Source: Lachnospiraceae bacterium
GTDB lineage: Bacteria; Bacillota; Clostridia; Lachnospirales; Lachnospiraceae
Direction: 5' to 3'
DNA: 64,000 bases
Assembly (NCBI GenBank): GCA_017617545.1
Contig: JAFZVZ010000018.1
Span: 52,299-116,298, forward strand
The notes below the pieces were generated by a model that saw only the letters and a program-made list of their open reading frames with translations, was not told the origin of the DNA and made no database searches. Numbering within the stretch: position 1 is the stretch's first letter; every line of letters starts with the position of its first letter. Of this stretch, positions 1 through 64,000 are shown piece after piece. Both the position numbers and the translations under genes were made by a program.

Positions 1-1
1 C

Positions 2-292
2 GACGAGTCGGCAGATGTCTGGAGAACCATTCTTCAGTACAACGGCAACCTGGAGCTTGCATATGTCGGTATCGGCCGTGCGCTCCTTCGTAAGGGCGAG
101 TATAAGGAAGCCATGAGATACTTCGAGAATGCTCATGACATCGAGAACTACTCGAAGGCATATCAGCACTACCGCGAACAGGTAGTTGAGAAGTATATCA
201 TTTACGCGGTTGTTATCCTCGCAGCCCTGATCATCATTCCGAAGATCATTCGGAAGATCAAAAAAATGCGAAAGGAGATTAAAGAAGCATGA
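2..292 (+). CDS. C-terminal part of a TPR membrane protein (5' truncated by window edge)
   Basis: The frame is open from the first complete codon and ends in TGA. The visible part reads as one tetratricopeptide-like helix pair (LAYVGIGRALLRKGEYKEAM, then YFENAHDIENYSKAY), followed by a hydrophobic segment (IIYAVVILAALIIIP) and a short Lys/Arg-rich tail. This suggests a membrane-anchored TPR protein with a cytoplasmic tail. The stop overlaps the start of the next gene in an ATGA arrangement, so the two are probably translationally coupled and belong to the sugar-transport operon that follows. The upstream domains lie outside the window and function is unknown. Confidence 0.8.
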   Translation, partial: DESADVWRTILQYNGNLELAYVGIGRALLRKGEYKEAMRYFENAHDIENYSKAYQHYREQVVEKYIIYAVVILAALIIIPKIIRKIKKMRKEIKEA

Positions 293-963
293 GTAAAGTA
301 TTCTCCGGTATCGCAAATTTTTTCAAGGGTGAGGGTTGGAGCCATTACCGCAAGACACTTCGTTACGCCCTTTATGTGATCCTTCATCCGTTTGACGGCT
401 TCTGGGATCTCACACACGAGAAGCGCGGCTCCATGGCCGCCGCTCACACCATTGTCATCCTGACGGTGCTGACACACATCTGGGACCGCCGGTTTACGAG
501 TTTCCTGCTGAATAACACCCGCTGGAGTCAGTTCAGTATCTGGCTCAACATCTTCGGCATTCTCGTACCGCTGATCATCTGGGTAACGGCCAACTGGTGT
601 GTCACGACACTCCTCGACGGCAAGGGACACTTCCATGAGATTTATATGGGAACCGCATATGCGCTTACACCGTATCCGCTGATCGGTATCCCGATGATCT
701 TCCTCAGTAATATCGTTACGAAGGAAGAGGGTGTATTCTACACCTACTTCAACACGTTTGCACTGATCTGGGCCGGCTTCCTGATCCTGTGTGCGGTGCT
801 GATGATCCACGACTATTCCCTCGGCTGGGGCCTGGTCGCCATCATCATTTCCCTCGTTGGCATGGCCGTCATCATGTTCATCGTCCTGCTGTTCTTCAGC
901 TTGATCAGTGACGCGGTCGTGTTCTTCGTATCCATTTACAAGGAAATACTATTCCGACTATGA
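289..963 (+). CDS. Yip1-like multi-pass membrane protein
   Basis: A 224-residue polytopic membrane protein with about five hydrophobic segments. The first part (YRKTLRYALYVILHPFDGFW, then DLTHEKRGSMAAA) and the central YALTPYPLIGIPMIFLSNIV segment match the Yip1 domain style found beside sugar ABC transporters in Clostridia. The start overlaps the preceding stop (ATGA) and lies behind a GGAG. A TPR/Yip1/DUF5696/permease order suggests an accessory membrane component of the transporter, but no biochemical role is established for such proteins. Confidence is good for a membrane protein of this type and low for function. Confidence 0.8.
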   Translation: MSKVFSGIANFFKGEGWSHYRKTLRYALYVILHPFDGFWDLTHEKRGSMAAAHTIVILTVLTHIWDRRFTSFLLNNTRWSQFSIWLNIFGILVPLIIWVTANWCVTTLLDGKGHFHEIYMGTAYALTPYPLIGIPMIFLSNIVTKEEGVFYTYFNTFALIWAGFLILCAVLMIHDYSLGWGLVAIIISLVGMAVIMFIVLLFFSLISDAVVFFVSIYKEILFRL

Positions 964-986
964 CAACGCGAAAGGAGGTTATTTAG

Positions 987-3623
987 ATGAAAGCTGTTAA
1001 AGCGTTTTTAAAGAAAAATAAAGCTAAGCTGATCGGATATCCCATCGCGATTGTGGTGATCGGTGCACTGGTATTCCTTGCGATCCACTTCGGAAAGAAG
1101 GCAACATCCTCGACAACAGAGGAGATCGTGCCGTACCAGTTCGATTCGGAGGAAGAGCTTCCGAACGAGATCCTCGACAACGGTATCGTAAAGCTTGAGT
1201 TCGACCCGAACACGACACATTTTACGTTTACCGACAAGAACGGGAACATATGGCATTCGACATCTCAGTCGGCGGATATGTCCCACGCGGAGCTGGAAGC
1301 CCTGATCAAGATCACGTTCCAGAATTCCATCGGTACACGGTACGAGCTGGACTCCGATACCGACTCCGTACAGAGAAAGAACTACAATTACGAAATCGAT
1401 CCAGCCAACAATAAGATTACGATCAACTACACCATCGGTAAGATCGAGCGTACCTACTATTATCCGGAAGCGATCACCGAGGAGCGTTACAAGGAGATCA
1501 CCGGTGCGTTCCAGTCGGAAAATGCGAAGCTGAATAAGAGTGATATGCTGAACTCCTACATCAAGCTGACGTGGGAGAAGGTCAATACCAAGGAAAATAA
1601 GAAGTACCTCGAGCTCTATCCGAAGATCGAGGAAGACCTGAAGGCCGGCATGACGCTGTATCTCGTCCGTGACGGTATGCAGCCCTGGAAGAAGGCTCAC
1701 CTGCAGGAAATCCTCGAGGAGGAGATCGGATACGACAAGGAAGCATGGCTTGCCGACCAGGAAGCATACACGGAAACGGCATCGGGTGTTACCCTGCCCG
1801 CCGTCAACATCACCCTTGAGCTTCAGCTCGACGGTGAGGACCTGGTTGTCACGGTTCCCTACGACAAGCTTCAGTACAAGTCGTCGTATCCTCTGACCGA
1901 GGTTCGCGTTCTTCCGTACATGCTCTCGGAGCCCGCGACTTCGGATGGCTTCCTGTTCATCCCGGACGGAAGCGGTTCGATCACCTACTTCAACAACGGC
2001 AAGAGCCAGCAGGAATACAGCGCGAAGATTTACGGTACCGACTACTGCATGACGCAGGATGAGTACGTATCCGATCCGCTTGTAAACTTCCCGGTATACG
2101 GTATCGCCGTAACGGGCCGCACGGCGGAAGGTCAGAAGCAGGCGCTCAACCAGTCGATGCTTGCCATCATCGAGGACGGCGAAAGCTACGGCGTTATCAA
2201 GGCCAACGTTCCCGGCAGCGGTATCAGCGTTAACTACATCTACACGATGTTCAACGTGATCCACAACGAGGAAGTCAACGTCGGTAACCGTTCCACCGGT
2301 AAGATTTACGCCTACGAGAAGGAACTTGCCAAGGATGAGAAGATCGTCGTCCGCTACCACGCGGTAGGAAGTTCGAACTACGTAGACATGGCGAAAGAGT
2401 ATCGCAATTACTACATCAACAAGTATCCGGAACTCAACACACCGGTTTCCGGACAGATGCCGGTAGCGATCGAAATTGTCGGCGCGATCAACAAGGTTCA
2501 GCACGTCCTCGGTTTCCCGAAGGATCGTCCGTTTGCCCTGACGACATACTCGCAGATGGCGGATATCGTGAAGGACCTTAACGCCAACGGAATGAACAAT
2601 CTCAATGTAATCCTCGAGGGCTGGTTCAACGACGGCGTACGGCACGATGTTCCGGATGACATCAGCTTTATCCGCGTGCTTGGCGGCAAGAGCGCATTCA
2701 AGAAAGCGGTCAAGTCGATCGAGGACGCCAACAACATCATATATCTGAAAGCAGGATTTACCTACGTATACGATAACGGCTGGTTTGACAGCTTCAGTTA
2801 TCGCCGCGATACCTCGAAGTTCCTGTCCCGCGAGTTCGCGAAGCTTCAGGATTTCAGCAAGGTTTGGTACGGCGTGGATGATGAAGATGACTTCGTCTAC
2901 TATCTTGCGAACCCCGGATATGTTGAGAAGACGATGCGCGGATATCTCGAGGAGATTAAGGATATCGGCATGAAGAACATCGCGTACGCCGATATCGGAA
3001 ACAGTCTTTCCGCGGACTACAACCGCAAGAAGACAGTTACGAGAGAGAAGGCGAAAGACGGTCAGGTCACTGTCCTGAACGAGGTGGTGGCGAGCGGTTC
3101 CCAGATCGTTATGTATGACCCGTTCGAGTACGCGGTCCCGAAGGCCAACCTGATCCTCGACATGGATGTGGACTCGACGCACAGCTGCCTCACGGACGAG
3201 GCAATCCCGTTCTTCCCGATCGTGCTTCACGGTCTCGTGGATTACACGGGTGACGCGCTCAACCTCGCGGCAGACTTCAAGAACAATGTTCTGAACTGCG
3301 CGGAGACCGGTGCAGGTCTGTACTTCACCTTCATGCACAACGAAGGCATGGATCTGGCCGAGTCGGATTTCACGTATCTGTTCGGTGCGAACTACGACAG
3401 CTGGAAGTCTGACGCCCTGATGTGGTATCAGAGATTCAGCAAGGACTTCGCAGGCGTTTACGGCGCGACGATCGAGAATCATGAGATCCTCGATTCCAAT
3501 GTCCGCAAGACGACGTTCTCGAACGGAACTGCAGTTTATGTTAATTACCGTACGACCGAGTATACGACGGCTGACGGAATTACCATCCCCGCCCAGGATT
3601 GGGTGGTGAAAGGAGGTAACTGA
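987..3623 (+). CDS. DUF5696-like membrane-anchored protein
   Basis: 878 residues. One N-terminal membrane segment (about residues 12-34, GYPIAIVVIGALVFLAIHF) follows a Lys-rich start and leaves most of the protein outside the cell. The body contains GFLFIPDGSGSITYFNNGK and KVQHVLGFPKDRPF stretches that I associate with the DUF5696 family, found in carbohydrate ABC operons of Firmicutes. The later part, with alternating beta/alpha segments and acidic clusters, could be a glycosidase-like barrel, but I cannot point to catalytic residues. SD AAAGGAGG lies upstream. The next gene starts 3 bases after the stop. It probably handles the glycan imported by the adjacent permeases. Confidence 0.75.
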   Translation: MKAVKAFLKKNKAKLIGYPIAIVVIGALVFLAIHFGKKATSSTTEEIVPYQFDSEEELPNEILDNGIVKLEFDPNTTHFTFTDKNGNIWHSTSQSADMSHAELEALIKITFQNSIGTRYELDSDTDSVQRKNYNYEIDPANNKITINYTIGKIERTYYYPEAITEERYKEITGAFQSENAKLNKSDMLNSYIKLTWEKVNTKENKKYLELYPKIEEDLKAGMTLYLVRDGMQPWKKAHLQEILEEEIGYDKEAWLADQEAYTETASGVTLPAVNITLELQLDGEDLVVTVPYDKLQYKSSYPLTEVRVLPYMLSEPATSDGFLFIPDGSGSITYFNNGKSQQEYSAKIYGTDYCMTQDEYVSDPLVNFPVYGIAVTGRTAEGQKQALNQSMLAIIEDGESYGVIKANVPGSGISVNYIYTMFNVIHNEEVNVGNRSTGKIYAYEKELAKDEKIVVRYHAVGSSNYVDMAKEYRNYYINKYPELNTPVSGQMPVAIEIVGAINKVQHVLGFPKDRPFALTTYSQMADIVKDLNANGMNNLNVILEGWFNDGVRHDVPDDISFIRVLGGKSAFKKAVKSIEDANNIIYLKAGFTYVYDNGWFDSFSYRRDTSKFLSREFAKLQDFSKVWYGVDDEDDFVYYLANPGYVEKTMRGYLEEIKDIGMKNIAYADIGNSLSADYNRKKTVTREKAKDGQVTVLNEVVASGSQIVMYDPFEYAVPKANLILDMDVDSTHSCLTDEAIPFFPIVLHGLVDYTGDALNLAADFKNNVLNCAETGAGLYFTFMHNEGMDLAESDFTYLFGANYDSWKSDALMWYQRFSKDFAGVYGATIENHEILDSNVRKTTFSNGTAVYVNYRTTEYTTADGITIPAQDWVVKGGN

Positions 3624-3625
3624 TC

Positions 3626-4837
3626 ATGAGTCAAGACACGAACAAACTGACGGACGGTTTGGTTGATGAGATCGCTCAGGCAGAAGATGCTGTGTCGGAA
3701 GCCGTCGATACGGCGGAAGCGGCAGCGGATGATGCCGGCAAGGCTCTGACGGAAGCCTCCGCGGAAGCGGCTGAGGATATCAAAGTGGCGGTTGAGGAAG
3801 CGGAGGATGCTGTGGAAGACGCAGCGTCCGACGTGATCCCGGAAGAGGAGGACGATCCTTTCACCGCCGCGAAGAAATCCGCGTTTGCGGCAGCGAAGAA
3901 AAACCCCGCTAAGGAAAATAAGAAGAAGCGTCGCGCAAAGAACCTTGAAAAAGGCAACGCGGTCGCCGGTTTCCTCTTCATCCTGCCGTTTGTGATCGGT
4001 TTCCTGCTGTTCCTGTGTTATCCTCTCGGAATGTCCGTTTACATGACACTGAACAAGGTTTCCGCAACTGCCGGTGAGGGCCTCAAGTTCTCCTGGCTCG
4101 GTTTCTGGAACAAGAGTTCCAACTTCTACTGGATTTTCCGAGTCGATAAGGACTACATCGAAGCGCTCGTCGAAGAGTTGAAGAGAATGCTCCTGTTTGT
4201 GCCCGGTATTCTGGTGTTCAGCTTCTTCATGGCATCGTTGCTGAACCAGGAGTTCCGCGGTCGTACCGTAGTGCGTGCCATCTACTTCCTTCCGGTTATC
4301 CTGTCGGCAGGCGTGTTCCTCGGTGTCGAGTCGAACAACCAGCTGCTCGCCAGCATTTCCGATTCCATGAAGGAGGAGAACGGTGCCGCGGTGATCACCC
4401 AGACACTGGAGAAAGTCCTGCTGTCCGGTGAAACAGGTAACACCTTCTTCCAATACGTCATTGATATCGTCGGTCAGGTGTATGATATCGCCATGGCCTC
4501 CGGTATCCAGATCATTATCTTCCTGTCCGGCTTGCAGACCATCCCGCCGAGTATGTACGAGGCGGCCAAGATGGAAGGCTGTACCGGTTGGGAGAGTTTC
4601 TGGAAGATTACCTTCCCGTTGATCAGCTCCATGATCCTGGTAAATGTCGTCTATACAATGATCGACTTCTTCACCAGAACCGACAGCCGGCTGATGACGG
4701 TTATCGACAACACGCTGCTGATCCGTTTTGAGTACGGTAAGGTTGCGGCCATGTCGTGGGTATACTTCCTGATCATAGCGGCGTTCCTCGGACTTGTGTT
4801 CCTGATTTTCTCAAGGAGGGTATACTACTATGACTAG
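3626..4837 (+). CDS. Sugar ABC transporter permease, first subunit, with acidic N-terminal extension
   Basis: 403 residues. The type I sugar-import permease core starts near residue 112 (AVAGFLFILPFVIGFLLFL) and carries the EAA loop (EAAKMEGCTGWESFWKITF) from about residue 312, which contacts the ATPase. The first 110 residues are unusual for the family: Ala/Glu/Asp-rich (AEDAVSEAVDTAEAAADD), then Lys-rich, with no membrane segment. The ATPase is not in the window, so a shared MsmX-type ATPase is likely. The stop overlaps the second permease by 8 bases, and the binding protein follows, giving a complete importer except for the ATPase. Confidence 0.9.
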   Translation: MSQDTNKLTDGLVDEIAQAEDAVSEAVDTAEAAADDAGKALTEASAEAAEDIKVAVEEAEDAVEDAASDVIPEEEDDPFTAAKKSAFAAAKKNPAKENKKKRRAKNLEKGNAVAGFLFILPFVIGFLLFLCYPLGMSVYMTLNKVSATAGEGLKFSWLGFWNKSSNFYWIFRVDKDYIEALVEELKRMLLFVPGILVFSFFMASLLNQEFRGRTVVRAIYFLPVILSAGVFLGVESNNQLLASISDSMKEENGAAVITQTLEKVLLSGETGNTFFQYVIDIVGQVYDIAMASGIQIIIFLSGLQTIPPSMYEAAKMEGCTGWESFWKITFPLISSMILVNVVYTMIDFFTRTDSRLMTVIDNTLLIRFEYGKVAAMSWVYFLIIAAFLGLVFLIFSRRVYYYD

Positions 4838-5852
4838 AGCCGAAAGAAGAAAAGCGTTCTGGGAACGCAACCGTAAATCCGGCGGATACCTTCTGAGAAA
4901 GAAGATCGGAAAAGTTCTGTACAGTCTCGGTCGTGCGATCCTTGTGTTCGGATTGTGCTTCCTGATCCTGCAGCCGTTGATCCAGAAAGTAGCATTGAGT
5001 TTGATGAGCGACTCCGACCTGTATGATCGATCGGTTGTCCTTATCCCGAGACATTTTTCAACGCAGGCGTTTGAGAACGCATGGCGTCAGTTCAGGGGTT
5101 CCAATCCTACGCCGTGGTACACGTTCTGGGATTCCTTCAAACTGTCGGTTGCCGTCGGTTTGTTCCAGACCCTGTCCTGTACCCTGGTAGGTTACGGCTT
5201 CGCACGTTTCAAGTTCCCGCTGAAGAAGTTCTTCTTCGGATGCGTGATCCTGATGCTGATCGTGCCGCCGTCGACCATTATCACTCCTTTGTACCTGTAC
5301 TTCCAGAACTTTGATATCTTCGGTATCATCGGCGCGATCAGAGGCGACGGCAAGGGCCTGAACATGCTTGGCTCCGCAACACCGTACCTGATGATGTGCG
5401 CAACCTGCGCAGGTTACAAAGCCGGTCTGTACATCTACATGATGCGTCAGCACTTCCGTAACGAGCCGAAGGAACTCGAGGAAGCTGCATACGTGGATGG
5501 CTGCGGTCGTCTTCGTACGTTCTTCCAGATCCTTCTTCCGGGCGCACGTCCGATGATGGTTTCCTGCTTCCTGTTCGCGTTCGTGTGGAACTGGTCTGAC
5601 CAGGTGTATATGAAGGTGTTCTTCCCGACCTACAAGTGGAGTCTTGTATCTACCAAACTCCTCGGTGCGGCCAGCACGTTCGATGGTGAGAACATCGCAA
5701 AGTACGGTGCTTCGTACCATACTCCGGAGGCTACGCTGAACCAGCTGAACGCGGCTGCGGTGCTGATCGCACTCGCTCCGTTGCTGATCATCTACGTAGT
5801 TGCGCAGAAGAGTTTTGTCGAGAGTATCTCCCAGAGTGGTATCAAGGGTTGA
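4830..5852 (+). CDS. Sugar ABC transporter permease, second subunit
   Basis: 340 residues, six or so membrane segments, with the EAA loop (EAAYVDGCGRLRTFFQILLP) near residue 217. It pairs with the preceding permease, whose coding region it overlaps by 8 bases. The N-terminus is basic and cytoplasmic (MTRAERRKAFWERNRKSGG). The permease pair resembles the LplB/YtcP class that imports complex oligosaccharides. The substrate is inferred only from the context of a GH3 enzyme downstream. Confidence 0.92.
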   Translation: MTRAERRKAFWERNRKSGGYLLRKKIGKVLYSLGRAILVFGLCFLILQPLIQKVALSLMSDSDLYDRSVVLIPRHFSTQAFENAWRQFRGSNPTPWYTFWDSFKLSVAVGLFQTLSCTLVGYGFARFKFPLKKFFFGCVILMLIVPPSTIITPLYLYFQNFDIFGIIGAIRGDGKGLNMLGSATPYLMMCATCAGYKAGLYIYMMRQHFRNEPKELEEAAYVDGCGRLRTFFQILLPGARPMMVSCFLFAFVWNWSDQVYMKVFFPTYKWSLVSTKLLGAASTFDGENIAKYGASYHTPEATLNQLNAAAVLIALAPLLIIYVVAQKSFVESISQSGIKG

Positions 5853-5903
5853 TATCTTATGCACGCTCACAGTTGTTTCAGTGAAAACTGTTAAAAAAAG
5901 TAG

Positions 5904-5932
5904 TGGAAATTCTGAAAAAACTGTGATATAAT
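5904..5932 (+). promoter_or_regulatory. Promoter of the solute-binding protein gene
   Basis: TGGAAA at 5904-5909 and a perfect TATAAT at 5927-5932, 17 bases apart, in an A/T-rich gap of about 150 bases inside the operon. A separate promoter would allow the binding protein to be made in excess over the permeases, as is common for ABC importers. Confidence 0.65.
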
Positions 5933-6006
5933 CCAAATTAAGATGTTTTCGGTATAGGACTGAAAGCATTTTAAGATACTTATTTTCTATCAAGGAGGAG
6001 CTTATA

Positions 6007-7509
6007 ATGAGCACTATCAAGAAACTGCTGCTCGTGGCGATGGCATGTGCTTTCTGCCTTGCGCTTGTTGCTTGCGGTGACGAGAACAACACGACTCCCG
6101 CTGCAGCTACGAACACGCCCACAACAGCACAGCAGCCTAACGACGCTACCCCTACGCCTACGGAAGCGCCTGCGCGTGACCTCGGCGGACTGGCAGTCAT
6201 CGTTGGTGACTGGTGGTCGGGTGACAACTGGGAGTTTGCTCGTGGAACGACCGCTGATGAGCTGACGGCTGATTGGCAGGCAGAGATGCAGAAGAAGCAC
6301 AACTACACGATCAAGCGCCAGACGATCTGTGGTTGGGGAGATCAGGCTGAGACCTGCCTTCTTTCCATCACCTCGAATGAGCCTCTTGCACAGGTCATGA
6401 CGTTCGACTACCGTTTCATGGGTTCGTTCATGGCACAGGAAGAGCCTCTGTTCGCAGATGTTTCCAAGCTCTCTGAGTTCGACTTCTCTGATGAGAAGTG
6501 GAATAAGGCAACGATCGACTCCATGACTGTTGGTACCGCTATCTACGGTTTTGCTAACGGCAAGGAGCCCAGAACCGGTATCTACTTCAACAAGGACCTT
6601 ATCGAGAAGTTCCTCGGTAAGGAGTACAGAGAGAAGCCGTACGATTGGCAGGCAAGTGGCGAGTGGACTTGGGACAAGTTCAAGGAATTCGCTAAGAGCC
6701 TTACCAAGGACACGGATGGCGATGGTGTTACCGATGTTTACGGTTTCCTTATTCAGAACTCCGTATTCGCAGAGATGGCAATGGTTTCCAACGGTTGCCA
6801 CGCTGTAGTTACGAGAAATGCTGATGGCAAGTACGTTAACAACTGCGCTAGCCAGGAAATCATCGACGACCTGAACTGGGCTTACAGCTTCTATCAGGAA
6901 GGTATCTCCCGTCCGGCACGTGAAGACGAGCAGTCTTGGGACTTCTTCGAGACTCGTTGGCAGGAGCAGAAGTGCGTTATGATCGCTCATGATCAGTACA
7001 GATCTGAAGCTTTCATCGCTGACCTCAAGGATGAGGACGGCAACGTTACCGGTCGTGCATTCGACTTCGATTGGGGCTTCGTATGCTTCCCTAAGGGACC
7101 TAAGGCTACGAACTACCAGCCGGTTGCTCGTGAGAATGTAAACGTTATCGCTAGCTGCGAGGCTACCAAGTCCAAGCTTTCCGATATCGCTTTCGCTTAC
7201 AACATCTTCACCGACAAGAGCCCTGAAGTTAAGGATGATCCGAGCGCTTGGAAGGGTCACTATGAGCCTCTGTTCCGTGACTCCAGAGCCGTTAATGAGA
7301 CGATTGACTTCATGATCAATGGACCGGTTGAGCCGTTCTCGAACCCTGCTTACATCGTTCCGGGTCTCTATGACAACAGCAACGGTCTTATCCAGTCGAA
7401 GTTCTACTACAGCTTCGATGGCGATCAGATGCCTGCACAGCTGCTTGCATCCCTTAGCTCTGAGATCGACAGCGCAATCAACGATTTCAATGCGACCAGA
7501 GTTAAATAA
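6007..7509 (+). CDS. Extracellular solute-binding lipoprotein
   Basis: 500 residues. The signal peptide ends in a lipobox (LALVACG, Cys at residue 22), followed by a Thr/Pro-rich linker, so the mature protein is lipid-anchored outside the membrane. The fold signature is that of a family 1 extracellular solute-binding protein: YGFANGKEPRTGIYFNKDL, a WTWDKFKEFAK stretch and DTDGDGVTDVYGF, typical of large clostridial oligosaccharide-binding proteins. A strong SD (AAGGAGG) precedes the ATG. Codon use is more T-ending (GGT, GCT, GTT) than in neighbours, consistent with high expression. It is the substrate receptor for the two permeases upstream. Confidence 0.92.
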   Translation: MSTIKKLLLVAMACAFCLALVACGDENNTTPAAATNTPTTAQQPNDATPTPTEAPARDLGGLAVIVGDWWSGDNWEFARGTTADELTADWQAEMQKKHNYTIKRQTICGWGDQAETCLLSITSNEPLAQVMTFDYRFMGSFMAQEEPLFADVSKLSEFDFSDEKWNKATIDSMTVGTAIYGFANGKEPRTGIYFNKDLIEKFLGKEYREKPYDWQASGEWTWDKFKEFAKSLTKDTDGDGVTDVYGFLIQNSVFAEMAMVSNGCHAVVTRNADGKYVNNCASQEIIDDLNWAYSFYQEGISRPAREDEQSWDFFETRWQEQKCVMIAHDQYRSEAFIADLKDEDGNVTGRAFDFDWGFVCFPKGPKATNYQPVARENVNVIASCEATKSKLSDIAFAYNIFTDKSPEVKDDPSAWKGHYEPLFRDSRAVNETIDFMINGPVEPFSNPAYIVPGLYDNSNGLIQSKFYYSFDGDQMPAQLLASLSSEIDSAINDFNATRVK

Positions 7510-7528
7510 TCTCCACTGAGATTATCCG

Positions 7529-7566
7529 AAAGGCTGTCCTTCGGGACAGCCTTTCTTCTTTTTAAA
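7529..7566 (+). terminator. Rho-independent terminator after the binding-protein gene
   Basis: GGCTGTCC at 7532-7539, TTCG tetraloop, GGACAGCC at 7544-7551, then a T-rich tract. Closing A/T pairs extend the stem on both sides. Confidence 0.9.
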
Positions 7567-7640
7567 AACTGTTTTATCAGTCCGAATACCATATCTAACC
7601 GAATACAATATCAAAGAACGTAATACGAAAGAGGAACCGT

Positions 7641-9791
7641 ATGAATACAAAACCGTGGCTTGACGAGAGCAAGACGTTCGAAGAACGGGCGAAAGCCCTT
7701 GTGGGAGAGATGACACTCGAGGAGAAAGTATTCCAGACGCTTTATAGCGCACCGGCGATCGAGAGACTGGGCGTGCCGGCGTACAATTACTGGAATGAGG
7801 CGCTGCACGGAGTTGCGCGTGCAGGAGTGGCGACCGTGTTCCCGCAGGCCATCGGTCTGGCCGCTTCCTTTGACGAGGAATTGCTGGCGCAGGTAGCGGA
7901 CACGATCTCGACGGAGGCCCGCGCCAAATTCAACATGCAACAGCAGTATGGCGACACTGACATCTACAAGGGGCTGACCTTCTGGTCGCCCAATGTTAAC
8001 ATATTCCGCGATCCCCGCTGGGGACGCGGCCATGAAACCTTTGGTGAGGATCCCTACCTGAGCAGCCGGCTCGGCACACGCTTTATCAAGGGGATGCAGG
8101 GCGACGGTAAGTACATGAAGGTCGCGGCGTGCGCGAAGCATTTTGCGGTGCACAGCGGTCCTGAGGATCAGCGCCACAGCTTCAACGCGGTCGTGTCAGA
8201 GCAGGATCTTCGCGAGACGTACCTTCCGGCGTTTCAGGCGTGTGTTCAGGAAGCGGGCGTGGAGGCCGTGATGGGCGCGTACAACCGTACGAACGGCGAG
8301 GCGTGCTGCGGCAGCAAGAAGCTCCTCGTGGACATCCTCCGCGGTGAGTGGGGCTTTCGCGGACATGTGACGAGTGACTGCTGGGCGCTCAAGGATTTCC
8401 ATGAGTTCCATATGGTCACGAAAAACCAGGAGGAGACGGTCGCGCTCGCGATGAACCGCGGCTGTGATCTAAACTGCGGCAACCTTTATGTGCATCTTCT
8501 GCAGGCCGTACGGGACGGTCTTGTTGAGGAGAGCACGATCGACCGCGCGGTGACGAGACTGTTCACCACAAGAATGAAGCTCGGTCTCTTCGATAAGAAA
8601 GAGGAAGTTCCGTTCAATGCGATCGGCTATGATCAGGTTGACACGAAGGAGAACCGGCAGCTCAATCTCGAGGCGAGCCGCCGCACGATCTGTCTTTTGA
8701 AAAATGAGAACAACACCCTTCCGCTCGATCTTTCGAAGATCCGCACGATCGGTGTGGTCGGGCCGAACGCGGACAACCGCAAGGCGCTTGTCGGAAACTA
8801 CGAGGGAACCGCGTCGGAGTATGTGACGGTGCTCGACGGTATCCGTGAGCTTGCCGGTGATGGCGCTCGCATCGTTTACTCGGAAGGATGCCATCTGTTC
8901 CGCGACCGCGTCCAGGGCCTCGGTCGCCCGAACGACCGCATGGCGGAGGCGAAGGCAGTAGCGCAGATGAGCGATGTTGTGATCGCTGTCATGGGCCTCG
9001 ATCCCGGCCTCGAAGGTGAGGAGGGCGACCAGGGCAACGAGTTCGCGTCCGGCGACAAGCCGCGTCTCGAACTCCCGGGTCTGCAGGAGGATGTACTGAA
9101 GGCGCTCGCGGAGAGCGGCAAGCCAGTTATCCTCGTGCTGCTCGGCGGAAGCGCTCTGGCGATCCCGTGGGCAGAGGAAAATATCCCCGCGATTGTGGAT
9201 GCGTGGTATCCCGGTGCTCAGGGCGGACGCGCGGTTGCGGATGTACTCTTCGGTCGCGCTTGCCCCGAGGGCAAGCTTCCCGTGACGTTCTACCGCACGA
9301 CGGAGGAGCTGCCCGCATTTACCGATTACGCAATGAAGAACCGCACATACCGCTATATGAAGCAGGCCCCGCTCTACCCGTTCGGCTACGGCCTGTCCTA
9401 CACGACATGGTCGCTCACGGACGCAAGGGCAGAGGGGTCGGTGGACGACGGCGTTATCTGCAAAGTCACGGTTACCAACACCGGCAGCATAGCCGGAGCG
9501 CAGACGGTTCAGGTTTATGTCAAGGCTCCGCTTGAGGACGGACCGAACGCCCAGCTCAAGGGCCTTTGCAAGGTAAGATTGCAGCCCGGAGAGTCGAAGG
9601 AAGTTACGATTTCTCTTGCGAAGCAGGCTTTCGGCGTATATAATGATTGTGGCTTGCGAGTGCTTCTTTCGGGCGAGTACCGCATCTACATCGGCATGTC
9701 CCAGCCGGATGCGCGCAGCGCGGAACTTCTTGGCGTTGCGCCGCAGGAGATCACGCTTGTCCGCGAGGGCGGCGAGACCGTACTCAGCTAA
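7641..9791 (+). CDS. Glycoside hydrolase family 3 (beta-xylosidase/beta-glucosidase-like)
   Basis: 716 residues, the normal size for a two-domain GH3 enzyme with a C-terminal fibronectin III-like domain. Motifs in order: LTFWSPNVNIFRDPRWGRG, KHFAVHSGPE (substrate-binding KH), and GFRGHVTSDCWAL with the nucleophile Asp at residue 246. The second domain follows, with GLEGEEGDQ, then the FnIII-like end with GQ-type VQVYVKAP. There is no signal peptide, so it acts on imported oligosaccharides in the cytoplasm. The NPRWGRGHETFGEDP-type sequence favours the xylosidase branch. It follows a terminator but belongs functionally with the upstream importer. Confidence 0.93.
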   Translation: MNTKPWLDESKTFEERAKALVGEMTLEEKVFQTLYSAPAIERLGVPAYNYWNEALHGVARAGVATVFPQAIGLAASFDEELLAQVADTISTEARAKFNMQQQYGDTDIYKGLTFWSPNVNIFRDPRWGRGHETFGEDPYLSSRLGTRFIKGMQGDGKYMKVAACAKHFAVHSGPEDQRHSFNAVVSEQDLRETYLPAFQACVQEAGVEAVMGAYNRTNGEACCGSKKLLVDILRGEWGFRGHVTSDCWALKDFHEFHMVTKNQEETVALAMNRGCDLNCGNLYVHLLQAVRDGLVEESTIDRAVTRLFTTRMKLGLFDKKEEVPFNAIGYDQVDTKENRQLNLEASRRTICLLKNENNTLPLDLSKIRTIGVVGPNADNRKALVGNYEGTASEYVTVLDGIRELAGDGARIVYSEGCHLFRDRVQGLGRPNDRMAEAKAVAQMSDVVIAVMGLDPGLEGEEGDQGNEFASGDKPRLELPGLQEDVLKALAESGKPVILVLLGGSALAIPWAEENIPAIVDAWYPGAQGGRAVADVLFGRACPEGKLPVTFYRTTEELPAFTDYAMKNRTYRYMKQAPLYPFGYGLSYTTWSLTDARAEGSVDDGVICKVTVTNTGSIAGAQTVQVYVKAPLEDGPNAQLKGLCKVRLQPGESKEVTISLAKQAFGVYNDCGLRVLLSGEYRIYIGMSQPDARSAELLGVAPQEITLVREGGETVLS

Positions 9792-9916
9792 GCAAAGGGA
9801 CGTTGTAAGGAAGAGAGAAGATAATGAATCAGGCGGGATGCAAACCCGCGCGCCGCGGATCAAGAGGCAGGAATGCCTGAGAGCAGCGGTCGAAGACGTC
9901 ATGGGCGGAGGATGCA

Positions 9917-11272
9917 ATGAACATTGATGACATCTTGAATGAAAATATCGAGGAAGTTGTCCGGACTTCCGTGGTGGAACGGGTTCATATCCCTGCTTCC
10001 GAGGCGGATACGGTTTCCGATGGGGGCAGGAAAGAGGCGGTAACGGCAGCGAAGACGGCGGACAAAGCGGCGAACAATGCCGCGAAGAAAGCGGCGGATA
10101 CCGTAAGCGAGGCCGTGAACAGCGTCGCGTCGAGCACTGCCAAAAAAGTGTCCGCGGATATCGAAGAGGCAGCGTCTGCGGCGGATGATGCCGTGGAGAA
10201 GGCTGCGAAAAAGACCGTGAAGAAAGCGGCTGAGGAAGCGGAAAGCAAGACGGAAGAGGCAGTCGAAAGAAAGACAGAAGAGGCAGCGGAAAGAGTCTCC
10301 GGGAAGGTTGTCGGGATTTCCGAAAGCGCTGCCCAGGATATCGATGTCGATGACATCGCCGACGATGACGATGATGACGACGATGACGACGAATATGTAG
10401 TGCACAACGCATTTTCCGAGGACGGAACCATGATCGCGGGTGTCGCGGTCGGAAAGGCAGGCGCGAAGAGCGCCGCGGAGCCTGCTGCTGAGAAGAAAGT
10501 GGCGACGGCGAAGAGCGAGAAGGCTGCGGCCAAGGCACGGAAGCGCCGTGATCATGAGGAGTACGACGAGGATGACGAGGCGTACCCGTACGGCGTGGAT
10601 GATGACGAGGAATATTCCTACGACGGAGATGACGTCGAGGGCGAGTACGACGAGGAGCTGATCGACCCCGAGGATGAGGAGGAAGAGGAGCATGATACGT
10701 CGTTCCTGCGCATGGTGGCGGGGGACGCGATCTTCCTTGTCGCGGTGTTCGCATTTTTCCTTGTACTGCTGTACATTTTCCCGCCGTATATCGTGGACGG
10801 ACCGTCCATGCAGAAGACGCTGGTGGACAAGGCGTTCGGCTTCGGTTACCGCTACGCGACGCCGGAGCGAGGGGATATCGTGATCGTCAACACCGGTGAC
10901 CGCGCGAAGGGCACCAACGGCGAGTCGTTCATCAAACGCGTGATCGGCGTGCCCGGCGATACGATCCAGTGTATCTACGAAAAATACGACTATGACGTTA
11001 CGCTTTCCGACGGTACGGTCGTGAAGGCGGGCGGCAATGTTTACAGGGTTTATCTAAACGGCGAGATGCTGTACGAGCCGTACGCGTGGTTCGGGGACAT
11101 CAACACCGCGAGGGAGATCAAGGAGCCGATCACGCTCGGCGAGGATGAGTACTTCGTGATGGGTGACAACCGGTTCAACTCGAACGACAGCCGCGCATTC
11201 GGTCCGGTGAGCCGCTCGGACATCAAATGCACGATGATGGTGTTCCTCATCGGAAAGCATAATCCCGAGTAA
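9917..11272 (+). CDS. lepB: Signal peptidase I with a long acidic N-terminal extension
   Basis: 451 residues; only the last 190 or so are the S26 signal peptidase. A membrane segment (about 268-290, VAGDAIFLVAVFAFFLVLLY) is followed by DGPSMQKTL with catalytic Ser297, GESFIKRVIGVPGD with catalytic Lys340, and the closing box GDNRFNSNDSRAFGPV. The catalytic dyad is intact. The first 260 residues are atypical: an Ala/Lys/Glu-rich, probably helical region (30-140), a run of Asp around 145-158, a Lys/Ala patch, then a second acidic stretch up to the membrane. This region should be cytoplasmic. SD GGAGG lies 7 bases before the ATG. Confidence 0.92.
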   Translation: MNIDDILNENIEEVVRTSVVERVHIPASEADTVSDGGRKEAVTAAKTADKAANNAAKKAADTVSEAVNSVASSTAKKVSADIEEAASAADDAVEKAAKKTVKKAAEEAESKTEEAVERKTEEAAERVSGKVVGISESAAQDIDVDDIADDDDDDDDDDEYVVHNAFSEDGTMIAGVAVGKAGAKSAAEPAAEKKVATAKSEKAAAKARKRRDHEEYDEDDEAYPYGVDDDEEYSYDGDDVEGEYDEELIDPEDEEEEEHDTSFLRMVAGDAIFLVAVFAFFLVLLYIFPPYIVDGPSMQKTLVDKAFGFGYRYATPERGDIVIVNTGDRAKGTNGESFIKRVIGVPGDTIQCIYEKYDYDVTLSDGTVVKAGGNVYRVYLNGEMLYEPYAWFGDINTAREIKEPITLGEDEYFVMGDNRFNSNDSRAFGPVSRSDIKCTMMVFLIGKHNPE

Positions 11273-11281
11273 GTTTGTCGC

Positions 11282-11310
11282 TTTACATTCCCTGCGGCCT
11301 CTGCTATAAT
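11282..11310 (+). promoter_or_regulatory. Promoter of the aldolase gene
   Basis: TTTACA at 11282-11287 and TATAAT at 11305-11310 with 17-base spacing. The resulting leader is about 120 bases long before the ATG at 11439. Confidence 0.85.
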
Positions 11311-11438
11311 GTGTGAGGTATTCCGACAGGAAGCCGCATGAGCAAAACGGCGGTGCATTTTCCGGGGAGGGCGTGAGCGTCCGCGCGGAGACGGCAGTGC
11401 TTTTGCGATATAAAGTTACAAGAAAGGAAGATACAGTT

Positions 11439-12407
11439 ATGGCATTAGTCACAACAAAAGAAATGTTTGCCAAGGCTTACGACGGCGGTTACGCAATCGG
11501 TGCCTTCAATGTAAACAACATGGAGATCGTTCAGGGTATCACCGAGGCAGCCGGCGAGCTGAACAGCCCGGTTATCCTTCAGGTTTCCAAGGGCGCACGC
11601 GCGTATGCGAACCACACGTATCTTGTAAAGCTGGTTGAGGCAGCGGTTATTGAGAATCCTCAGATCCCGATCGCTCTTCACCTTGATCACGGCGATACGT
11701 TCGAGCTTTGCAAGTCCTGCATCGACGGCGGTTTCACCTCCGTCATGATCGACGCTTCCTCGAAGTCCTTCGAGGACAACATCGCTCTCACGAAGCAGGT
11801 TGTTGAGTACGCTCACGATCACGGTGTAGTGGTTGAGGCTGAGCTCGGTACGCTTGCCGGTATCGAGGATGAGGTTGTTGTAGAGTCCGGTAAGGAAAGC
11901 TACACCCGTCCCGAGGAGGTTGAGGAGTTCGTAGGCAGAACCGGTTGCGACTCTCTTGCGATTGCTATCGGTACCTCCCACGGCGCATACAAGTTCACGG
12001 CTGCTCAGTGCACCCGTAACGAGGAAGGCATTCTTGTTCCGCCGCCGCTTCGTTTCGACGTGCTTGAGGAGTGCATCAAGAGACTTCCGGGCTTCCCGAT
12101 CGTTCTTCACGGATCGTCTTCCGTTCCTCAGGAATTTGTTAAGATGGTCAATGAGTTCGGCGGCAACATGCCCGATGCCGTAGGTATTCCGGAAGAGCAG
12201 CTTCGTCATGCTGCAGAGCTTGCTGTCTGCAAGATCAACATCGACTCCGATATCCGTCTTGCAATGACCGGCAATATCCGTAAGTATTTTGCGGAGCATC
12301 CGGATCACTTCGATCCTCGCCAGTACCTGAAGCCCGCTCGTCAGGCTGTTAAGGACATGGTTGCTCACAAGATTAAGTACGTTCTCGGTTCGGACAACAA
12401 GATCTGA
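11439..12407 (+). CDS. fba: Class II fructose-1,6-bisphosphate aldolase
   Basis: 322 residues. It begins MALVTTKEMF; this ATG is chosen over in-frame upstream codons because AGAAAGGAAG precedes it and family members start here. Zinc and active-site motifs are visible: IALHLDHGDTFELC (first zinc His and catalytic Asp region), EAELGTLAGIED, a TSHGAYKF zinc-ligand segment, VLHGSSSVPQEF, and KINIDSDIR (phosphate binding). It cleaves fructose bisphosphate in glycolysis and runs in reverse in gluconeogenesis. It is monocistronic, between its own promoter and a terminator. Strong codon bias fits a highly expressed enzyme. Confidence 0.95.
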   Translation: MALVTTKEMFAKAYDGGYAIGAFNVNNMEIVQGITEAAGELNSPVILQVSKGARAYANHTYLVKLVEAAVIENPQIPIALHLDHGDTFELCKSCIDGGFTSVMIDASSKSFEDNIALTKQVVEYAHDHGVVVEAELGTLAGIEDEVVVESGKESYTRPEEVEEFVGRTGCDSLAIAIGTSHGAYKFTAAQCTRNEEGILVPPPLRFDVLEECIKRLPGFPIVLHGSSSVPQEFVKMVNEFGGNMPDAVGIPEEQLRHAAELAVCKINIDSDIRLAMTGNIRKYFAEHPDHFDPRQYLKPARQAVKDMVAHKIKYVLGSDNKI

Positions 12408-12494
12408 TCGATGAATTGACTGTGAGAAAGGACGCCGGGTTCGTCCGCGGTTGATGCGCAGGGCAATCCCGTAACGTTCCGAAGAGATCATCCG

Positions 12495-12537
12495 GCCCCC
12501 GACGATGCGCCGTGACGCGTGTCATCGGGGGCTTTTT
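12495..12537 (+). terminator. Rho-independent terminator after fba
   Basis: GCCCCCGA at 12495-12502 pairs with TCGGGGGC at 12525-12532, with further imperfect pairing inside, then TTTTT. Confidence 0.88.
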
Positions 12538-12564
12538 GGAAAATGAAAACCGGGGAGTACAATC

Positions 12565-13761
12565 ATGAGACGAAGGTTTCCGGCATTGCTGCTTGTGTTG
12601 CTTGCCTGCTCCGTGCTGTTCGCAGGCTGCGGTGAGGACAAGATGACGCCGCAGGGTGAGAACAAGAAGGGCCTTATGTATTACGAGGCCGGCGACTACA
12701 CCAAGGCGGCGGAGTATTTTACGCGTGCGATCGAGCTCGATGACACCGACATGGAGGTGCGCAACAACTACGGCATGACGCTTCTTCAGCTGAAGCGGTA
12801 TGACGAGGCGCTTGCACAGTTTGAGATCGTCATCACCAACAGCGCGAACACCTCGAAGGATTTTGAGCGGCTGAACAAGTTTGCCATCCGCGGTAAGGGC
12901 CTGGTGTACATCCAGAAGCAGAGCTACACGGATGCGCTGACGTGTTTCAACAACGCGCTCGACATCAAGACGGAGAGCGGATGGGACATCGATATCCTGC
13001 ACTACAAGGCGAACACGCTCGAGTGCATGGGATACCGGACGTCGGCGATCGACATTTACACGGAGATACTCGGCAAGAGCAAGGACAATGTCAAGGCATA
13101 TCTAAGCCGCGCAAACCTGTACCGTCTGGAAGAGCGGTACGAGGAGGCGGTTGCCGACTACGAGAAGGCGCTCCAGCTTTCCGACGGCAGCTACCAGTCC
13201 TACATCGGGTTATACACCTGCTACGTTTCGATGGGGCAGGAGGAAAAGGCGGCGGAAATTCTCGACAAGGCTTCGCGCCTGCCGGTGAAGACCAACGAAG
13301 ACAAATATTATCTGGGACAGGTACATTTTTACCAGAATAACTATAAATCCGCGAAGATCGAGATGGAGTACGCGTACGACATGGGCTACAACGAGGCGGA
13401 CTATTTTCTCGGTGAGATCGCGCTCGCGAACAAGGAGTACGAGGAGGCCGTGATGCACTACGAGCGGTATCGCGCGAACAGCGCGGTGGAGTCGCCGACG
13501 GTGTGCAATCAGGAGGCCGTGTGCTACCTGCAGTTGTTTGAGTTTGAAAAGGCACAGCGCATGCTCGATATCGGTCTCGGGGTTCCCGGCTCGCCGGCCC
13601 GCAGACAGCTTCTGCGTAACCAGGTTGCGCTCTACGAGGAGCAGAACGAGCTGATGAAGGCGTACACGACGCTTCAGGAGTACATCGTGAGCTACCCCGA
13701 GGACATCGAGGCGACCAATGAGTACAAGTTTTTGAAGAAGAGGCTGGGATTGTCGCAGTAG
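12565..13761 (+). CDS. TPR-repeat lipoprotein
   Basis: 398 residues. The signal peptide ends in a lipobox (LFAGCG, Cys near residue 21). The rest is an array of about nine tetratricopeptide repeats, for example GLMYYEAGDYTKAAEYFTRA, YLSRANLYRLEERYEEAVAD and EIALANKEYEEAVMHYERY. Such proteins are protein-interaction scaffolds on the outer face of the membrane. No enzymatic motif is seen. It lies between the fba terminator and hflX with 63 bases to the latter; no specific partner is evident. Confidence 0.88.
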   Translation: MRRRFPALLLVLLACSVLFAGCGEDKMTPQGENKKGLMYYEAGDYTKAAEYFTRAIELDDTDMEVRNNYGMTLLQLKRYDEALAQFEIVITNSANTSKDFERLNKFAIRGKGLVYIQKQSYTDALTCFNNALDIKTESGWDIDILHYKANTLECMGYRTSAIDIYTEILGKSKDNVKAYLSRANLYRLEERYEEAVADYEKALQLSDGSYQSYIGLYTCYVSMGQEEKAAEILDKASRLPVKTNEDKYYLGQVHFYQNNYKSAKIEMEYAYDMGYNEADYFLGEIALANKEYEEAVMHYERYRANSAVESPTVCNQEAVCYLQLFEFEKAQRMLDIGLGVPGSPARRQLLRNQVALYEEQNELMKAYTTLQEYIVSYPEDIEATNEYKFLKKRLGLSQ

Positions 13762-13824
13762 CCAAAGGTTGACGCGCCGGGCCCGTTTTGAGTGCGCGGC
13801 AGTCCGCGCAGGGGGTGATCGTTC

Positions 13825-15069
<1,245 letters not shown>

Positions 15070-15196
15070 GGAAAAATCGGCTGTCGGAAAATATTTTTCG
15101 CGGGAAAATCACCCGAAAACGGCAGTACAGAACCCAGGTTTCAGCAGTATGCCGAAAATTGTTAACTTTGAGCCCGGACGGCAAGGCGCGGGAAGC

Positions 15197-15230
15197 AGCC
15201 CGAAAGCCTTTACTGACGGGCTCTTTTGTT
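15197..15230 (+). terminator. Probable terminator after hflX
   Basis: AGCCCG at 15197-15202 pairs with CGGGCT at 15217-15222, followed by CTTTTGTT. The loop is 14 bases and the T tract is short, so this is weaker than the other terminators. An alternative longer stem uses GAGCCCG further upstream. The rest of the 15070-15282 gap shows nothing I can interpret. Confidence 0.5.
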
Positions 15231-15282
15231 GCTTTCAAGTACATTTTACGAAAAATAAGAAATTTGTGCAAAAGCGACAAAA

Positions 15283-15298
15283 CCACTATATATAGTGT
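15283..15298. promoter_or_regulatory. NrdR box 1
   Basis: The 14-base perfect palindrome CACTATATATAGTG (15284-15297) matches the NrdR consensus acaCwAtATaTwGtgt. NrdR is the ATP/dATP-sensing repressor of ribonucleotide reductase genes. It lies 28 bases upstream of the nrdD -35 hexamer. Confidence 0.88.
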
Positions 15299-15312
15299 TC
15301 TCTTCACAGAAA

Positions 15313-15328
15313 GTTCAATATTTTGTTG
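15313..15328. promoter_or_regulatory. NrdR box 2, overlapping the -35 element
   Basis: CAATATTTTGTT at 15316-15327 fits the core of the NrdR consensus with one core mismatch. It starts 30 bases after box 1, about three helical turns, which is the usual phasing of paired NrdR boxes. It overlaps the -35 hexamer, so occupancy should block RNA polymerase. Confidence 0.72.
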
Positions 15329-15355
15329 ACACGCTCGGTCGCCCTGTGCTATCAT
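15326..15355 (+). promoter_or_regulatory. nrdD promoter
   Basis: TTGACA at 15326-15331 and TATCAT at 15350-15355, 18 bases apart. The leader is about 60 bases and the SD AAAGGAGAG precedes the ATG. Confidence 0.85.
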
Positions 15356-15419
15356 GTAGACAATCGCCCGCAAGGGGGCTTCTTCGTTGTAATACGTTAA
15401 AAAGGAGAGTGGACAAAGC

Positions 15420-17984
15420 ATGATTCAGGTAGCAAAAAGAAACGGGGAACTCAAAGAATTTGACCTTCACAAGATTGACGCGGCCATTGAAAAAGCATTC
15501 AAGGCAACGAATAAGGAATATACATCCGACATCATCAGTCTGTTGTCGCTTCGCGTTACAGCGCAGTTCCAGAGCAAGGTGGAGAACGGCGTGGTAGGCG
15601 TGGAGGACATCCAGGACAGCGTTGAGCATGTCCTTGAGCAGACCGGTTACACCGATGTCGCCAAGGCATACATTCTCTATCGTAAGCAGCGCGAGAAGCT
15701 GCGTGAGATGAAGTCCACGATCCTTGACTACAAGAAGATCGTGAACAGCTACGTCCATGAGGAGGACTGGCGTGTCAAGGAGAACTCGACCGTTACGTAT
15801 TCCGTCGGCGGTCTGATCCTGCACAACTCCGGTTCCATCACCGCGAACTACTGGCTCTCCGAGATCTACGATCAGGAGATCCGTGACGCGCACAAGAACG
15901 CGGACATCCACATCCACGACCTCTCCATGCTGACCGGTTACTGCGCAGGCTGGTCCCTGAAGCAGCTGATCATGGAAGGTCTGGGCGGAATCCCGGGCAA
16001 GATCACGTCCTCGCCGGCCAAGCATCTGTCGACGCTCATGAACCAGATGGTCAACTTTCTCGGTATCATGCAGAACGAGTGGGCGGGCGCGCAGGCATTT
16101 TCCTCGTTCGACACCTACCTTGCACCGTTCGTAAAGATCGACAACCTTTCCTACAAGGAAGTCAAGCAGTGCATCCAGAGCTTCGTCTACGGCGTGAACA
16201 CGCCCAGCCGCTGGGGTACGCAGGCTCCGTTCAGCAACATCACGCTCGACTGGACCGTGCCGGCCGATATGGCTGAGCTTCCGTGCCTTGTCGGCGGTGA
16301 GGAGCTCGACTTCTGCTACAAGGACTGCAAGAAAGAGATGGATATGGTCAACAAGGCCTTCATCGAGACCATGGTTGAGGGCGACGCGAACGGTCGCGGT
16401 TTCCAGTATCCGATCCCGACGTACTCGATCACGAAGGATTTCGACTGGTCCGATACGGAAAATAACCGTCTTCTCTTCGAGATGACCGCCAAGTACGGCA
16501 CTCCTTACTTCAGCAATTACATCAACAGCGACATGCAGCCGAGCGATGTTCGTTCGATGTGCTGCCGTCTGCGCCTTGACCTGCGTGAGCTTCGCAAGAA
16601 GACCGGCGGTTTCTTCGGCTCGGGCGAGAGCACCGGCAGTATCGGCGTTGTTACGATCAACATGCCTCGTATCGCGTACCAGGCAGTTGACGAGGCGGAT
16701 TTCTACAAGAGACTTGACCGCCTGATGGACATTGCGGCGCGCTCGCTGAAGGTGAAGCGTACCGTCATCACGAAGCTCCTCAACGAGGGTCTGTATCCGT
16801 ACACGAGAAGATACCTCGGAACGTTCGACAATCATTTTTCGACGATCGGTCTTGTCGGCATGAACGAAGCAGGCCTGAACGCGAAGTGGATCGGCAAGGA
16901 CATGACGACGCCGGAGACGCAGGAGTTCACGAAGCAGGTGCTCAACCACATGCGCGAGCGTCTGAGCGACTACCAGGAGATGTACGGCGACCTGTACAAC
17001 CTCGAGGCTACGCCGGCTGAGTCGACGTCGTACCGTCTTGCGAAGCACGACCGCGAGCAGTTCCCGGATATCCTCACCGCAGGCGCACCGGGTGAGACGC
17101 CGTACTACACCAACAGCTCGCATCTTCCGGTAGGTTACACCGACGACGTGTTCTCGGCACTGGACATCCAGGACAAGCTGCAGACGCTGTACACTTCGGG
17201 CACCGTATTCCACTGCTTCCTCGGCGAGAAGCTGCCGGATTGGCAGGCAGCCGCGAAGCTTGTGCGCACGATCGCTGAGAACTACGAGCTTCCGTACTAC
17301 ACGATGTCCCCGACGTACTCCGTATGCGCGGAGCACGGCTATCTGACCGGCGAGGTCAAGGTATGTCCTCACTGCGGCAAGCCTACGGAGGTTTACAGCC
17401 GTATCACCGGTTACTATCGTCCGGTTCAGAACTGGAACGAAGGCAAGTCGCAGGAGTACAAGGATCGTCTTACGTACAACCTCACGGACTTCAATGCCGG
17501 CAGATGCTGCACGGGCGGCGGAGTAACGATCAGCCAGGATGTACTAAATTCTACTATAGTAGAACCCGATGCTGTGGCAAGCTCTGAGAGCGCAACAGCA
17601 GTGGACGCGGCAGTTGCTGAGGCAACTGAGGCAGCGGCAGTGATCGAGGAGGCAGCTCTCACGGAGGCTGCTGCGGCGGCAGCGGACACCATCGTTGACG
17701 ACGCGAAGGCGATCGCAGAGGAGAGCGCTCCGAAGGCGGAAGCGGTTGACGACAAGGGACAGCTTCTTCTGTTCACGACACAGAAGTGCCCGAACTGCAA
17801 GCTCGCGAAGGAGTTCCTGAACGGTATTGAATACACTGTCATCGACGCGGAGGAGAACAGCGATCTCGCGATGAAGTACGGGATCATGCAGGCACCGACG
17901 CTGGTTGTTCTGGGTGACAAGGTTGAGAAGTATGCCAATGCTTCGAACATCCGCCGCTATGTGAACGAGCACAACGGACAGTAA
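15420..17984 (+). CDS. nrdD: Anaerobic (class III) ribonucleoside-triphosphate reductase fused to a C-terminal redoxin domain
   Basis: 854 residues. It reduces NTPs to dNTPs using a glycyl radical. The N-terminal ATP-cone (IQVAKRNGELKEFDLHKID) is the allosteric site; MCCRLRLDLREL holds conserved Cys; a Cys-rich zinc site (VCPHCGKP) is followed by SRITGYYRPV with radical Gly664. The catalytic part ends near residue 705. Then comes an Ala/Glu-rich linker and a glutaredoxin/thioredoxin-like domain (about 780-854) with CPNC, Cys790 and Cys793, and cis-Pro segment APTLVV. The fusion suggests an on-board electron donor for the redoxin-dependent (NrdD2-like) type, rather than formate. nrdG, the radical-SAM activase gene, is not next to it. 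The linker start uses A/T-rich codons unlike the gene around it. Confidence 0.95.
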   Translation: MIQVAKRNGELKEFDLHKIDAAIEKAFKATNKEYTSDIISLLSLRVTAQFQSKVENGVVGVEDIQDSVEHVLEQTGYTDVAKAYILYRKQREKLREMKSTILDYKKIVNSYVHEEDWRVKENSTVTYSVGGLILHNSGSITANYWLSEIYDQEIRDAHKNADIHIHDLSMLTGYCAGWSLKQLIMEGLGGIPGKITSSPAKHLSTLMNQMVNFLGIMQNEWAGAQAFSSFDTYLAPFVKIDNLSYKEVKQCIQSFVYGVNTPSRWGTQAPFSNITLDWTVPADMAELPCLVGGEELDFCYKDCKKEMDMVNKAFIETMVEGDANGRGFQYPIPTYSITKDFDWSDTENNRLLFEMTAKYGTPYFSNYINSDMQPSDVRSMCCRLRLDLRELRKKTGGFFGSGESTGSIGVVTINMPRIAYQAVDEADFYKRLDRLMDIAARSLKVKRTVITKLLNEGLYPYTRRYLGTFDNHFSTIGLVGMNEAGLNAKWIGKDMTTPETQEFTKQVLNHMRERLSDYQEMYGDLYNLEATPAESTSYRLAKHDREQFPDILTAGAPGETPYYTNSSHLPVGYTDDVFSALDIQDKLQTLYTSGTVFHCFLGEKLPDWQAAAKLVRTIAENYELPYYTMSPTYSVCAEHGYLTGEVKVCPHCGKPTEVYSRITGYYRPVQNWNEGKSQEYKDRLTYNLTDFNAGRCCTGGGVTISQDVLNSTIVEPDAVASSESATAVDAAVAEATEAAAVIEEAALTEAAAAAADTIVDDAKAIAEESAPKAEAVDDKGQLLLFTTQKCPNCKLAKEFLNGIEYTVIDAEENSDLAMKYGIMQAPTLVVLGDKVEKYANASNIRRYVNEHNGQ

Positions 17985-18023
17985 CCGGTTTCCGTAACCG
18001 GACGGTCGACTGAAAGGGAGACC

Positions 18024-18095
18024 ATGAAACAGATTATCGAAGGCGGCTGCGATCTTGCGTATTCCGGCGTCTGCCCGAAGATAGAGAATATGTAG
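18024..18095 (+). CDS. Possible 23-residue small protein between nrdD and thyA
   Basis: A short frame begins behind a good SD (GAAAGGGAG, 5-base spacing), 39 bases after the nrdD stop. It encodes MKQIIEGGCDLAYSG, then VCPKIENM. Two Cys residues and the well-placed SD make it plausible; nothing in its sequence is recognised. It could be a Cys-bearing accessory peptide of the reductase operon, a degraded gene remnant, or chance. Confidence 0.35.
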   Translation: MKQIIEGGCDLAYSGVCPKIENM

Positions 18096-18155
18096 CGGAT
18101 GCGTGCGGCGAGAAACCGGTCTGAGGAAAAACCGGCCAATCGCCGTTCGCAATTT

Positions 18156-18189
18156 CTAAGGAAACGCTGAAAAATCAGCATTTCCTTAG
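18156..18189 (+). other. Strong hairpin in the nrdD-thyA gap
   Basis: CTAAGGAAA/GCTGA pairs with TCAGC/TTTCCTTAG: 14 pairs with one C-A mismatch and an AAAA loop. No T tract follows, so it is not a standard terminator. It could be an mRNA processing or stability element separating nrdD from thyA expression. Confidence 0.7.
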
Positions 18190-18240
18190 GGCCTCCGATT
18201 AAATACAATTGTACAGTGACAACGAAAGAGGTACTTGGGG

Positions 18241-19089
18241 ATGAGTTACGCAGATGATGTATTTATCAAAATGTGCCGCGATATCATCGACAACGGCACG
18301 GATACGAGAGGCGAGAAGGTGCGGCCGCACTGGGATGACGGAACGCTTGCGTACACGGTGAAGAAGTTCGGCGTCGTGAACCGCTATGACCTCTCCAAAG
18401 AATTTCCCGCGCAGACGATCCGCCGCACGCCGATCAAGTCGGCGACGGAGGAGCTGCTGTGGATCTGGCAGAAGAAGAGCAACAACATCAACGATTTCGG
18501 GCAGCATATCTGGGATGCATGGGCGGATGAGGACGGTTCCATCGGCAAAGCGTACGGCTACCAGATGGGCGTGAAGCACCAGTACAAAGAGGGCATGTTT
18601 GACCAGGTCGACCGTGTGATCTACGATCTGAAGAACACGCCGTTCAGCCGCCGTATTCTCACGAACATCTATGTGCACCAGGATCTGCATGAGATGAACC
18701 TTTACCCGTGCGCGTACAGCATGACGTTCAACGTGACGATGCCGCGCGACGGCGGTAAGCTCGTGCTCAACACGATCCTGAACCAGCGCTCGAACGATGT
18801 GCTCGCGGCCAATGAGTGGAATGTGTGCCAGTACGCTGTCCTCACACACATGATCGCGCAGGTGTGCGACATGCAGGTCGGCGAGTTCGTGCACGTGATC
18901 GCGGACGCGCACATTTACGACCGCCATGTGCCACTTGTGGAGGACCTGATCAAGCAGCCGACGCACCCCGCGCCGAAGTTCTGGCTCAACCCGGAGATCA
19001 AGGACTTCTATCAGTTTACGAAGGACGACGTGAAGCTGCTGGATTACGAGTACAATGACTGGAAGGCGGTTATTCCGGTTGCCGTCTAA
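18241..19089 (+). CDS. thyA: Thymidylate synthase
   Basis: 282 residues. It methylates dUMP to dTMP with methylene-tetrahydrofolate. Motifs: the nucleophile Cys157 in LYPCAYSMTFNVT (a variant of the common LPPCH box seen in some Firmicutes), LNQRSNDVLAANEWNVCQYA for folate/dUMP binding, and HVIADAHIYDRHV. ATG at 18241 is taken over a TTG six bases upstream because GAAAGAGG lies 9 bases before it. It is next to nrdD and convergent with folA, so the block covers deoxynucleotide and folate supply. Confidence 0.93.
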   Translation: MSYADDVFIKMCRDIIDNGTDTRGEKVRPHWDDGTLAYTVKKFGVVNRYDLSKEFPAQTIRRTPIKSATEELLWIWQKKSNNINDFGQHIWDAWADEDGSIGKAYGYQMGVKHQYKEGMFDQVDRVIYDLKNTPFSRRILTNIYVHQDLHEMNLYPCAYSMTFNVTMPRDGGKLVLNTILNQRSNDVLAANEWNVCQYAVLTHMIAQVCDMQVGEFVHVIADAHIYDRHVPLVEDLIKQPTHPAPKFWLNPEIKDFYQFTKDDVKLLDYEYNDWKAVIPVAV

Positions 19090-19118
19090 GCGCAGTAATT
19101 CGATATTGTTGAAGAAAC

Positions 19119-19167
19119 AAAAAAGGACGAAGGATATGTGCAGGCACATGGTTTCCTTCGTCCTTTT
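19119..19167. terminator. Bidirectional terminator between thyA and folA
   Basis: AAAAGGACGAAGGA (19121-19134) pairs with TCCTTCGTCCTTTT (19154-19167), with A tract on the left and T tract on the right, so it can serve both convergent genes. Confidence 0.9.
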
Positions 19168-19205
19168 GAATTCTTATCTCACCGTGTAGCGTGACCCGGT
19201 ACGGC

Positions 19206-19739
19206 TTACTCCTCCGCTTCCGCGGGTTCAGCAGTATCCGCAGCCTCGACAGGCACTCTCTTGTACTCCGTAAACGTATACGTCAGGTCGTAGTAGGTCT
19301 GCTCGTCGCCTTCATTTTCCAAAGCCCACTCAGGATCGTCGTCCAGGTTCGGAAAATACGTGTCCGCGTCGTAAGCGTAGTCGATCTTCGTGATGTACGC
19401 GGTGTCGCAGAGCGGCAGGAACTGGCGGTAAATGCTGGCCCCGCCGATCACGTAGACGTCGTCCGCGGGGTAGGATGCAGCAGCCTCGGCGGCTTCCTTC
19501 ACGCTGTGTACGATGATCGCGTCGGGAACGTAGAATTTCGGATCGCGGGTGACCACGATATTGATCCGGTTTTTGAGGGGCTTAGCGCCCGGAAAACTCT
19601 GCAGCGTCGCGCGGCCCATGATGACGACCTTGTTCACTGTGTGGTCGCGGAAGAAGCGCATATCCGCGGGAATGCTGACCAGAAGTTTGTTGTTCTTGCC
19701 GATGGCCCAGTTGCTATCGACGGCGGCGATACATTTCAT
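19206..19739 (-). CDS. folA: Dihydrofolate reductase
   Basis: 177 residues from the ATG at 19739, which has a strong SD (AGGAGGTGCC) just upstream on the minus strand; open frame further upstream is non-coding leader. Typical DHFR features: IAAVDSNWAIGKNNKL (substrate loop), VVIMGRATLQSFPG (NADPH binding), VYVIGGASIYRQFL and YITKIDYAYDADTYFP. It regenerates tetrahydrofolate consumed by thymidylate synthase, encoded convergently next door. A short acidic tail (AADTAEPAEAEE) extends past the usual end. Confidence 0.95.
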   Translation of the reverse strand: MKCIAAVDSNWAIGKNNKLLVSIPADMRFFRDHTVNKVVIMGRATLQSFPGAKPLKNRINIVVTRDPKFYVPDAIIVHSVKEAAEAAASYPADDVYVIGGASIYRQFLPLCDTAYITKIDYAYDADTYFPNLDDDPEWALENEGDEQTYYDLTYTFTEYKRVPVEAADTAEPAEAEE

Positions 19740-19831
19740 GTGAAGGCACCTCCTACAGCTGTGGTGAAGGCTACGAAGAGCCGGAAGGGGACAGGGAGGC
19801 ATTGCTGCCTGCGCTGTTTCTTCCGTCTGCG

Positions 19832-19860
19832 ATTGTATCACAGACGGCGTGAAAGAACAA
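19832..19860 (-). promoter_or_regulatory. folA promoter with inverted repeat around the -10
   Basis: On the minus strand TTGTTC (19860-19855) and TACAAT (19837-19832) are 17 bases apart. The -10 lies inside an inverted repeat CGTCTG (19824-19829) and CAGACG (19841-19846), a possible operator. Confidence 0.75.
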
Positions 19861-19909
19861 CTTTTTGAGGGAAAATGGCTCATTTTCGGCGAAAACCGAC
19901 GCATTTTTA

Positions 19910-19938
19910 TTGCATTTTACGGCAAATGGGACTATATT
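19910..19938 (+). promoter_or_regulatory. ilvE promoter
   Basis: TTGCAT at 19910-19915 and TATATT at 19933-19938 with 17-base spacing, divergent from the folA promoter. Confidence 0.65.
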
Positions 19939-19988
19939 AGTAGACAGTTTTTAAGCCGCAAATACACGGCAGACAGGAGAGTGAGACT

Positions 19989-21059
19989 ATGTTGAATATC
20001 AGGTATGAGCTTACGAAGAACCCGAAGGCTAAGCCGGCTGCAGATGACCCGCTTCGCTTCGGTACGATTTTCACGGATCATATGTTCGTCATGAACTATG
20101 AGACCGGCAAGGGCTGGTTCGATGCGCGCATCGTTCCTTACGGCAATATCAGCCTCGATCCTTCCGCGATGGTGTTCCATTACGGCCAGGAAATGTTCGA
20201 GGGCATGAAGGCGTATCGCACCGATGACAACCGCGTGCTTCTGTTCCGTCCTTACAAGAACGCAGAGCGTGCGAACAACTCCAACAAGAGACTGTGCATG
20301 CCGCAGATCCCTGAGGAAGATTTCGTTGAGGCCTGCAAGGCAGTCGTCAAGGTTGATCAGGACTGGATCCCGACGAAGCCCGGCACCTCCCTTTACATTC
20401 GTCCGTTCATGATCGCGACCGATCCGTTCCTCGGCGTTCGCGTTTCGGATACGTATCTCTTCATCGTCATTCTCTCGCCGGTTGGTCCGTACTATGCAGA
20501 GGGCCTGAACCCGGTTAAGATCTGGATCGAGGATGAGTATGTTCGTGCCGTCAAGGGCGGTATCGGTGAGGCGAAGACCGGTGGCAACTATGTTGCATCG
20601 CTCGCTGCACAGGTGAAGGCTCATGACGAGGGATACTCGCAGGTATTGTGGCTTGACGGCCGTGAGAGAAAGTACATCGAGGAAGTCGGCGCGATGAACA
20701 TTTTCTTCAAGATCAACGGCACGATCGTTACGCCTATGCTCAACGGTTCCATCCTTCCGGGTGTTACGAGAAACTCGGTTATCGAGGTTTGCAAGAGCTG
20801 GGGTCTTCCGGTTGAGGAGCGCCGCATCTCCGTTGACGAGCTTGTTGAGGCAGGCCGCACGGGAGCGCTCGAGGAGTGCTTCGGTTCCGGTACCGCAGCT
20901 GTCATCAGCCCGGTCAGCCATCTCCGCTTCGAGAACGAAGTGTTCCAGATCGGCGACGGCGGCATCGGCCCTGTAAGCCAGAAGCTGTACGACACGATCA
21001 CCGGCATTCAGCTCGGCAAGATCGCTGACGACCGCAACTGGACGGAAGAGGTCAAGTAA
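19989..21059 (+). CDS. ilvE: Branched-chain amino acid aminotransferase
   Basis: 356 residues, class IV PLP aminotransferase. Seen: FHYGQEMFEGMKAYR (substrate loop), LYIRPFMIATDPFLGVR, KTGGNYVASLAAQVKAHDEG with the PLP region, QVLWLDGRERKYIEEVGAMN, and the GSILPGVTRNSVIE and GSGTAAVISPV segments of the BCAT II type. It performs the last step of Leu, Ile and Val synthesis and the first of their breakdown. SD ACAGGAGAG lies upstream. The MurD-like gene follows after 69 bases, with a hairpin in the gap (21072-21090). Confidence 0.95.
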   Translation: MLNIRYELTKNPKAKPAADDPLRFGTIFTDHMFVMNYETGKGWFDARIVPYGNISLDPSAMVFHYGQEMFEGMKAYRTDDNRVLLFRPYKNAERANNSNKRLCMPQIPEEDFVEACKAVVKVDQDWIPTKPGTSLYIRPFMIATDPFLGVRVSDTYLFIVILSPVGPYYAEGLNPVKIWIEDEYVRAVKGGIGEAKTGGNYVASLAAQVKAHDEGYSQVLWLDGRERKYIEEVGAMNIFFKINGTIVTPMLNGSILPGVTRNSVIEVCKSWGLPVEERRISVDELVEAGRTGALEECFGSGTAAVISPVSHLRFENEVFQIGDGGIGPVSQKLYDTITGIQLGKIADDRNWTEEVK

Positions 21060-21128
21060 GAACACAAGAGCGGAAAATGAGCCATTTTCCGAAAGGCGGT
21101 CACCGGCCGCCGCAGAAACGGAAGCAGT

Positions 21129-22316
21129 ATGAAGCAATATACAGGATTTGACGGGCAATCCGTCCTGATCTGGGGTTATGGTCGCGAGGGGCGCTCAATG
21201 GAGCGCTTCCTTGCGACATATTGTAATCCGAGGGAGGTTGCCGTATTTGAGGGGAAGCGCGAGGATATCGACGAGCAGAAGTACGACGTCATCCTCAAGA
21301 GCCCCGGGATCGTCATGGATGATGACGATCCGCGATACTCATCGATGACCGATGTCTTCATGAGTGAGTTCCGGGATCAGGTGATCGGTGTGACCGGCAC
21401 CAAGGGAAAGAGCACCACGTCCGCGATGCTGGCGCATGTGCTCGGTGAGTGCCTGCCGCAGAAGGTGATCCTCCTCGGAAACATCGGCAAACCGTGCCTT
21501 GACTATTACGGTGAGATCGAACAGGATACCGTTATCGTGTTTGAACTTTCCTGCCACCAACTTGCGCATCTTCGGACATCGCCGCATGTGGCGGTTTTTT
21601 TGAATCTGTTCGAAGAACATCTCGATTACTATCATACGGTGGAGCGGTATTTTGCGGCGAAACGGCATATCACGGAGCAGCAGTCGGAAAATGATTTCTT
21701 CTTCGTGGGAACCCAGGTCCCGCCGATCGAAACGCGCGCCGCGAAGACGGCGATCGAGTTCGCGTCGGCACCGGATTATCACCTGCAGGTGCTCGGCGAG
21801 CACAACAACTACAACGCGGAGTTCGTGTACCGCATCGCGACGGAAGTGTACGGCGCGGATCCGGAGGCCGTGAAGGCGGCGCTTCGGACATTCACGGGAC
21901 TTCCCCACCGGCTGCAGAAACTCGGTGTGAAGGACGGTGTCACGTACTACGACGATTCCATCTCGACGATCCCGAACGCGACGATCGAGGCTTTGTTGTC
22001 CATCCCGGGCGCGTACTCGGTCATCATCGGCGGCATGGACCGCGGGATCAACTACGACGCGCTCGTGACGTTCATCCGCAACAACCCGCAGTTCCGCTAC
22101 ATTCTCGCGTACGAGTCGGGACGGCGGATTTACGATCAGGTGAGCGACTGCGACAGCTGTGTCTACGTGGATGATCTGGCAGCGGCGGTCGAGAAGGCGC
22201 GTGCGATCACGCCTGCGGGACGGGCCTGTGTGCTCTCCCCGGCAGCGGCATCGTACGGATATTTCAAGGATTTTGAGGAGCGCGGAGAGAAATTCCGCGA
22301 GATGGTCGGGCTGTAA
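21129..22316 (+). CDS. murD: UDP-N-acetylmuramoyl-L-alanine-D-glutamate ligase-like (MurD)
   Basis: 395 residues, slightly short for MurD. It starts with a nucleotide-binding segment (SVLIWGYGREGRSMERFL) and KSPGI, then the ATP-binding GVTGTKGKSTTSAML near residues 87-101, HLDYYH, GEHNNYNAEF, PHRLQKLG and YYDDSISTIPNAT, all in Mur ligase order and closest to MurD. MurD adds D-Glu to the peptidoglycan precursor in the cytoplasm. It is not in a dcw cluster here, so it could be a second copy or a Mur-ligase relative with another role; I favour MurD. Confidence 0.85.
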   Translation: MKQYTGFDGQSVLIWGYGREGRSMERFLATYCNPREVAVFEGKREDIDEQKYDVILKSPGIVMDDDDPRYSSMTDVFMSEFRDQVIGVTGTKGKSTTSAMLAHVLGECLPQKVILLGNIGKPCLDYYGEIEQDTVIVFELSCHQLAHLRTSPHVAVFLNLFEEHLDYYHTVERYFAAKRHITEQQSENDFFFVGTQVPPIETRAAKTAIEFASAPDYHLQVLGEHNNYNAEFVYRIATEVYGADPEAVKAALRTFTGLPHRLQKLGVKDGVTYYDDSISTIPNATIEALLSIPGAYSVIIGGMDRGINYDALVTFIRNNPQFRYILAYESGRRIYDQVSDCDSCVYVDDLAAAVEKARAITPAGRACVLSPAAASYGYFKDFEERGEKFREMVGL

Positions 22317-22357
22317 CAAAAAGACGCGTGCGCGGCAGCATTTTTCGGGAGCGAAGC

Positions 22358-23524
22358 ATGGCGAAGGAAACCACAATAGCCTTCACGGGCGATATCGGAT
22401 TTGACAAATACATGCATCGCCGCTGGAACGATGAGAAACTCGTTTCGGACGAGGCGCTTGCCTTCCTGCGCTCCGCGGACCATCTTGTCATCAACGTGGA
22501 GGGACCTCTCACGAGACGGCGCAAGGTCGCTGGCGTGACGGGTGCCGCCGCGAACCTAAAGCACAGCATTCATCCGAACGCCGTGAAGTTCTTTAACCGG
22601 ATCGGCGCGGATGTCTGGAATATATGCAACAACCACATCATGGATGCCGGACCGGTCGGAATGGCGGACACGCTCTCGGTTGCGAAGAGCTGCAGTGTGA
22701 AGACGCTCGGAGCGGGGAGCAATCTCGCGGAGGCGTCGGCGCCGGTTATCTTCCGCGAGGCGGGCGGCATCGGCATGATCGGTGTCGGATACCAGCGTGC
22801 CTGCCGCAAGGCGGGCGAGGACACGGCGGGATGCTTCTCCTGGAGCGATCTTGAGCTCATCCGTGAGCGCATCGCAGCGGTGAAACGCAAGTGCCGCTGG
22901 TGCATCGTTGTGGCCCATGCGGGCGAGGAGTTTACGGCGCTTCCGGCACCGTACACGAGAGACCGGTACCTCCTCTACTTAGAGATGGGGGCGGATATCG
23001 TGGTCGCGCACCATCCGCATGTGCCGATGAACTACGAGACCGTGGGGGACAAGGCCATCTTTTACTCCCTCGGCAATTTCATCTTCGACACGGACTATCA
23101 GCGCGCGCAGTTCAACACGGAATACGGCCTGTTCGTGAAGCTTCATTTTACGGAAAATGAGTGGTCCTTCGAGCCGTTCGGCATTCGGATCGACCGCGAG
23201 AAAGAGCGCGTCGTGAGCGCGGACCTGCCGCGGATCTTCACCGATGTGCAGGCTGATGAGTATGAGCTGCTGGCACCGCTCGCGGCAAAGGTATTTGTCG
23301 CCAACACGAAGCGGCAGCTTAGGTTCCTCTTCCCCGACAAATTCGCGAACGCGACGGAGGAGGACTGGGTCGCTGACTTTTATGAGCCGCTGCGGAGCGG
23401 CCGCGTGCCGGGCGAGACGCTCGACATGCAGATCATCTATCCGCTTGCCCGGCGCGAGACCGAGGGCGCGTGGAAGCGCAGCAGCCTCGAGGGCGTGAAG
23501 GAGTTTATGCTGGAGCAGTTATAA
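22358..23524 (+). CDS. CapA/PgsA-like metallophosphatase family protein
   Basis: 388 residues from ATG 22358 (GGGAG 7 bases upstream). The PGA_cap/CapA pattern is visible: TIAFTGDIGFDKY, HLVINVEGPLTRR, WNICNNHIMDAGPVGM, CIVVAHAGEEF, ADIVVAHHPHVPMNYE and IFYSLGNFIFD, with metal-binding Asp/His/Asn residues. Family members are linked to poly-gamma-glutamate capsule synthesis, though many have unknown roles. No signal peptide or membrane segment is seen, unlike classical CapA, so a cytoplasmic function is likely. It follows the MurD-like gene closely, hinting at an envelope role. Confidence 0.85.
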   Translation: MAKETTIAFTGDIGFDKYMHRRWNDEKLVSDEALAFLRSADHLVINVEGPLTRRRKVAGVTGAAANLKHSIHPNAVKFFNRIGADVWNICNNHIMDAGPVGMADTLSVAKSCSVKTLGAGSNLAEASAPVIFREAGGIGMIGVGYQRACRKAGEDTAGCFSWSDLELIRERIAAVKRKCRWCIVVAHAGEEFTALPAPYTRDRYLLYLEMGADIVVAHHPHVPMNYETVGDKAIFYSLGNFIFDTDYQRAQFNTEYGLFVKLHFTENEWSFEPFGIRIDREKERVVSADLPRIFTDVQADEYELLAPLAAKVFVANTKRQLRFLFPDKFANATEEDWVADFYEPLRSGRVPGETLDMQIIYPLARRETEGAWKRSSLEGVKEFMLEQL

Positions 23525-23548
23525 TAGTTTAGCGGAAACACATTGCAG

Positions 23549-23585
23549 AGGAAACGCCGATACCGTCGGCGTTTCCTTGGTTTTT
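23549..23585 (+). terminator. Terminator after the CapA-like gene
   Basis: AGGAAACGCCGA (23549-23560) pairs with TCGGCGTTTCCT (23566-23577), a perfect 12-pair stem, then TGGTTTTT. Confidence 0.9.
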
Positions 23586-23635
23586 CCGAGACTTCCCTCG
23601 CACCCGTGAGGAGTGCTCGCAGGGAGATTTTTTTC

Positions 23636-23664
23636 TTGCCTACAATAGGGAGAAATGGTATAAT
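23636..23664 (+). promoter_or_regulatory. Promoter of the relA transcript
   Basis: TTGCCT at 23636-23641 and TATAAT at 23659-23664, 17 bases apart. A second TATAAT lies at 23672-23677. Either yields a leader of about 275-285 bases that contains the repeats described next. Confidence 0.75.
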
Positions 23665-23701
23665 CTTAGTTTATAATGGGAAATGTGTAACCACATTTCA
23701 T

Positions 23702-23940
23702 TACATTCCAGAAATGGAGGCGATATCAAAAACGAGGACGTTTTTGATATCTGTCCGTTTCGCTGCGTAATCCTCGCGAAACCGGCCTGATTTCTGTTCG
23801 TTTTGCTATGTTACATTCCAGAAATGGAGGCGATATCAAAAACGAGGACGTTTTTGATATCTGTCCGGTTTCGCTGCGTAATCCTCGCGAAACCGGCCTC
23901 CTTTCTGTTCATTTCGCTTCGCTACATTCCAGAAAGGAGG
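23702..23940 (+). repeat. Tandem SD-bearing leader repeats before relA (two full copies plus a partial third)
   Basis: Copy 1 starts at 23702, copy 2 at 23812 and a partial copy 3 at 23923; all start TACATTCCAGAAA. Each full copy of about 110 bases holds a GGAGG, a 13-pair hairpin (23722-23734 with 23739-23751; 23832-23844 with 23849-23861, loop AGGA), a second hairpin (in copy 2 CCGGTTTCGC 23865-23874 with GCGAAACCGG 23887-23896), then a pyrimidine-rich arm complementary to the SD of the next copy. Copy 3 supplies the SD used for relA. Not a CRISPR: no spacers or cas genes. Confidence 0.92.
23897..23940 (+). promoter_or_regulatory. SD-sequestering hairpin at the relA start
   Basis: CCTCCTTTCTG (23897-23907) is an exact complement of CAGAAAGGAGG (23930-23940), an 11-pair stem with a 22-base loop. 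It encloses the whole relA SD, 11 bases before the ATG at 23952. When folded, ribosome access should be low. Confidence 0.85.
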
Positions 23941-23951
23941 GTAAAACCGTC

Positions 23952-26345
23952 ATGGGTAAGGATACGGAGAATGCAAATCTGACCATTGCAGATGAGAACC
24001 GCGATACTGTTACTTCGGCAATTGACAGCGCAGCAACTACAGCTGACTCGGACGAAGCAGCGGAAGTTGTCGAGGAAATCGGCACGGGACTCGGCGCGAC
24101 CGAAGATTTCACGGAGCCGGAACAGTTGTATGAAAAGCTGATCGAGACGATCCGGAAGTATCGCCCTACGACGGACCTCACGATCATAGAGCGCGCGTAC
24201 AAGCTGGCGCTGGACGCGCACGGGAACCAGAAGAGAAAGAGCGGCGAGCCCTACATCATCCATCCGCTGTCGGTGGCGATCATCCTGGCAGAGCTCGAGA
24301 TGGACAAGGAAACCATTGTGGCGGGTCTTCTGCACGATGTCGTCGAGGATACGACGATCACCGAGGCGGAGCTCACACGACTGTTCGGCTCGGAGGTGAC
24401 GCTCCTTGTAGACGGCGTCACCAAGCTGACGCAACTGAATTATTCGCAGGATAAGATCGAGGTACAGGCGGAGAACCTTCGAAAAATGTTCATCGCCATG
24501 GCCAAGGATATCCGTGTCATCGTGATCAAACTGGCGGACCGCCTTCACAATCAGCGGACGATGCAGTACCAGTCGCCCGAGAAGCAGATTGAGAAGTCGC
24601 GCGAGACGATGGAGATCTACTCCCCGCTTGCGCACCGGCTCGGTATCAGTAAGATCAAGAAGGAACTGGACGACCTTGCCCTCAAATACCTCAAGCCCGA
24701 CGTATACAAACAGCTGTCGGAGGATATCAAGGCGACGCGCGCAGAGCGCGAGTCGTTCGTGCAGAAGATCTCCGACGAGGTCGGCAAGAAGATGGAGGAG
24801 GCAGGCATCCACGCCGAGATCGACGGGCGCGCGAAGCACTTCTTCAGCATTTACCGGAAAATGGTCAACCAGAACAAGTCGATCGAGCAGATCTACGACC
24901 TCTTCGCCGTCCGTATCATCGTCGAGAGCGTCAAGGACTGCTATGCGGCGCTCGGCATTTTACATGATATGTACAAGCCGGTGCCGGGACGCTTCAAGGA
25001 TTACATCGCCATGCCCAAGGCCAACAACTATCAGTCGCTGCACACGACGCTGATCGGCCCTGGCGGCACGCCGGTGGAGATCCAGATCCGGACGAAGGAA
25101 ATGCACCGCATCGCCGAGTATGGTATCGCGGCGCACTGGAAATACAAGGAATCCCAGAGCGGCAAGCACGTGGACAACGCCGAGGATGAGAAGCTCGCGT
25201 GGCTTCGTCAGATCCTTGAGTGGCAGCGTGACATGTCCGACAACAAGGAATTCCTGAACAGCTTAAAGAGCGACTTTGACCTCTTCAACGACAGCGTGTA
25301 CTGCTTCACGCCTACGGGTGAGGTGAAGACGCTGCCGGTCGGATCGAACACGGTCGATTTTGCGTACAGCATTCACAGCGCGGTCGGCAACAAGATGATC
25401 GGCGCGCGCGTCAACGACCGTCTCGTGAACATCGAGTACGAGATCCAGAACGGCGACCGCGTGGAGATCATCACCTCCGCGAACGCGAAGGGACCGAGCC
25501 GCGACTGGCTCAAGATCGTCAAGAGCGCGCAGGCGCGCAACAAGATCAACCAGTGGTTCAAGGCGGAGCTCAAGGATGACAATATCGCGCGAGGCAAGAA
25601 CGCCATCGCGAACTACGCGAAGACGAAGGGCATCAACCTGTCCGATATCTCCAAGCCGGAATATCAGGAGGCATGTCTCGTAAAATACGGCTTCCGCGAC
25701 TGGGAGTCGCTGATGGCCGCGATCGGCCACGGTACCATCAAGGAAGGCCAGGTCGTCAACAAGCTCTACGAGGAGTGGAACAGAGCCCGCGAGAAGAATA
25801 TGACGGCGGAGGAGCAGGTGGAAGCTCTGCTCACCGAGGAGCGCGCGAAGCCGCAGCGCAACAGACAGGGCGGCGGCATCGTCGTGCAGGGCGCCAACGA
25901 CCTCTCGGTTCATTTTTCGAAGTGTTGTGCTCCGGTTCCCGGAGACCCGATCATCGGCTTCGTCACGCGCGGCCGCGGTGTTTCCATCCACCGCTCGGAC
26001 TGCGTGAACATGCAGCATCTCTCGGACGATGACAAGCAGCGCCTGATCGAGGCCAAATGGGAAGTGCCGGCCGATGAGGCGGAGACGCTTTCGGAACGTA
26101 CCTACAACGCGGAGGTTCGAATATTTGCGAACAACTCGCACAAGACGGAGACGCTTCTCGAGGTCATTCGCATCCTGAATGAGAATAATCTGAATATCAA
26201 CTCCACGACCGTACGGCCGGGCAAGAACGACATCAGCACGATCGTTGTCTCGTTCGAGGTTCACAGCACAGCGCAGCTGAACGCGATGATGAACCGCATC
26301 CGCCAGGTGGAATTTGTCGTGGATGTGGAGCGTACCGCGGGCTGA
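23952..26345 (+). CDS. relA: Bifunctional (p)ppGpp synthetase/hydrolase (RelA/SpoT, Rel)
   Basis: 797 residues. After an acidic N-terminal extension of about 60 residues comes the hydrolase HD domain (KRKSGEPYIIHPLSVAIIL, GLLHDVVEDT), the synthetase domain (KDYIAMPKANNYQSLHTTLI), the TGS domain (VYCFTPTGEVKTLPVGSNT), a conserved Cys-containing zinc region (HFSKCCAPVPGDPIIGFVTR) and a C-terminal ACT domain. This is the long Rel that makes and degrades the starvation alarmone on ribosomes. ATG 23952 is chosen because it follows the SD; an in-frame upstream ATG at 23808 reads through the leader repeats. HD and synthetase residues look intact. Confidence 0.95.
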   Translation: MGKDTENANLTIADENRDTVTSAIDSAATTADSDEAAEVVEEIGTGLGATEDFTEPEQLYEKLIETIRKYRPTTDLTIIERAYKLALDAHGNQKRKSGEPYIIHPLSVAIILAELEMDKETIVAGLLHDVVEDTTITEAELTRLFGSEVTLLVDGVTKLTQLNYSQDKIEVQAENLRKMFIAMAKDIRVIVIKLADRLHNQRTMQYQSPEKQIEKSRETMEIYSPLAHRLGISKIKKELDDLALKYLKPDVYKQLSEDIKATRAERESFVQKISDEVGKKMEEAGIHAEIDGRAKHFFSIYRKMVNQNKSIEQIYDLFAVRIIVESVKDCYAALGILHDMYKPVPGRFKDYIAMPKANNYQSLHTTLIGPGGTPVEIQIRTKEMHRIAEYGIAAHWKYKESQSGKHVDNAEDEKLAWLRQILEWQRDMSDNKEFLNSLKSDFDLFNDSVYCFTPTGEVKTLPVGSNTVDFAYSIHSAVGNKMIGARVNDRLVNIEYEIQNGDRVEIITSANAKGPSRDWLKIVKSAQARNKINQWFKAELKDDNIARGKNAIANYAKTKGINLSDISKPEYQEACLVKYGFRDWESLMAAIGHGTIKEGQVVNKLYEEWNRAREKNMTAEEQVEALLTEERAKPQRNRQGGGIVVQGANDLSVHFSKCCAPVPGDPIIGFVTRGRGVSIHRSDCVNMQHLSDDDKQRLIEAKWEVPADEAETLSERTYNAEVRIFANNSHKTETLLEVIRILNENNLNINSTTVRPGKNDISTIVVSFEVHSTAQLNAMMNRIRQVEFVVDVERTAG

Positions 26346-26447
26346 TCCCGCGCGGGCACAATTGCTAATGATTTATCGAAAAATATCGACAGAATAATGG
26401 TTCTACTACGGTAGAACGAAACGAGGAACGGGCGAAAGAGGTACCCC

Positions 26448-27161
26448 ATGAGACAGATCAAAGCCATGCATGTCGGTCCTTATGAGACCAACTGTTATCT
26501 GATCGGCAACCCGGAGACGGAGCAGCTGATCATCGTCGATCCCGGCGCGGAGCCGGACGAGATCCGCGAGGAGATCCGCGGCATGAACATGCTGCCGGTG
26601 GCTATTTTCCTCACGCACGGACACTTTGATCACATCGGTGCGGTGCGGGAGCTGCAGTCGGTATACAACATCCCCGTGATCGCGGGTCGCGGAGGCGAGA
26701 GCTTCCTCAAGGATTACAGCAAGATCGCGCCCAAGGGGGCGGAGGAGTATTTTCCGGAGTCGCTGATGCATTTTTCGGTGAACCGCTATGTGGACGATGA
26801 GGAGCTTGTCGAGTATGCGGGTTTCCCCATCACCTGCCTGGCGACGCCGGGGCACACCGAGGACGGCGTGTGCTATTTCTTCCCGACGGAGACGATCCTC
26901 ATGAGCGGTGATACGCTGTTCATGGAGAGTGTCGGGCGGACCGACCTGCCCACGGGCGATATGAAGACGCTCATCGAATCGATCCGGAAGCAGCTGTATC
27001 AGCTGCCGAACGAGACGCTGGTGTTCCCGGGTCACGGGCCGGCGACCACGATCGAGTACGAGAAGCGGTACAACATGTACACCTGGGAGAAGGGGCAGAC
27101 GAAGGCGATGATGCCGGCCCCGAAGAAGAAGCGGACGAACGATCTGTCCGTGAAGGACTGA
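26448..27161 (+). CDS. Metallo-beta-lactamase-fold hydrolase (glyoxalase II-like)
   Basis: 237 residues. Metal-binding motif THGHFDHIGAV (HxHxDH), GHTEDGVCY for the next His, SGDTLFMESVGRTD for the bridging Asp, and FPGHGPATT for the last His: the full glyoxalase II/YcbL-like set. Family members hydrolyse thioesters such as S-lactoylglutathione, though in anaerobes the substrate is usually unknown. It sits downstream of relA, a common order in Clostridia, and 27 bases before the hemZ start. A Lys-rich tail ends the protein. Confidence 0.9.
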   Translation: MRQIKAMHVGPYETNCYLIGNPETEQLIIVDPGAEPDEIREEIRGMNMLPVAIFLTHGHFDHIGAVRELQSVYNIPVIAGRGGESFLKDYSKIAPKGAEEYFPESLMHFSVNRYVDDEELVEYAGFPITCLATPGHTEDGVCYFFPTETILMSGDTLFMESVGRTDLPTGDMKTLIESIRKQLYQLPNETLVFPGHGPATTIEYEKRYNMYTWEKGQTKAMMPAPKKKRTNDLSVKD

Positions 27162-27188
27162 ACCTTGCATTATGCGGAAAGGAGCGCG

Positions 27189-28706
27189 ATGGACACCCTG
27201 ATCGAATTGAACCTGTACGGGCGTGATTACGAGCAGGAACTGCGTCCGCTGATCCGAGCATTTCTTCCGCACAGCGAGTTTGAAGTGAATCACTACGAAG
27301 CCGAGGAGGAGCCCATGAGGGACCTCTGCCGCGAGGAGCCGACGCTCCTGCTGGCGGCCAACCCGGCGTATGAGTATACATTTTCCTGCATCCTGATGAA
27401 CGACTGGTACCGGATCCGCGTGTACCGAAGCGGCGAGTGCGTGGGACGCGCGGACGCGGACGGAGTGGACCCGGAGCGCAAGGCGTACCGCAACCGTGTG
27501 GCGCGGGAGATTTACCGCGTGCTTGCAAGGGAGACGGGCACGGAGCTGCCGTGGGGCATCCTCACGGGAGTGCGCCCGACGAAGCTTGTGTACGAGGCGA
27601 TGGAGGCAGGGGAGGAGACCGCGGCGATCGAGGCGCGGCTGAGAGAAGAGTACCTCGTGAGCGAGGAGAAGATCGCGACGAGCCTGCAGGTCGCAAGGCG
27701 CGAGCGGGAAATCCTCACGGGCATGAACTACCGCGACGGCTACAGCATCTACATCGGTATTCCGTTCTGCCCGACGACGTGCCACTATTGTTCGTTTACA
27801 TCGTATCCTCTGGAGCGGTTCGGGAAGCTTACGGACGCGTATCTGGACGCGCTCACAAAGGAGATCGAATACCTCGGAACGTGCATGCCGGGGAAGAAGC
27901 TGCAGACCGTCTACATCGGCGGCGGAACGCCCACGGCGCTTTCGGCGGAGCAGCTGGAGAGGCTTCTTCTGACCGTGCGGAAGTACCTTCCGATGGACGA
28001 TTGCATCGAGTTCACGGTGGAAGCCGGACGACCGGACAGCATCACGGAGCGAAAACTTCGGATCCTCAAGGAGCAGGGTGTGACGCGCATCAGCATCAAC
28101 CCGCAGACGATGCAGCAGCGCACGCTCGATCTGATCGGGCGGCGGCACACGGTGGAGCAGATCGTGACGGCGATGCACATGGCGCGCGAAGCCGGACACG
28201 ACAATATCAATATGGATATCATCATCGGCCTGACGGGCGAGAACCCGGACGATGTGCGCGGGACGCTCGCGGAGATCGCGAAGCTCGATCCCGATTCTCT
28301 CACGGTGCACACGCTTGCGCGTAAGCGCGCGGCGCGGCTGACGACGCAGCGCGAGGACTACGAGGGAATGGAGGCGCAGGGCGTGACGGAGATGCTTGCG
28401 GAGAGCATCCGCTTCTGCCGCGAGCACGACTATCTTCCGTACTATCTGTACCGCCAGAAGAACATGGCTGAGAATTTGGAAAATGTCGGCTACGCGAAGC
28501 ACGGCAGGGAGGGCATCTACAACATCCTCATCATGGAGGAGAAGCAGACGATCCTGGCGGCCGGCGCGGGCGCGATGTCGAAGTTTATATTTTACGACGA
28601 AGACCGCATTGAGCGAGTGGAAAATGTGAAGAGCCTGACGGACTACATTGACCGCATCGACGAGATGATCGAGCGGAAGAGAACGTTCTTCGCAAACAAT
28701 GTCTGA
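27189..28706 (+). CDS. hemZ: Oxygen-independent coproporphyrinogen III oxidase-like radical SAM protein HemZ
   Basis: 505 residues. ATG 27189 follows GGAAAGGAG; an in-frame TTG at 27165 is less likely. The N-terminal 170 residues are the extra domain typical of HemZ (ILTGVRPTKLVYEAMEAG). The radical SAM site is CPTTCHYC: Cys194, Cys198 and Cys201 bind the 4Fe-4S cluster. IGGGTPTALS and NPQTMQQRTLDLIGR follow as in HemN/HemZ. It decarboxylates coproporphyrinogen without oxygen, or acts in a related anaerobic haem step; no other haem gene adjoins. Confidence 0.92.
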   Translation: MDTLIELNLYGRDYEQELRPLIRAFLPHSEFEVNHYEAEEEPMRDLCREEPTLLLAANPAYEYTFSCILMNDWYRIRVYRSGECVGRADADGVDPERKAYRNRVAREIYRVLARETGTELPWGILTGVRPTKLVYEAMEAGEETAAIEARLREEYLVSEEKIATSLQVARREREILTGMNYRDGYSIYIGIPFCPTTCHYCSFTSYPLERFGKLTDAYLDALTKEIEYLGTCMPGKKLQTVYIGGGTPTALSAEQLERLLLTVRKYLPMDDCIEFTVEAGRPDSITERKLRILKEQGVTRISINPQTMQQRTLDLIGRRHTVEQIVTAMHMAREAGHDNINMDIIIGLTGENPDDVRGTLAEIAKLDPDSLTVHTLARKRAARLTTQREDYEGMEAQGVTEMLAESIRFCREHDYLPYYLYRQKNMAENLENVGYAKHGREGIYNILIMEEKQTILAAGAGAMSKFIFYDEDRIERVENVKSLTDYIDRIDEMIERKRTFFANNV

Positions 28707-28720
28707 TATCGGAGAGCAAC

Positions 28721-29422
28721 ATGAACTTAGAACGCGAGAGACAACTGATCGCACGCATGGGAGCACGCCTCACGGTGGAGCGTGATCTGCGGGATTTCTG
28801 CGCCCACGGCGAGATCGTGAGCGCTCTTGCGGTGCTTGTGGCGAAGGCTCTCGGCGAGGACGAGGCATTTTGCGAGGAGATCGGTGTGGCGGGCATGCTG
28901 CACGACATCGGCAAGCTCGAACTCGCGGACGTCATCTACGGCCACCGCGACGACATTCTTGCGGTCGAGCGCTCCAAGTATGTTCGCATGCACCCGACGC
29001 TCGGCATCGACGTGCTCCGCAAGGAGGGCGCGTACTCCGAGGATGTGATCTCGTTCATCGCGAACCATCACGAGAACTGCGACGGCACGGGGTACCCGCA
29101 CCACATTGAGGGCGACGAGATCCCGTACGGAGCGAAGATCCTGCGCGTGTGCGACGTCTTCGCGGCGCTGGTGAGCAACCGCACGTACCGTGCGGCATTT
29201 TCCGTGGACACGGCGGTCGAGATGATGATCGATGACGTGCGCGAGTACGATATGCGCGTGTTTTTGGCATTCCTCAGGGTTGTGTACGGACCGGAGTTCG
29301 CGTCGGTGAAGGCGCTGATCGACCGGGCGCTCACGATCGAGGTGGACGATATGCCTCTTGTGGAGGCGAACGCGGTTGCGGCCTCGCACGGGGAGCACGC
29401 GGGTGACCGCGGAGATGAATGA
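28721..29422 (+). CDS. HD-GYP-like phosphohydrolase
   Basis: 233 residues. GMLHDIGKLEL gives the HD pair, followed by HPTLGIDVL, FIANHHENCDGTGYP (HHE...DGTGYP, the HD-GYP signature) and ILRVCDVFAALVSNRTYR. HD-GYP proteins hydrolyse cyclic di-GMP or similar cyclic dinucleotides. No sensor or receiver domain is attached; the N-terminus is a short helical region. It starts 14 bases after hemZ, so it is probably co-transcribed. If active it could influence the pilus locus further downstream, but that is speculation. Confidence 0.85.
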   Translation: MNLERERQLIARMGARLTVERDLRDFCAHGEIVSALAVLVAKALGEDEAFCEEIGVAGMLHDIGKLELADVIYGHRDDILAVERSKYVRMHPTLGIDVLRKEGAYSEDVISFIANHHENCDGTGYPHHIEGDEIPYGAKILRVCDVFAALVSNRTYRAAFSVDTAVEMMIDDVREYDMRVFLAFLRVVYGPEFASVKALIDRALTIEVDDMPLVEANAVAASHGEHAGDRGDE

Positions 29423-29534
29423 ACTACCCAAGCCCTGCGCGGGGTGAAGCGCGTGCCGCCGGCGACGGAGGAGTTCCGGACCGGCCATTACCAATGTGAA
29501 GAAGAGCCGCGGGTGACCGCGGAATGGAGGATAT

Positions 29535-30857
29535 ATGAGCAAGAACAAAGTACAACCGAAGATCCTGCCGGGGTTTATGGAGCTTCTCCCGGAGGACCAG
29601 ATCGCATTTAACAAGATGTATGACACGATCCGCAGCGTTTACGAGCGCTACGGTTTTCTTCCTCTCGACACGCCGCTGATCGAGCTGTCGGAGGTGTTGC
29701 TGGCGAAGGCCGGCGGCGAGACGGAGAAGCAGATCTACCGCTTCCAGAAGGGTGACAACGACCTGTCGCTCAGGTTCGACCTGACCGTGCCGCTCGCGCG
29801 CTACGTGGCGCAGCACGCGGGGGAGCTTGCGTTCCCGTTCAAGCGCTACCAGATGAGCAAGGTGTTCCGCGGCGAGCGCCCGCAGAAGGGACGTTTCCGC
29901 GAGTTTTACCAGTGTGATATCGACGTGATCGGACAGGATTCCCTGGACATCGTCTACGATGCAGAGATGCCTGCGGTCATCTACAACGTGTTCAAGGAGC
30001 TCGCGTTCGGCTCGTTCACGATCCGCATGAACAACCGCAAGGTGCTGAACGGGTATTTTGCGGAGCTCGGTTACTCGGAGATCATCGGCGACATCCTTCG
30101 CACGATCGACAAGCTCGAGAAGATCGGCCGCGAGGCGGTCACGGAGGAGCTTGAGAAGTTCGGTGTGAAGGCGGAAGACGCGGAGAGGATCCTCGCGTTC
30201 CTTGCGCTTCGCGGAGCGAACGACGACGTGATCGAGGCACTGCGTGCGCAGAACATCGAAAATGAGCTGTACAAGCAGGGCGTGGAGGAGCTCGCGACGG
30301 TAGTTTCGTACCTTCGCCTGTTCGGCGTCGAGGAGAGCGCGTTCATCATCGATCTCACGATCGCAAGAGGACTTGATTATTACACCGGCACGGTGTTCGA
30401 GACGATGCTCAACGATTACCCGAGCATGGGCAGCGTGTGTTCCGGCGGCCGTTACGACAGCCTTGCCGAGTACTACACGGACCAGAAGCTTCCGGGCATC
30501 GGCATCAGCATCGGTCTGACGAGACTGTTCTACCAGCTCAAGGAGAACGGGCTGATCCCCGCCGCGGGCAGCGGCTGTGTGGCGCGTTGCCTTGTGATCC
30601 CGATGGGAGAGGCGCAGCTCGGCGCGGCGCTCACGGCGGCTTCGGCGATCCGCGGCGCGGGCATCAGCGCGGATGTATACTGCCAGAGCAAGGGCATGAA
30701 GCAGAAAATGAAGTATGCCGCGAAGATCGGTGTTCCGTACGCGGCCATCATCGGCGAGGACGAGGCGGCACAGGGAACCGTGATGCTCAAGGACATGGCT
30801 ACCGGCGAGCAGAAGGCGGTTACGGTTGCGGAGCTTGCGGACGCGGTGCGCGCATAA
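29535..30857 (+). CDS. hisS: Histidine-tRNA ligase
   Basis: 440 residues. Class II motifs are in order: LRFDLTVPLARYVAQH (histidine A/motif 2 area), FRGERPQKGRFREFYQCDID (motif 2), ARGLDYYTGTVFE (histidine-specific box) and GGRYDSLAEYY, plus GIGISIGLTRL (motif 3) and a C-terminal anticodon-binding domain from about residue 340. It charges tRNA-His. Presence of the ARGLDYYTG box and the anticodon domain argues against the paralogue HisZ. The gap before it (29423-29534) holds no T-box signature. Confidence 0.93.
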   Translation: MSKNKVQPKILPGFMELLPEDQIAFNKMYDTIRSVYERYGFLPLDTPLIELSEVLLAKAGGETEKQIYRFQKGDNDLSLRFDLTVPLARYVAQHAGELAFPFKRYQMSKVFRGERPQKGRFREFYQCDIDVIGQDSLDIVYDAEMPAVIYNVFKELAFGSFTIRMNNRKVLNGYFAELGYSEIIGDILRTIDKLEKIGREAVTEELEKFGVKAEDAERILAFLALRGANDDVIEALRAQNIENELYKQGVEELATVVSYLRLFGVEESAFIIDLTIARGLDYYTGTVFETMLNDYPSMGSVCSGGRYDSLAEYYTDQKLPGIGISIGLTRLFYQLKENGLIPAAGSGCVARCLVIPMGEAQLGAALTAASAIRGAGISADVYCQSKGMKQKMKYAAKIGVPYAAIIGEDEAAQGTVMLKDMATGEQKAVTVAELADAVRA

Positions 30858-30929
30858 GTACGGCGACGGCAGTTCGCGGCAAACTGACGCATAATCCGAT
30901 ACAATTCCTACATTTTTCGACGGAGCTTT

Positions 30930-31214
30930 ATGAAGATATGGTGTGAAGAGCACATTGCGGTCATCGCGGCAATTCTGTTAGTGACAAACGGTATCGCATT
31001 TGCTATGATGGGTATTGACAAGCGGCGCGCCAGACAGAGACAGTGGCGCATACCCGAGCGGACACTGCTGTTGTCAGCGGCCTGTTTCGGGGGCGTCGGC
31101 GGCATGCTTGGCATGTATCTGTTCCGGCACAAGACAAAGCACCTGCGGTTTACGATCCTCGTACCGCTGTTCGCGGCGGTTCAGATCGGTTTGATTGCGG
31201 CACTTCTTCTGTAG
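30930..31214 (+). CDS. DUF1294 small membrane protein
   Basis: 94 residues with three hydrophobic segments. The conserved DUF1294 core is clear: GIDKRRARQRQWRIPERTLL, then GGVGGMLGMYLFRHKTKHLRF. Function unknown across the family. It sits between hisS and the mutarotase gene with short gaps. I saw no good SD, so the start is less certain than the frame. Confidence 0.85.
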   Translation: MKIWCEEHIAVIAAILLVTNGIAFAMMGIDKRRARQRQWRIPERTLLLSAACFGGVGGMLGMYLFRHKTKHLRFTILVPLFAAVQIGLIAALLL

Positions 31215-31261
31215 CGCGGGGATACCGGCAGCTGCGGAAATAAGAAAAGGAGAACATGCGA

Positions 31262-32353
31262 ATGGGTATTACCAAATCAAGCTTCGGCACGACGAAGGAC
31301 GGCAAGGAAGCCACCCTGTTTACGATGGAGAATCAGAACGGCATGAAGGTTACGGTTTCGGACTTCGGCGCCGTGATCGTAAACATCATCGTTCCGGACA
31401 AAAACGGCAATTTTGAGGATGTAGCGCTCGGCTATGACAACGTGACCGGCTACGAGACCAACGGTCCCGGTTACGGCTCGTTCATCGGACGTCACGCAAA
31501 CCGCATCGGCGGCGCACAGTTCACGATCAACGGCGAGACGTACGAGCTTGCGAAAAATGACAACGGCGTGAACAACCTTCACAGCGGCCCCCTTGGCTAC
31601 AACAAGGTGTTCTATGACGCTGAGATCATCGAGGAAGAGGAGAGCGTAAGCGTTGAATTCTCGCGCATCTCCCCCGACGGCGAGCAGGGTTTCCCCGGAA
31701 ACCTCGAGGTTACGGTGACCTACACGCTCACGAACGAGAACGATCTCGCGATCGAGTACTACGCGGTCAGCGACAAGGCTACGGTCATCAACCTGACCAA
31801 CCACACCTACTTCAACCTTGCGGGCCAGGCGAGCGGTTCCGTGCTTGATCAGGAGGTCTGGATCAACAGCCACCAGATCACGCCTACGGACAAGCTTCTG
31901 ATCCCTACCGGCGAGGTGATGGACATCACCGGCACGGCGATGGATTTCCAGGAGCCGAAGCCGATCGGACGCGACATCAACGCGGACATGGAGTGCCTCA
32001 AGATCGCCGGCGGTTACGATCACAACTACGTGCTCGACCTCGACATCGAGGAGGAGGACGAGATGGATCTCGTCGCGATCCTCTATGACAAGCAGAGCGG
32101 ACGCAAGATGGAGGTCTACACCGATCTTCCCGGCATGCAGCTCTACAGCGGCAACTTCATCGACGGCTCAAAGGATCCGAACCCGGGCAAGGGCGGCGTC
32201 GTTTACAAGAAGCGCGACGGTGTCTGCTTCGAGACGCAGTTCTATCCGAACTCCTGCAACATCCCGAGCTTCCCGACCAGCATTTTCCAGGCCGGAGAGC
32301 CTTACGACTTCTGCACGGTGTACTCGTTTACGGTGGAGAATGACGAGCAGTAA
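31262..32353 (+). CDS. galM: Aldose 1-epimerase (mutarotase)
   Basis: 363 residues from ATG 31262, which sits 9 bases after AAGGAG; the ATG at 31256 would be only 3 bases from it. GalM signatures: GSFIGRHANRIGGAQFTING (substrate Arg/His), NNLHSGPLGYNKVF, LTNHTYFNLAG with the catalytic His, GGYDHNYVLD and a C-terminal CFETQFYPNS with the catalytic Glu. It interconverts alpha and beta anomers of sugars. Cytoplasmic. Its position before the xylanase suggests use in plant-polysaccharide sugar metabolism. Confidence 0.92.
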   Translation: MGITKSSFGTTKDGKEATLFTMENQNGMKVTVSDFGAVIVNIIVPDKNGNFEDVALGYDNVTGYETNGPGYGSFIGRHANRIGGAQFTINGETYELAKNDNGVNNLHSGPLGYNKVFYDAEIIEEEESVSVEFSRISPDGEQGFPGNLEVTVTYTLTNENDLAIEYYAVSDKATVINLTNHTYFNLAGQASGSVLDQEVWINSHQITPTDKLLIPTGEVMDITGTAMDFQEPKPIGRDINADMECLKIAGGYDHNYVLDLDIEEEDEMDLVAILYDKQSGRKMEVYTDLPGMQLYSGNFIDGSKDPNPGKGGVVYKKRDGVCFETQFYPNSCNIPSFPTSIFQAGEPYDFCTVYSFTVENDEQ

Positions 32354-32380
32354 GGACACAGAAAAACCACACTCTTGATA

Positions 32381-32419
32381 TTGAATCCCGCCCCAAAGTT
32401 GTGCTATACTTTGGGGCGG
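32381..32419 (+). promoter_or_regulatory. Xylanase promoter embedded in a 12-bp perfect palindrome
   Basis: TTGAAT at 32381-32386 and TATACT at 32405-32410, 18 bases apart. CCGCCCCAAAGT (32388-32399) and ACTTTGGGGCGG (32408-32419) form an exact inverted repeat with an 8-base centre that includes most of the -10. No T tract follows, so an operator is more likely than a terminator. Confidence 0.75.
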
Positions 32420-32519
32420 TGTCGCGTTACAGACACCGAACGAGCGAGAGTGTCCGCAGGAGTGCCGCGCGACGTGCTGCGGCCGGGACCTTTCACAAAC
32501 GATATAAGGAGTAAAAGTC

Positions 32520-33767
32520 ATGAAAAAGAAAATTGCTTTGTTTCTGATGGTTCTGACGCTGATCGCTGCTTTCGCGGCTTGCGGCAAGGACAATTCGACG
32601 GAAAAGCCCGCGGATCCGACGCCTACGAGCACGCCCGCTGAGCCCACCGCTACGGACACGCCTACGCCGAGCCCGACGGAGACGCCGATCCCTACGGCAA
32701 CCCCTCTTCCGGATGCTGACGGCATCTCGATCAAGGATGTCTTCGCACAGCACGGTGTCAAGGCAGGTACCTGCCTGACGACATATATGACGGGCGATGC
32801 GAAGTCCGCCGCTCTGATCAAGGAGCAGTTCAACAGTGTTACGATGGAAAATGACATGAAGCCGGACTACATCCTCAGCGAGGCGAAGAGCAAGGAAGCC
32901 GGCGAGATCGTTGTCGAGTTCAACCCGAACATGCTTTCCATGCTCAAGTGGGCGAAGGAGAACGGCATGTCGGTGCGCGGCCATACGCTTGTATGGTACA
33001 GCCAGACTCCCGAGTGGATCTTCCACGAGGATTTCGACGCTTCGAAGGAGCTTGTCGGCCGCGAGGAGATGCTCAAGCGTATGGAGAGCATGATCAAGCA
33101 GGTGTTTGAGAAGCTCGAAGAGGCAGGTTACATCGATCTCTTCTATGCATACGACGTTGTCAACGAGGCATGGATGGAGGACGGTTCCCTTCGCCGCAGC
33201 AACTGGACTGCAACAGTCGGCGACGACTTCATCTGGTACGCGTTCTACTATGCGAACAAGTATGCTCCGGAGAGCATCGATCTGTACTACAACGACTACA
33301 ACGAGCAGTTCAAGACGAACACCCTTGAGAGCTTCGTCAAGACGCTTGTTGACGACAAGGGCAACTACCTGATCGACGGTATCGGTTTCCAGGCTCACCT
33401 TTACACAAGCGACAGCCTTGACGACTACTTCAAGACCGTTGACCAGCTCAGCGCTCTCGGCCTGAAGATCCAGCTGACCGAGCTTGATGTCTGCCTCGGC
33501 AAATATCAGTTCCCTCAGAACGCAACGCCCAGAATGCTTTCCAAGCAGGGTGTGTACTACTACAACCTTGTCAAGGGTCTTCTCGACCGTGTCGATGCCG
33601 GCACGCTCAAGATGGATGCTCTGACCTTCTGGGGCTTCTCCGACGGCATGTCCTGGAGAAAGGCTTACAGCCCGCTTCTGTTTGACAAGAACCTGAAGGC
33701 AAAGTACGCGTTCTTCGGCGCTGCTCAGGTTGAGGAGCACGCAGGTTTTGATTACCAGGCTGAGTGA
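32520..33767 (+). CDS. Endo-1,4-beta-xylanase, GH10, lipoprotein
   Basis: 415 residues. Signal peptide with lipobox (AAFAACG, Cys near residue 20), then a Thr/Pro-rich linker, then a single GH10 barrel (about residues 75-405): TMENDMKPDYIL, VRGHTLVWYSQTPEWIF, YDVVNEAWMED with acid/base Glu216, and LTELDV with nucleophile Glu321. It cuts xylan at the cell surface, feeding oligosaccharides to importers such as the one at the start of the window. No carbohydrate-binding module. T-ending codons suggest good expression. Confidence 0.95.
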   Translation: MKKKIALFLMVLTLIAAFAACGKDNSTEKPADPTPTSTPAEPTATDTPTPSPTETPIPTATPLPDADGISIKDVFAQHGVKAGTCLTTYMTGDAKSAALIKEQFNSVTMENDMKPDYILSEAKSKEAGEIVVEFNPNMLSMLKWAKENGMSVRGHTLVWYSQTPEWIFHEDFDASKELVGREEMLKRMESMIKQVFEKLEEAGYIDLFYAYDVVNEAWMEDGSLRRSNWTATVGDDFIWYAFYYANKYAPESIDLYYNDYNEQFKTNTLESFVKTLVDDKGNYLIDGIGFQAHLYTSDSLDDYFKTVDQLSALGLKIQLTELDVCLGKYQFPQNATPRMLSKQGVYYYNLVKGLLDRVDAGTLKMDALTFWGFSDGMSWRKAYSPLLFDKNLKAKYAFFGAAQVEEHAGFDYQAE

Positions 33768-33793
33768 TCCTTACGAAAATGGAACTTGATCAG

Positions 33794-33829
33794 ATCCTCC
33801 CCGTCGGAATCCGGCGGGGAGGATTTTTC
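33794..33829 (+). terminator. Terminator after the xylanase gene
   Basis: ATCCTCCCCG (33794-33803) pairs with CGGGGAGGAT (33815-33824), then TTTTCG. Confidence 0.9.
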
Positions 33830-33888
33830 GTATCGGGAGATGGGTTGTTCGGAAAATGCGGACAAATCCGGCCCTCGAAAAATCCTGC

Positions 33889-33917
33889 TTGACATGGCGC
33901 GGCCATCGTGGTATAAG
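33889..33917 (+). promoter_or_regulatory. Promoter of the T-box/trpB2 transcript
   Basis: TTGACA at 33889-33894 and TATAAG at 33912-33917, 17 bases apart, directly before the T-box leader. Confidence 0.87.
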
Positions 33918-33921
33918 AAAT

Positions 33922-34217
33922 TAAACCGTTGAGAAAGAGTGAGTAGATTCTTCACAAGGTTGCACACAGAGAGCCGCAGGCGCTGGGATTGCGACAGCAT
34001 CCGAAGGATTGAATGGACTTTTGAGGGCAAGAGGAAACGACGCAAGTCGGAGTATGGGCGCCGGGGTGGGGTTCCCCCGTCAACAACGACCGGCATATTC
34101 ATGTATGCGCGAAAGAGGATGCGAAAGCATCAAGCGGGGTGGCACCGCAGGAATGATGAAATTATCGTCCTGTCCCGGCATTAAGACATTAATGCGGGAT
34201 GGGATATTTTTATTTTT
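33922..34217 (+). promoter_or_regulatory. Tryptophan T-box riboswitch
   Basis: A canonical T-box leader. Stem I region begins around 33930 with AGAAAGAGTGAGTAG and a CAGAGAG motif. The specifier codon reads TGG (34014-34016, in GAATGGAC), i.e. Trp. The T-box sequence GGGGTGGCACCGC (34136-34148) carries a TGGC bulge that would pair with the GCCA end of uncharged tRNA-Trp. The terminator stem follows (CCTGTCCCG with CGGGATGGG, 34169-34202) plus a T tract. Uncharged tRNA-Trp should stabilise the antiterminator and switch on the gene downstream. Confidence 0.92.
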
Positions 34218-34258
34218 CGGATCCGATCCCGGAAAAAACACAGAAAGGAGACACAACG

Positions 34259-35632
34259 ATGTCGAACAAAGAAATCCCTTACAAGATTTACCTCGAAGAG
34301 CAGGAGATGCCCAAGGCATGGTACAACATGCGCGCGGATATGAAGAACAAGCCCGCGCCGCTTCTCAATCCCGGCACGCATCAGCCGATGACCGCTGAGG
34401 AGCTCGGCGGAGTATTTTGCGAGGAGCTCGTAAAGCAGGAGCTCGACAACGACACCCCGTTCATCGAGATTCCCGAGGAGATCCGTAATTTCTACAAGAT
34501 GTATCGTCCGTCGCCGCTTGTACGCGCTTACTGCCTGGAGCAGAAGCTCGGTACGCCGGCGAAGATCTACTACAAATTTGAGGGCAACAACACCAGCGGC
34601 AGCCACAAGCTCAACTCCGCGATCGCTCAGGCTTACTACGCTAAGAAGCAGGGCCTCAAGGGTGTTACCACTGAGACCGGTGCAGGTCAGTGGGGCACGG
34701 CGCTCTCGATGGCTTGCGCATATTTAGGACTTGACTGCAAGGTGTTCATGGTTAAGGTTTCCTACGAGCAGAAGCCGTTCCGCCGCGAGGTTATGAGAAC
34801 CTACGGTGCGAGCGTTACTCCTTCTCCGTCCGAGACGACCGAGGTCGGCAAGAGAATTCTCGCGGCTCATCCGGGAACCGGCGGAAGCCTTGGCTGCGCG
34901 ATCTCCGAGGCGGTTGAGGTTGCCGTGAGCAATCCGGGATACCGCTACGTGCTCGGCAGTGTTTTGAACCAGGTTCTTCTTCACCAGTCCGTGATCGGTC
35001 TTGAGACCAAGGCCGCGCTCGACAAATACGGCATCGTTCCGGATATGATCATCGGCTGCGCAGGCGGCGGCTCCAACCTCGGCGGTCTGATCTCCCCGTT
35101 CATGGGCGAGAAGCTCCGCGGAGAGAAGGATTATCAGATCATCGCCGTTGAGCCGGCATCATGCCCGAGCTTCACCCGCGGCAAATACGCATACGACTTC
35201 TGCGATACCGGTATGGTTTGCCCGCTTGCCAAGATGTACACCCTCGGCAGCAACTTCATGCCCGCTCCGAACCACGCAGGCGGCCTTCGCTACCACGGCA
35301 TGAGCAGCACGCTTTCGCAGCTGTACGCAGACGGCTACATGGAGGCAAGAAGCGTTGAGCAGACGAAGGTGTTCGAGGCTGCGGAGATGTTCGCACGCGT
35401 CGAGGGCATCCTTCCCGCTCCCGAGAGCTCGCACGCGATCCGCGTTGCCATCGACGAGGCTCTCAAGTGCAAGGAGACCGGCGAGGAGAAGACCATCGTC
35501 TTCGGTCTGACCGGTACCGGCTACTTCGATATGGTTGCATACGAAAAATTCAACAACGGTGAGATGGGTGACTACATCCCGTCCGACGAGGAGATCGCAG
35601 CAAGCCTTGCGAACCTTCCGAAGGTTGACTGA
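34259..35632 (+). CDS. trpB: TrpB2-type tryptophan synthase beta subunit
   Basis: 457 residues, longer than TrpB1 and with the TrpB2 N-terminus (IYLEEQEMPKAWYNMRADM). PLP Lys117 is in NNTSGSHKLNSA; TETGAGQWGTALSM is the indole/COMM region; GCAGGGSNLGG binds the PLP phosphate. It condenses indole with serine, or an activated serine, to make tryptophan. ATG 34259 follows AAAGGAG by 8 bases, after the T-box terminator. No trpA or other trp gene is next to it, which is usual for TrpB2. The T-box supports a role in Trp supply, possibly by indole salvage. Confidence 0.93.
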   Translation: MSNKEIPYKIYLEEQEMPKAWYNMRADMKNKPAPLLNPGTHQPMTAEELGGVFCEELVKQELDNDTPFIEIPEEIRNFYKMYRPSPLVRAYCLEQKLGTPAKIYYKFEGNNTSGSHKLNSAIAQAYYAKKQGLKGVTTETGAGQWGTALSMACAYLGLDCKVFMVKVSYEQKPFRREVMRTYGASVTPSPSETTEVGKRILAAHPGTGGSLGCAISEAVEVAVSNPGYRYVLGSVLNQVLLHQSVIGLETKAALDKYGIVPDMIIGCAGGGSNLGGLISPFMGEKLRGEKDYQIIAVEPASCPSFTRGKYAYDFCDTGMVCPLAKMYTLGSNFMPAPNHAGGLRYHGMSSTLSQLYADGYMEARSVEQTKVFEAAEMFARVEGILPAPESSHAIRVAIDEALKCKETGEEKTIVFGLTGTGYFDMVAYEKFNNGEMGDYIPSDEEIAASLANLPKVD

Positions 35633-35694
35633 TCGAAGCGTGATATCACAAGCCCTATAAAGGCGAATTGATCGTTTTTGTTCGCTTTAAAACT

Positions 35695-35735
35695 ACAGGC
35701 GGTGACGGCCATTGGCCGGTGCTGCCTGTTTTTTT
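35695..35735 (+). terminator. Terminator after trpB2
   Basis: ACAGGC (35695-35700) pairs with GCCTGT (35724-35729), enclosing GGCC/GGCC pairing, then a run of seven T. Confidence 0.9.
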
Positions 35736-35820
35736 GTGCTTCGGTTACGCAGAAAGTATGGTTTAAGGCATGCTTTGATGTACTTTCAACGCCACTTCGT
35801 GTGAGGGGGCATTTTCCGTG

Positions 35821-35848
35821 TTGATTTTGTCTTGGGCGGTGCTATAAT
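35821..35848 (+). promoter_or_regulatory. Promoter of the MATE gene
   Basis: TTGATT at 35821-35826 and TATAAT at 35843-35848, 16 bases apart. Confidence 0.75.
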
Positions 35849-35928
35849 GAGCGCGAATTGAAGGGTGGAGAAGGGGAACCGTTTGATCGGGTAAGTTACT
35901 TGGGGATGAAGCAGGAAAGGAAATTCGG

Positions 35929-37482
35929 ATGCGCGTACAGAAGGTAAAAAACATGACCGAGGGTGAGCCGCTTAAGCTGCTGGCTCTCTTTGCGCTGCCT
36001 CTGCTTCTCGGAAATCTGTTCCAGCAGGCGTACAACCTGGCGGACACGATGATCGTCGGCAAGCTGCTCGGCAAGGACGCGCTGGCGGCGGTCGGCGCGA
36101 CGGGCTCGGTGTCGTTTCTGTTCTTCTCCGTGAGCAACGGTATCGGCAGCGGCGGCGGTATTGTGACGGCGCAGCTGTTCGGCGCGGGAAGACGGGACGA
36201 CGTCAAGCGCGCGATCGTCAACTCGGCGTACATCATGTTCACGGCCGCGATCATCATGGGCTCGGTGGCATTTTCCTTAGTGCCGACGGTGCTGCGGTTC
36301 ATGGGAACGCCGGCGGAGATCCTGCCGGATTCCATTTTGTACATGCGCATGACGTGCGCGTCGGTGCCGCTCGTGGCGGTGTACAACTACGCAGCCTCGA
36401 TGCAGCGGGCGCTCGGCGACTCGCGGACGCCGCTTTACTTCCTGATCATTTCGAGTATTTTGAACGTCGGTATGGACCTTCTCTTTGTCGGTGTCTTCGG
36501 AATGGGCGTCTTCGGCGCGGCGCTGGCGACGATGCTCGCGCAGCTTCTCGCGGGGATTGGCTCGCTCACCTACGCGGTGAAGACCAACGAGTATTTTCGG
36601 GTTGACCGGGAGCATCTGCGGTTTGATCCCGACATCACAAAGCGCGCGATCCGGCTCGGTATTCCGCTCGCTCTGCAGTGGAGCATGATCGCGATCTCGA
36701 CGACGGCGTTGCAGCGTGTCGTCAACACCTTCGGAACGGTCGCCATCGCGGCGTACACGGCGACGGGGCGCCTCGAGCAGCTCGTGCAGCAGCCGTACGG
36801 CTCGATGTCCATGGCGCTTTCCAACTACTCCGGCCAGAACTGGGGCGCGGGTAAGAGCGCGCGTATCCGCGAGGGATTGCGGAAGGCATTTGCCGCGGTG
36901 GGTATCTTCTCTTTGTTGATGTTCACGGTGATGCAGCTCTTCGGCAACAACCTGATCGGAATGTTCGTGAAGGAGAGCGAAGTGATCGAGATGGGCGGCA
37001 GGGCGCTGCGCATCACGAGCTTCTTCTATCTCTTCCTCGGACTGATCTATGTGACGAGAGGCACGCTCAACGGTGTCGGGGATGCATTTTTCTCATTCGT
37101 CAACGGTGTTGTGGAGATGGCCGGGCGTATCTGCCTGCCCATCATCCTCATCGGATATACGGAGATCGGCGTGTGGAGCATCTGGCTGACCGCCGGGCTC
37201 ACTTGGATGCTCGCGGGCATCTCGTGCCTGCTTCGGTACCGCTCGTGGCTTCGGAAGAAGTCGGGGCTTGTCTCGCAGCAGGGGAAGCCGGAGGCCGGGT
37301 CAGATGTCGCCGGCAGAACTGAGGAGACGGGCATTGCAGGGAGCGAAGCTGAGATGGAAGACGGGGGCGTCAGTGCCGGGACGATAGTTGCAGAGAACAG
37401 TGCCGAGACGATGAAAACCCGCGGTACTTCTGTTGAAATGTCGAGATTCGGAAGAGTCCACAGTAAGAAGCAAGTTGGTTGA
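35929..37482 (+). CDS. MATE family efflux transporter
   Basis: 517 residues with about 12 membrane segments in two halves. MATE signatures: LALFALPLLLGNLFQQAYNL, DTMIVGKLLGKDALAAVGAT, GGGIVTAQLFGAGR in the first half and PLALQWSMIAISTTALQRV in the second. It probably exports drugs or metabolites using Na+ or H+. The last 70 residues form a hydrophilic Glu/Thr/Ser-rich cytoplasmic tail (SDVAGRTEETGIAGSEAEM) not needed for the fold. Substrate unknown. Monocistronic between a terminator and the next promoter. Confidence 0.93.
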   Translation: MRVQKVKNMTEGEPLKLLALFALPLLLGNLFQQAYNLADTMIVGKLLGKDALAAVGATGSVSFLFFSVSNGIGSGGGIVTAQLFGAGRRDDVKRAIVNSAYIMFTAAIIMGSVAFSLVPTVLRFMGTPAEILPDSILYMRMTCASVPLVAVYNYAASMQRALGDSRTPLYFLIISSILNVGMDLLFVGVFGMGVFGAALATMLAQLLAGIGSLTYAVKTNEYFRVDREHLRFDPDITKRAIRLGIPLALQWSMIAISTTALQRVVNTFGTVAIAAYTATGRLEQLVQQPYGSMSMALSNYSGQNWGAGKSARIREGLRKAFAAVGIFSLLMFTVMQLFGNNLIGMFVKESEVIEMGGRALRITSFFYLFLGLIYVTRGTLNGVGDAFFSFVNGVVEMAGRICLPIILIGYTEIGVWSIWLTAGLTWMLAGISCLLRYRSWLRKKSGLVSQQGKPEAGSDVAGRTEETGIAGSEAEMEDGGVSAGTIVAENSAETMKTRGTSVEMSRFGRVHSKKQVG

Positions 37483-37548
37483 CGCTCTGAAAAAGCTTGT
37501 TTTGGCGTTTTTTCTGTTGAAAAGAGTTGAAACAACATCGGTGTTTTA

Positions 37549-37577
37549 TTGCAAATTCTCTTGCCATTTGGTATACT
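37549..37577 (+). promoter_or_regulatory. Promoter of the superoxide reductase-rubrerythrin pair
   Basis: TTGCAA at 37549-37554 and TATACT at 37572-37577, 17 bases apart. Confidence 0.65.
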
Positions 37578-37655
37578 GAGAGATAAGCATCAGGCCCTGT
37601 TCGGGGAGTATAAAATGGGGTCGTGCCAATAAAAATTTATAAGGAGGTTTACGGT

Positions 37656-38030
37656 ATGGAAATGGTGTTTTATCGGTGTGAGCATTGCGGTCAGATTGTA
37701 GCGATCGTAAAGAAGACCGGTGTGCCGATCGTGTGCTGCGGCAAGCCGATGACGGAGATCGTTCCGGGTACGACGGACGCGTCCGTGGAGAAGCATGTGC
37801 CGGTGTATGCGGTGGAGAACGGTATCGTTACGGTGACGGTCGGAAGCGTCGAGCATCCGATGCTGCCGGAGCATTATATCGAGTGGATCGCCCTGAAGAC
37901 GACGGGCGGCAATCAGAGAAAGGTGCTGAAGCCGGGTGACGCACCCAAGGCTTGCTTCGCGATCTGCGAGGGAGATGAGGTTGAGGCAGTGTACGCATAC
38001 TGCAACCTTCACAGCCTTTGGAAAGGCTGA
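37656..38030 (+). CDS. Desulfoferrodoxin / superoxide reductase
   Basis: 124 residues. ATG 37656 follows AAGGAGG. The N-terminal desulforedoxin centre is complete (Cys8, Cys11, Cys27 and Cys28 in RCEHCGQ and VCCGKP). The SOR centre has EKHVPV, HPMLPEHYIEWI for His ligands, and YAYCNLHSLW for the last Cys and His. It reduces superoxide to peroxide without making oxygen, so it pairs well with the peroxide-reducing rubrerythrin 36 bases downstream. Cytoplasmic. Confidence 0.95.
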   Translation: MEMVFYRCEHCGQIVAIVKKTGVPIVCCGKPMTEIVPGTTDASVEKHVPVYAVENGIVTVTVGSVEHPMLPEHYIEWIALKTTGGNQRKVLKPGDAPKACFAICEGDEVEAVYAYCNLHSLWKG

Positions 38031-38066
38031 TCACAAATTACAACAAAGACAAGGAGAATAATCAGT

Positions 38067-38732
38067 ATGAAGACCTATAAGTGTACACTGTGCGGTGAAG
38101 TATTTCAGGTAGCGGACGGCGAGGAGCCGGTTTGCCCTCTCTGCGGAGCTACGGGTGAGAGCCTTGAGCTTGTGAGCGAGGTTGCAGCGGATGCGAAGAA
38201 CCCTTACGCGGGAACGCAGACCGAGAAGAACCTGCAGGCGGCATTTGCCGGCGAGTCCCAGGCGAGAAATAAGTACACCTACTTCGCTTCCAAGGCGAAG
38301 AAGGAAGGCTTCGAGCAGATCGCTGCTCTGTTCCTTCTGACGGCAGACAACGAGAAGGAGCATGCGAAGATGTGGTTCAAGGAGCTGAACGGCATCGGCA
38401 GCACCGCTGAGAACCTGGCAGCTGCGGCTGACGGCGAGAACTACGAGTGGACCGACATGTATGAGGGCTTTGCCAAGACCGCCGAGGCTGAGGGCTTCCC
38501 GGAGCTTGCTGCGAAGTTCCGCGGCGTCGCTGCGATCGAGAAGCGTCATGAGGAGCGTTATCGCGCTCTGCTTCACAACGTGGAGGCACAGGAAGTGTTC
38601 GCGAAGAGCGAAGTCAAGGTTTGGGAGTGCCGCAACTGCGGTCACATCGTGGTCGGCACGAAGGCTCCCGAGGTTTGCCCGGTTTGCGCACATCCTCAGA
38701 GCTACTTCGAGATCCACGCTGAGAACTATTAA
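38067..38732 (+). CDS. Rubrerythrin with rubredoxin-like domains at both ends
   Basis: 221 residues. An N-terminal rubredoxin-like domain (CTLCG ... CPLCGA, residues 5-27), a four-helix diiron domain with [18 protein letters not shown] and [10 protein letters not shown], then EKRHEERY, and a C-terminal rubredoxin domain (WECRNCGH ... [11 protein letters not shown]). Ordinary rubrerythrin has only the C-terminal one and reverse rubrerythrin only the N-terminal one. It reduces peroxide, taking over from the adjacent superoxide reductase. Good SD (AAGGAG). Likely co-transcribed with the preceding gene. Confidence 0.93.
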
Positions 38733-38764
38733 TCTCGTTTGAGAAAGAAGACCTTTGGAAACCG

Positions 38765-38800
38765 GGGCGCTGTCCGTCTGTGACGGGCGGCGCCTTTTTT
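38765..38800 (+). terminator. Terminator after rubrerythrin
   Basis: GGCGCTGTCCGTC pairs with GACGGGCGGCGCC across a 3-base loop (with wobble pairs), then TTTTTT. Confidence 0.88.
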
Positions 38801-38946
38801 CGTGCGTGCGGCGGTTGAATAATCGGCTGCCGTATAGTAGTATTTTAAGGGATGACGATCCGAACTGAATTTTTCGGAAAATATTTTCCGCATGGATACA
38901 CAAACGATACATCGCGTTGCTACGATGGCCTCAGGGAGGGAAAATG

Positions 38947-39618
38947 ATGGGCTACAGAGTTTTGTTCGCGGAGGACGAACCCGGCATTCGCAATATCACG
39001 GCCGCGTTCCTGCGGAAGCAGGGATTTACGGTAGATGCAGTTTGCGATGGGGAAGAAGCAGAATGGGCGATCACGAGCAACCGGTACGACGCGGTCATAC
39101 TGGATATCATGATGCCGAAGAAGGACGGCCTTGCGGTGTGCCGGTTTCTGCGCGAACGCTACGATGTGCCCGTGATCTTCCTGACGGCGCTCGACCGGGA
39201 GGAGACCATCGTGGAGAGTTATGAGATCGGGGCTGACGAGTATGTAACGAAGCCATTTTCCAACGCGATCCTCCTTGCGAAGATCAACGCGCTCATCAAC
39301 CGCTACCGCGGGCTTGTCGTGAAGGACGGCGTCACCCGCATGGGAGAGGTGACGATCGAGCCGGCGAGACGCCGTGTCCTTGTCAATCAGGCGGTGGTGA
39401 CGCTCGCGCCGAAGGAGTACGATCTGCTGTTGCTTCTCGTGGAGCACCGGAATCAGATCCTTTCCCGGACACAGATCCTCGATCTCGTCTGGGGCGCGGA
39501 CTACGAGGGCTACGAGCGCACCGTGGACAACCATATCAAGAAACTGCGGGCAGCGCTGGGGGACGCCGGGGAGCACATCGCCACGGCGGTGAAGGCCGGA
39601 TACTACTGGAAGGAGTAG
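38947..39618 (+). CDS. OmpR/PhoB-type response regulator
   Basis: 223 residues. The receiver domain (1-120) has the phosphorylated Asp53 in AVILDIMMPKKDG, the acidic pocket in LFAEDEPG, and Lys in YVTKPFSN. The C-terminal winged helix (about 130-223) has PKEYDLLLLLVEHRNQILSR, then VDNHIKKLRAALGD. ATG 38947 is chosen because GGAGG lies 7 bases before it. It is encoded directly before its kinase. Its 3' end is duplicated just past the stop codon. Target genes unknown; the pilus operon downstream is a candidate by position. Confidence 0.93.
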   Translation: MGYRVLFAEDEPGIRNITAAFLRKQGFTVDAVCDGEEAEWAITSNRYDAVILDIMMPKKDGLAVCRFLRERYDVPVIFLTALDREETIVESYEIGADEYVTKPFSNAILLAKINALINRYRGLVVKDGVTRMGEVTIEPARRRVLVNQAVVTLAPKEYDLLLLLVEHRNQILSRTQILDLVWGADYEGYERTVDNHIKKLRAALGDAGEHIATAVKAGYYWKE

Positions 39619-39656
39619 CCGCCACGGCGGTGAAGGGCGGATACTTCCGGAAGGAG
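39580..39656 (+). repeat. Imperfect 36-bp tandem duplication across the response-regulator stop codon
   Basis: 39580-39615 (last codons of the response regulator) and 39621-39656 are about 33/36 identical with a 41-base period. The second copy lies between the stop and the kinase SD. It looks like a local slippage or unequal-crossover product. Confidence 0.85.
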
Positions 39657-39686
39657 CAGGAGCCACCCGCGGGGGGAGGAGTTGCG

Positions 39687-41525
39687 ATGACAAAGTATTA
39701 CAGAAGACTGACGTGGGGGCTGATCATACTGATGTCCTTGATCGCGCTCGGCGCGATGGTGCTGATGACAAAATCCCGGGCTGAGGACATTATGGAAGCA
39801 TTCCGAAGCGATGCGAGCCGTGCAGCGGACAATGAACGTTTTGCATTTTCCCTGTATCAGCCGTCCCACCCTTCGATATCGGCAGATGATACGCTTGATC
39901 CCGAGTTTTGGGACGTGTTTGAGATTGAGAAGGCATATGAGGCAATGGCCAAAGATTATGGAGTAAGCTATGCCAAGTCGTTCGGAATGAGCTCTGAAAC
40001 GGGATATTACAGCGATCTGTTCGTAGACGGGGAGAAAGCACCGATGTCGAAAAGTTTTCTGGTTTTGTATGACCCTTACTGGAATACGGAGCAGGACCTG
40101 AACTGGGAACCGTTGTATGCGCCGATCCCCGAGGAGTTCTGGGAGCTTCCGGAAGTGAAGGCGGGTTCAAATGGCGATACCTATGTAGAGGACGCCTACA
40201 GATATTCCCATATGCTTGATAATGCAGTGAGGATCACGGGGTTGCGGTACCAGGGGATGGTATATATCGAGACGCTGGAGTTGTACGACGCTTATTGGCT
40301 ATATGATCAGGACGAAAAGAAATATATCGAAAAATACTGTACGTTTGATCTGTCGCCCTATCTGCACGACGTTCCGTCAGGAGCGGAACCGTATCAATTC
40401 TGCACATCATGGTTCGGAACTTCGGGAGAAGGAACATATACCAATCCTTGTCATCAGGATTTCGTGGATCTGGCGTATCACGAAGAAAAAAAGAATTCGG
40501 ATTCGGGATACGAATGGAAACTCCGACAGGAAGCCGCGGAACTTGTTGAATCAACGAAACAGGTGAACTGGGAAACTATTGATGATTTCGAAAGCAGCCG
40601 GTTCGAACTCGGAACGTCATACGTCATTGAAATGGCTGACCGCGGACTGTGGTCTGATGATACACCGACCTACTATGCGATCGCCTTTGTGACGCATCCG
40701 CTTCGGCTGGCAATCAGAGGTATGACCGGAGCTTATACGGCGATCGGTTTTGTCCTGCTGGTATCGATCATTGTTCTTTCCTGCCTGGTGTATTCGCTGC
40801 GGACGAACCAGGAGCGCTACGAGTGGAACCGCCTCGCGATGACAAGGATCGTCGCGCATGAGCTGAAGACGCCGCTGGCGGTTACGAAAAATTATGTGGA
40901 AAACTGGGAGGACATCCCCGAGGAGAGCCGTGCTCAGTATCGGGAGAAGATGATGGCGCAGATCGATTACGTGAGCGGCCTTGTCGGAGATCTTCTGGAC
41001 CTTTCCCGGATGGAGGCGAAGGCAAAGGAGCCGTTCCCGGAACCGGTCAATCTCCCGGAGTTAAATGAGGTCGTCCTGCGGCAGCTCGCGTCCGTCACCG
41101 GCGACCGAGAGATCACCGTGAACACGGCGGAGGACCGGGAGTCGCTCACGGTGCAGGCGGACCTCGCAATGATGCGGACCGTGCTCGTGAACCTTGTGAC
41201 CAACGCCATCCGCTACGGCGAGAAGACCATCGTGATCGATATCTCCAAAAACCGTGACACGGTGCGCTACCAGATCACGAACGACGGGGAGCCGATCCCG
41301 GAGGATCAGCTTGCCCTCATCTGGGATACATTTTACCGGGTTGACGGTTCACGAAACGGCAGAGGACGCGCAAGGAGAGACGAAAACGCAGCCGGCAAGG
41401 GAGGCCTCGCCAAGGACGGCAGCGGACTCGGTCTCGCCATCACGCGCCAGATCCTCGAACTTCACGGGGCGAAGTACGGTTGTACGAGCGGTGAAGAAGG
41501 GACGACGGTGTGGTTTGAGATGTGA
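39687..41525 (+). CDS. Sensor histidine kinase
   Basis: 612 residues. Membrane segments at about 10-30 and 352-372 flank a large extracytoplasmic sensor region of about 320 residues with many Tyr, Trp and acidic residues and no recognised fold. Then HisKA with His391 in RIVAHELKTPLAV, and HATPase: N box TNAIRYGEKT, G1-like TNDGEPIPED, and GSGLGLAITRQI. ATG 39687 follows GGGGGGAGGA. Codon use in the sensor part is less GC-rich than in the kinase part, hinting at a different history for the sensor. It phosphorylates the regulator encoded just upstream. Confidence 0.92.
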   Translation: MTKYYRRLTWGLIILMSLIALGAMVLMTKSRAEDIMEAFRSDASRAADNERFAFSLYQPSHPSISADDTLDPEFWDVFEIEKAYEAMAKDYGVSYAKSFGMSSETGYYSDLFVDGEKAPMSKSFLVLYDPYWNTEQDLNWEPLYAPIPEEFWELPEVKAGSNGDTYVEDAYRYSHMLDNAVRITGLRYQGMVYIETLELYDAYWLYDQDEKKYIEKYCTFDLSPYLHDVPSGAEPYQFCTSWFGTSGEGTYTNPCHQDFVDLAYHEEKKNSDSGYEWKLRQEAAELVESTKQVNWETIDDFESSRFELGTSYVIEMADRGLWSDDTPTYYAIAFVTHPLRLAIRGMTGAYTAIGFVLLVSIIVLSCLVYSLRTNQERYEWNRLAMTRIVAHELKTPLAVTKNYVENWEDIPEESRAQYREKMMAQIDYVSGLVGDLLDLSRMEAKAKEPFPEPVNLPELNEVVLRQLASVTGDREITVNTAEDRESLTVQADLAMMRTVLVNLVTNAIRYGEKTIVIDISKNRDTVRYQITNDGEPIPEDQLALIWDTFYRVDGSRNGRGRARRDENAAGKGGLAKDGSGLGLAITRQILELHGAKYGCTSGEEGTTVWFEM

Positions 41526-41586
41526 TGAGCAAATCTTGCTATGCAAATTCCAAAAAAATCAGAACTGATAACCACATTTTGACATA

Positions 41587-41661
41587 AACCGACCCGACGG
41601 GGACTTCGGCGATTCTTTGGTAACAAGGTCGCGGAGTCGAACCATAGGGTCGGTTGTTTTT
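41587..41661 (+). terminator. Terminator after the histidine kinase, with branched interior
   Basis: AACCGACCC (41587-41595) pairs with GGGTCGGTT (41647-41655), followed by GTTTTTG. The interior (GACT...AGTC plus GCGA/TCGC) can form its own stem, giving an unusually large terminator. The remaining gap up to the promoter at 41749 is A/T-rich without other signals. Confidence 0.75.
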
Positions 41662-41748
41662 GCAATTGGACTCGTAAAATTGTCAGAAAATGATGCAAGA
41701 ATTATTAAAATTGAATAAAAAACCGCATTATTTGAGAGGTAAAAGGTG

Positions 41749-41785
41749 CGTCAAGGTTGACGTTACTACAGATGTGGTATAAAAT
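41749..41785 (+). promoter_or_regulatory. Pilus operon promoter with palindrome over the -35
   Basis: TTGACG at 41757-41762 and TAAAAT at 41780-41785, 17 bases apart. The -35 is the right half of a 14-bp palindrome CGTCAAGGTTGACG (41749-41762), a possible operator. Confidence 0.72.
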
Positions 41786-41811
41786 AAACATACACCTACT
41801 GTGGAAGAGTG

Positions 41812-41870
41812 TTCCCTTTCGCAGATTGAGTACTCCCGGCTTCCCCCGAAAGGGAAGGAGTTTCGGGAGT
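41812..41870 (+). promoter_or_regulatory. Structured leader of the pilus operon: interlocked stems
   Basis: TTCCCTTTCG (41812-41821) pairs with CGAAAGGGAA (41847-41856), ten pairs. ACTCCCG (41832-41838) pairs with CGGGAGT (41864-41870), seven pairs. The order a-b-a'-b' means they are either mutually exclusive or form an H-type pseudoknot. No known riboswitch consensus was recognised. Confidence 0.75.
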
Positions 41871-41919
41871 CAGCGCAACAATAAAGAATGAGAATGAATA
41901 GGAAAACGGAGAGAAGACT

Positions 41920-43311
41920 ATGCGAAACAAGAGAATCATTGCATTGATCATGACACTTGTGATGCTGTTCGCCATGGCTGCAACGGCGATGGCAGACGCT
42001 GCTCTTGACGGAGGCGAGGTCGGTGGATTCGAGGAGGCCGACACTCCCGTGTCTCAGGATAAGAGTATTAACATCATTAAGGAATTAACGGCGTACAATG
42101 CGGACGAGGCGGTAATCGGCGCGCCGACGATCTCGTACGTGTACACGATCACCGGCGGTCCGGACAATATTTCCATCACCGATGAAACAACGGACCATGA
42201 GAGCGGAGAAGCTGTCACGGTAACGACCACGACCGGCATTGTTGCAGGTCTCAAGATTAACGGCACGGCCGGAGCTACGGGTACGATCTCGTGGTCAGCG
42301 AGCACGGAAACTGTCGATGCCGCTCCCACCGGTGCTCCTAACTACAAGAATCTGAATCTTGATTTTACGGATGTTGTGTTCGGCGCATCCGGAGTTTACC
42401 GCTATACCATAACGGAGACCGCACCCGATTATGCTGCCTCCGGAGTGACGGAGACGGACAACGATGAGAATCCGCATGTTCGGTATCTCGATGTGTATGT
42501 AAAACCCGCCGATACGGTCACGGAAGGCGGAGAAGCAGCTTCTGACTGGGATATCTACGGCTATGTTTGCACTCTTAAGAGCGAGGATATCACACCGGAT
42601 GGCGATACGACCACGACGGGCGCGGTTAAGACGAACGGTTTCGTCGCGGGAACGAAGACCCGCGAGAGCGTATCTTACAGTGCGGACAGCTACTACACGT
42701 ACAACGTGAAGATCAGCAAGACGGTCAGGAACGATGCTTATGCCAAGGCTACGCACGCGTTCCCGTTCACGGTCATTTTCACGAATGAAGATGTTACGCA
42801 GCCGGTCGATATCCGTTCCAGCAAAGACGGAACCGTAGCAGGTTTTACGGATCCCGCGCTCGGTGCGCTTTCCGCCGGTGAAACCAAGGGTATCGTGACG
42901 TTGAAGGACAGCAGCTGGGTGAAGTATATCGGTATTCCGACAGGAACAACCACGCAGGTATACGAGACCAACGACGTGACCGGTACGATCTATAATGTAA
43001 CGACTGTATTTGACGGCGGAACCCCGCTCAATGAGAACGTGGTTGCGGGCGCTACCCCGGACGAAGTTGTCGAGCAGGGGACCACAAAGCAAGCATTCCA
43101 GTCCACAAAGACCGAATTTACTCCGGACGCAGATGAGAATGATGAGATTTCTCATGTGATCGCTGTAGACAACAATCTTCAGAACATTTCGCCTACCGGA
43201 CTTATGTTCCGTTACGGACCGTATGTTCTGACGCTGCTCGGCGGCGTTCTGCTTCTCTTCCTCGGCATTAAGTTTCTGCGCCGTTCCAAGGACGAGAGCG
43301 AAAACGCATAA
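41920..43311 (+). CDS. Sortase-anchored pilin with isopeptide (Spy0128/FctA-like) domains
   Basis: 463 residues. Signal peptide (residues 1-25, ending ATAMADA). Two pilin domains follow: the first to about 210 (YVYTITGGPDNISITDET ... YRYTITETAP), the second from ISKTVRNDAYAKATHAFPFT with the Lys and a later ITLK-type strand. This is the layout in which Lys-Asn isopeptide bonds self-form. The C-terminus has a sorting signal: SPTGL near residue 427, then a membrane segment (PYVLTLLGGVLLLFLGIKFL) and RRSKDESENA. It is the probable shaft subunit, polymerised by the class B sortase encoded two genes later. Confidence 0.9.
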   Translation: MRNKRIIALIMTLVMLFAMAATAMADAALDGGEVGGFEEADTPVSQDKSINIIKELTAYNADEAVIGAPTISYVYTITGGPDNISITDETTDHESGEAVTVTTTTGIVAGLKINGTAGATGTISWSASTETVDAAPTGAPNYKNLNLDFTDVVFGASGVYRYTITETAPDYAASGVTETDNDENPHVRYLDVYVKPADTVTEGGEAASDWDIYGYVCTLKSEDITPDGDTTTTGAVKTNGFVAGTKTRESVSYSADSYYTYNVKISKTVRNDAYAKATHAFPFTVIFTNEDVTQPVDIRSSKDGTVAGFTDPALGALSAGETKGIVTLKDSSWVKYIGIPTGTTTQVYETNDVTGTIYNVTTVFDGGTPLNENVVAGATPDEVVEQGTTKQAFQSTKTEFTPDADENDEISHVIAVDNNLQNISPTGLMFRYGPYVLTLLGGVLLLFLGIKFLRRSKDESENA

Positions 43312-43370
43312 TCGGCAAATAATAACAGGTAGCCTTGCGGATTTTGGCCGGGGGCGATAGAAAGATCCGG

Positions 43371-43410
43371 CGGCTACACTTGTTTGCAGCCGGGTCTTTT
43401 ACCTTTTTTT
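43371..43410 (+). terminator. Possible attenuating terminator after the pilin gene
   Basis: CGGCT (43371-43375) pairs with AGCCG (43388-43392), flanked by further partial pairing, then TCTTTTACCTTTTTTT. It lies inside the operon, so partial read-through could keep the pilin more abundant than the assembly proteins. Confidence 0.5.
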
Positions 43411-43425
43411 CGGCGGGAGAGCTAC

Positions 43426-44043
43426 ATGACGACGGATGATATTCTCAACGAAGATGCGGAGGACGTGTCGGAATATAACACTGTTGATGAGGATGAAACG
43501 GACAAGCTGGTGAAGGAACTCTCCGGTGCGGAGAAGGGCTTTAAGAACGTACAGCGATTTCTGATCTACCTGGCGATCCTTCTTGTGGTTCTGTGGGTTC
43601 TTTTCTTCAAGGTCATCGGGATCACGCACATGCCGAGTGAGGACATGTCACCGAGGATCGACGCGGGAGATCTGATCGTATTTTACCGGCTTGACCGAAG
43701 TCCGAAGTTCCAGGATGTCGTTGTTTTTGAAAAGGATATCGACGGAAGCGGAACAAAAACGCTGATGATCGGCCGGGTGATGGCAGTGCCCGGTGACACG
43801 GTCGATATCAGCGCGGGAAATCATATCGTAGTCAACGGAAACTCCATTGTGGAGCCGATGATCTATTCGGAGACACCGCGGCGCGAGGATCGTGTCGCGT
43901 ACCCGCTGACGATGGGTGAAGAACAGTATTTCATTCTGGTGGACAACCGGGCAGACGGCATGGACAGCCGTTATTTCGGACCCGTCTCGAAGGATGAGAT
44001 ATTGGGAATGGTCATAACACTTGTAAGAAGAACAAAATTGTGA
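43426..44043 (+). CDS. SipA-like signal-peptidase-fold protein lacking catalytic residues
   Basis: 205 residues. An N-terminal cytoplasmic segment, one membrane helix (about 42-63), then an S26 signal peptidase fold: box with EDMSPRIDAGD, MIGRVMAVPGDTV, and the closing VDNRADGMDSRYFGPVS. In active enzymes the first box is SMxP and the second has KR; here the Ser position is Asp73 and the Lys position is Gly116. The same Ser-to-Asp and Lys-to-Gly pair is known in streptococcal SipA, which is inactive as a peptidase but needed for pilus polymerisation. Position between pilin and sortase fits that role. Confidence 0.88.
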   Translation: MTTDDILNEDAEDVSEYNTVDEDETDKLVKELSGAEKGFKNVQRFLIYLAILLVVLWVLFFKVIGITHMPSEDMSPRIDAGDLIVFYRLDRSPKFQDVVVFEKDIDGSGTKTLMIGRVMAVPGDTVDISAGNHIVVNGNSIVEPMIYSETPRREDRVAYPLTMGEEQYFILVDNRADGMDSRYFGPVSKDEILGMVITLVRRTKL

Positions 44044-44079
44044 TCCCGACGGACCGGGGTTGCGGAAAGGAAGCGACGG

Positions 44080-45585
44080 ATGCTGTTAGTCAAACTGAAA
44101 AGCGCAGTCAATTTAATCAGCCTGGCCGGCATTCGTGTGCTAGTTGTCACGGCGGCTTTGCTCGGATCGACTATGGTCATCTACAGCGGATATTCGCTTT
44201 ACGAGCAGGTTTATACGCAGAACAGGGCGTTCAGCTCCGGAAGTCTGCAGTATGAAGAGGGAACGCCGCTTTCCGCTGTTCAGGAATCCTTCGCGGAGGA
44301 ACGCGCGGATTACAGAGCGTGGCTTCGCGTTGAGGACACACATATCAATTACCCTGTCATGCAGGGAAAGGATGATCTGTACTACGCCAACCACGATGTT
44401 GACGGCAAGAGCAGTCTGACCGGAGCAATATATCTCGCGTCTGCCAACGCGGCGAACCTGAGCGATAACTATATTGTGATATTCGGTCATCATATGGATA
44501 ACGGGGCCATGTTCGGTGACCTTGATCTCTTCCTGGATGCGGATTTTCTGGAAAAGCATCAGGAAGGCGAGCTTGTGTTCCCCGGCGGTGCGTACGATAT
44601 CCGGTTTTTCGCAGTGCTCGAGACGGATGCCTACGATGACATGGTTTATCTGACGAGTGAGAAGGACCTCAGTAAACTGCTCAGTTACATCAGCCTGAAC
44701 GCCAAGATCCAGAAGCCTCTGACGGCCAAGGATGCGACGCGTATTGTTGCTTTGTCTACCTGTGCCGGTGCCACGACCAACGGTCGACTGGTTCTCTTCG
44801 GCGTGCTGACGCCGGTGGAAGAGCCTACGCCTACCGTGGAACCGAGCGTGACGGAACCCGTGCCTACCACCGAGCCGAGTGTCACGGTCGAGCCGGAGAT
44901 CAGCGGCAGTGTCGAGCCGACAGGGGAGCCTGCGACACCGACTCCGACGCTTACGGGAAGTCCTTCGGAAGTCACACCGGTACCTACGGTGACCGGCAAG
45001 CCGAACGGCGGTCCGGATGCTCCCAAGACGGGTGAGCACCTGTCCTGGCTGAGCCGTTTCTTCAACCGGTTCCTGCCCGGCGGCAGTTCATACGGGTGGA
45101 ACGCGTGGGCACTGGTCAACCTGATCTGCATGCTTGCTACGATCTACATCGTATTCCCAATCCATAACCTGCGCATGAAGTATGGCCGTATCGATAAGAT
45201 GCGCAAGGTGAATCTCGCCAAGTCCGCTCTTTGGAACGCGGAAGGTCTTACACCTGCGCAGCTCGCAGAGCGCGAGACGATCATGCAGATCGCGCGCCGG
45301 ACGAGCGGCAGAGACAAGGTAACGCGCGAGGAGTTCTGCAAGGCTGTCGAGAGCCGGTACTATCGTGTCGGTTCCTTTACGCGCAGATTCGCGATCGGTA
45401 TCGCTGTTGAGACGGCGATCGCTGCGGTGGCGTTCCTGGCGTTCATTAAAACGGAAAATATGCGTCTGCCGATGATCCTCATCGATCAGTGGACGCCTCT
45501 TATGTTGTTGTTTATGGTTACATGCTGGGTCGCGGATGTCGCGCTGACCCGCTATCGCGTAGAAAAAGAGGATGCAATGGAGTAA
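44080..45585 (+). CDS. Class B sortase with Pro/Thr-rich linker and C-terminal membrane domain
   Basis: 501 residues. N-terminal membrane anchor (about 14-37), then a class B sortase domain (45-245) with His137 in FGHHMDNG, Cys228 in ALSTCAG and Arg236 in NGRLVLF, the complete catalytic triad. Beyond this the protein is unusual: a Pro/Thr/Val-rich spacer (250-300), an APKTGEH motif resembling a sorting signal, and three further membrane segments near 350-370, 445-465 and 470-490. It should link pilin subunits and the giant adhesin, or attach them to the wall. SD AAAGGA is upstream, 36 bases after the SipA-like gene. Confidence 0.9.
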   Translation: MLLVKLKSAVNLISLAGIRVLVVTAALLGSTMVIYSGYSLYEQVYTQNRAFSSGSLQYEEGTPLSAVQESFAEERADYRAWLRVEDTHINYPVMQGKDDLYYANHDVDGKSSLTGAIYLASANAANLSDNYIVIFGHHMDNGAMFGDLDLFLDADFLEKHQEGELVFPGGAYDIRFFAVLETDAYDDMVYLTSEKDLSKLLSYISLNAKIQKPLTAKDATRIVALSTCAGATTNGRLVLFGVLTPVEEPTPTVEPSVTEPVPTTEPSVTVEPEISGSVEPTGEPATPTPTLTGSPSEVTPVPTVTGKPNGGPDAPKTGEHLSWLSRFFNRFLPGGSSYGWNAWALVNLICMLATIYIVFPIHNLRMKYGRIDKMRKVNLAKSALWNAEGLTPAQLAERETIMQIARRTSGRDKVTREEFCKAVESRYYRVGSFTRRFAIGIAVETAIAAVAFLAFIKTENMRLPMILIDQWTPLMLLFMVTCWVADVALTRYRVEKEDAME

Positions 45586-45618
45586 ACTCCGTTCGTTAAC
45601 TTCGGAGGTTGGAAGCCA

Positions 45619-48600
45619 ATGAAACGGTTGCTGGCATGGATTACAATCGCATGCATGCTTCTCAATATCGTGGGATCTCACTGCGTCGCTGTGGCGGCGG
45701 GAGAGAGCATCGCACGTGATGTTGTCGTGCGCTCGGAAGAGCTGCAGACAGGAGAAGAGACCGGTGATACCGTACAGGATACTGCGGCAGAGGACCGCGG
45801 CACAAAGGCTGCCGACGGTTCGGAGCTCACGCTGACGGAGCAGACGATCACTGCCGACTGTCCGCAGGGCAAGGCTTACGAGGACGATCAGATCGTTCTG
45901 TCCGGTCTGCTTCCGGAGGGAGCGATCGCGGAGGCGGTTCCCGCCGATGTCAAGGTGGAAGGTCAGGAAGTACTCGTTGCGTACGACATTTCCGTTTACG
46001 CAAGTGAAGAACAGAAGGCTGCGGACATCAAGTGGCAGCCGGAAGATACGAAGCTTCAGGTCGAGATCAGCAGTCCCGCGATCGAGGACGCTGACAACGA
46101 TGTGGAGGTATGGCACAAGGATAACAGTGACGCGGATCCGGAGCTTGTGGCGACGAAGCCGGCAGACGGATCTTCCGTCGCGTATGATACCGACAGCCTC
46201 ACGGTAAGTGCGGTTGTCAGGGTCGTGCTGGAGCAGAAGCTCGAGACCTCCGACGGATCGACCTACAATGTTCAGGTTACATACAGCGATAAGGCCGGCA
46301 TTCCGATGACCGGCACGGAGCTTCTTGTGTCCGAGCTTTGCAAGGGCGATGCGGGCTACGATGCGTACATTGCCGCTTCTGCCGAGAAACTCGGAATCGA
46401 TGAGACCGCGATCGCGATCTCACGCGTCTTTGATATCAAGATCGTTGACGCGAAGGATCACGGTACCATATATGAACCTAAGGATGAGGTAGCTGTTTCC
46501 ATCACTCTTGTCGGAACGGATCTGTCTGAGTGCGGAAACGTGGATGTGCTTCATTTTACGGATGACAGAAAGTCCGCGGACTGCACTGTTGTCGATACGA
46601 ACAATGCTGTGGACGGCGACACCGTTTCCTTTACGACGGACAGTTTCTCTGTGTACGTCGTGCTCGGCCACGAGGAAGGAACGGTTGTGAATCCGAGAGT
46701 GGAGTTCCACTTTATCTCCGGAAACGCGGCGGAACAGAATGACGGATCGACGATTTACTACGTCGGCGATCCTTATACTTATAAAAACAAGAACAACGAA
46801 GATCAGACCACGCAGATCCTCAGGAACGGGGAGCCGCTGGAGCTGATCATCGATCCCGACAGCAGCCCGGACAGCTTCTTCTACGGATGGTATGTGGTCG
46901 ATCCTTTCGTGATCTCCGGGACCACGGATGATTACGGCATCGGCAAATCGGATTCCAAGCTGTACTACACATGGCCCGGATCTCCGGAGGCGATGTCCTT
47001 CGAGACTCCGATCACCATCGACGCGAGCAATGTCGAGATCGATTCCACCGTCGAGTGGAGCATGGGCAGCATTACCGGCACCGGCAAGGTGGACAAAAAC
47101 GGTAATGTCCACGTGTTCCTCGTGGCGGTCAGCGAAAAATACAACTTCGTCGATTTCCTGCTGTACCCGAGAGACGACTCGTTCCAGGGCGCTCACAACG
47201 TTATGGCGCGCAAGTTCGTCGTCACGGGCAATACGGGCGTTCTTCGCGTGAAGGTCAGCGATGTCCGCTCCAACAGCACCGACGCAGAGCACCTGATCTT
47301 TACGGGCTGGGAGTACAACGCGGGAACTGAGGACGCACCGAACTGGGTGCAGATCCCGACGGTTGATTACTCGGGCGCGGAGATCATGGACGCGGGTGAG
47401 GACGGAGTTTATCTCACGGTCAATCTCGAGGACAAGGCGGGTATCGATCTGTACCCGATCTTCATCCGTGCGCGCTGGGTTGATTTCATCTCCGGCGTGA
47501 CCGGCAGCGGCGCGAGCTTTGTTGGCTCCCGCTTCCTGGAGTCCTGGGGACCCGCGACACCTCCGGAAACCCCGCTGACTGCGGACCGGAACTGCTTTGA
47601 GAACATCACGACCTCGGAACGAAAAGGCTACAATTTCGGCGGCTGGTACGCATTTGCCGTGACCGATCCCGATACGGGCGATATCCTCAATCTGACCGAT
47701 CCGATGGATGTCACAATCTCTTATATTGACAGCGACAGCGTGAAGCACAGCATCACGATCAACACGACGGCGGTGCAGATCACGGACGGCAACGGCGACG
47801 TCGTTTACGACGGCACATTTTCCGTGACCGACGGAGGCAACACGTTCGAGCTGCTCAGCGGTGCAGACGGCAAGCTGAAGCTGTACGACGGCCTTGACCG
47901 CCTGAAGCTGTATGCACGCTGGATCTCCGATTCGTCGAAGATCACCATCGTGTACTGGACTGAGAACGCGGATGACGATGACTTCAAATCCAGTGCGGCG
48001 CTGACGATCGACACCGCGGATCTGAACGCTCAGCTTAATACAAACTTTGGCTCGGGCTCCGAGATTTACCTGAGCGACATTGAGCCTTATACCATTGATT
48101 CCGTAGGCGTCCTGAGCACGGACATCCTCGATGACGTGAAGGCTGTTCCCGCGAACGAGGATATCTTCTATGAGCGTGACACGAGCCGTCCGGATGATCC
48201 GGTTGTGATCTCCGGTGACGGAAGCACGGTATTCAATGTGTATTACAAGCGCAGAGTGTTCAAGCTTGTATTCCACATCGGCCGCGACGGTTACGTCAAG
48301 ACCAGCGGCAGCCAGAAGACGACAGAGGGCTGGAATCCTTACGGCAACTGGATCCAGTTCATGTTTAAAGATGATCCGCTCACCTTACTGCTGGGCTTCC
48401 CCGGAACCGGTACATCCCAGAGGGGCGTGTACAGCATGACCTACAATGGGGTGACATACGACTCGACCTATGTCGCGACCCGACAGAATATTCTCGGCGA
48501 TTATGTTCCCGATCCGGAAAATGATCCGAATGACGCAAACGTGTATGTGATCGAGGCGAAGTACGGTGCCTACATCGGCGACCGCTGGCCTTCGCCCGTA

Positions 48601-51600
48601 AACTCTGCGTTTACGTTCACAACGCCGGCGAACTCACCGGTCACGATGTATACCTGGGCCGGATATTACGACAGTCTCTATTGCAGGATTGCGAACGAAC
48701 GTCCTACGTGGGGCGGCCAGCAGGGCAATAACCCCGACCTTAACGGTATCTACAATTACATGTCGGCGGAGCTGTGCTCCAACCGCGCCGGCACGGCGAT
48801 CATCAACGAGAATCAGGTGCACCATATCGTTGCCTATTTCGGCAGGACCACAAACCAGGACCGCTTCAAGCACTATCACATTCTGTACGAGGCCATGGAA
48901 GGCACATACGATCCCGAAACGGTTGCGACGGTGCCCGGCAGTGCCTATGCCGCATACTCGCCCACGACCTGGAGCACCGACATCGCGCATGTCAACTCAT
49001 CGGTGATCAGTGACCGCGTATTCTTCGAGGCGGCCGACTCGCCGACCGATGTCATTTCCAACGTCGATCCGCAGTTCCAGATGGCCTGGGAGCTGGAGGG
49101 CTACGAGTACTTCTACAGCTGCTATAACATTCCGGAGGAGCATGATAATCACGTCTATTTCTTCTACACACCGAAGCAGTATTCGCTGACGTTCATGTAC
49201 GAGGACGCGGAAGACCGGAAGACGGACCAGTACTATTACTCGCAGTCTCTCGCGGACGCGAAGAAGTACGATGATCCCGAGAAGGAAGGCTATCGCTTCT
49301 TAGGCTGGTACATCAACGAGGCGGGAGCAGGCGAGCCGTTTGATTTCGCCAACGAGAAAATGCCGGCCGGAAGCATCGTGCTTTACCCGGTGTTTGAAAA
49401 ACTGAATTATGTCATCAAGATCGATCCGAACGGTGCGGAGATCGACCGCTGGAGAGAGAATTCCGACTCCTCGGGCGCATCCACCGGTTTCCGTGCGGAC
49501 TACCATGAGACTGTAAGCGCCTACAATTTCCTGGAGCGCAATTATACGCCGACCGACGACGCGGAGATCGCTGCACTCGGACTGGATCCGGCGACGGATG
49601 TCTTCTACTACATGAACGCCCAGTACCGCGGCGAGGAGTACGACGGAATGTTCATTCCGAGCCGTCTCCGTAACGCGATCTACCTGACGGAGTCGGAGAT
49701 CGACGAATACTGGCAGTTCTATGACAGCTACACCGTGGCTCAGTTTGAGGAGCGTGGCGCGGTCAAGATCACGGACAGGGACGAGTGGATGGATGCCTAT
49801 TTCGGCGGCCATGATCTCAGCACCCTGCAGAAGCACCGCAGGATCGTCAGCCCCGAAAAATACACCTTCATGGGCTGGTACCGCGTGTACGAGGACGGCA
49901 CGGTTTCCACTGTTCCGTTTGACTTCAACACGCTTGTGACGGAAAATATCGAGATCCGTGCGATCTGGCGTCTCGAGGGCGGTTATTACATTCAGTACAA
50001 CCCGTATTTCGACGCCGATGACGGAGAGGGCGGAGTTGTTCCGATCAACGCTTCCCTGCTGCAGTGGACGGATCCGGACGACCTTACGGCACAGTATTAT
50101 ACCGACCAGGCTCAGACGAGCATCCTTCACGCTCCTACGGACGTTACGAGCGGCTGGGTGTTCCGCGGCTGGCGCGTTGTCCGCAAGACCGGAACGCAGA
50201 CCATCGGCGGCGAGGAGCACGATGTATGGGAACCGATCCAGTTCGATGGCGACGGAGAGGTGATCTACTATCAGCCGGGTGACAACTTTACGATCGATTC
50301 CGCCTATGTCACGGAGGAGACCGACAACGGCGCTGTCATCCATATGCAGGCTTACTACGAGAAAGAAGATACGACGTACCGCAGACCGAGCGTCACGAAC
50401 CTGATCCTCGACGCGAACGATGAGTACGGCGGATACGTGAACACCGATGACTCCACCGTTCTGCCGGCGATCATCGGACCGGGCAGCACGGCGATCAATA
50501 CGGATGACGAGCTGTACCAGGGTCATCCGACGCAGATCCTGTTCGGCGATATCCAGTCCAATGTGGCGCTGCATCTGTACCAATATGCGACAACGCAGGA
50601 GCACTATGATGTGACCGGCACGAAATTCTTCGTCAACGAGGACGGTCATCTGCTGATCGGTTTTGATGAGGAAGCGGATCCGACGTCGTCTTCGACGGGC
50701 GATGCGTATATACCCGCATTTGCCGCAGACTCGGTGATCGCCGTCACGAGAAATGAGCTCGACAAGATCCTGTACGCGATGTGGGAGCCGATGGTGTATG
50801 TCACCTTCGTCAACACCACCGATCAGGACATCACGATTGAACTGACCGGCAGCAATTCGCAGCAGACGGTCAGCATCGTCAACATGGTCACCGGCGAATT
50901 CGACCGCGAGAAGACCACGACCGTGATCACGGTACCCGCAAAATCCGGGGACACCGACGGCATGGTCAAGATCGTTCTTCCGGGCGCAACCCCGGGGACG
51001 GACACCTTTACGGCAACGGCCGTCAACGATCATTCGAGAAGAAAGATGAGTGTTGAGGGCGAGTTCGACGGAGAAACGCCGTACGGTGACGGCAGCGAGA
51101 ACATCCCTTACAATGGCAATGTTACTTATACAGGCACGCTGCAGACCGATCCTACCGGCGTGATCGTCACCTACACGGAAGTTCCTGAGGATATGGTGAT
51201 CTTCGACGTGAACGAGGGTGAGTGGACGGAGACTTCGGAGGATTACATCGATCTCAACGACGGTCTGTATACGATCTACGGCGAAAAGATCGTCAACAAT
51301 CAGTACCGTCCGGCGGATCCGGTCCGCGACGGTAAGATTTTCCTCGGCTGGACCATCAACGCGGATATCGCGGCTCACACGGACTTCAGTTCGACGAGCG
51401 CCGTGACCTGGGGCGAGACAACGATCACCCCGGATGCGGACGGAAACGTTCTGGATAAGGTGAGAAGCGATTACCTCTGGGATTTCAGTGAGGAACCGCC
51501 TTACGATCAGACACTGTATGCTGTCTGGAGCGACACGGTTACAGTCACGTTTGACCTGCTGAAGACAGGGAGCACGCTTCATAACTGGACCGGTCCGGAA

Positions 51601-52581
51601 ACTTCCGACGTCGATGAACCGTACGTGTTCTACAGGAACGGGGAAAGCCGCTATGTCACCTACACGGTGGCGAAGGGCGAGGCTTCGGCGAAGCCGGAGG
51701 ATCCCACGTCTCCCGTGGCAACCTGGTACTTCGTCTCGTGGCTGCTCGGAAACAACAGCTGCATCAACACGACGAAGCAGCCTAGTGATGATGTGATCTA
51801 CAACAATGCTTATAAGTTCACGCAGCGGGTTACGGCTGATATCCACCTCTATACGTCGTGGACGGCCAACGCCTCGCAGGAGTTTACATTTATCGTAGAA
51901 AACCAGGTCATCAACGGAAATGCGGACGATGAGTTTACCTACACCATCGCCGTGGTTGATGAACAGGTCTGGGGCAAGAATGTTTCCGGCGGCAAGAACG
52001 CTGTTGTGGAGCCCAATGAGAGATGGGGATCCGTCACCACGACACTGAAAAACAATGAGCAGTATACGGTTCATGTCAAGGTTTCCCTGATGACCTCTTC
52101 CTGGGTGGCGTACAGCATTGAGATCGATGTCACGGACAGTACCGACACGTTGATTAAGAGCGGTCACATGATCTACTGCGTGGGCAACTCGAAGAAGAAT
52201 TTTGCTTCGTCGTACAAGTACAATCTGGTGATTTCCCAGGAGGCTAAGAACGGGTATGAGACAACGATTACCACGGACGATCCGATCGGGATCATCGAGA
52301 TAGATGAAGGGGTAGATCCCATAGATGATGACGCGCTTTCGTACACGTTTACTTCCCGGTACGGAACCGACAACGCTGTATTCACGCCTGCGTTGAACGG
52401 TTATGAGGCAGACGGCAATAACGGCCTGACGATCATATTCACGAACACGGGTAACTTTGTTGTGGCGCCTACCAACTATCACGAGTCCGGAGCACCGTAT
52501 CTGCTGATGTTCCTGTTCGGATTGTTCCTGTTCTCGGCGGCGCTTGTATACCGCCGCGGCAGGGCGATGGCGCGAAGCTGA
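45619..52581 (+). CDS. Giant surface adhesin with InlB/Flg_new-type repeats
   Basis: 2320 residues. Signal peptide (1-28, LAWITIACMLLNIVGS). An N-terminal region resembling collagen-binding/Cna-type material is followed by many beta-rich modules with the F-x-G-W signature of Listeria-Bacteroides (InlB B/Flg_new) repeats: FGGWYAF, FLGWYINEAG, FMGWYRVYED, FRGWRVV, FLGWTINAD, FVSWLL, each ending in hydrophobic-Y-x-x-W/F. The C-terminus has VAPTNYHESGAPY, then a membrane helix (LLMFLFGLFLFSAALVY) and RRGRAMARS, a sorting-type signal. Probably the pilus tip or a wall-anchored adhesin, processed by the upstream sortase, 33 bases away. Ligand unknown. Confidence 0.9.
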   Translation: MKRLLAWITIACMLLNIVGSHCVAVAAGESIARDVVVRSEELQTGEETGDTVQDTAAEDRGTKAADGSELTLTEQTITADCPQGKAYEDDQIVLSGLLPEGAIAEAVPADVKVEGQEVLVAYDISVYASEEQKAADIKWQPEDTKLQVEISSPAIEDADNDVEVWHKDNSDADPELVATKPADGSSVAYDTDSLTVSAVVRVVLEQKLETSDGSTYNVQVTYSDKAGIPMTGTELLVSELCKGDAGYDAYIAASAEKLGIDETAIAISRVFDIKIVDAKDHGTIYEPKDEVAVSITLVGTDLSECGNVDVLHFTDDRKSADCTVVDTNNAVDGDTVSFTTDSFSVYVVLGHEEGTVVNPRVEFHFISGNAAEQNDGSTIYYVGDPYTYKNKNNEDQTTQILRNGEPLELIIDPDSSPDSFFYGWYVVDPFVISGTTDDYGIGKSDSKLYYTWPGSPEAMSFETPITIDASNVEIDSTVEWSMGSITGTGKVDKNGNVHVFLVAVSEKYNFVDFLLYPRDDSFQGAHNVMARKFVVTGNTGVLRVKVSDVRSNSTDAEHLIFTGWEYNAGTEDAPNWVQIPTVDYSGAEIMDAGEDGVYLTVNLEDKAGIDLYPIFIRARWVDFISGVTGSGASFVGSRFLESWGPATPPETPLTADRNCFENITTSERKGYNFGGWYAFAVTDPDTGDILNLTDPMDVTISYIDSDSVKHSITINTTAVQITDGNGDVVYDGTFSVTDGGNTFELLSGADGKLKLYDGLDRLKLYARWISDSSKITIVYWTENADDDDFKSSAALTIDTADLNAQLNTNFGSGSEIYLSDIEPYTIDSVGVLSTDILDDVKAVPANEDIFYERDTSRPDDPVVISGDGSTVFNVYYKRRVFKLVFHIGRDGYVKTSGSQKTTEGWNPYGNWIQFMFKDDPLTLLLGFPGTGTSQRGVYSMTYNGVTYDSTYVATRQNILGDYVPDPENDPNDANVYVIEAKYGAYIGDRWPSPVNSAFTFTTPANSPVTMYTWAGYYDSLYCRIANERPTWGGQQGNNPDLNGIYNYMSAELCSNRAGTAIINENQVHHIVAYFGRTTNQDRFKHYHILYEAMEGTYDPETVATVPGSAYAAYSPTTWSTDIAHVNSSVISDRVFFEAADSPTDVISNVDPQFQMAWELEGYEYFYSCYNIPEEHDNHVYFFYTPKQYSLTFMYEDAEDRKTDQYYYSQSLADAKKYDDPEKEGYRFLGWYINEAGAGEPFDFANEKMPAGSIVLYPVFEKLNYVIKIDPNGAEIDRWRENSDSSGASTGFRADYHETVSAYNFLERNYTPTDDAEIAALGLDPATDVFYYMNAQYRGEEYDGMFIPSRLRNAIYLTESEIDEYWQFYDSYTVAQFEERGAVKITDRDEWMDAYFGGHDLSTLQKHRRIVSPEKYTFMGWYRVYEDGTVSTVPFDFNTLVTENIEIRAIWRLEGGYYIQYNPYFDADDGEGGVVPINASLLQWTDPDDLTAQYYTDQAQTSILHAPTDVTSGWVFRGWRVVRKTGTQTIGGEEHDVWEPIQFDGDGEVIYYQPGDNFTIDSAYVTEETDNGAVIHMQAYYEKEDTTYRRPSVTNLILDANDEYGGYVNTDDSTVLPAIIGPGSTAINTDDELYQGHPTQILFGDIQSNVALHLYQYATTQEHYDVTGTKFFVNEDGHLLIGFDEEADPTSSSTGDAYIPAFAADSVIAVTRNELDKILYAMWEPMVYVTFVNTTDQDITIELTGSNSQQTVSIVNMVTGEFDREKTTTVITVPAKSGDTDGMVKIVLPGATPGTDTFTATAVNDHSRRKMSVEGEFDGETPYGDGSENIPYNGNVTYTGTLQTDPTGVIVTYTEVPEDMVIFDVNEGEWTETSEDYIDLNDGLYTIYGEKIVNNQYRPADPVRDGKIFLGWTINADIAAHTDFSSTSAVTWGETTITPDADGNVLDKVRSDYLWDFSEEPPYDQTLYAVWSDTVTVTFDLLKTGSTLHNWTGPETSDVDEPYVFYRNGESRYVTYTVAKGEASAKPEDPTSPVATWYFVSWLLGNNSCINTTKQPSDDVIYNNAYKFTQRVTADIHLYTSWTANASQEFTFIVENQVINGNADDEFTYTIAVVDEQVWGKNVSGGKNAVVEPNERWGSVTTTLKNNEQYTVHVKVSLMTSSWVAYSIEIDVTDSTDTLIKSGHMIYCVGNSKKNFASSYKYNLVISQEAKNGYETTITTDDPIGIIEIDEGVDPIDDDALSYTFTSRYGTDNAVFTPALNGYEADGNNGLTIIFTNTGNFVVAPTNYHESGAPYLLMFLFGLFLFSAALVYRRGRAMARS

Positions 52582-52602
52582 AAGCATCAAAAGAACTGAA
52601 TT

Positions 52603-52652
52603 AAAGACCGTTGGTTGCAGCCTGAAAGAAAGGGCAACCGGCGGTCTTTTTT
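52603..52652 (+). terminator. Terminator after the adhesin gene
   Basis: AAAGACCG plus GGTTGC pairs with GCAACC plus CGGTCTTT, a long stem with a 2-base internal offset, then TTTT. Confidence 0.9.
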
Positions 52653-52730
52653 ACGTCTGAACGGGCGGGAGGCATCCTTTTTTGCATCTTTCGCATGGCC
52701 AACAGTATGACATAACACATTGTGTGCGGA

Positions 52731-52759
52731 TTGTTTTTTCCGCTGAAAAACGGTATAAT
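52731..52759 (+). promoter_or_regulatory. Promoter of the esterase-GH43 gene
   Basis: TTGTTT at 52731-52736 and TATAAT at 52754-52759, 17 bases apart. Confidence 0.75.
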
Positions 52760-52824
52760 ATAGGCACATTTTTCGAGGCCGGCCGCACGGGGGCGCGCCT
52801 CGTGTGAATATCAGGAGGAAGTGT

Positions 52825-55740
52825 ATGTTAAAAGTAGTAAAAACGGAAAATGGCCTTGTGCGCGGCCTGCCGGGCAACAACACCCGCGTCAGCGTGTTCA
52901 AGGGAATTCCTTTCGCAGCACCGCCGGTCGGGGAGAACCGCTGGCGTGCGCCGCAGCCCGCGGCTGACTGGGAGGGCATCCGCGACTGTTTCGAGTTCGG
53001 ACCGATCTCGATGCAGGATACGCCGGGTCTCGGCACGGACATCTACTGCCGTGAGTGGCACGTGGATCCGGAGATCCCGATGGACGAGGACTGCCTGTAC
53101 TTAAACGTGTGGACGAACGCGAAGGACGACACAGCGAACCTGCCGGTGTACGTTTGGTTCTTCGGCGGCGGTTTCCAGTGGGGTTATCCGCCGGAGATGG
53201 AGTTTAACGGGGAAAATATCGCGAAGCGCGACGTGGTGTTCGTAAGCGTGAACTACCGCCTCGGCGCGTTCGGTTTCATCTCGCATCCCGAGATCACGAA
53301 GGAGTCGCCCGAGTCGCCGACCAACTTCGGTAACCTCGACCAGCAGGCAGGTATCAAGTGGGTTATCCGCAACATCAAGGCATTCGGCGGCGACCCGAAG
53401 AATATCACGATCGGCGGCCAGTCCGCAGGCGGCGGCAGCGTTATGAACCAGCTGACGAGCCCGCAGAGCATCGGCCTGTTCCAGAAGGCGATCGTGCACA
53501 GCGGCATGATCCGCAGCCCTTACATGCTGGACGGCTTCATCACCCCGAGAACGATCGAGGCGAATGAGCCCAACGGCGAGGCATTTTTCGAATTCCTGGG
53601 CGTGAAGACGCTCGAGGAGGCGAGAGCGCTCGACGCGATCTACATCCGCGACAAATACGGCGAGTTCGCGAAGGATCACCCGCGTTTCGCGCCGACGATC
53701 GACCACAAGTTTATGGTTGAGGATCCGTACATCCTGTTCCTCAAGGGCGAGCACGCGAACGTTCCGATGATCTCCGGCAACACCGGCGACGAGTTCAAGT
53801 CCTGCATCTTCGCGGACGATGAGGAGGAGTTCATCAAGAAGGCGAAGGACGCGCTCGGCGACAAGTTCGACGAATTCATGACCTTCGACGAGGCGAAGAC
53901 GCGCAACGGCAAGATGTTTGCTTCGATGGACGGTCTGGAGTGCGCGATCAAGGCGGCATTTGCCCACAACGAGGCTCCGAGCTACTACTACAATTTCAAT
54001 CCCGATATTCCCGGCTGGGACAACCCCGGCACGTTCCACTCGGTTGACCTGTGGTTCTTCTTCGAGACACTGGCAGCCTGCTGGAGACCGTTCAAGGGAT
54101 ACCACTTCGACCTTGCGCGCCAGATGTGCAACTATCTGACGAACTTCATCAAGAACGGCGACCCGAACGGCAAGGATGCCGACGGCACCGACATGCCTGT
54201 GTGGAGACCGTACGGAACGGGTGCGCACTGCGGTATGAACTTCCTCTCGGAAGGCTGCGTGCCGAGCTTCGAGAACAAGCCGTTCAATGATTTCATGATC
54301 GGTGTTCTCACGGATCAGACGATCCCGGAGCGCAAGCAGGCGTACAACCCGTACCTGCCGAACTGGGAGTACATCCCGGACGGTGAGCCGTACGTGTTCG
54401 GCGACCGTGTCTATGTGTACGGTTCGCACGACCAGTTCAACGGCTATGTGTTCTGCCAGGGCGACTATGTATGCTGGTCCGCTCCGATCAACAATCTGGG
54501 CGACTGGAGATACGAGGGCGTCACATACAAGAAGACGCAGGATCCGGTCAACTCGCGCGGCAACATGGTTCTGTACGCGCCCGACGTGACCGTAGGTCCC
54601 GACGGCCGCTACTACCTGTATTACGTGCTTGACAAGGTCGGCATCGTCTCCGTCGCCGTGTGCGACACGCCTGCCGGCAAATACGAGTTCTACGGCTACG
54701 TACACTATGCGGACGGCACGAAGCTCGGCGAGCGCGAGGGCGATGAGCCGCAGTTCGACCCGGGCGTGCTGACCGAGGGCGACACGACGTACCTCTTCAC
54801 CGGTTTCTGCGGCAGAGGCGACAAGAGCCGCCACGGCTCGCAGCTGACGGTTCTCGGACCTGACATGCTCACGATCGTGAAGAATCCGCGCATCGTCGTT
54901 CCGGGCTCCTGCTACAGCGAGGGCACCGGTTTTGAGAACCACGCGTTCTTCGAGGCATCGTCGATCCGCAAGTTCGACGGCAAATACTACTTCATCTACT
55001 CGTCCGAGGTGATGCACGAGCTCTGCTACGCGACCTCCGACAGTCCTGAGGGTCCGTTCACGTACGGCGGTGTGATTGTAAGCAACAGCGACTTCCACAT
55101 CGACACGTACAAGGATGCCGAGACGCCCGCTGCGTACGGCGCGAACAACCACGGCAGCCTGATTGAGATCGGCGACAAGAGATACATTTTCTACCATCGC
55201 CAGACGAACGCGACGTGGTACTCCCGCCAGGGTTGCGCAGAGGAAGTCGAGTTCGCCGAGGACGGCTCGATCAAGCAGGTGGAGATCACCTCGTGCGGCC
55301 TCAACGGAGGTCCGCTCCGTGACACAGATGAGATCCCTGCGCACATCGCGTGCAACCTGTTTGACAAGGAGATCACGCAGCCGATGCATTGGCTTGTCGG
55401 TATCGGCAACCAGCCTCGCATCACGCAGGACGGTCGCGACGATGACAAGAACCCTTCGTATGTTGCCAACATTCATGAGGGCACGACGATCGGCTTCAAG
55501 TACATCAACTTCAAGGGCGTCAAGGAGATCGAGCTGACGGTTCGCGGCTACATCCACGACAGCTTCGAGGTTCGCACCGAACTCGGCGGTCCGGTCATCG
55601 GCACCGTCAAGGTGGACTCCTCCGACATTTGGGAGAAGTACCGCGCAGCCTGCCCGATCCCGGACGGCGTTTCGGCGCTGTACCTGACCAAGGTCGGCGG
55701 CGGCAACGGACACCTGCTGAGTGTGAAGTTCATCCACTAA
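52825..55740 (+). CDS. Carboxylesterase-GH43 fusion enzyme
   Basis: 971 residues from ATG 52825 (SD AGGAGGAAG); no signal peptide, so cytoplasmic. Residues 1-500 are a type B carboxylesterase: PVYVWFFGGGFQWG oxyanion region, nucleophile Ser200 in GGQSAGGGS, and His in FHSVDLWFFF. From about 508 a five-bladed GH43-type domain follows: WEYIPDGEPYVFGDRVYVYG with the base Asp, LYAPDVTVGPDGRYYLYY with the pKa-tuning Asp, and FFEASSIRKFDGKYYFIY with the acid Glu. The last 110 residues look like a CBM6-style beta module. Probably removes acyl groups and arabinose or xylose from imported xylan fragments; exact substrates unproven. Confidence 0.9.
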   Translation: MLKVVKTENGLVRGLPGNNTRVSVFKGIPFAAPPVGENRWRAPQPAADWEGIRDCFEFGPISMQDTPGLGTDIYCREWHVDPEIPMDEDCLYLNVWTNAKDDTANLPVYVWFFGGGFQWGYPPEMEFNGENIAKRDVVFVSVNYRLGAFGFISHPEITKESPESPTNFGNLDQQAGIKWVIRNIKAFGGDPKNITIGGQSAGGGSVMNQLTSPQSIGLFQKAIVHSGMIRSPYMLDGFITPRTIEANEPNGEAFFEFLGVKTLEEARALDAIYIRDKYGEFAKDHPRFAPTIDHKFMVEDPYILFLKGEHANVPMISGNTGDEFKSCIFADDEEEFIKKAKDALGDKFDEFMTFDEAKTRNGKMFASMDGLECAIKAAFAHNEAPSYYYNFNPDIPGWDNPGTFHSVDLWFFFETLAACWRPFKGYHFDLARQMCNYLTNFIKNGDPNGKDADGTDMPVWRPYGTGAHCGMNFLSEGCVPSFENKPFNDFMIGVLTDQTIPERKQAYNPYLPNWEYIPDGEPYVFGDRVYVYGSHDQFNGYVFCQGDYVCWSAPINNLGDWRYEGVTYKKTQDPVNSRGNMVLYAPDVTVGPDGRYYLYYVLDKVGIVSVAVCDTPAGKYEFYGYVHYADGTKLGEREGDEPQFDPGVLTEGDTTYLFTGFCGRGDKSRHGSQLTVLGPDMLTIVKNPRIVVPGSCYSEGTGFENHAFFEASSIRKFDGKYYFIYSSEVMHELCYATSDSPEGPFTYGGVIVSNSDFHIDTYKDAETPAAYGANNHGSLIEIGDKRYIFYHRQTNATWYSRQGCAEEVEFAEDGSIKQVEITSCGLNGGPLRDTDEIPAHIACNLFDKEITQPMHWLVGIGNQPRITQDGRDDDKNPSYVANIHEGTTIGFKYINFKGVKEIELTVRGYIHDSFEVRTELGGPVIGTVKVDSSDIWEKYRAACPIPDGVSALYLTKVGGGNGHLLSVKFIH

Positions 55741-55757
55741 CAGTACGATAATCCAAA

Positions 55758-55790
55758 CGTCTCTCCCGTTCGGCGGGAGAGGCGTTTTTT
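55758..55790 (+). terminator. Terminator after the esterase-GH43 gene
   Basis: CTCTCCCG pairs with GCGGGAGAG around TTCG, closed by CG pairs, then TTTTTT. Confidence 0.92.
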
Positions 55791-55822
55791 GTATGTTGTC
55801 CGTCATACAAGAGTAAGTAGGA

Positions 55823-55851
55823 TTGACGCGCCCGCGGATTCATGGTAAAAT
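55823..55851 (+). promoter_or_regulatory. Promoter of the zinc-ribbon/TIR cluster
   Basis: TTGACG at 55823-55828 and TAAAAT at 55846-55851, 17 bases apart. I see no strong terminator until 60449, so the four genes may form one operon. Confidence 0.72.
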
Positions 55852-55893
55852 GATCCGTAACGATCGGGAAGTACGGCAAAGGGGGGGAGAGCG

Positions 55894-57000
55894 ATGCGTT
55901 GTATCAAATGCGGTTGTGAGAATCCGAGTTATGCGGTTGTGTGTGAACAATGCGGTGAGTTCCTGCCGAAGGAAGATCTGACGGGATCGGCGCGGGACGA
56001 GATCACCCTGGAGCCCCTGGGTATGCCGCAGGACGAGGGCATCACTGATTATCCGGGGACAACTGCGGAGGAAAGCATCCCTGATTTTTCGGGGACAACG
56101 ACGGAGGAAAGCGGCCCGAATACCTCGGAAAAGCTGGATAACAGCATCCTGGATCTGCTTGGTGAGAAGAAGATCATTTGCTCGTACTGCTGGACGAAGA
56201 ATAACCGGACGGATACCGTGTGTGTTCAATGCGGGATGCCGCTCGAGTACGTGCCGTATGCGGAGCGGGAGGGCGAATTCGGCAAGGTTCCGAGGCGCAG
56301 GAAGCCGGTGGGGCCGGTGGTTCCGGCGGTAGCGAATCCCATAGCGAGACCGATACCGGAGGGAATGGTCCGCTGTCGCAACTGCTGGGCGGACAATCCG
56401 AAGACAGCGGCGCACTGTGAAAGCTGCGGCTACGAGCTGCGTCCGGCGCAGGCGCGGGCAATCGTGGACGAGGCTTACGAAACACTCAACAAGAAGAAAG
56501 ATGAGAAGATCGTCTGCGTCAATTGCGGCGCGTCGGTTCTGTGGTCATCCATCAGCTGCGATTATTGCGGCAAGCATCCTCGCGTGGTGCAAAGAGACGA
56601 TACATATGATGATGACGGTCCGTCAGCGCTTGAGGATATCGTCAACATAATAATGAAAGTCCGGCCATCGGAACCGCAGGGATACAGAGCATCCGATTGG
56701 GTACTGCATAAGGCACCGGAGGGTCGGCGATGGGTCAACCCATCTACAGCTCGCAAGGTGCGTTGCGCGAAATGTCTGGAGTTGAATGAACCGGGCTCAA
56801 CGGAATGCCGGTTCTGCGGAGCGAAGATAACGCTTGAGGCTATTGCGCAGTCGGAAGGGCGCAAGATCTGCACCTGCGGATACAAGAACCTTCCGAAGGT
56901 GACGGTCTGTCTGATGTGCGGCGGTTTGATCCGCAATGAAGATGCAGTGGAGGATACCGCGGGGAATGCCGCGGAGGAGGCCGCGGAGGAGACCGAGTAA
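55894..57000 (+). CDS. Multi-zinc-ribbon protein 1 (six ribbons)
   Basis: 368 residues, no membrane segment or signal peptide. Six short zinc ribbons, each two C-x2-C (or C-x-C) knuckles: CIKCGCENPSYAVVCEQCG at the N-terminus, CSYCW...CVQCG near 85, CRNCW...CESCG near 160, CVNCG...CDYCG near 210, CAKCL...CRFCG near 290, and CTCGYKN...CLMCG near 330. Linkers are acidic and low complexity. The CxxCW variant recurs in two paralogues downstream. Such ribbons usually serve protein or nucleic acid contacts; no enzyme domain is seen. First gene of the cluster; specific role unknown. Confidence 0.85.
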   Translation: MRCIKCGCENPSYAVVCEQCGEFLPKEDLTGSARDEITLEPLGMPQDEGITDYPGTTAEESIPDFSGTTTEESGPNTSEKLDNSILDLLGEKKIICSYCWTKNNRTDTVCVQCGMPLEYVPYAEREGEFGKVPRRRKPVGPVVPAVANPIARPIPEGMVRCRNCWADNPKTAAHCESCGYELRPAQARAIVDEAYETLNKKKDEKIVCVNCGASVLWSSISCDYCGKHPRVVQRDDTYDDDGPSALEDIVNIIMKVRPSEPQGYRASDWVLHKAPEGRRWVNPSTARKVRCAKCLELNEPGSTECRFCGAKITLEAIAQSEGRKICTCGYKNLPKVTVCLMCGGLIRNEDAVEDTAGNAAEEAAEETE

Positions 57001-57054
57001 GGGGTTGCATTTTCCGTATACTGGTTAAGTATCGAAAAACGAAGGGACAGAGTG

Positions 57055-58386
57055 ATGTCGGACAAAACGTTCAGGGACAATTTGGAAGAGGCGCTTGCAG
57101 CGGGAGAGAGCAAGATCCCCAAGGCGGCCGGCGTTGCGGACGGGATCGGCGGCGCGGGCGGTCTGACGGAAGGCGGGATCGACGTTTTCCTGAGCTATTC
57201 TTCGAAAAATAAAAACGTCGCGGATGCCGTGGTCGCGGAGTTCGAGCAGCACGGGATCCGCTGCTGGTATGCGCCGAGAGATATCGTTCCGGGGCAGGAG
57301 TGGGTGTCGGCGATCCATGACGCGATCACTGCCTGCAGCCTTTTTGTGCTCATTTATACCGACAGCTCCAACGAGTCAAAGCAGGTCGCGAACGAGGTCG
57401 CGCTGGCATTCAACTCGGGGAAGACACTGATCCCGTTCCGGCTGTCCGACGCGGAGATGAGCAGCGAGCTCGAGTACTATCTGACGCGTGTGCACTGGCT
57501 GGACGCGGTGAACCCGCCGCTTAGGCAGAGCATCGAGAACCTCCGGGAGTACTCGGAGAGGATCCTTAAGGGCGAGGTTCCGAGGGAATCGAAGATCCGC
57601 AACGCGAATACGAACGCGAATGCGGCAGCGAGCGGCAGAGAGGGGAAATCCCGGTGGATCTCCCCGGCATTGGCAGTGCTTGCTTTGGCGGCTGTCGTTG
57701 CCGTGATCGTGCTTGTGATCAAGCTGACGGACAAGGGCAACCCGTCCGACGAGGGCGGAGCCACGACAACTCCGGCGACGGCCACCGCCACAGTCACGCC
57801 GGCGGTGACAGAATTTACGCAGGAGACAGCGGATTCGTACTACGAGAAGGGGTATGAACTTCAGATGTCCGGCGCTTACGAGGAGGCGTATGAATATTAT
57901 TACTACAGGGCCTATGAATGGCAGACAAAGGATGAGAAGATCATCGATGCCATGATTGAACTTGCACGGTACTTCTATGAGAAAGGGAATCCGGAGGATA
58001 CACGCAAGGGGATCGATCTCTTCCAACAGGCGTCCAAGTGCGGGAGCGTAACGGCGGACAATTCCCTGGGGGGTTACTACCTGGAACTCGACAGGGAAGC
58101 CAAGAGCGAAGGCAGAAGCCGGGCAACTTTGGACTATAACGGAAACAGGATCTCGGAGGACGTGTATCAAGCCTTTACATATTACGAAAAATCGGCGAAT
58201 AAGGGCGATGCGATCGCCCTGTTCAGCATCGGGCTGATTTACGAGAACGAGGATGACAGCTACACGATAACGCCGGACTATGAAAAGGCTCTGTCGTACT
58301 ATAAGAAGGCGAAACTGGCGGGACATGCAACCGCGGACTGGGCATGCGAGCGGGTGCGTAAGAAAATGCAGGACAATGCCGAGTGA
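57055..58386 (+). CDS. Membrane TIR-domain protein with C-terminal Sel1-like repeats
   Basis: 443 residues; ATG 57055 is taken over the GTG just before it. Residues 42-150 form a TIR domain: IDVFLSYSSKNKNVADAV (box 1), GIRCWYAPRDIVPGQEW (BB loop) and NESKQVANEVALAF with Glu114 at the position of the NADase catalytic Glu. A basic stretch then a membrane helix (about 204-223), a Thr/Pro/Ala-rich linker to 258, and Sel1/TPR-like repeats (YEKGYELQMSGAYEEAYEYY; YEKALSYYKKAKLAGHATAD) to the end. By the positive-inside rule TIR is cytoplasmic and the repeats are outside. It could be a sensor with a TIR effector; NAD cleavage is possible but unproven. Confidence 0.88.
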   Translation: MSDKTFRDNLEEALAAGESKIPKAAGVADGIGGAGGLTEGGIDVFLSYSSKNKNVADAVVAEFEQHGIRCWYAPRDIVPGQEWVSAIHDAITACSLFVLIYTDSSNESKQVANEVALAFNSGKTLIPFRLSDAEMSSELEYYLTRVHWLDAVNPPLRQSIENLREYSERILKGEVPRESKIRNANTNANAAASGREGKSRWISPALAVLALAAVVAVIVLVIKLTDKGNPSDEGGATTTPATATATVTPAVTEFTQETADSYYEKGYELQMSGAYEEAYEYYYYRAYEWQTKDEKIIDAMIELARYFYEKGNPEDTRKGIDLFQQASKCGSVTADNSLGGYYLELDREAKSEGRSRATLDYNGNRISEDVYQAFTYYEKSANKGDAIALFSIGLIYENEDDSYTITPDYEKALSYYKKAKLAGHATADWACERVRKKMQDNAE

Positions 58387-58410
58387 TCGGCATGCAACGG
58401 GGGAAGGGAA

Positions 58411-59310
58411 ATGGTTTGCGAAAAATGCGGCTTGAACAATCCGGATTTTGCGGTCACATGTGAGAAGTGCGGGGCCATTTTGCCCAAGAAGGATCCGGTG
58501 ACCGGGAAGAAGCGGAGCAGTATTCTGGATCCGCTCGGGGAAAAGAAGATCCGCTGTTCCTACTGCTGGAGCGCGAACAAGTACGGCAGCAAAACCTGTG
58601 GGCGATGCGGAATGCCGCTCTCGTATGTGCCTTACCCGGAGAGGGAAGGCGAGGGCGAGGAGTATGTAGAGCGCGAGGAACTGGAGGAGCGCGAGAAGGA
58701 ACGGGCCATCGAGGATCCGTTCGCGGAGGAGAAGACCTCGGCGGACGAGGCGATCGAGGAGATGCTGAATGAGCCGGAGACCAACATTGTCCCCGAGGGT
58801 ATGATCCGGTGTCGGTACTGCTGGAGGGACAACCCGGACACTGCGACATATTGCGAGTACTGCGACAAGAAGCTGGACCGCTCGAAGAAGAAACCCGGGG
58901 ACGAGGAGGATGGGCCGTCGGTATTTTTCGAAACCATCAAGTGTCCCGTGTGCGGCAAGAAAAACGACGCTGCTGAGAGAAAGTGCTTTTACTGCGGCGT
59001 CGACCTCTATGGGGGAGTGATGCCGGAAGATAATGAATTTACCGGCCTTTTCTCCGGGACAGTCGCGGCAATCGCACTCTCGCGGGCGTTGGACATTCGC
59101 GAGGAAGAGCGGAAGCGCAAGGAGGAGCAGGAGAAGATCGAGCGCTCAAAGCACCTTGGATCGGTGAACTACGCCGTGCCGGGAAAGAAGCGCTGCCGTT
59201 CCTGCTGGTATGACAATCCGGCCAGCGCGGAACGATGCGTACAGTGCGGAGCTCCATTAGGGAAAGTCCACACAGTCAAAGGAAAAGGCAAGAACAATAC
59301 AGGCAAATGA
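58411..59310 (+). CDS. Multi-zinc-ribbon protein 2 (five ribbons)
   Basis: 299 residues, soluble. Five ribbons: CEKCGLNNPDFAVTCEKCG, CSYCWSANKYGSKTCGRCG, CRYCWRDNPDTATYCEYC, CPVCGKKNDAAERKCFYCG, and CRSCWYDNPASAERCVQCG at the end, preceded by VNYAVPGKKR. A Glu/Arg-rich segment (about 88-110) and a charged helix (DIREEERKRKEEQEKIERSK) separate them. It is a clear paralogue of the proteins on either side of the cluster and starts 24 bases after the TIR gene. Function unknown; an adaptor for the TIR protein is an inference from position. Confidence 0.85.
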   Translation: MVCEKCGLNNPDFAVTCEKCGAILPKKDPVTGKKRSSILDPLGEKKIRCSYCWSANKYGSKTCGRCGMPLSYVPYPEREGEGEEYVEREELEEREKERAIEDPFAEEKTSADEAIEEMLNEPETNIVPEGMIRCRYCWRDNPDTATYCEYCDKKLDRSKKKPGDEEDGPSVFFETIKCPVCGKKNDAAERKCFYCGVDLYGGVMPEDNEFTGLFSGTVAAIALSRALDIREEERKRKEEQEKIERSKHLGSVNYAVPGKKRCRSCWYDNPASAERCVQCGAPLGKVHTVKGKGKNNTGK

Positions 59311-59357
59311 CGTGTTTATGCGGGATCGTCATTTGACAGAGTTTAAGGGGGAAAATG

Positions 59358-60413
59358 ATGCGTTGCACCAATTGCGGCTGTGACAATCCGGACTACGCTG
59401 TCGTCTGCGAACAATGCGGTGCGTACCTGCCGAAGGAAGAACCGGCCGCGGAGAAGAAGGACAGCATTCTGGATCCGATCAAGGCGAAACTGATCCGATG
59501 CTCGTATTGCTGGGGGCAGAACATGGCGAGTGAAGAGCTGTGCAGATTTTGCGGCATGCCGCTTTGCTACGTGCCGTACCCGGAGGAAGAGGGAATGTAC
59601 GGCGATGTTCCGGAGCGTCCGATCCCGACCGTCGTGGAGACCGAGGATCCGAGCGCGCCGCCTGTGCCGGAAGGCATGGTCCGCTGCCGGAACTGCTGGA
59701 AGGACAACCTGGAAGGAGCGACAACATGTGAGTATTGCGGGTATCATCTGGTGAGTTCGCGCAACGGGGACAATCACTATACGAAACTCCGGATGACCCG
59801 AAACCAGACGAACTATAAGCCGCCGGGCGGGGACAATGTCTATGCGTACAGGGAACCGACAGCGGGGGAAAAGATTGGCGAAGCCATTTCACTCATGTGG
59901 CGGGAACGCAGTTTGAATTATAAGGAGTTGAAGCGGCAGGAAGAGGAAGAACAGCGCAGGATCATGCGCTCGAAGATCGGCAGCAAGGTGAACTACTCGG
60001 TTCCCGGAACGAAGCGCTGCAGGTCGTGCTGGTTTGACAATCCACCCGATGCGGTCATATGTGAACAATGCGGAAGCAAGCTTGGCAACGTCAGCACGGA
60101 CGGCGCCGTGCGTGTGCGGACAGGCGCGGGAAGAACCATGGGCTATGACGCGAGCGGTCGAAGGATCTGTACCTGCGGGTATATCAATCTTCCGAGGGTT
60201 ACGATCTGCCTGAAATGCAATGGCGTAATCGTGTCGGACGACGAGCTCGAGGACGAGGGCCCGAGAATCTGCACCTGCGGATACCAAAACCTTCCCGGTG
60301 TGACGATCTGCCTGATGTGCAAAGGTGTTGTGCTGAAGAAATGCGCAAAGTGCGGCTATGAGAGCATGCCGAGTGTCACGATCTGCGCGAACTGCGGCAC
60401 GAGGTTTGAATAG
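59358..60413 (+). CDS. Multi-zinc-ribbon protein 3 (seven ribbons)
   Basis: 351 residues from ATG 59358, which matches the MRC start of protein 1 and is better spaced from AAGGGGG than the ATG three bases before. Ribbons: CTNCGCDNPDYAVVCEQCG, CSYCWGQ...CRFCG, CRNCWKD...CEYCG, CRSCWFDNPPDAVICEQCG, then two CTCGY...CLxC copies and a final CAKCGYES...CANCG that ends the protein. The tandem CTCGYxNLPxVTICLxC unit is repeated within the protein, showing expansion by internal duplication. Soluble, function unknown, last gene before the terminator at 60449. Confidence 0.85.
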   Translation: MRCTNCGCDNPDYAVVCEQCGAYLPKEEPAAEKKDSILDPIKAKLIRCSYCWGQNMASEELCRFCGMPLCYVPYPEEEGMYGDVPERPIPTVVETEDPSAPPVPEGMVRCRNCWKDNLEGATTCEYCGYHLVSSRNGDNHYTKLRMTRNQTNYKPPGGDNVYAYREPTAGEKIGEAISLMWRERSLNYKELKRQEEEEQRRIMRSKIGSKVNYSVPGTKRCRSCWFDNPPDAVICEQCGSKLGNVSTDGAVRVRTGAGRTMGYDASGRRICTCGYINLPRVTICLKCNGVIVSDDELEDEGPRICTCGYQNLPGVTICLMCKGVVLKKCAKCGYESMPSVTICANCGTRFE

Positions 60414-60448
60414 GGTTCATTTTCCGAATGATACGAAAAGGACAACAG

Positions 60449-60480
60449 CAGGTCTGCCGAAATCCGGCGGGCCTGTTTTT
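60449..60480 (+). terminator. Terminator after the zinc-ribbon/TIR cluster
   Basis: CAGGTCTGCCG (60449-60459) pairs with CGGCGGGCCTG (60465-60475) with two G-U pairs, then TTTTT. Confidence 0.9.
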
Positions 60481-60485
60481 GGGTG

Positions 60486-60514
60486 TTGACAGCGGGCGGG
60501 AGGCGTGGTATAGT
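60486..60514 (+). promoter_or_regulatory. Strong promoter of the small structured transcript
   Basis: TTGACA at 60486-60491 and TATAGT at 60509-60514, 17 bases apart, immediately after the cluster terminator. Start of transcription is expected near 60521. Confidence 0.85.
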
Positions 60515-60551
60515 TCCTGTCAGGCGAAACACAAACATTCTCAAATACATA

Positions 60552-60668
60552 AACTACGTTTCGCAAAAGGAGGTGTTGCGAAAACCACTTCGTGCTTTTC
60601 GCAGTTGCCCGGTCGCGCTTCGCGCAACCGACCTCCTTTCGCTTCAACTACGTTTCGCAAAAGGAGGT
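60552..60668 (+). repeat. SD-bearing leader repeat pair with anti-SD arm (same layout as relA leader)
   Basis: A 23-base direct repeat (60552-60574 and 60646-60668) ends in AAAAGGAGGT. Between the copies: hairpin TGCGAAAA (60577-60584) with TTTTCGCA (60596-60603), hairpin CGGT/GCGC (60610-60618) with GCGC/ACCG (60622-60630), then ACCTCCTTT (60631-60639), an exact complement of AAAGGAGGT (60660-60668). The order (SD repeat, hairpin, CCGGT-type hairpin, CCTCCTTTC arm, TTCGCTTC loop with CTAC, SD repeat) matches the relA leader. Confidence 0.9.
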
Positions 60669-60675
60669 AATAAAA

Positions 60676-60741
60676 ATGTACGGCATGAATACTGCGAACA
60701 AGTTGAACAAAACCTTATTACCTCGGGAATCGGAGTCATAA
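60676..60741 (+). CDS. 21-residue peptide frame behind a perfect SD
   Basis: ATG at 60676 lies 7 bases after AAGGAGGT. The frame encodes MYGMNTANKLNKTLLPRES, then ES and a TAA stop. It has its own promoter and a terminator 40 bases past the stop, so it is the only frame of a transcript of about 290 bases. The peptide is hydrophilic, without a membrane segment, and unlike type I toxins. It may be a real microprotein or just the reading frame that senses translation of the leader. Confidence 0.5.
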   Translation: MYGMNTANKLNKTLLPRESES

Positions 60742-60780
60742 CGGAAATCGTCTGTCCATTTTGATACGTTTCACTTAGTC

Positions 60781-60810
60781 CCCGTGGCAGGTTTGTCGCG
60801 GGTATTTTTA
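60781..60810 (+). terminator. Terminator of the small transcript
   Basis: CCCGTGGCA (60781-60789) pairs with TGTCGCGGG (60794-60802) with two wobble pairs, then TATTTTTA. Confidence 0.75.
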
Positions 60811-60839
60811 TGCCCAAAAGGTGACAAGGAGAATCCCGG

Positions 60840-60896
60840 GTCGGTATTACGATTTGATTTGAAAGCACGCTTTCGAAATCAAATCGTGATGCCGAC
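60840..60896. other. Long imperfect palindrome (about 24 pairs)
   Basis: GTCGG, AT, ACGATTTGATTT and AAAG pair in order with CTTT, AAATCAAATCGT, AT and CCGAC across a CACG loop, with small mismatches. Far longer than needed for termination and without a T tract. It could be a structured RNA, a cruciform or a protein-binding site. Confidence 0.8.
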
Positions 60897-60900
60897 AAAG

Positions 60901-60922
60901 GGCGGCGACGAAAGTCACCGCC
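60901..60922. other. Hairpin with GAAA tetraloop
   Basis: GGCGG-C-GAC (60901-60909), GAAA loop, GTC-A-CCGCC (60914-60922); one C-A mismatch. It directly follows the long palindrome and no T tract follows it. Confidence 0.7.
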
Positions 60923-60933
60923 CCGTTACATGA

Positions 60934-60980
60934 GCAAAAAAGCGATGTCCCTGTGAGTTTTTTCAAGATCGCTTTTTTGC
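60934..60980. terminator. Bidirectional terminator-like hairpin before the ABC-class ATPase gene
   Basis: GCAAAAAAGCGAT (60934-60946) is an exact complement of ATCGCTTTTTTGC (60968-60980). A and T tracts within the stem make it plausible in both directions. The rest of 60981-61026 holds no recognised signal. Confidence 0.65.
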
Positions 60981-61026
60981 GAATGTACGTGGATTCTTCC
61001 TGGCACCGTAACAACTTACTTATGTT

Positions 61027-62883
61027 ATGGGTGGCGCAATTACAAGAAAGGCTAAGAGGGTGACGAAAGTGATTCGGTTAAAACGAAGATTATTACAGAT
61101 GGACAATGCAACACCAAACTATCGGGAAATGTACGAGGCGGAGGTGATGATCCCGGCGAACACCGTCGGGAATCCTTCGGACTTTCCTCAGTTCGCGTCG
61201 GATCCGGTGTTCTGGCACGAAGAGGTATCATTTACCATGGAACTTACCAACAAAATGTCGTGGGACAGACCGACATTTCTGTGTCAGATCCCTGCGGAAA
61301 ATCTGGGGATCGACACATACGAAACCGTGGTGGCGGACCACTGCTACCGCGAGTTTATTCCGTATCTGGAGGGCTTGAACGAGGAGTTGTACAATCGCCA
61401 CAAGTCGCCGGAACAGACCGGCTACTATTACATGGCGCATCCGGGCGGGGAGGTCCTCGTGCGGAACACGGCTTATTTTGCGATGAGACCGCGCAAGGAC
61501 TATGTAAACGGCAGCGGCAACTCCATATACCACAAGCGGCCGGAGGAGATCGGCGACGAGCAAATGTGCCTGTGCATGCGGTTTCAGGTGCAGTTGCCGC
61601 GGAAGAGGCTGAAGAAGGCAGTCACGATGCTGACAGGAGATATACCGCAGACGGTGGACGAATTCATTCGTCATTTCAGCCGCCGTCAGGTGCGGGACGT
61701 GATCGAGCTTGCCGTCAGGCAGCGGGAACTCCGCGAGTGGCTTGCGGGGAGCGAATACTGCGCGTTCCTTGCGAACGGGAGCATTCTCCCGAGAGAAGCG
61801 AAGACGGACCTTCCGATGGAGGGAGCGATACCGTTCATGGCGCCGCCTGAGGAGGAGATCGAGGTCTGCGGGATCCGGGGCTTAGGCATCCGAAGGGGGG
61901 TCACGGTCATCACAGGAGGCGGCTACTCCGGCAAATCCACGATCCTTGACACGATTGCGGCATGCATTTACGATCACGGGCTTGGGGACGGACGAGAGCT
62001 GTGCGTGACGGACCCGACGGCCATGTCAATCGGCGCGGAGGACGGGCGATGTATCAAAAACATCGACATTTCACCGTTCATCTCGTGGCTGCCCGGCGGA
62101 GGCACGGAGGATTTTTCGACGGACCACGCGTCCGGATCCACATCGCAGGCGGCCAATATCCTGGAGGCGGTCGACTGCGGTTCGAAACTTCTGCTGATCG
62201 ACGAGGACCGGAGCGCTACGAACTTCATGATCCGTGACAGGCTGATGAAGGCGCTGATCCGCAGGGAGCCGATCACACCGTTCACGGAGCGCGTGAACGA
62301 GCTGTACGAAGCGTGCGGCGTCTCGACGATCCTGGTCATCGGCGGAAGCGGAGAGTATCTATCGATCGCGGATTCGGTCTACATGATGGACGAGTACGTG
62401 ATCACCAACGTGACGAAGGATGCGAAGGCGCTCGGAGGCGATCGCGCCGATGCGGAGCAGTTTTCGAAAAATGCTCTGAAGCCGGCAAGGTGGTCGCAGT
62501 CGCGTCAACTGCTGGCGGAAGGCTTTACGCCGTATCCGGAGCAGGCGGCGCAGGAGAAGCTTGCGGTGCCGGACATCGGTTTCATCCTGATCGGGGATGA
62601 GAAGATTGATACCAGGATGATTCAGAACATTCTCTGCCAGGAGCAGCGGACAGCGATCGGGTTCATGATCCGTCTGATGGAGATTCGGCAGAATACCGCG
62701 AAAGTGCGCCTGACTACTGCTGTAGAACAACTGTTTGCGGAAATCGATGAAAAGGGTCTTGACACGGTCTACTCGGGATTTTTCCCGGAGTGTGACCGGT
62801 TTCTGGCGATGCCGCGGGTGTGCGACCTGTACGCCGTGATCAATCGCATGCGGAAACTCACATATGTGAAAACAGAGACATGA
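61027..62883 (+). CDS. Predicted ABC-class ATPase (PF09818-type)
   Basis: Up to 618 residues. The start is uncertain: ATG 61027 lacks an SD, whereas GTG 61060 (after AGAAAGG) and GTG 61069 (after AAGAGG) have one, so 604-607 residues are equally likely. The family pattern is clear: GVTVITGGGYSGKSTILD (Walker A), VTDPTAMSIGAEDGR, DISPFISWLPGG, DHASGSTSQAANILEA (signature-like), LLIDEDRSATNFMIRDRLM (Walker B) and ILVIGGSGEYLSIADSVYMM. The domain is soluble, with no permease partner nearby; its cellular role is unknown. Confidence 0.9.
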   Translation: MGGAITRKAKRVTKVIRLKRRLLQMDNATPNYREMYEAEVMIPANTVGNPSDFPQFASDPVFWHEEVSFTMELTNKMSWDRPTFLCQIPAENLGIDTYETVVADHCYREFIPYLEGLNEELYNRHKSPEQTGYYYMAHPGGEVLVRNTAYFAMRPRKDYVNGSGNSIYHKRPEEIGDEQMCLCMRFQVQLPRKRLKKAVTMLTGDIPQTVDEFIRHFSRRQVRDVIELAVRQRELREWLAGSEYCAFLANGSILPREAKTDLPMEGAIPFMAPPEEEIEVCGIRGLGIRRGVTVITGGGYSGKSTILDTIAACIYDHGLGDGRELCVTDPTAMSIGAEDGRCIKNIDISPFISWLPGGGTEDFSTDHASGSTSQAANILEAVDCGSKLLLIDEDRSATNFMIRDRLMKALIRREPITPFTERVNELYEACGVSTILVIGGSGEYLSIADSVYMMDEYVITNVTKDAKALGGDRADAEQFSKNALKPARWSQSRQLLAEGFTPYPEQAAQEKLAVPDIGFILIGDEKIDTRMIQNILCQEQRTAIGFMIRLMEIRQNTAKVRLTTAVEQLFAEIDEKGLDTVYSGFFPECDRFLAMPRVCDLYAVINRMRKLTYVKTET

Positions 62884-62889
62884 TCTGTG

Positions 62890-62923
62890 AGGGGGCGCCG
62901 GCTTATGACCGGCGCTCCCTGTT
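62890..62923 (+). terminator. Terminator after the ABC-class ATPase gene
   Basis: GGGGGCGCCGG pairs with CCGGCGCTCCC around CTTATGA; followed by a weak TGTTTC tract. Confidence 0.7.
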
Positions 62924-63001
62924 TCGTCGGATGCTGCCTCGTGTACGGTGGGTTTCATTTTCCGAAGAACTGTAAGGTTATGGTCCGGAGACCCTGAAAG
63001 A

Positions 63002-63030
63002 TTGACAGGAAATATCGGCTTTGCTATAAT
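63002..63030 (+). promoter_or_regulatory. Promoter of the flavodoxin lipoprotein gene
   Basis: TTGACA at 63002-63007 and TATAAT at 63025-63030, 17 bases apart: consensus at both hexamers. Confidence 0.92.
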
Positions 63031-63098
63031 AAGTCGGCTACTTGGAAGAAGCATCGGGGAGAAACATTTTCACAGACAGAATACAGGAGGATTTGAGT

Positions 63099-63803
63099 AT
63101 GAGAAAGAAACTGATCATGATCGTGCTGTTCCTTTGCGTTATGCTTATGGCGACGGCGTGCGGAAAGGATACAACGAACAATGCCACGACGCCGACGGCA
63201 GTGGCGACACCGACCACGGAGGCGACCAAGGCGCCCGAGGCGACGCCGACACCCGAGACAACGCCGACTGCGGAAGCAACACCGACGCCGGAAGCGACGC
63301 CTACGACGGCACAGACCGCCGATCCGGGGAAAGTGCTCGTGGTCGTCTTCTCAGCGACCGGTAATACGAAGAAGGTTGCGGAGATGATCGCGAAGATTGA
63401 AAATGCGGATCTGTACGAGATCGTTCCCGCGGTGCCGTACACGAGCGAGGACATCAATTACGGCAACTACAACTGCCGTGCACTGAAGGAGCAGGGTGAT
63501 GCTTCTGCAAGACCGGAGATCGGCAGCGACGCGATCGACATTTCCGGGTATACAAAGATCTATGTCGGCTATCCGATCTGGGCAGGAAGCGAACCGAGGA
63601 TCATGGACACATTTGTCGAGAGCTATGATTTCGGTACGGCAACGGTGATCCCGTTCTGTACCTCGGGAAGCAGCGGTATTGGTACGACCGGGACCAAGCT
63701 TGGGACGCTCGCGGGGAGCGGCAACTGGCAGTCCGGCAAGCGTTTCCCGGGAAGCGCGACGGAGCAGGATGTGCAGGCCTGGATCGACAGCATGAAGCAG
63801 TAA
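63099..63803 (+). CDS. Flavodoxin-domain lipoprotein
   Basis: 234 residues from ATG 63099 (SD ACAGGAGG). Signal peptide with lipobox (LMATACG), a Thr/Pro/Ala/Glu-rich linker (residues 27-72), then a flavodoxin-like domain: VVVFSATGNTKKVAEMI (FMN phosphate loop), KIYVGYPIWAGSEPRIM and VIPFCTSGSSGIGTTG. It should bind FMN outside the cytoplasm and carry electrons or act as a small NAD(P)H:quinone-type reductase; partners are unknown. Surface-anchored flavodoxins of this type are frequent in Lachnospiraceae. Confidence 0.92.
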   Translation: MRKKLIMIVLFLCVMLMATACGKDTTNNATTPTAVATPTTEATKAPEATPTPETTPTAEATPTPEATPTTAQTADPGKVLVVVFSATGNTKKVAEMIAKIENADLYEIVPAVPYTSEDINYGNYNCRALKEQGDASARPEIGSDAIDISGYTKIYVGYPIWAGSEPRIMDTFVESYDFGTATVIPFCTSGSSGIGTTGTKLGTLAGSGNWQSGKRFPGSATEQDVQAWIDSMKQ

Positions 63804-63891
63804 CAGACAGGGTAACACAGATAAAGATACGTTGAGCGATAATGAGGCGAGCTGAAAGGCCAATGTCATTAAGTTAAGATGACAGCATCTG

Positions 63892-63928
63892 GAGTTCTGT
63901 ATCAGAGATGGTACGGAACTCTTTTTTT
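63892..63928 (+). terminator. Terminator after the flavodoxin gene
   Basis: GAGTTC (63892-63897) pairs with GAACTC (63916-63921), plus an inner GTA/TAC pairing, then TTTTTTT. The remaining bases to the window end contain no complete gene. Confidence 0.85.
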
Positions 63929-64000
63929 CGGTTTTTTGCTTAAAACTGTTGACAAACGGTACAAGATGTGCGGCCGCTTTCGCTACTGAATCGATTTATG

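What the first reader, a model, noticed from the sequence alone, without database searches (positions are those of the whole stretch)
23702..23951. relA leader built from tandem SD-bearing repeats that can mask each other's ribosome sites
Two full copies of about 110 bases and a partial third lie between promoter and relA. The 3' arm of each copy is complementary to the SD region of the next. The key 7-base arm differs between copies and its partner differs to match: ATTTCTG (23790-23796) with CAGAAAT (23819-23825), and CTTTCTG (23901-23907) with CAGAAAG (23930-23936), both with 22-base loops. That compensatory change points to selected RNA pairing. Translational control of Rel by such an element is not something I recognise.
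Basis: partly seen in the sequence, partly recalled or inferred. Interest (0 to 1): 0.78.

Follow-up and report, generated by a model that had tools for sequence, protein, structure and literature searches.

The report
Ribosome-site-inserting repeat before relA
The odd leader of this bacterium's stress-signal gene relA is two tandem copies of a small repeated element that sits between a gene's ribosome-binding site and its start codon and brings its own ribosome-binding site folded in a hairpin; copies stand before many unrelated genes, and no description of it turned up in the open papers searched.

Summary
In detail: two ~110-nt tandem units, complementary arms and 22-nt loops at the stated coordinates, with the relA Shine-Dalgarno (SD) inside a strong hairpin. 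This is not a relA device but a dispersed repeat: 6 of 22 genomes of the genus have it, and one genome of a second genus of the family holds about 34 loci. Unit: upstream SD, hairpin 1, hairpin 2 with a conserved 12-nt loop TGCGTAATCCTC, then hairpin 3, whose 3' arm is a new SD 2-13 nt before the start codon. Stems differ between copies with many compensating changes. In the second genus full copies lie just behind a native SD (11 of 12), and the element's own SD precedes an ATG in 30 of 34 loci. Of 20 relA leaders read in the genus, 18 have no unit. Predicted cost of freeing the relA SD is 9.1 and 10.3 kcal/mol in the two carriers, 0.2-3.7 in the 18 others, so lowered or gated relA translation is likely but unproven. 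Strong masking and the SD1/SD2 switch are not kept in the second genus. Best reading: a non-autonomous repeat inserted at ribosome-binding sites that restores an SD. Its mobiliser is unknown.

The parts
23636..23664 (+). promoter-like TTGCCT-17-TATAAT of relA
   Evidence: read by eye; a similar TATAAT stretch precedes relA in G009, which lacks the element
23694..23720 (+). probable partial 5'-most copy: hairpin-3 remnant and SD1 (GGAGG 23716-23720)
   Evidence: read by eye
23722..23751 (+). unit 1 hairpin 1 (13 bp, loop AGGA)
   Evidence: I3
23757..23782 (+). unit 1 hairpin 2, loop TGCGTAATCCTC 23764-23775
23786..23830 (+). unit 1 hairpin 3: anti-SD arm (ATTTCTG 23790-23796), 22-nt loop, CAGAAAT + middle SD GGAGG 23826-23830
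23832..23861 (+). unit 2 hairpin 1
   Evidence: I4
23865..23896 (+). unit 2 hairpin 2, loop TGCGTAATCCTC 23875-23886
23897..23940 (+). unit 2 hairpin 3: CCTCCTTTCTG / CAGAAAGGAGG; masks the relA SD (GGAGG 23936-23940)
23952..26345 (+). relA (RelA/SpoT family, 797 aa)
   Evidence: TIGR00691 E 5e-238
60566..60668 (+). second copy of the element in the window (hairpin 2 with triloop TTC instead of the 12-nt loop), before a 21-codon ORF
   Evidence: (G000:C32:112864-112966)

Best explanation
The leader is a tandem pair of a small (~100 nt), non-autonomous, dispersed repeat whose copies stand between the SD and the start codon of their target genes, in sense orientation. The unit is three back-to-back hairpins. 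The 3' arm of the last one is a new SD at working distance from the start codon, so the target gene keeps a ribosome-binding site although its own SD has been pushed ~100 nt upstream. Hairpins 2 and 3 carry conserved loops (12-nt TGCGTAATCCTC, and TCRYTNCRYTC), most likely recognised by the mobilising machinery or a trans factor; the stems vary but mostly stay paired. Tandem arrays would follow from recombination between the flanking SDs. In this genus hairpin 3 buries the new SD (median opening cost 9.2 kcal/mol), so relA is expected to be translated less, or only when the hairpin is opened. Shown by computation: repeat family, position, anatomy, compensation, empty relA sites, predicted masking. 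Inferred: mobility, how arrays arise, loop recognition, effect on Rel levels.
For: Same unit before unrelated genes: R1 gives 30 places in 6 of 22 genomes; 38 pieces in G084 of a second genus. Start codon 2-13 nt behind the element's SD in 21 of 24 terminal units, ORF >=100 aa in 17 of 24; in G084 an ATG 5-9 nt behind it in 30 of 34 loci; background, any GGAGG with an ATG of a 60-aa ORF 3-13 nt later: 23 of 171 in the window, 22 of 115 in G084 loci. Full G084 copies lie just behind a native SD: 11 of 12 at <= -6 kcal/mol, control windows 6.2% of 3277. 18 of 20 relA leaders in the genus without a unit. Compensation: 93.4%, 92.9% and 86.4% of cells paired; 11 of 20, 17 of 32 and 13 of 20 pairs with double changes; covariation score reached by 0 of 500 shuffles each time. 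SD opening at relA 9.1 and 10.3 against 0.2-3.7 in 18 non-carriers. In G084 the element's SD serves murG, hisG and a MetG-like gene (all three are 5'-truncated copies), so that SD probably works.
Against: No transposition enzyme identified, no clean target-site duplication beyond SD-like sequence. Y1 transposase absent from carriers G000, G005, G010, G014, G084, G399. In G084 the element's SD is hardly more masked than ordinary sites (median 4.3 for 12 full copies against 3.1 for 25 window sites), so strong masking is not a family-wide property. Six of 25 first-genus units lack the 12-nt loop and 8 of 25 miss the hairpin-3 loop pattern. Some stem changes are not compensated (ftsX: 7 of 8 and 2 of 3 differing pairs), and the measure 'further pair types' does not exceed shuffles (101, 424 and 415 of 500). 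It is not clear that SD1 of the relA array is native.
Confidence: 0.74

Rival explanations
1. A regulatory RNA regulon: the unit is a translational switch (ligand, protein, small RNA or temperature acts on the 12-nt loop), copied before genes that profit from common control; hairpin 3 is the off state, SD1:anti-SD the on state.
For: Hairpin-2 loop conserved across two genera while stems covary; strong SD masking in the first genus; SD1 can pair with the anti-SD in most first-genus units (median -11.6 kcal/mol) and nearly as well as SD2 in relA unit 2 (-18.1 against -19.9); several regulator targets (relA, PadR, sigma factors).
Against: Targets in G084 look unrelated (murG, hisG, MetG-like, DegV, ABC ATPase); the 12-nt loop is lost in 6 of 25 units that keep their SD; SD1:anti-SD pairing is weak in five G084 units tested (median -4.9 against -13.5); presence at relA is patchy; no Rfam family reaches its gathering score anywhere in the window.
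Confidence: 0.25
2. Retroposition-like spread: an RNA or single-stranded copy ending in GGAGG primes on the complementary strand of another ribosome-binding site, giving full and 5'-truncated copies behind native SDs.
For: In G084 many copies lack 5' parts but keep the 3' end; six truncated copies (L176, L186, L195, L197, L198, L200) have a stronger SD match right upstream than 97% or more of their own control windows (this cut was chosen after seeing the values).
Against: By the cut set in the script, 3 of 16 truncated copies reach -6 kcal/mol, binomial P 0.07; internal deletions with the SD end kept by selection explain them too (L184 is one). No reverse transcriptase was looked for.
Confidence: 0.1
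3. Palindromes without selection: stems are kept perfect by template switching in replication, and SD-bearing 3' ends survive only because the gene needs an SD.
For: Decayed copies keep the SD end; loops are lost in several copies; uncompensated changes exist.
Against: The hairpin-2 loop is shared across two genera with different stems; the three hairpins stay paired in 90-95% of cells in 21 units.
Confidence: 0.2

Closest known systems
Pneumococcal BOX/RUP/SPRITE repeats (PMC3049150, passages read)
   Same: Small dispersed repeats, predicted RNA stem-loops, BOX with tandem internal modules and variable copy number, some copies upstream of genes
   Different: BOX, RUP and SPRITE are over-represented between convergent genes in that paper (Table 1); here copies sit at start codons and carry the SD. 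No sequence comparison was made.
Prokaryotic MITEs (review PMC10969869, passages read)
   Same: Short, non-autonomous, transcribed into stable stem-loops, effects on neighbour genes
   Different: No terminal inverted repeats seen by eye, no clear duplication; the review's main text has 0 uses of 'ribosome', 'Shine-Dalgarno' and 'start codon'
REP/REPIN elements mobilised by RAYT (recalled)
   Same: Hairpin elements, often in pairs or arrays
   Different: Stems vary and a loop is conserved here; Y1 transposase in only 2 of 8 carriers
SD-sequestering leaders: RNA thermometers, translational riboswitches (recalled)
   Same: Anti-SD:SD hairpin just before the start codon
   Different: Spread before unrelated genes; no known sensor; no Rfam match in the window

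Membership tests
MITE | short, no coding capacity, many dispersed copies | tested here: met
   unit ~100 nt
MITE | terminal inverted repeats | tested here: not met
   by eye on the G084 copies: left end at hairpin 1 (GTTTGAAAG), right end GGAGGTTAA, not inverted copies; ends in the first genus are uncertain
MITE | ends shared with an autonomous transposon | tested here: inconclusive
   no two of the 38 G084 pieces frame a kb-scale element; other genomes not searched for one
MITE | target-site duplication | tested here: inconclusive
   only SD-like sequence is repeated on both sides
REP/RAYT or IS200/IS605-derived | Y1 transposase in carrier genomes | tested here: not met
   PF01797 in 6 of 26 genomes; of 8 carriers only G002 and G011 (the latter with a remnant copy); some carriers are incomplete MAGs
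Known structured RNA (Rfam 15) | match at gathering score | tested here: not met
   0 matches in the window
Translational riboswitch / thermometer | SD sequestered in a structure | tested here: met
   (first genus, predicted); weak in G084
Translational riboswitch / thermometer | ligand or temperature response | not testable with these tools
   needs probing or reporters
BOX element | boxA/boxB/boxC sequence modules | not tested
   no sequence comparison made

The most novel reading that the evidence does not exclude
A ribosome-binding-site-homing element: it recognises SD sites, inserts behind them, and keeps the host gene alive by carrying a replacement SD inside its own folded end, giving ready-made translational control; its loops are guide or protein sites, and it may move through an RNA or single-stranded copy primed at the SD.
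Probability: 0.2. Interest if true: 0.88.

Novelty: new variant of a known kind. Interest (0 to 1): 0.66.

Why it matters
The small repeats in the papers seen here bring promoters, IHF or RNase sites, or sit between convergent genes. An element found nearly always between SD and start codon, which gives the SD back in a hairpin, would be a self-effacing parasite at the translation start and a way to put many genes, the stringent-response gene among them, under RNA-structure control at one stroke. It also warns that a striking 'leader RNA' with covariation can be a repeat.

Tried and rejected
Rfam: no match in the window at gathering score. Dedicated relA element: rejected by relatives. The 12-mer loop as a genome motif: 31 hits with up to 1 mismatch in the own genome. 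Of the 30 with a locus, 6 are element units with 4-10 flanking stem bp and 24 have 0-3 bp; the 24 lie in stop-free stretches of 130 codons or more, but 5 of the 6 element units also lie in... stretches of 94-546 codons by that measure, so the split rests on the stems, not on the open frames. The 31st hit (C44:7406) lies in the C44 unit. Viral spread: 0 and 6 stretches; of these five are identical around the match and none shows flanking stems by eye. IS200/RAYT mobiliser: not supported. Kissing of the hairpin-1 loop AGGA with the 12-nt loop: possible in relA, not in the other units shown. CsrA binding to that AGGA loop: considered, not tested. Pairing of the two conserved loops: GTAAT/ATTAC fits some units, not others. 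One R1 place, L079, was judged a chance SD hairpin. Literature: the loop sequence gave one unrelated paper; the listings showed nothing that describes the element, and one search returned 0 papers. The library holds open-licence PMC papers only.

Full report
Observation. The downstream product is a RelA/SpoT family protein (TIGR00691, E 5e-238).

The unit is not confined to relA. A search of the own genome with the leader gave weaker hits elsewhere. Read out, they share one anatomy: SD1; hairpin 1; hairpin 2 with loop TGCGTAATCCTC; anti-SD; loop; SD2; start codon. One of the 13 units (sigma, C9) has no SD1. A covariance model of hairpins 2 and 3 (R1, 13 units) found 30 places in 6 of 22 genomes of the genus at E <= 0.01. 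I reject one as chance (L079), read one as a remnant (L062), and one is cut by a contig end (L075). A second copy lies inside the window at 60566-60668. Targets by profile: RelA, PadR, sigma factors, glycosyltransferase 2, FtsX permease, an aquaporin-like protein (below the curated cut-off), desulfoferrodoxin, GlgC, cysteine synthase.

A second genus. A whole-unit model (R2, 21 units) over 299 genomes of the family (drawn evenly) matched 3: G000, G002 and G084, of another genus. R3, from both genera (22 units), matched 4 of 397 family genomes (G000, G002, G084, G399) and only G000 of 392 in the order draw; in the genus of G084, 2 of 4 genomes. The large draws use stricter filters and take few species per genus. 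A pattern scan of the named genome collection gave 4 loci, all MAGs titled Lachnospiraceae or Lachnoclostridium, two of them from water-buffalo rumen or reticulum by title; that the window's family is Lachnospiraceae is inferred from these. BLAST of one unit in G084 gave 38 pieces, which I group into 34 loci; L195 and L196 are near-duplicates on two contigs. The stems of hairpins 1 and 2 differ from those of the first genus; the hairpin-2 loop is the same.

Position. In the first genus 24 terminal units were tested (the 6 inner units of arrays were left out): 21 have a start codon 2-13 nt behind the element's SD, 17 with an ORF of at least 100 aa; L065, L074 and L079 have none. In G084, 30 of 34 loci have an ATG 5-9 nt behind it by script; L197 too by eye; L173 (SD mutated), L178 and L202 do not. 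A GGAGG in general is followed by an ATG of a 60-aa ORF in 23 of 171 cases in the window and 22 of 115 in G084 loci. The models contain SD2, so copies that lost it are under-counted; the BLAST search has less of that bias.

Insertion. Twelve full G084 copies were tested for a native SD in the 14 nt before hairpin 1: 11 reach -6 kcal/mol against 6.2% of 3277 control windows; of 16 truncated copies 3 do, P 0.07. Of the 34 loci, L166, L178, L183, L184, L196 and L202 were left out, and the L163 array is represented by its upstream unit L167. For relA, 20 leaders were read of 22 genomes (19, G015; in G003 and G021 the match starts inside the gene). G000 has two units, G005 one with a triloop in hairpin 2; 18 have none, though G014 may keep a remnant of hairpin 3 by eye. 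R1 agrees. At the 60566 locus G014 has two units where G000 has one, so copy number changes at one site.

Pairing. On the given structures 93.4%, 92.9% and 86.4% of cells pair, double changes occur at 11 of 20, 17 of 32 and 13 of 20 pairs, 0 of 500 shuffles reach the covariation score, and slid structures fall to 33-53%. 'Further pair types' does not exceed shuffles. The structures were read from these same sequences, which favours them over the slid ones; A3 puts hairpin 3 of three rows out of register and A4 counts G084 hairpin 3 in the register of the first genus, which lowers the figures. At the 60566 locus both differing pairs against one G014 unit, and 2 of 3 against the other, are compensated; at ftsX 1 of 8 and 1 of 3 are. 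Template switching could also give compensation.

Loops. First genus, 25 of the 29 accepted places (L062, L075, L078, L082 not included): TGCGTAATCCTC exactly in 11, with one change in 7, with two in 1, absent in 6. The hairpin-3 pattern TCRYTN(1-2)CRYTC is met in 17 of 25. In G084, 11 of 17 matches of a loose stem pattern over 15 loci have the exact loop (overlapping loci count some units twice).

Masking. Opening cost of the SD: relA carriers 9.1 and 10.3, 18 non-carriers 0.2-3.7. First genus median 9.2 over 21 loci, range 3.4-15.8. G084 full copies 4.3, truncated 2.95 (12 each); 25 window sites, relA included, 3.1. So masking is strong in this genus and mild in the other. SD2 is the stronger partner of the anti-SD in 20 of 25 units; medians -11.6 (SD1) and -17.9 (SD2); in five G084 units -4.9 and -13.5, though one of them is even (-6.9, -7.1). 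A two-state switch is therefore possible for relA unit 2 (-18.1 against -19.9) but is not a family trait.

Mechanism. I take the element to be a non-autonomous repeat that lands at SDs and hands back an SD. In G084 that SD stands before murG, hisG and a MetG-like gene, all with 5'-truncated copies; full copies stand before, for example, a DegV, an ABC ATPase and a Fur-like gene. That copies are seldom seen elsewhere means either a target preference for SD sites or selection for the SD; the data do not separate the two. The mover is unknown: PF01797 is in 6 of 26 genomes tested and in 2 of 8 carriers.

Known things. In the pneumococcal paper (passages) and the MITE review (passages) I saw no SD-carrying, start-codon-bound repeat. 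The searches named in Tried and rejected found no description; comparisons with REP elements, thermometers and riboswitches are recalled.

Noticed in passing
window 60566-60668: Second copy of the element, hairpin 2 with triloop TTC, before a 21-codon ORF (MYGMNTANKLNK...) that is also found, behind two units, in G014 (L081, L084).
   Followed up: partly
window 23808-23951: The relA frame stays open upstream through unit 2 to ATG 23808, so a 48-codon N-terminal extension is possible on paper.
   Followed up: no
L126 (G000:C31:230504-230539) and the same stretch in G005, G009, G011, G014, G020: A different hairpin of SD-like arms (CCTCCTTT...AAAGGAGG around CGTAGC...CGGGAC), found with little change in six genomes.
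   Followed up: no
L085 1383-1499: A short-loop unit stands before a 39-codon ORF matching Pfam Hol_Tox (E 3.9e-06).
   Followed up: no
window ~60852-60890: Long near-perfect palindrome downstream of the second copy, by eye; its centre (tttgaaag...ctttcgaaa) recalls hairpin 1 in G084.
   Followed up: no
L205 (G399:C138:4514-4555): Unit with hairpin 1 apparently doubled and hairpin 3 missing, SD unmasked by eye before an ATG.
   Followed up: no
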